A stretch of DNA of 7,551 nucleotides from assembly GCA_902488555.1 (NCBI GenBank), contig CABTWT010000054.1, positions 1 to 7,551 of the forward strand. Direction: 5' to 3'. The number at the start of each line of letters is the position of its first letter. Position 1 is the stretch's first letter. Under the pieces are notes generated by a model, which was given only the letters and a program-made list of their open reading frames with translations, had not been told where the DNA came from and ran no database searches. The position numbers and the translations under genes were made by a program. The stretch is from an uncultured Anaerococcus sp. (lineage in GTDB: Bacteria > Bacillota_A > Clostridia > Tissierellales > Peptoniphilaceae). Positions 1-7,551 of the stretch are shown piece by piece.

Positions 1-3
1 TAT

Positions 4-79
<76 letters not shown>

Positions 80-84
80 AAAGC

Positions 85-235
85 AAGCCTGGCCGGCTTC
101 CTGGGAGGCCTCGCGTCCTACAGACGCGAAACTACCGCAGGCGAAGCCGAGGACCATAACAAGCCCGTGCGGCTTCCAGGGAGCACCCTCCACGGAGTGG
201 TCGCAGGAGCGAAGCGACGAGAAAGCCCGTGCAGG
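85..235. repeat. GC-rich degenerate direct repeats with hairpins between tRNA genes
   Basis: This stretch is about 64% G+C by hand count (81-240), in sharp contrast to the AT-rich DNA from 236 on. It contains related units. AAGCCTGGCCGGCTTCC (85-101) matches AAGCCCGTGCGGCTTCC (161-177) at 14 of 17 positions, and both continue into a GGGAG motif. A third partial copy, AAGCCCGTGC at 223-232, exactly repeats 161-170. Local hairpins are visible: TCGCGTC/GACGCGA (111-117 with 123-129), GTCGC/GCGAC (200-204 with 214-218) and GGC-GAA-GCC (near 140-148). An open reading frame crosses it but starts inside the tRNA, has no ribosome-binding site and is repetitive, so I do not call a gene. It could be a REP/BOX-like intergenic repeat, a structured RNA made by read-through from tRNA-Phe, or a complex terminator. 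Confidence 0.6.
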
Positions 236-294
236 TATATAAGTTTCACATTCTAAATACATAAAAAAAACCAGTGAAATAATGACAAAAACAT

Positions 295-323
295 TTGAAA
301 AACAAAACATATTATGGTATACT
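295..323 (+). promoter_or_regulatory. Sigma-70/SigA-type promoter for tRNA-Gly
   Basis: A -35 box TTGAAA (295-300) is separated by exactly 17 bp from a -10 box TATACT (318-323), which is preceded by TGG and so forms an extended -10 (TGnTATACT). Transcription would begin near 330, about 14 nt before tRNA-Gly. This is the clearest promoter in the window and fits the strong transcription expected of tRNA genes. It may also supply transcripts reaching tRNA-Cys and the gene beyond by read-through. Confidence 0.8.
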
Positions 324-343
324 ATATTAGTAACCTAATTCAT

Positions 344-418
344 GCGGATGTGGCTCAGTGGTAGAGCATCGCCTTGCCAAGGCGAGGGTCGCGAGTTCGA
401 ATCTCGTCATCCGCTCCA
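344..418 (+). tRNA. tRNA-Gly (anticodon GCC)
   Basis: A complete cloverleaf is present. The acceptor GCGGATG (344-350) pairs with CATCCGC (408-414), the D-arm is GCTC/GAGC, and the anticodon stem TCGCC/GGCGA carries loop TTGCCAA with anticodon GCC at 376-378. The T-arm is GCGAG/CTCGT around TTCGAAT. The discriminator base is T415 and CCA (416-418) is encoded. It follows its own extended -10 promoter and precedes a terminator by 4 nt. Confidence 0.97.
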
Positions 419-422
419 TATA

Positions 423-446
423 AAAAAAGCCCAAAAGGGCTTTTTT
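423..446 (+). terminator. Intrinsic terminator after tRNA-Gly
   Basis: An A-run leads into the stem AGCCC-AAAA-GGGCT followed by a T6 run. The flanking A7 and T6 tracts can lengthen the helix, so it could also work on the opposite strand. Further small GC-rich hairpins follow between here and tRNA-Cys, for example CGTGC/GCACG at 447-459 and AGCC/GGCT at 485-497. Confidence 0.88.
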
Positions 447-503
447 CGTGCCATGCACGACCATTCCATGGAGGGTCCTTCTTTAGCCGGACGGGCTCAT
501 TTT

Positions 504-577
504 GGCGCCATAGCCAAGTGGTAAGGCAGAGGTCTGCAACACCTTTACCCCCAGTTCAAATCTGGGTGGCGCCTCCA
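504..577 (+). tRNA. tRNA-Cys (anticodon GCA)
   Basis: The acceptor GGCGCCA (504-510) pairs with TGGCGCC (567-573). The short D-arm is GCC/GGC, and the anticodon stem has loop CTGCAAC with anticodon GCA at 536-538. The T-arm CCCAG/CTGGG surrounds TTCAAAT, and TCCA (574-577) closes the gene. I see no convincing promoter in the 57 nt between the upstream terminator and this gene, so it probably depends on read-through from the tRNA-Gly promoter. Confidence 0.96.
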
Positions 578-581
578 ATTT

Positions 582-605
582 GCTCTCATTTTGAGAGCTT
601 TTTTT
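582..605 (+). terminator. Intrinsic terminator after tRNA-Cys
   Basis: A perfect 7-bp stem GCTCTCA (582-588) / TGAGAGC (592-598) with a 3-nt loop is followed by seven T residues (599-605). It lies 4 nt after the tRNA and only 3 nt before the ribosome-binding site of the next gene, so it may attenuate that gene as well as end the tRNA transcript. Confidence 0.9.
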
Positions 606-618
606 GTTAGGAGTTTTT

Positions 619-1302
619 ATGCTTATTATTTCTCACAAGTCATCAGAAGAATTTAAAAAGTTTCTTTGTGATAATAAATTTTCTTTTCTTGAAACTATTG
701 ACAACCCAAATCTTGATCCTCGCATAGCTGATCATCCGGACTTATCTATCTTTGCCTTGGATGATAATAATCTTGTCATTGATAAAAACGTGAGCTCTTA
801 TTATAAAAAACATATCAAATTTAAAAACATCATAGATGGCGATGAAGTTTCTTACTCTTATCCTAATGATTCTATCTATAACATTTACCAATATTCCAAC
901 TTTTATATCCACAATGATATAACAGAATCCAATATAAAAGCTTATATGAAAAGTAATTCTTACACCCATTTTTACACCAAGCAAGGCTATAGTAGGTGTT
1001 CTATCATTCCTATGGGAGATAAGATTCTTACTTCTGACTATGGGATTTATAAGTCATTAAAAAATCAGATTAATGTAATTTTGCTAAAAGAAGAGCACAT
1101 TCCCCTAGATGGCTTTCCAAATGGTTTTATTGGCGGGACTTGCGGCCTAATAGGAGATACTTTGATTTTTAATGGAAATATAGAAAATTCTCCTAATTAT
1201 GATCTTATAAAAAATGAAGCTATGAAATCTAATATAAAACTCATGTATGCAGATTTGCCCCTAGTAGACCTTGGTTCAATTATTTACCTTACTGATTGCT
1301 AG
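619..1302 (+). CDS. DUF6873-like (GME-fold) protein, function unknown
   Basis: This 227-residue protein has no signal peptide or membrane segment and should be cytoplasmic. The chosen start is ATG 619, preceded by AGGAG (609-613) with 5-nt spacing; an in-frame TTG at 604 lies inside the terminator U-tract and is unlikely. Visible motifs are DPRIADHPDLSIF (residues 33-45), GYSRCSIIP (123-131), LTSDYGIYKSL (137-147), a hydrophobic strand with H160, and a glycine-rich GFIGGTCGLIGD segment (169-180) followed by FNGN (184-187). From memory these resemble the clostridial DUF6873 family, assigned to the guanidinium-modifying-enzyme (amidinotransferase) fold. In that fold Cys, His and acidic residues catalyse guanidine chemistry; H39, D140, H160 and C175 are candidates here, but no activity is established. 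It stands alone between a tRNA cluster and the vor operon. The family assignment is moderately confident and the function unknown. Confidence 0.8.
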   Translation: MLIISHKSSEEFKKFLCDNKFSFLETIDNPNLDPRIADHPDLSIFALDDNNLVIDKNVSSYYKKHIKFKNIIDGDEVSYSYPNDSIYNIYQYSNFYIHNDITESNIKAYMKSNSYTHFYTKQGYSRCSIIPMGDKILTSDYGIYKSLKNQINVILLKEEHIPLDGFPNGFIGGTCGLIGDTLIFNGNIENSPNYDLIKNEAMKSNIKLMYADLPLVDLGSIIYLTDC

Positions 1303-1403
1303 TTATTAGCTTTTAATTAAGTTATGCTAGTTTAATTGTTTATGCGGTTTTATTGGAATAATTCATCTTATTATTAATAATTTATTTTTCACATTATCCA
1401 TTT

Positions 1404-1445
1404 AAAGTTCTAAAAGCATTGGTCTTATGACCTTTGCTGAACTTT
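1404..1445. repeat. Imperfect inverted repeat / stem-loop
   Basis: AAAGTTC (1404-1410) pairs with GAACTTT (1439-1445). Inside, after a 4-nt bulge on the left arm, AGCA/TGCT and GGTC/GACC pair around a TTAT loop with one symmetrical TT/TT mismatch. That gives 15 base pairs in 42 nt, with G:C content unusual for this spacer. It lies about 100 nt past the stop of the preceding gene and lacks an adjoining U-tract, so it may be a processing or stability hairpin, or part of a small RNA or mobile repeat, rather than a terminator. Confidence 0.5.
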
Positions 1446-1526
1446 CATAGGAATATGTAACTTTGTATTTTTTTTATCTTTTATTCACTAATTATTGTAA
1501 ATTATTATCTAAAGTGTTATTATATT

Positions 1527-1578
1527 ATTGATAAGATATATAAAAACGTTTGTATGTTTACCTATATATTTTATCAAT
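1527..1578. repeat. Long 16-bp inverted repeat / stem-loop
   Basis: ATTGATAAGATATATA (1527-1542) pairs with TATATATTTTATCAAT (1563-1578). Fifteen positions are Watson-Crick and one is G:U, with a 20-nt loop containing AACGTT. This is long for chance even in AT-rich DNA. The outer ATTGATAA/TTATCAAT arms are the least repetitive part. It may be a regulator-binding inverted repeat, a cruciform, or a fragment of a small mobile repeat. Confidence 0.5.
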
Positions 1579-1758
1579 TTCTACACAAATATTAGAAAGT
1601 GGAGAAGAGCTAAAAGGAATTTGAACTATTTTTCTATGAATATCTTTAAGAATATTTTGCTTAGCATGCTATAGATTACTAGTAGGATATCTAGGGCTTA
1701 TAAATACTTAATAAATCTAATCTTGGTGATTAAAATCATTAAAGAGAGTACATATAAA

Positions 1759-1772
1759 ATTTACCGGTAAAT
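1759..1772. promoter_or_regulatory. Perfect 14-bp palindrome, possible operator
   Basis: ATTTACCGGTAAAT is an exact palindrome with a CCGG centre in otherwise almost G/C-free DNA. It sits about 70 bp upstream of the proposed vor promoter. Its size and symmetry fit a binding site for a dimeric transcription factor, but no regulator is encoded in the window and I do not match it to a named operator. Confidence 0.35.
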
Positions 1773-1842
1773 ATCTTAATACTTGTAAGCTTGCATTATT
1801 AAACTTAATTATTGTGATTATTTGTATCTTATATAAAATTCA

Positions 1843-1870
1843 TTGACTTATTTTTTTGAGTATATAAATA
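1843..1870 (+). promoter_or_regulatory. Candidate promoter of the vor-leucine dehydrogenase operon
   Basis: TTGACT (1843-1848) is a good -35 match, followed after 16 bp by TAAATA (1865-1870). A perfect TATAAT at 1881-1886 offers an alternative -10, paired with TTGAGT (1856-1861) at a long 19-bp spacing. Either choice gives an untranslated leader of roughly 50-65 nt before the GTG start at 1942. The boxes compete and the DNA is AT-rich, so the exact promoter is uncertain. Confidence 0.45.
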
Positions 1871-1941
1871 ACGTTTTCACTATAATTGCTTATACTTAAA
1901 GATAAAAATAGTTGATTCCAATATTTAAAAAGGAGTTATAA

Positions 1942-2625
1942 GTGGAAAATAGAATTCATATCGTTTTTGGCCATTTTGGTAGTGGCAAGACTGAATTTTC
2001 CATTAACTACGCTCTTTATTTGAAAGAGCAATACAAAAATGTTGCTATCTGCGATTTGGATATTATCAATATGTATTTTAGGTCTCGCGAAAAGACGGAC
2101 TTTTTGGCTACTCAAGGTATAGAGGTTTATTCATCATCCAGGGGCCACCAAGATGTTTTGGACGTGCCAGCCTTGGATGCAAGTATCCTAAAGCCTATCC
2201 AAAACAATGATTACCAGGCTATCTTGGATGTCGGAGGAGATCCAAAAGGGGCCTTGATTCTTCGTACCTATAGTCCATATTTAGTAGATACTGACAATAT
2301 TTTTGTAATTAATACCAATAGACCAGAAACTGGCAATCCAGATGCTATTATAGCTTATATGAATCAAATAGAAGGGATGGGTGGTATAAAGGCAAATACA
2401 CTGATAAATAATACTCATATGTTGAAGGACACATCAATGGAAGATGTTCTTAAGGGATACTCCATTGTTAAAGAAGTTTCTGAAAGAGTTGGCATAGAAT
2501 TTAGATACAATGTATGTAAAAGAGATCTAGCGGAGGCTATGAGATCTGATCCGAATGTTTCTAATGAAGTTAAAGATAAATTATTTCCTATCGATTTGTA
2601 CTTCAGATCAGATTGGATGAGCTAA
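1942..2625 (+). CDS. P-loop ATPase (SIMIBI/MinD-like) leading the vor operon
   Basis: This 227-residue soluble protein starts at GTG 1942, with AGGAG (1931-1935) 6 nt upstream. It has a Walker A motif GHFGSGKT (residues 10-17), a second nucleotide-contact segment CDLDIINMYFRSRE (37-50), a Walker B-like strand ILDVGGDPKG (94-103), and INTNRPETG (123-131), which may be the base- or partner-contacting loop. This order resembles SIMIBI-class ATPases (MinD/CobQ/ArsA type), which often act as switches or metallocofactor-maturation factors. It has no CxxC motif and no membrane-targeting helix at its C-terminus. The stop codon overlaps the ribosome-binding site of the ferredoxin gene 9 nt downstream, so it should be co-translated with the oxidoreductase. 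A role in assembling or activating the Fe-S/TPP enzyme is plausible but unproven, and I know of no established function. Confidence 0.9.
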   Translation: MENRIHIVFGHFGSGKTEFSINYALYLKEQYKNVAICDLDIINMYFRSREKTDFLATQGIEVYSSSRGHQDVLDVPALDASILKPIQNNDYQAILDVGGDPKGALILRTYSPYLVDTDNIFVINTNRPETGNPDAIIAYMNQIEGMGGIKANTLINNTHMLKDTSMEDVLKGYSIVKEVSERVGIEFRYNVCKRDLAEAMRSDPNVSNEVKDKLFPIDLYFRSDWMS

Positions 2626-2634
2626 GGAGGAAAT

Positions 2635-2868
2635 ATGACAGAAACAAAAAAAAGATTAGGAAAGGTAGTAATAGAAAAAGACCTATGCAAGGGCTGTGGT
2701 CTTTGTGTAAGCGTATGCCCTAAAAACGTATTAGAGCTTGACTTAAATACTATCAATGCAAAGGGTTATTCACCATCAAGTGCTGTAAGAGCTGATGATT
2801 GTATAGCTTGTGGAAACTGTGCTATAACTTGCCCTGACTCAGTTATTTCAGTTTATAAATTAGTATAG
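2635..2868 (+). CDS. 2-oxoacid:ferredoxin oxidoreductase delta subunit (2x[4Fe-4S] ferredoxin)
   Basis: This 77-residue protein has two classical four-cysteine cluster motifs: C18-xx-C21-xx-C24-xxx-C28-P and C56-xx-C59-xx-C62-xxx-C66-P. The pattern predicts two [4Fe-4S] clusters that carry electrons from the thiamine-pyrophosphate site to an external ferredoxin. Its size is typical of separate delta subunits in four-subunit Por/Vor/Kor enzymes. ATG 2635 follows AGGAGG (2625-2630), which overlaps the previous stop codon, and the next gene starts 9 nt after its stop. The protein is cytoplasmic and expected to be oxygen-sensitive. Subunit letters differ between organisms (VorD or VorC), so I give no symbol. 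Identity is secure; substrate specificity rests on the neighbours. Confidence 0.95.
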   Translation: MTETKKRLGKVVIEKDLCKGCGLCVSVCPKNVLELDLNTINAKGYSPSSAVRADDCIACGNCAITCPDSVISVYKLV

Positions 2869-2877
2869 GAGGAAACT

Positions 2878-3939
2878 ATGACAAAAGTTTTAATGAAAGG
2901 CAATGAAGCATTAGCAGAAGCTGCAATTAGAGCTGGTTGTAGAAGTTATTTTGGTTACCCAATCACACCACAATCAGAAGTTCCAGAGTATTTTGCTAGA
3001 AAATTGCCAGAAGTAGGAGGAGTTTTCCTTCAAGCTGAAAGTGAAGTTGCTTCTATCTATATGCTTTATGGAGCAGCAGCTGCAGGACATAGGACAATGA
3101 CATCATCTTCAGGCCCTGGTATATCATTAATGCAAGAAGGTATATCTTCTGCAGCAGGATCTGATTTGCCAATGGTTATCGTAAATATGATGCGTGGTGG
3201 CCCAGGACTTGGTTCAATCCAACCTTCTCAAACAGACTACTTCCAAACAACTAGAGGCGGTGGAAATGGTGACTATAGAGTATTAGCCTATGCTCCAAGC
3301 AATGTCCAAGAACTTGTTGACTACACTATCAAGGCCTTTGACAAAGCTGATGAGTGGAGAATGCCAGCTTTCATAATGGCAGATGGTATGCTTGGCCAAA
3401 TGATGGAACCAGTAGAATTCCCAGAGCCTAATGAAGAAGCTTTAAACAAAGCTAATAAGCCTTGGGTTACAGATGGTAATAGTGGCCAAAGAGGACATAG
3501 AAATGTCTTAACATCTCTAGAACTATCAACTCCAGAACTTGAAAAGATAAACAGAAAAAGATACGAAAAATACCTAGAAGTTATGGAAAAAGAAGTTGTA
3601 GTAGAAACAGATGGTATCGAAGACTGCGACCTTGTTTTGACAGCTTATGGATCAACAGCTAGGATTGTAAAGACAGCCATCCACATCTTAAGAGAAAATG
3701 GCTACAAGGTTGGACTTGTTAGACCAATATCAGTATGGCCATTCCCATTTGATTCTTACAAAAACTTACCATGTGAAGATATACTAGTTGTAGAATTAAA
3801 CAATGGTCAAATGATAGAAGATGTAAAAATAGCGGCAGAAGGAAAAGCAAATATTCACTTCTATAATAGGCTTGGTGGCATGATCCCTACTGCAAATGAA
3901 ATAGTAGTTAAAGCAATGGAAATATTGGGAGGCAAATAA
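2878..3939 (+). CDS. vorB: 2-oxoisovalerate (branched-chain 2-oxoacid):ferredoxin oxidoreductase alpha subunit VorB
   Basis: This is the 353-residue alpha subunit of the enzyme that oxidatively decarboxylates branched-chain 2-oxoacids to acyl-CoA, reducing ferredoxin. It carries the pyrimidine-binding domain of the TPP site: FGYPITPQSEVPEY near residues 25-38 (T30 matches the substrate-contacting Thr of pyruvate:ferredoxin oxidoreductase) and QAESEVAS (52-59), where E54 is the expected cofactor-activating glutamate. The conserved SSSGPGISLM and MMRGGPGLG segments follow. A C-terminal domain II begins near residue 245 (DLVLTAYGSTARIVKTA) and includes VGLVRPISVWPFP. The length matches VorB proteins. 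ATG 2878 is preceded by AGGAGG (2867-2872), and the stop overlaps the next start by one base (TAATG), implying translational coupling. A 2-oxoglutarate (Kor) specificity cannot be excluded by sequence alone, but the dehydrogenase downstream favours branched-chain substrates. Confidence 0.93.
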   Translation: MTKVLMKGNEALAEAAIRAGCRSYFGYPITPQSEVPEYFARKLPEVGGVFLQAESEVASIYMLYGAAAAGHRTMTSSSGPGISLMQEGISSAAGSDLPMVIVNMMRGGPGLGSIQPSQTDYFQTTRGGGNGDYRVLAYAPSNVQELVDYTIKAFDKADEWRMPAFIMADGMLGQMMEPVEFPEPNEEALNKANKPWVTDGNSGQRGHRNVLTSLELSTPELEKINRKRYEKYLEVMEKEVVVETDGIEDCDLVLTAYGSTARIVKTAIHILRENGYKVGLVRPISVWPFPFDSYKNLPCEDILVVELNNGQMIEDVKIAAEGKANIHFYNRLGGMIPTANEIVVKAMEILGGK

Positions 3940-4685
3940 TGACTGAAGTAAAAGAAAAAGTGGTTTATGAAAAATCAACTGCATTAACAGATACACCCCT
4001 TCACTTTTGCCCAGGATGTACACACGGCATAGTTCACAAACTAGTAGCTGAATGCCTTGTAGAACTTGGTGTTGATGGTAAAACTGTTGGTGTTGCTCCA
4101 GTAGGTTGTGCAGCTCCATCTACAGCATATTGGAATTTCGATATGACTCTAGCAGATCATGGTAGAGCACCAGCCCTTGCTACAGGTATCAAGAGAGTAG
4201 AACCAGACAAATTTGTATTTACATACCAAGGTGATGGGGACCTAGCATCAATCGGTACCAATGAAATAGTCCATGCAGCTCACAGAGGCGAAAATATTTC
4301 GGTAATATTTATCAACAACGCTATATATGGTATGACCGGTGGACAAATGGCACCTACAACCCTAGTAGGACAAGTTACAACAACTTCTCCAAAAGGTCGT
4401 GATGAAGCTTGGTCTGGTAAACCAATAAAAGTTTCAGAAATGCTTGCTACAATCGACGGAGCAAAATTTGTTGAAAGAGTTGCAGTGAACTCTCCAGCAG
4501 GAATTAGAAAAGCAAAGGCAGCCATAAAAAAATGCTTTGAATATCAAATAGAAGGCAAGGGATTCGGAATAGTTGAAGTACTTTCAACATGTTCTACCAA
4601 CTGGGGTATGACACCAGTAGAAGCCATGAAATGGGTTGATGACAACATGATCCCTTACTATCCATTAGGAAGAATAAAGGAGTAA
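3939..4685 (+). CDS. 2-oxoacid:ferredoxin oxidoreductase beta subunit (TPP-binding, VorA/KorB type)
   Basis: This 248-residue subunit binds the thiamine diphosphate pyrophosphate and Mg2+, and forms the active site with VorB. Visible features are FCPGCTHG (23-30), VAPVGCAAP (52-60), the cofactor motif GDGDLASIGTNE (98-109) ending at INN (125-127), and the adjoining AIYGMTGGQMAPTT. A GRAPALATGIKR segment (75-86) is typical of the family. Like Kor/Vor beta subunits, and unlike many pyruvate enzymes, it has no long C-terminal extension. It overlaps vorB by one base, and its last codons contain the AAGGAG (4677-4682) for the gamma gene that starts 4 nt after the stop, so all subunits should be made in step. 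Family identity is secure; branched-chain specificity is inferred from context. Confidence 0.94.
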   Translation: MTEVKEKVVYEKSTALTDTPLHFCPGCTHGIVHKLVAECLVELGVDGKTVGVAPVGCAAPSTAYWNFDMTLADHGRAPALATGIKRVEPDKFVFTYQGDGDLASIGTNEIVHAAHRGENISVIFINNAIYGMTGGQMAPTTLVGQVTTTSPKGRDEAWSGKPIKVSEMLATIDGAKFVERVAVNSPAGIRKAKAAIKKCFEYQIEGKGFGIVEVLSTCSTNWGMTPVEAMKWVDDNMIPYYPLGRIKE

Positions 4686-4689
4686 TAGT

Positions 4690-5820
4690 ATGCAAAGACG
4701 TATTTTATGTGCAGGATTTGGTGGTCAAGGTGTACTTGCTATGGGTCAAATGATAACCTATGCAGGTATGGTAGAAGGAAAACAAGTTTCTTGGTATCCA
4801 TCCTATGGACCAGAAATGAGAGGTGGATCTGCAAACTGTTCTGTAGTAATATCAGATGATCCAGTCGGAGCTCCAAACGTTGATATTGCAACTGATATGA
4901 TAGTTATGAACCAACCTTCTTTTGACAAATTCAAAGATAAGGTATCAGAAGGTGGTAATCTATTCGTAAACACTTCACTAATTGATACAAAAGCTTATGA
5001 AAACGACAAAATAAATATCTATGAAGTTCCTGTAAGTGGCAAAGCCCAAGAACTTGGCAATATAAAAATGGCAAATATGGTAATGCTTGGTTCTTTTCTT
5101 GAAGTAACTAACTTACTAAAACTTGATTCAATCATCGAAGCTTTCACAAAAGTTTTTGGAGATAAGAAAAAACACTTAATCCCAGCAAACCAAAAGGCTC
5201 TTGATGAAGGAATGAATTTAATTAAAAACAATGAAACTGGAAATAATGATCAAAAAGATCAATATAGAAAAACACCAAAATCATTTGCTCTTGCTGCAAA
5301 TAAGGAGTTTGAAGCAAAGTTTGAATATGATGAGTCTATATTCGATGATCCAATCAAAACTGCAAGATATGCATTGGAATTTGAACAAAATGCCATTGAT
5401 TATTACAAATCACTTAATGAAAAACTAGATGGAGATTACAAGGCAATATTTGAATCAATAGCTATCCAAGAAGAAGAACACGTAAGCTATATCAAAGACT
5501 TGCTAGCTTCTTTAGAAGAAGGCAGTGACAATCTAGAACAAAATTATGATGCCTACCAAACAACAGCTATATTTGAAGACTCAAAGGCTGATGACTTTGA
5601 AGGCGAACTAATCATATCTGCCCTTAAAAATGCTTTGTATATAGAATATAACGAACTAGACTTTTACAAGAAAGCAAGTGAAAAAGTAGAAGAAGAAAAA
5701 TCAAAGAAATTGTATACTGAATTGATTAAATGGGAAAAAATGCACTTTGATCAATTTGACGAACATACAAAACTACACCAAGAACAATGGTGGGCTGACC
5801 AATCATATTCAGCTTTTTAA
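4690..5820 (+). CDS. Fusion: 2-oxoacid:ferredoxin oxidoreductase gamma subunit plus ferritin-like di-iron domain
   Basis: Residues 1-178 are a standard gamma subunit: CAGFGGQGV (7-15), SWYPSYGPEMRGG (34-46) with SANCSVVIS, a KMANMVMLG helix start (126-134) and HLIPANQKALDEG (162-174). Such subunits usually end at about 180 residues. Here the frame runs on through a charged Asn/Lys/Glu-rich linker (about 179-220) into a four-helix ferritin-like domain (about 221-365). It shows A: ALEFEQNAIDYYK (E232); B: QEEEH (E261, H264); C: ALYIEYNELDFYK (E319); D: EKMH (E349, H352). That is the rubrerythrin-type set of four Glu and two His, and the A/B pair aligns with C/D as an internal duplication. No CxxC rubredoxin follows. 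Identity of both halves is well supported; the job of the di-iron half (peroxide or oxygen removal, or iron storage) is inference. The next gene follows after 47 nt. Confidence 0.93.
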   Translation: MQRRILCAGFGGQGVLAMGQMITYAGMVEGKQVSWYPSYGPEMRGGSANCSVVISDDPVGAPNVDIATDMIVMNQPSFDKFKDKVSEGGNLFVNTSLIDTKAYENDKINIYEVPVSGKAQELGNIKMANMVMLGSFLEVTNLLKLDSIIEAFTKVFGDKKKHLIPANQKALDEGMNLIKNNETGNNDQKDQYRKTPKSFALAANKEFEAKFEYDESIFDDPIKTARYALEFEQNAIDYYKSLNEKLDGDYKAIFESIAIQEEEHVSYIKDLLASLEEGSDNLEQNYDAYQTTAIFEDSKADDFEGELIISALKNALYIEYNELDFYKKASEKVEEEKSKKLYTELIKWEKMHFDQFDEHTKLHQEQWWADQSYSAF

Positions 5821-5867
5821 AAGATAGAAAATAGCGACAATTTAATAAAAAGAGAGAAGAGTATACT

Positions 5868-6962
5868 ATGGCAAATATATTTAATAAAATGCAAGAGCAT
5901 GATTACGAACAATTAATATTCATGAATGACGTACAAACAGGCTTGCGTGCAGTTACCTGCATACATAACACAGTTCTAGGTCCAGCTATAGGTGGAATGA
6001 GAATTTGGGAATACGACTCAGAAGAGGATGCCATTGAAGATGCCATGAGACTAGCTCGTGGCATGACCTACAAAAATGCCGCTTGTGGTATTTGGGCAGG
6101 TGGTGCCAAAACAGTTGTAATGGTGGATAAAGAACATCCAAAATCAGAAGCTATGCTCAGATCTCTTGCTAGATATATAAATTCTCTTGAAGGCAGATAT
6201 ATCACAGCTGAGGACGTAGGATCAAGCGAGGAAGATATGGACTATGTATACCAGGAAACAAACTATGTACTTGGAACAACAATGAAGCCAGGCACTAGTG
6301 GCAACCCATCACCATCCACAGCCCGCGGAGTATATATGTCTATGAAAGCTTCAGCCAAAGAAAAATACGGCGATGACTCACTAAAAGATAAGAAAATCTT
6401 AATCCAAGGTTTTGGCCATGTAGGTGGTGAAATTGCTAACTTTTTGAAAGAAGAAGGTGCTGATGTATCCGTATGTGACATCAACCAAGAATTGATTGAA
6501 AAGGCAAAAAAAGAAGGTTTTGCCATAGTTGACCCTGACAAAATGTGGGATTGGCAAGGAGACATATATTGTCCATGTGCCCTAGGTGCTACAGTAAATG
6601 ATCAAACAATTGACTTGATGAAATTTGATATAATATGTGGTTCTGCCAACAACCAACTTAAAGAAGAACGCCATGGTCAAATGTTAAAAGACAAGGGTAT
6701 TCTCTATGCTCCAGACTTTATAGTAAACGCAGGTGGAGTAATACATTGCCACGATGAACTATATGGAGGTTTTAATAGAGAAAGAGCCAACAAGAAAATT
6801 GATAAAATTGGAGAACAAATCCTAAAAGTATTTGAAATTGCAAAAAATGAAGATATTCCAACAAACATTGCTGCAAATAGACTTGCAGAAAGAAGGATAG
6901 AAGATATAGAAAAAACAAAGGGAATATTCGAAAAAGAATCTAAATCTTCTATAAAAAGGTAG
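5868..6962 (+). CDS. Leucine dehydrogenase-like (Glu/Leu/Phe/Val dehydrogenase)
   Basis: This 364-residue NAD-dependent amino-acid dehydrogenase should interconvert leucine, valine or isoleucine with the branched 2-oxoacid, NADH and ammonia. Features are GPAIGGMRIW (38-47), the active-site stretch LARGMTYKNAACGIWAGGAKTV (62-83) with substrate lysine K69 and catalytic lysine K81, ITAEDVG (112-118) with D116, the Rossmann motif GFGHVG (181-186) followed by D204, which favours NAD over NADP, and NAGGVI then DELYGGFNRERA near the C-terminus, typical of leucine dehydrogenase. Length matches the family. The familiar GLNLGGGK is changed to GIWAGGAK, a possible specificity shift. It follows the fused gamma gene by 47 nt with no terminator between and a weak ribosome-binding site (GAGAAG, about 5854-5859), so it is probably the last gene of the operon, supplying 2-oxoacids to the oxidoreductase. 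Other branched-chain or aromatic substrates remain possible. Confidence 0.93.
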   Translation: MANIFNKMQEHDYEQLIFMNDVQTGLRAVTCIHNTVLGPAIGGMRIWEYDSEEDAIEDAMRLARGMTYKNAACGIWAGGAKTVVMVDKEHPKSEAMLRSLARYINSLEGRYITAEDVGSSEEDMDYVYQETNYVLGTTMKPGTSGNPSPSTARGVYMSMKASAKEKYGDDSLKDKKILIQGFGHVGGEIANFLKEEGADVSVCDINQELIEKAKKEGFAIVDPDKMWDWQGDIYCPCALGATVNDQTIDLMKFDIICGSANNQLKEERHGQMLKDKGILYAPDFIVNAGGVIHCHDELYGGFNRERANKKIDKIGEQILKVFEIAKNEDIPTNIAANRLAERRIEDIEKTKGIFEKESKSSIKR

Positions 6963-6983
6963 AAAATAAGTATTATCGTTAGT

Positions 6984-7017
6984 AAGAGGGTCCTTGCATA
7001 ATTGCAAGGGCTCTTTT
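6984..7017 (+). terminator. Intrinsic terminator of the vor-leucine dehydrogenase operon
   Basis: A 15-bp helix (6984-6998 with 7003-7017), counting G:U pairs, closes a TAAT loop. The upper seven pairs, CCTTGCA/TGCAAGG, are perfect. The right arm ends in TCTTTT, so the U-tract forms part of the helix. It starts 21 nt after the dehydrogenase stop codon. The group II intron begins 2 nt after it. Confidence 0.85.
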
Positions 7018-7019
7018 AC

Positions 7020-7551
7020 GTGCGCTCGGCATGAGCATATTCTAACAGGTGCAAGTCCTAAGTGTGCCCGGTAGTGGGAAACACATAGCCAAAGGCAAGG
7101 GTGTCCATCGTGAGGTGGAATCTGAAGGAAGCCCTAGGCAAACTCTTGGTCTGACGAACAGAAATCACATAAGGCAGTTACGTAGGATAAGCTTGCTTAA
7201 CAAAGTAAAGTCCAATAACTACACGGAATGCGTAAATGTAAATGTGGCAGATATATGAGAGGAAAGAATATGCTCTTACCCGAGGAGGTCTCATAGACGA
7301 GCTAGTAGTAACAACGAACTATGAGAAGTCAGCAGAAGTCATAGTACTAGTTAAAACTAGGAAGGACCGAACTACAGGAGGTATAAATTTATGAAAGAAA
7401 CTAATCATGACAAAGACTGTAGAAAATCAACCAGACTAATCAAAGATAACTCGGAAAGCGAAAATAAATTAGCTGGACACAGTCATGAAGAGATTAACTC
7501 AAAAGAAAATACCAAAAATGAACTAATTGAAAAAATACTCCATCGAAACAA
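7020..7551 (+). mobile_element. Group II intron, bacterial class C (IIC) type, 5' part
   Basis: A GTGCG 5' end at 7020 is followed by CTC-GGCAT-GAG and then by blocks characteristic of domain I of class C introns such as the Oceanobacillus iheyensis ribozyme, matched from memory: CAAGGGTGTCC (7098-7108), TGGAATCTGAAGGAAGC (7118-7134), GGCAAACTCTTGGTCTGA, TTAACAAAGTAAAGTCC, CTCTTACCCGAGGAGGTCT and GTCAGCAGAAGTCATAGTA (7328-7346). A reverse transcriptase gene starts in domain IV at 7391. The intron directly follows a hairpin terminator, the preferred target of class C introns. Domains V and VI and the 3' splice site lie beyond the window, so completeness and activity cannot be judged. A reading frame at 7049-7258 is ribozyme sequence, not a gene. 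Confidence 0.93.
7391..7551 (+). CDS. Group II intron reverse transcriptase/maturase (LtrA-type), N-terminus, cut by window end
   Basis: The first 53 residues are visible before the sequence ends. ATG 7391 follows AGGAGGT (7376-7382) with 8-nt spacing, the normal arrangement for intron-encoded proteins in domain IV. Residues 1-43 are hydrophilic, rich in Lys, Glu, Asn and Ser, and not obviously conserved. NELIEKILHRN (43-53) resembles the helix that opens the RT-0 region of these enzymes. The protein would help splice the intron RNA and reverse-transcribe it at a new target. The catalytic YADD box, domain X and any endonuclease domain lie outside the window. The call rests mainly on its position inside a recognisable intron. 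Confidence 0.8.
   Translation, partial: MKETNHDKDCRKSTRLIKDNSESENKLAGHSHEEINSKENTKNELIEKILHRN

Follow-up and report, generated by a model that had tools for sequence, protein, structure and literature searches.

A predicted Vor gamma subunit fused to a ferritin-like domain in Anaerococcus and its metal-less relatives

The window, a stretch of 7,551 nucleotides from an uncultured Anaerococcus sp. (assembly GCA_902488555.1, contig CABTWT010000054.1), bears tRNA-Phe, tRNA-Gly, and tRNA-Cys genes, then a DUF6873 gene, and then a tight vor operon (Table 1). An ORF of the gamma type is co-encoded there with alpha, beta, and 2x[4Fe-4S] delta subunits, of which only VorB exceeds the cut-off of its model. 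The resulting enzyme (Vor) is predicted to oxidise branched-chain 2-oxo acids, the leucine dehydrogenase gene next to it being an indirect pointer, and this dehydrogenase is the likely supplier of such acids for Vor. The P-loop NTPase gene adjoins the alpha gene in all 27 family loci with an alpha gene and a retrieved context; its product may be a partner of Vor in maturation or regulation. The DUF6873 gene is likewise close to the vor operon in the genomes G001, G016, and G026. Two whole vor operons with the fusion and leucine dehydrogenase lie on one contig of G097 (locus L061), owing to either a duplication or an assembly artefact.

Table 1. Features of the window and of the fusion ORF, with the evidence for each
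Feature	Position	Strand	Evidence or remark
DUF6873 gene	604-1302		Between the tRNA genes and the operon
P-loop NTPase, role unassigned, first gene of the operon	1942..2625	+	ParA/CbiA matches below cut-off
Delta subunit, 2x[4Fe-4S] ferredoxin	2635..2868	+	PF12838, E 2.6e-14; NCBIfam delta-subunit models below cut-offs
Alpha subunit VorB	2878..3939	+	NF005507 (3-methyl-2-oxobutanoate dehydrogenase subunit VorB), 506.8 bits, cut-off 399
Beta subunit (TPP binding)	3939..4685	+	PF02775, E 3.4e-21; TIGR02177 PorB_KorB below cut-off
Gamma-ferritin fusion ORF, 376 aa	4690..5820	+	
Gamma-subunit domain, residues 1-180	4690..5229	+	
Polar linker, about residues 181-217	5230..5340	+	Low model confidence
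Ferritin-like domain, residues 218-376	5341..5817	+	PF02915, ligand table, conservation, fold
Putative di-iron ligands E232, E261, H264, E319, E349, H352			
C-terminal tail motif WWADQS, residues 367-372, end of helix D	5788..5805	+	
Leucine dehydrogenase (Glu/Leu/Phe/Val family)	5868..6962	+	PDB leucine dehydrogenase 6acf, E 1.5e-126
Group II intron structures	7104-7367		Start 3' of the operon, extend towards the window end

The earlier note described the fusion ORF as a gamma subunit running in one uninterrupted frame through a polar linker into a ferritin-like domain, and this description is borne out, since both halves are significant in profile searches and both were modelled and matched by fold. 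PF01558 (POR domain) is found across the full gamma-subunit length, both in sequence and in fold. Within the linker, pLDDT falls below 50 at residues 184-205 of the predicted model, where the chain is described as disordered; the linker is fast-evolving in 3 of 12 pairs (dN/dS 0.58-1.25) and slower in the others. The C-terminal half, whose kinship with ferritin-like proteins or rubrerythrins was the critical point, matches both rubrerythrin and ferritin profiles, gives profile matches to the stand-alone proteins 2fzf (E 1.8e-12) and 1vjx (E 2e-11), and belongs to the ferritin-like superfamily (PF02915/PF13668), with a four-helix bundle of the ferritin type, whose fold matches are mostly bacterioferritins. 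Assignment to the classical rubrerythrins was rejected, as residues 181-376 contain no Cys and the Pfam search returned no rubredoxin family. The rubrerythrin-type seventh-ligand position (presumably the second Glu of ExxE in helix C) is occupied by E322 in the window and in P0001-P0005 with their loci, and by other residues in the remaining rows.

The family survey covered 130 genomes, 39 of which gave a match at E 1e-8 and were sorted by their alignment rows and contexts, with long-range context covering 15 fused or orphan loci and 15 other loci. The full-length fusion is present in 19 genomes (6 in genus g1, 2 in g41, 1 in g48, 8 in g57, and 2 in g58), and a gamma gene followed by a separate ferritin-like gene in 11 (8 in g3 and one each in g37, g39, and g42), the two genes overlapping in G033; related genomes thus do not all carry separate genes, as would be expected of a missed stop. 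In six genomes no ferritin gene adjoins gamma, only the ferritin part is present in G140, and G103 and G112 gave nothing but ferritin matches at this threshold. In the window's genus, the fusion was found in 6 of the 31 genomes examined; three genomes encode the ORF at 97-98% identity, and the ferritin half is 97% identical at one Anaerococcus provencensis locus. That a sequencing error or an annotation joined two genes has virtually no probability left: separate adjacent gamma and ferritin genes do occur in four genera, but 19 genomes from 5 genera, and 65 protein clusters, share the same open frame.

Two further architectures were noted among the protein clusters. P0010 (218 aa, 97% identical to the gamma half with the linker) stops just before helix A and is either a gene-calling artefact or a strain variant devoid of the ferritin domain. 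In P0073 and many of P0078-P0120 (about 475-490 aa), one chain combines a gamma with a beta domain (PF01558+PF02775).

Gene order supports the origin of the fusion from a separate ferritin-like gene located beside gamma in the same operon, with the direction being inferred; the separate adjacent genes likely represent the pre-fusion state. In the alpha-beta-gamma tree, the fused operons group together with modest support (SH-aLRT 84), and G095, which has no ferritin domain, pairs with the fused G029 (support 100). In the ferritin-domain tree, a 100/99 branch parts the 36 fused rows and the G140 relic from the 31 other stand-alone rows. When three distant outgroup rows were included, 22 nearer stand-alone rows fell together (100) and the root fell inside the fused set, which was taken for a long-branch effect; because of this root position, L094-L097 (four stand-alone rows of other subfamilies) were omitted from the ferritin-domain tree. 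The simplest reading is a single fusion with later losses, and several independent fusions are possible. G029 is placed in the window's genus; its vor operon pairs with a genus g40 operon (SH-aLRT 100) and not with its own genus, possibly as a result of horizontal transfer, and its metal site (L058) is incomplete.

The ligands of the window's copy follow the pattern E, ExxH, E, ExxH, which we take to be the bacterioferritin set, and on this basis metal binding is predicted. Each of the 12 rows of the window's clade has all six unchanged, in a domain of which only 22 of the 152 columns (14%) are invariant there (hypergeometric P 4.8e-6), including just 1 of the 21 other Glu/His columns. The six ligands are likewise invariant in 35 stand-alone rows (23 of 152 columns invariant), and stand-alone forms of the Tissierellales type possess both the ligands and the WW tail as in the window. 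Two close Anaerococcus pairs give dN/dS of 0.035 and 0.040 for the ferritin half, and two more distant pairs give 0.14 and 0.22. The tethered di-iron centre suggested by the earlier note thus fits the window's copy, whose six ligands are kept under strong constraint, but is incomplete as a reading of the whole family: in the Peptoniphilus-like fusions, three of the six ligands are replaced by other, fixed residues, so that oxygen chemistry is not the sole role of the domain.

2-Oxoacid:ferredoxin oxidoreductases are oxygen-labile and central to anaerobic metabolism. The ORF would be a two-domain gamma subunit of the branched-chain 2-oxo acid:ferredoxin oxidoreductase, its N-terminal half filling, as homology suggests, the gamma place in the Vor complex, and its flexible linker tethering a four-helix domain with a complete 4-Glu/2-His ligand set. 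Vor would convert the 2-oxo acid from leucine dehydrogenase into acyl-CoA and reduced ferredoxin; the di-iron site, held reduced by neighbouring Fe-S clusters or by reduced ferredoxin, could in turn reduce H2O2 or O2 near the labile clusters and so serve as a bodyguard. That the window's copy is such a tethered di-iron guard of Vor is the reading we lean towards, by a little over an even chance. Several observations speak against it. The ferritin half lacks cysteines and a rubredoxin module as an electron route, and its seventh-ligand position of the rubrerythrin type varies across the family. In G001, the nearest genome compared, a stronger rubrerythrin is encoded by a gene of its own (G001:C1:651705), which makes the fusion one of at least two such proteins in the cell. 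The vor operon of G095 has gamma without the ferritin domain and clusters with a fused one, so Vor can evidently do without it. Finally, many fused forms still keep the domain without its full ligand set.

The last point was followed in 36 non-redundant fused rows (<90% identity), of which 21 have an incomplete site, broken in several ways, whereas 35 of the 36 stand-alone rows have it intact; the one remaining row, from G140, is a relic of a fused gene. The ligand strings are EEHEEH (15 rows), ESHKEQ (12), VKHEEQ (3), and EAHKEQ (2), with KSHSEQ, AKHVEH, VKHSEH, and EEHEEQ found once each. In the g57/g58-type rows (n=12), E232, H264, and E349 remain, and K319 and Q352 stand at ligand places; since these two are themselves invariant, the site looks, from the alignment, rebuilt rather than left to decay. 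Ligand loss takes four changes by plain parsimony over the ferritin-domain rows, and five or six if regain is disallowed, the number hinging on a sister relation of g57 and g58, which is seen in the alpha-beta-gamma and outgroup trees and not in the ferritin-domain tree. Among the fused operons with retrieved context, leucine dehydrogenase follows in 5 of 5 with an intact site and in 0 of 7 with a broken one, a difference confounded with descent.

These forms are the main argument for the view that the domain is chiefly structural: bundles tend to pair, so it might hold the Vor dimer or bind a partner, with metal being optional and the WW.DQ tail serving as the contact site. W367, W368, and Q371 are invariant in all three groups (intact, metal-less, and stand-alone), and D370 joins them in 12 of 12 metal-less g57/g58-type rows; the motif is kept in 18 of the 21 fused rows whose site is incomplete (the exceptions are P0038, with WF.DM, and the orphans P0067 and G141), while P0017, whose site is intact, has WWSSQ in its place. 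The ferritin half of the six g57 pairs shows dN/dS of 0.07-0.13, and that of the g58 pair 0.20. Accounting for these facts and for the excess of broken sites in fused over stand-alone rows, the structural view nevertheless leaves unexplained the six invariant ligands of the window's clade and of the 35 stand-alone rows; moreover, the tail is also present in stand-alone proteins encoded far from vor, and P0038 is fused in spite of its altered tail. We consider a mainly structural domain, with the tail as its contact site, rather unlikely. For the metal-less fusions of the Peptoniphilus-like relatives taken by themselves, a docking or structural role only, via the body of the domain and the WW.DQ tail, is probable.

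A further point for docking comes from three Peptoniphilus-like genomes, G138, G140, and G141, each rated 99% complete, that keep the fusion or its ferritin half and have lost the WW.DQ tail (G138 is near-identical to P0067). A genome-wide alpha search gave no VorB match in G138 and G140 and only a weak one in G141, inside a 1195-aa frame (E 3.7e-4); beta and delta genes are absent from the stretch examined around the fusion or ferritin genes, and a PF02915 search of G138 and G141 gave no match at all. The genes lie near the HSP90 (htpG) gene, like the vor operons of G137, G142, and G139, so that, most simply, the rest of the operon has been lost around them. Between G138 and G141, dN/dS is about 0.19 in both halves, which suggests constraint and does not prove it, as synonymous sites are near saturation. 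Since G138 and G141 form one lineage in the ferritin-domain tree and G140 another, the link between the tail and Vor rests on two events. At the corresponding loci of the three vorB-less genomes (L066, L068, and L069), the gamma half is devoid of the usual SYGPEMRGG stretch in two.

Outside the family, the stand-alone protein was found in 46 genomes and is adjacent to VorB in none of them (positions compared by eye); the closest pairs, at about 12 kb in G190 and about 14 kb in G039, both of family f3, have the ferritin gene upstream of VorB on the same strand. Co-occurrence of VorB with the stand-alone WW-tail protein was first counted as 40/46 versus 54/73 (P 0.11). After the 6 and 19 vorB-negative genomes had been re-examined at a loose cut-off, with close fragments scored as present (G246, G247, and G039; G207) and the full-length alphas of G194 and G233, only 44-46% identical, scored as absent, the count became 43/46 versus 55/73 (P 0.013, kinship and completeness being ignored), and it carries little weight. 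The neighbours of eight stand-alone loci, read by eye, are mostly dissimilar and revealed no link to Vor; two of these loci, L086 (5581-6482) and L092 (5955-7619), share two small membrane-protein neighbours, which we take to resemble CidA/LrgB.

Two other functions were weighed. The domain could store iron locally or supply it for mending the damaged [4Fe-4S] clusters of Vor, in keeping with its ligand set, its mostly bacterioferritin fold matches, and its closeness to the Fe-S clusters; yet a tethered domain would hardly build a storage cage and so would hold little iron, and Campylobacter HerA is reported to prevent damage rather than promote repair (PMC4257069), which makes this function improbable. 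Still more doubtful is a redox sensor, in which the state of the di-iron site would control how active Vor is or how ferredoxin reaches it, and oxidation would turn the enzyme off: the flexible tether on the gamma subunit and the fixed stoichiometry would suit it, but the linker evolves fast in some pairs, and the ligand set has been lost without loss of the protein.

A longer series may be proposed, tentatively and at somewhat less than even chance. A guard would have been captured covalently by Vor; several lineages would then have become metal-free pseudo-ferritin scaffolds, with ligand places fixed as Lys and Gln and the tail docked; and in the lineages losing vorB, the fusion or its ferritin half would survive as an orphan at the htpG-linked place, with the docking tail shed. 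On the same tentative footing, 2-oxoacid oxidoreductases would generally have ferritin-like partners of their own, fused here but separate proteins in Thermococcus. Because the two parts are covalently joined by nature, their ratio is fixed and the partner subunit is known, and a single protein deprived of the domain or of the ligands suffices to test the guard idea; the natural metal-less versions are ready-made controls parting docking from iron chemistry.

Both halves are of known kinds; their combination, the stepwise origin, and the metal-less descendants are absent from the titles and abstract openings of the open PMC papers listed at the top of the searches, in which no published description of a gamma-ferritin fusion was found. 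Stand-alone gamma subunits (PF01558; 3on3, 3g2e, 8ys5) match residues 1-180 over the whole length and have the same alpha, beta, and delta partners but end near residue 180, whereas here the linker and the ferritin-like domain add about 195 residues. Stand-alone PF02915 proteins (2fzf from Pyrococcus; TM1526/1vjx; P0121, 164 aa, from Aedoeadaptatus) are likewise four-helix bundles but separate chains, while here the domain is covalently joined to Vor. According to their titles, NF009413 (glutamate synthase/ferritin domain) and 3fse (DJ-1/ferritin-like) also have an appended ferritin-like domain, though their fusion partner is not a 2-oxoacid oxidoreductase. The five-subunit enzymes of Aquifex were set aside as a parallel: in the excerpts available, epsilon is ferredoxin-like and delta similar to a CODH/ACS subunit, and neither is a ferritin.

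Closer in function is the di-iron protein HerA, which is reported to contribute to the protection of Por and Oor against oxygen in Campylobacter (PMC4257069), as proposed here for Vor; HerA is an unfused hemerythrin, whereas the window's domain is ferritin-like and fused. In Thermoanaerobacter kivui, a rubrerythrin-like VIT gene is described upstream of a PFOR gene. The nearest parallel is found in Thermococcus kodakarensis, where, according to the excerpts of a 2025 interactome, every tagged VOR subunit (all four) copurified rubrerythrin RBR1, every POR subunit RBR2, and three OGOR subunits RBR3 (PMC12016516); the Fd-1 pull-down of a 2019 ferredoxin study also lists VOR subunits together with TK0650 (RBR1). 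The interactome authors consider that RBRs may plausibly be integral to key redox complexes, as a protection against oxidative stress, and, in these excerpts, leave the function of the associations in this archaeon undefined (PMC12016516). The pull-downs lend independent support to a physical partnership of a ferritin-like protein and Vor. The Thermococcus pairs are archaeal and non-covalent, and they are likened to the fusion by the pull-down description rather than by the RBR1 (TK0650) sequence; in RBR1-VOR, RBR2-POR, and RBR3-OGOR (PMC12016516), as here, a rubrerythrin-type protein is paired with a 2-oxoacid oxidoreductase.
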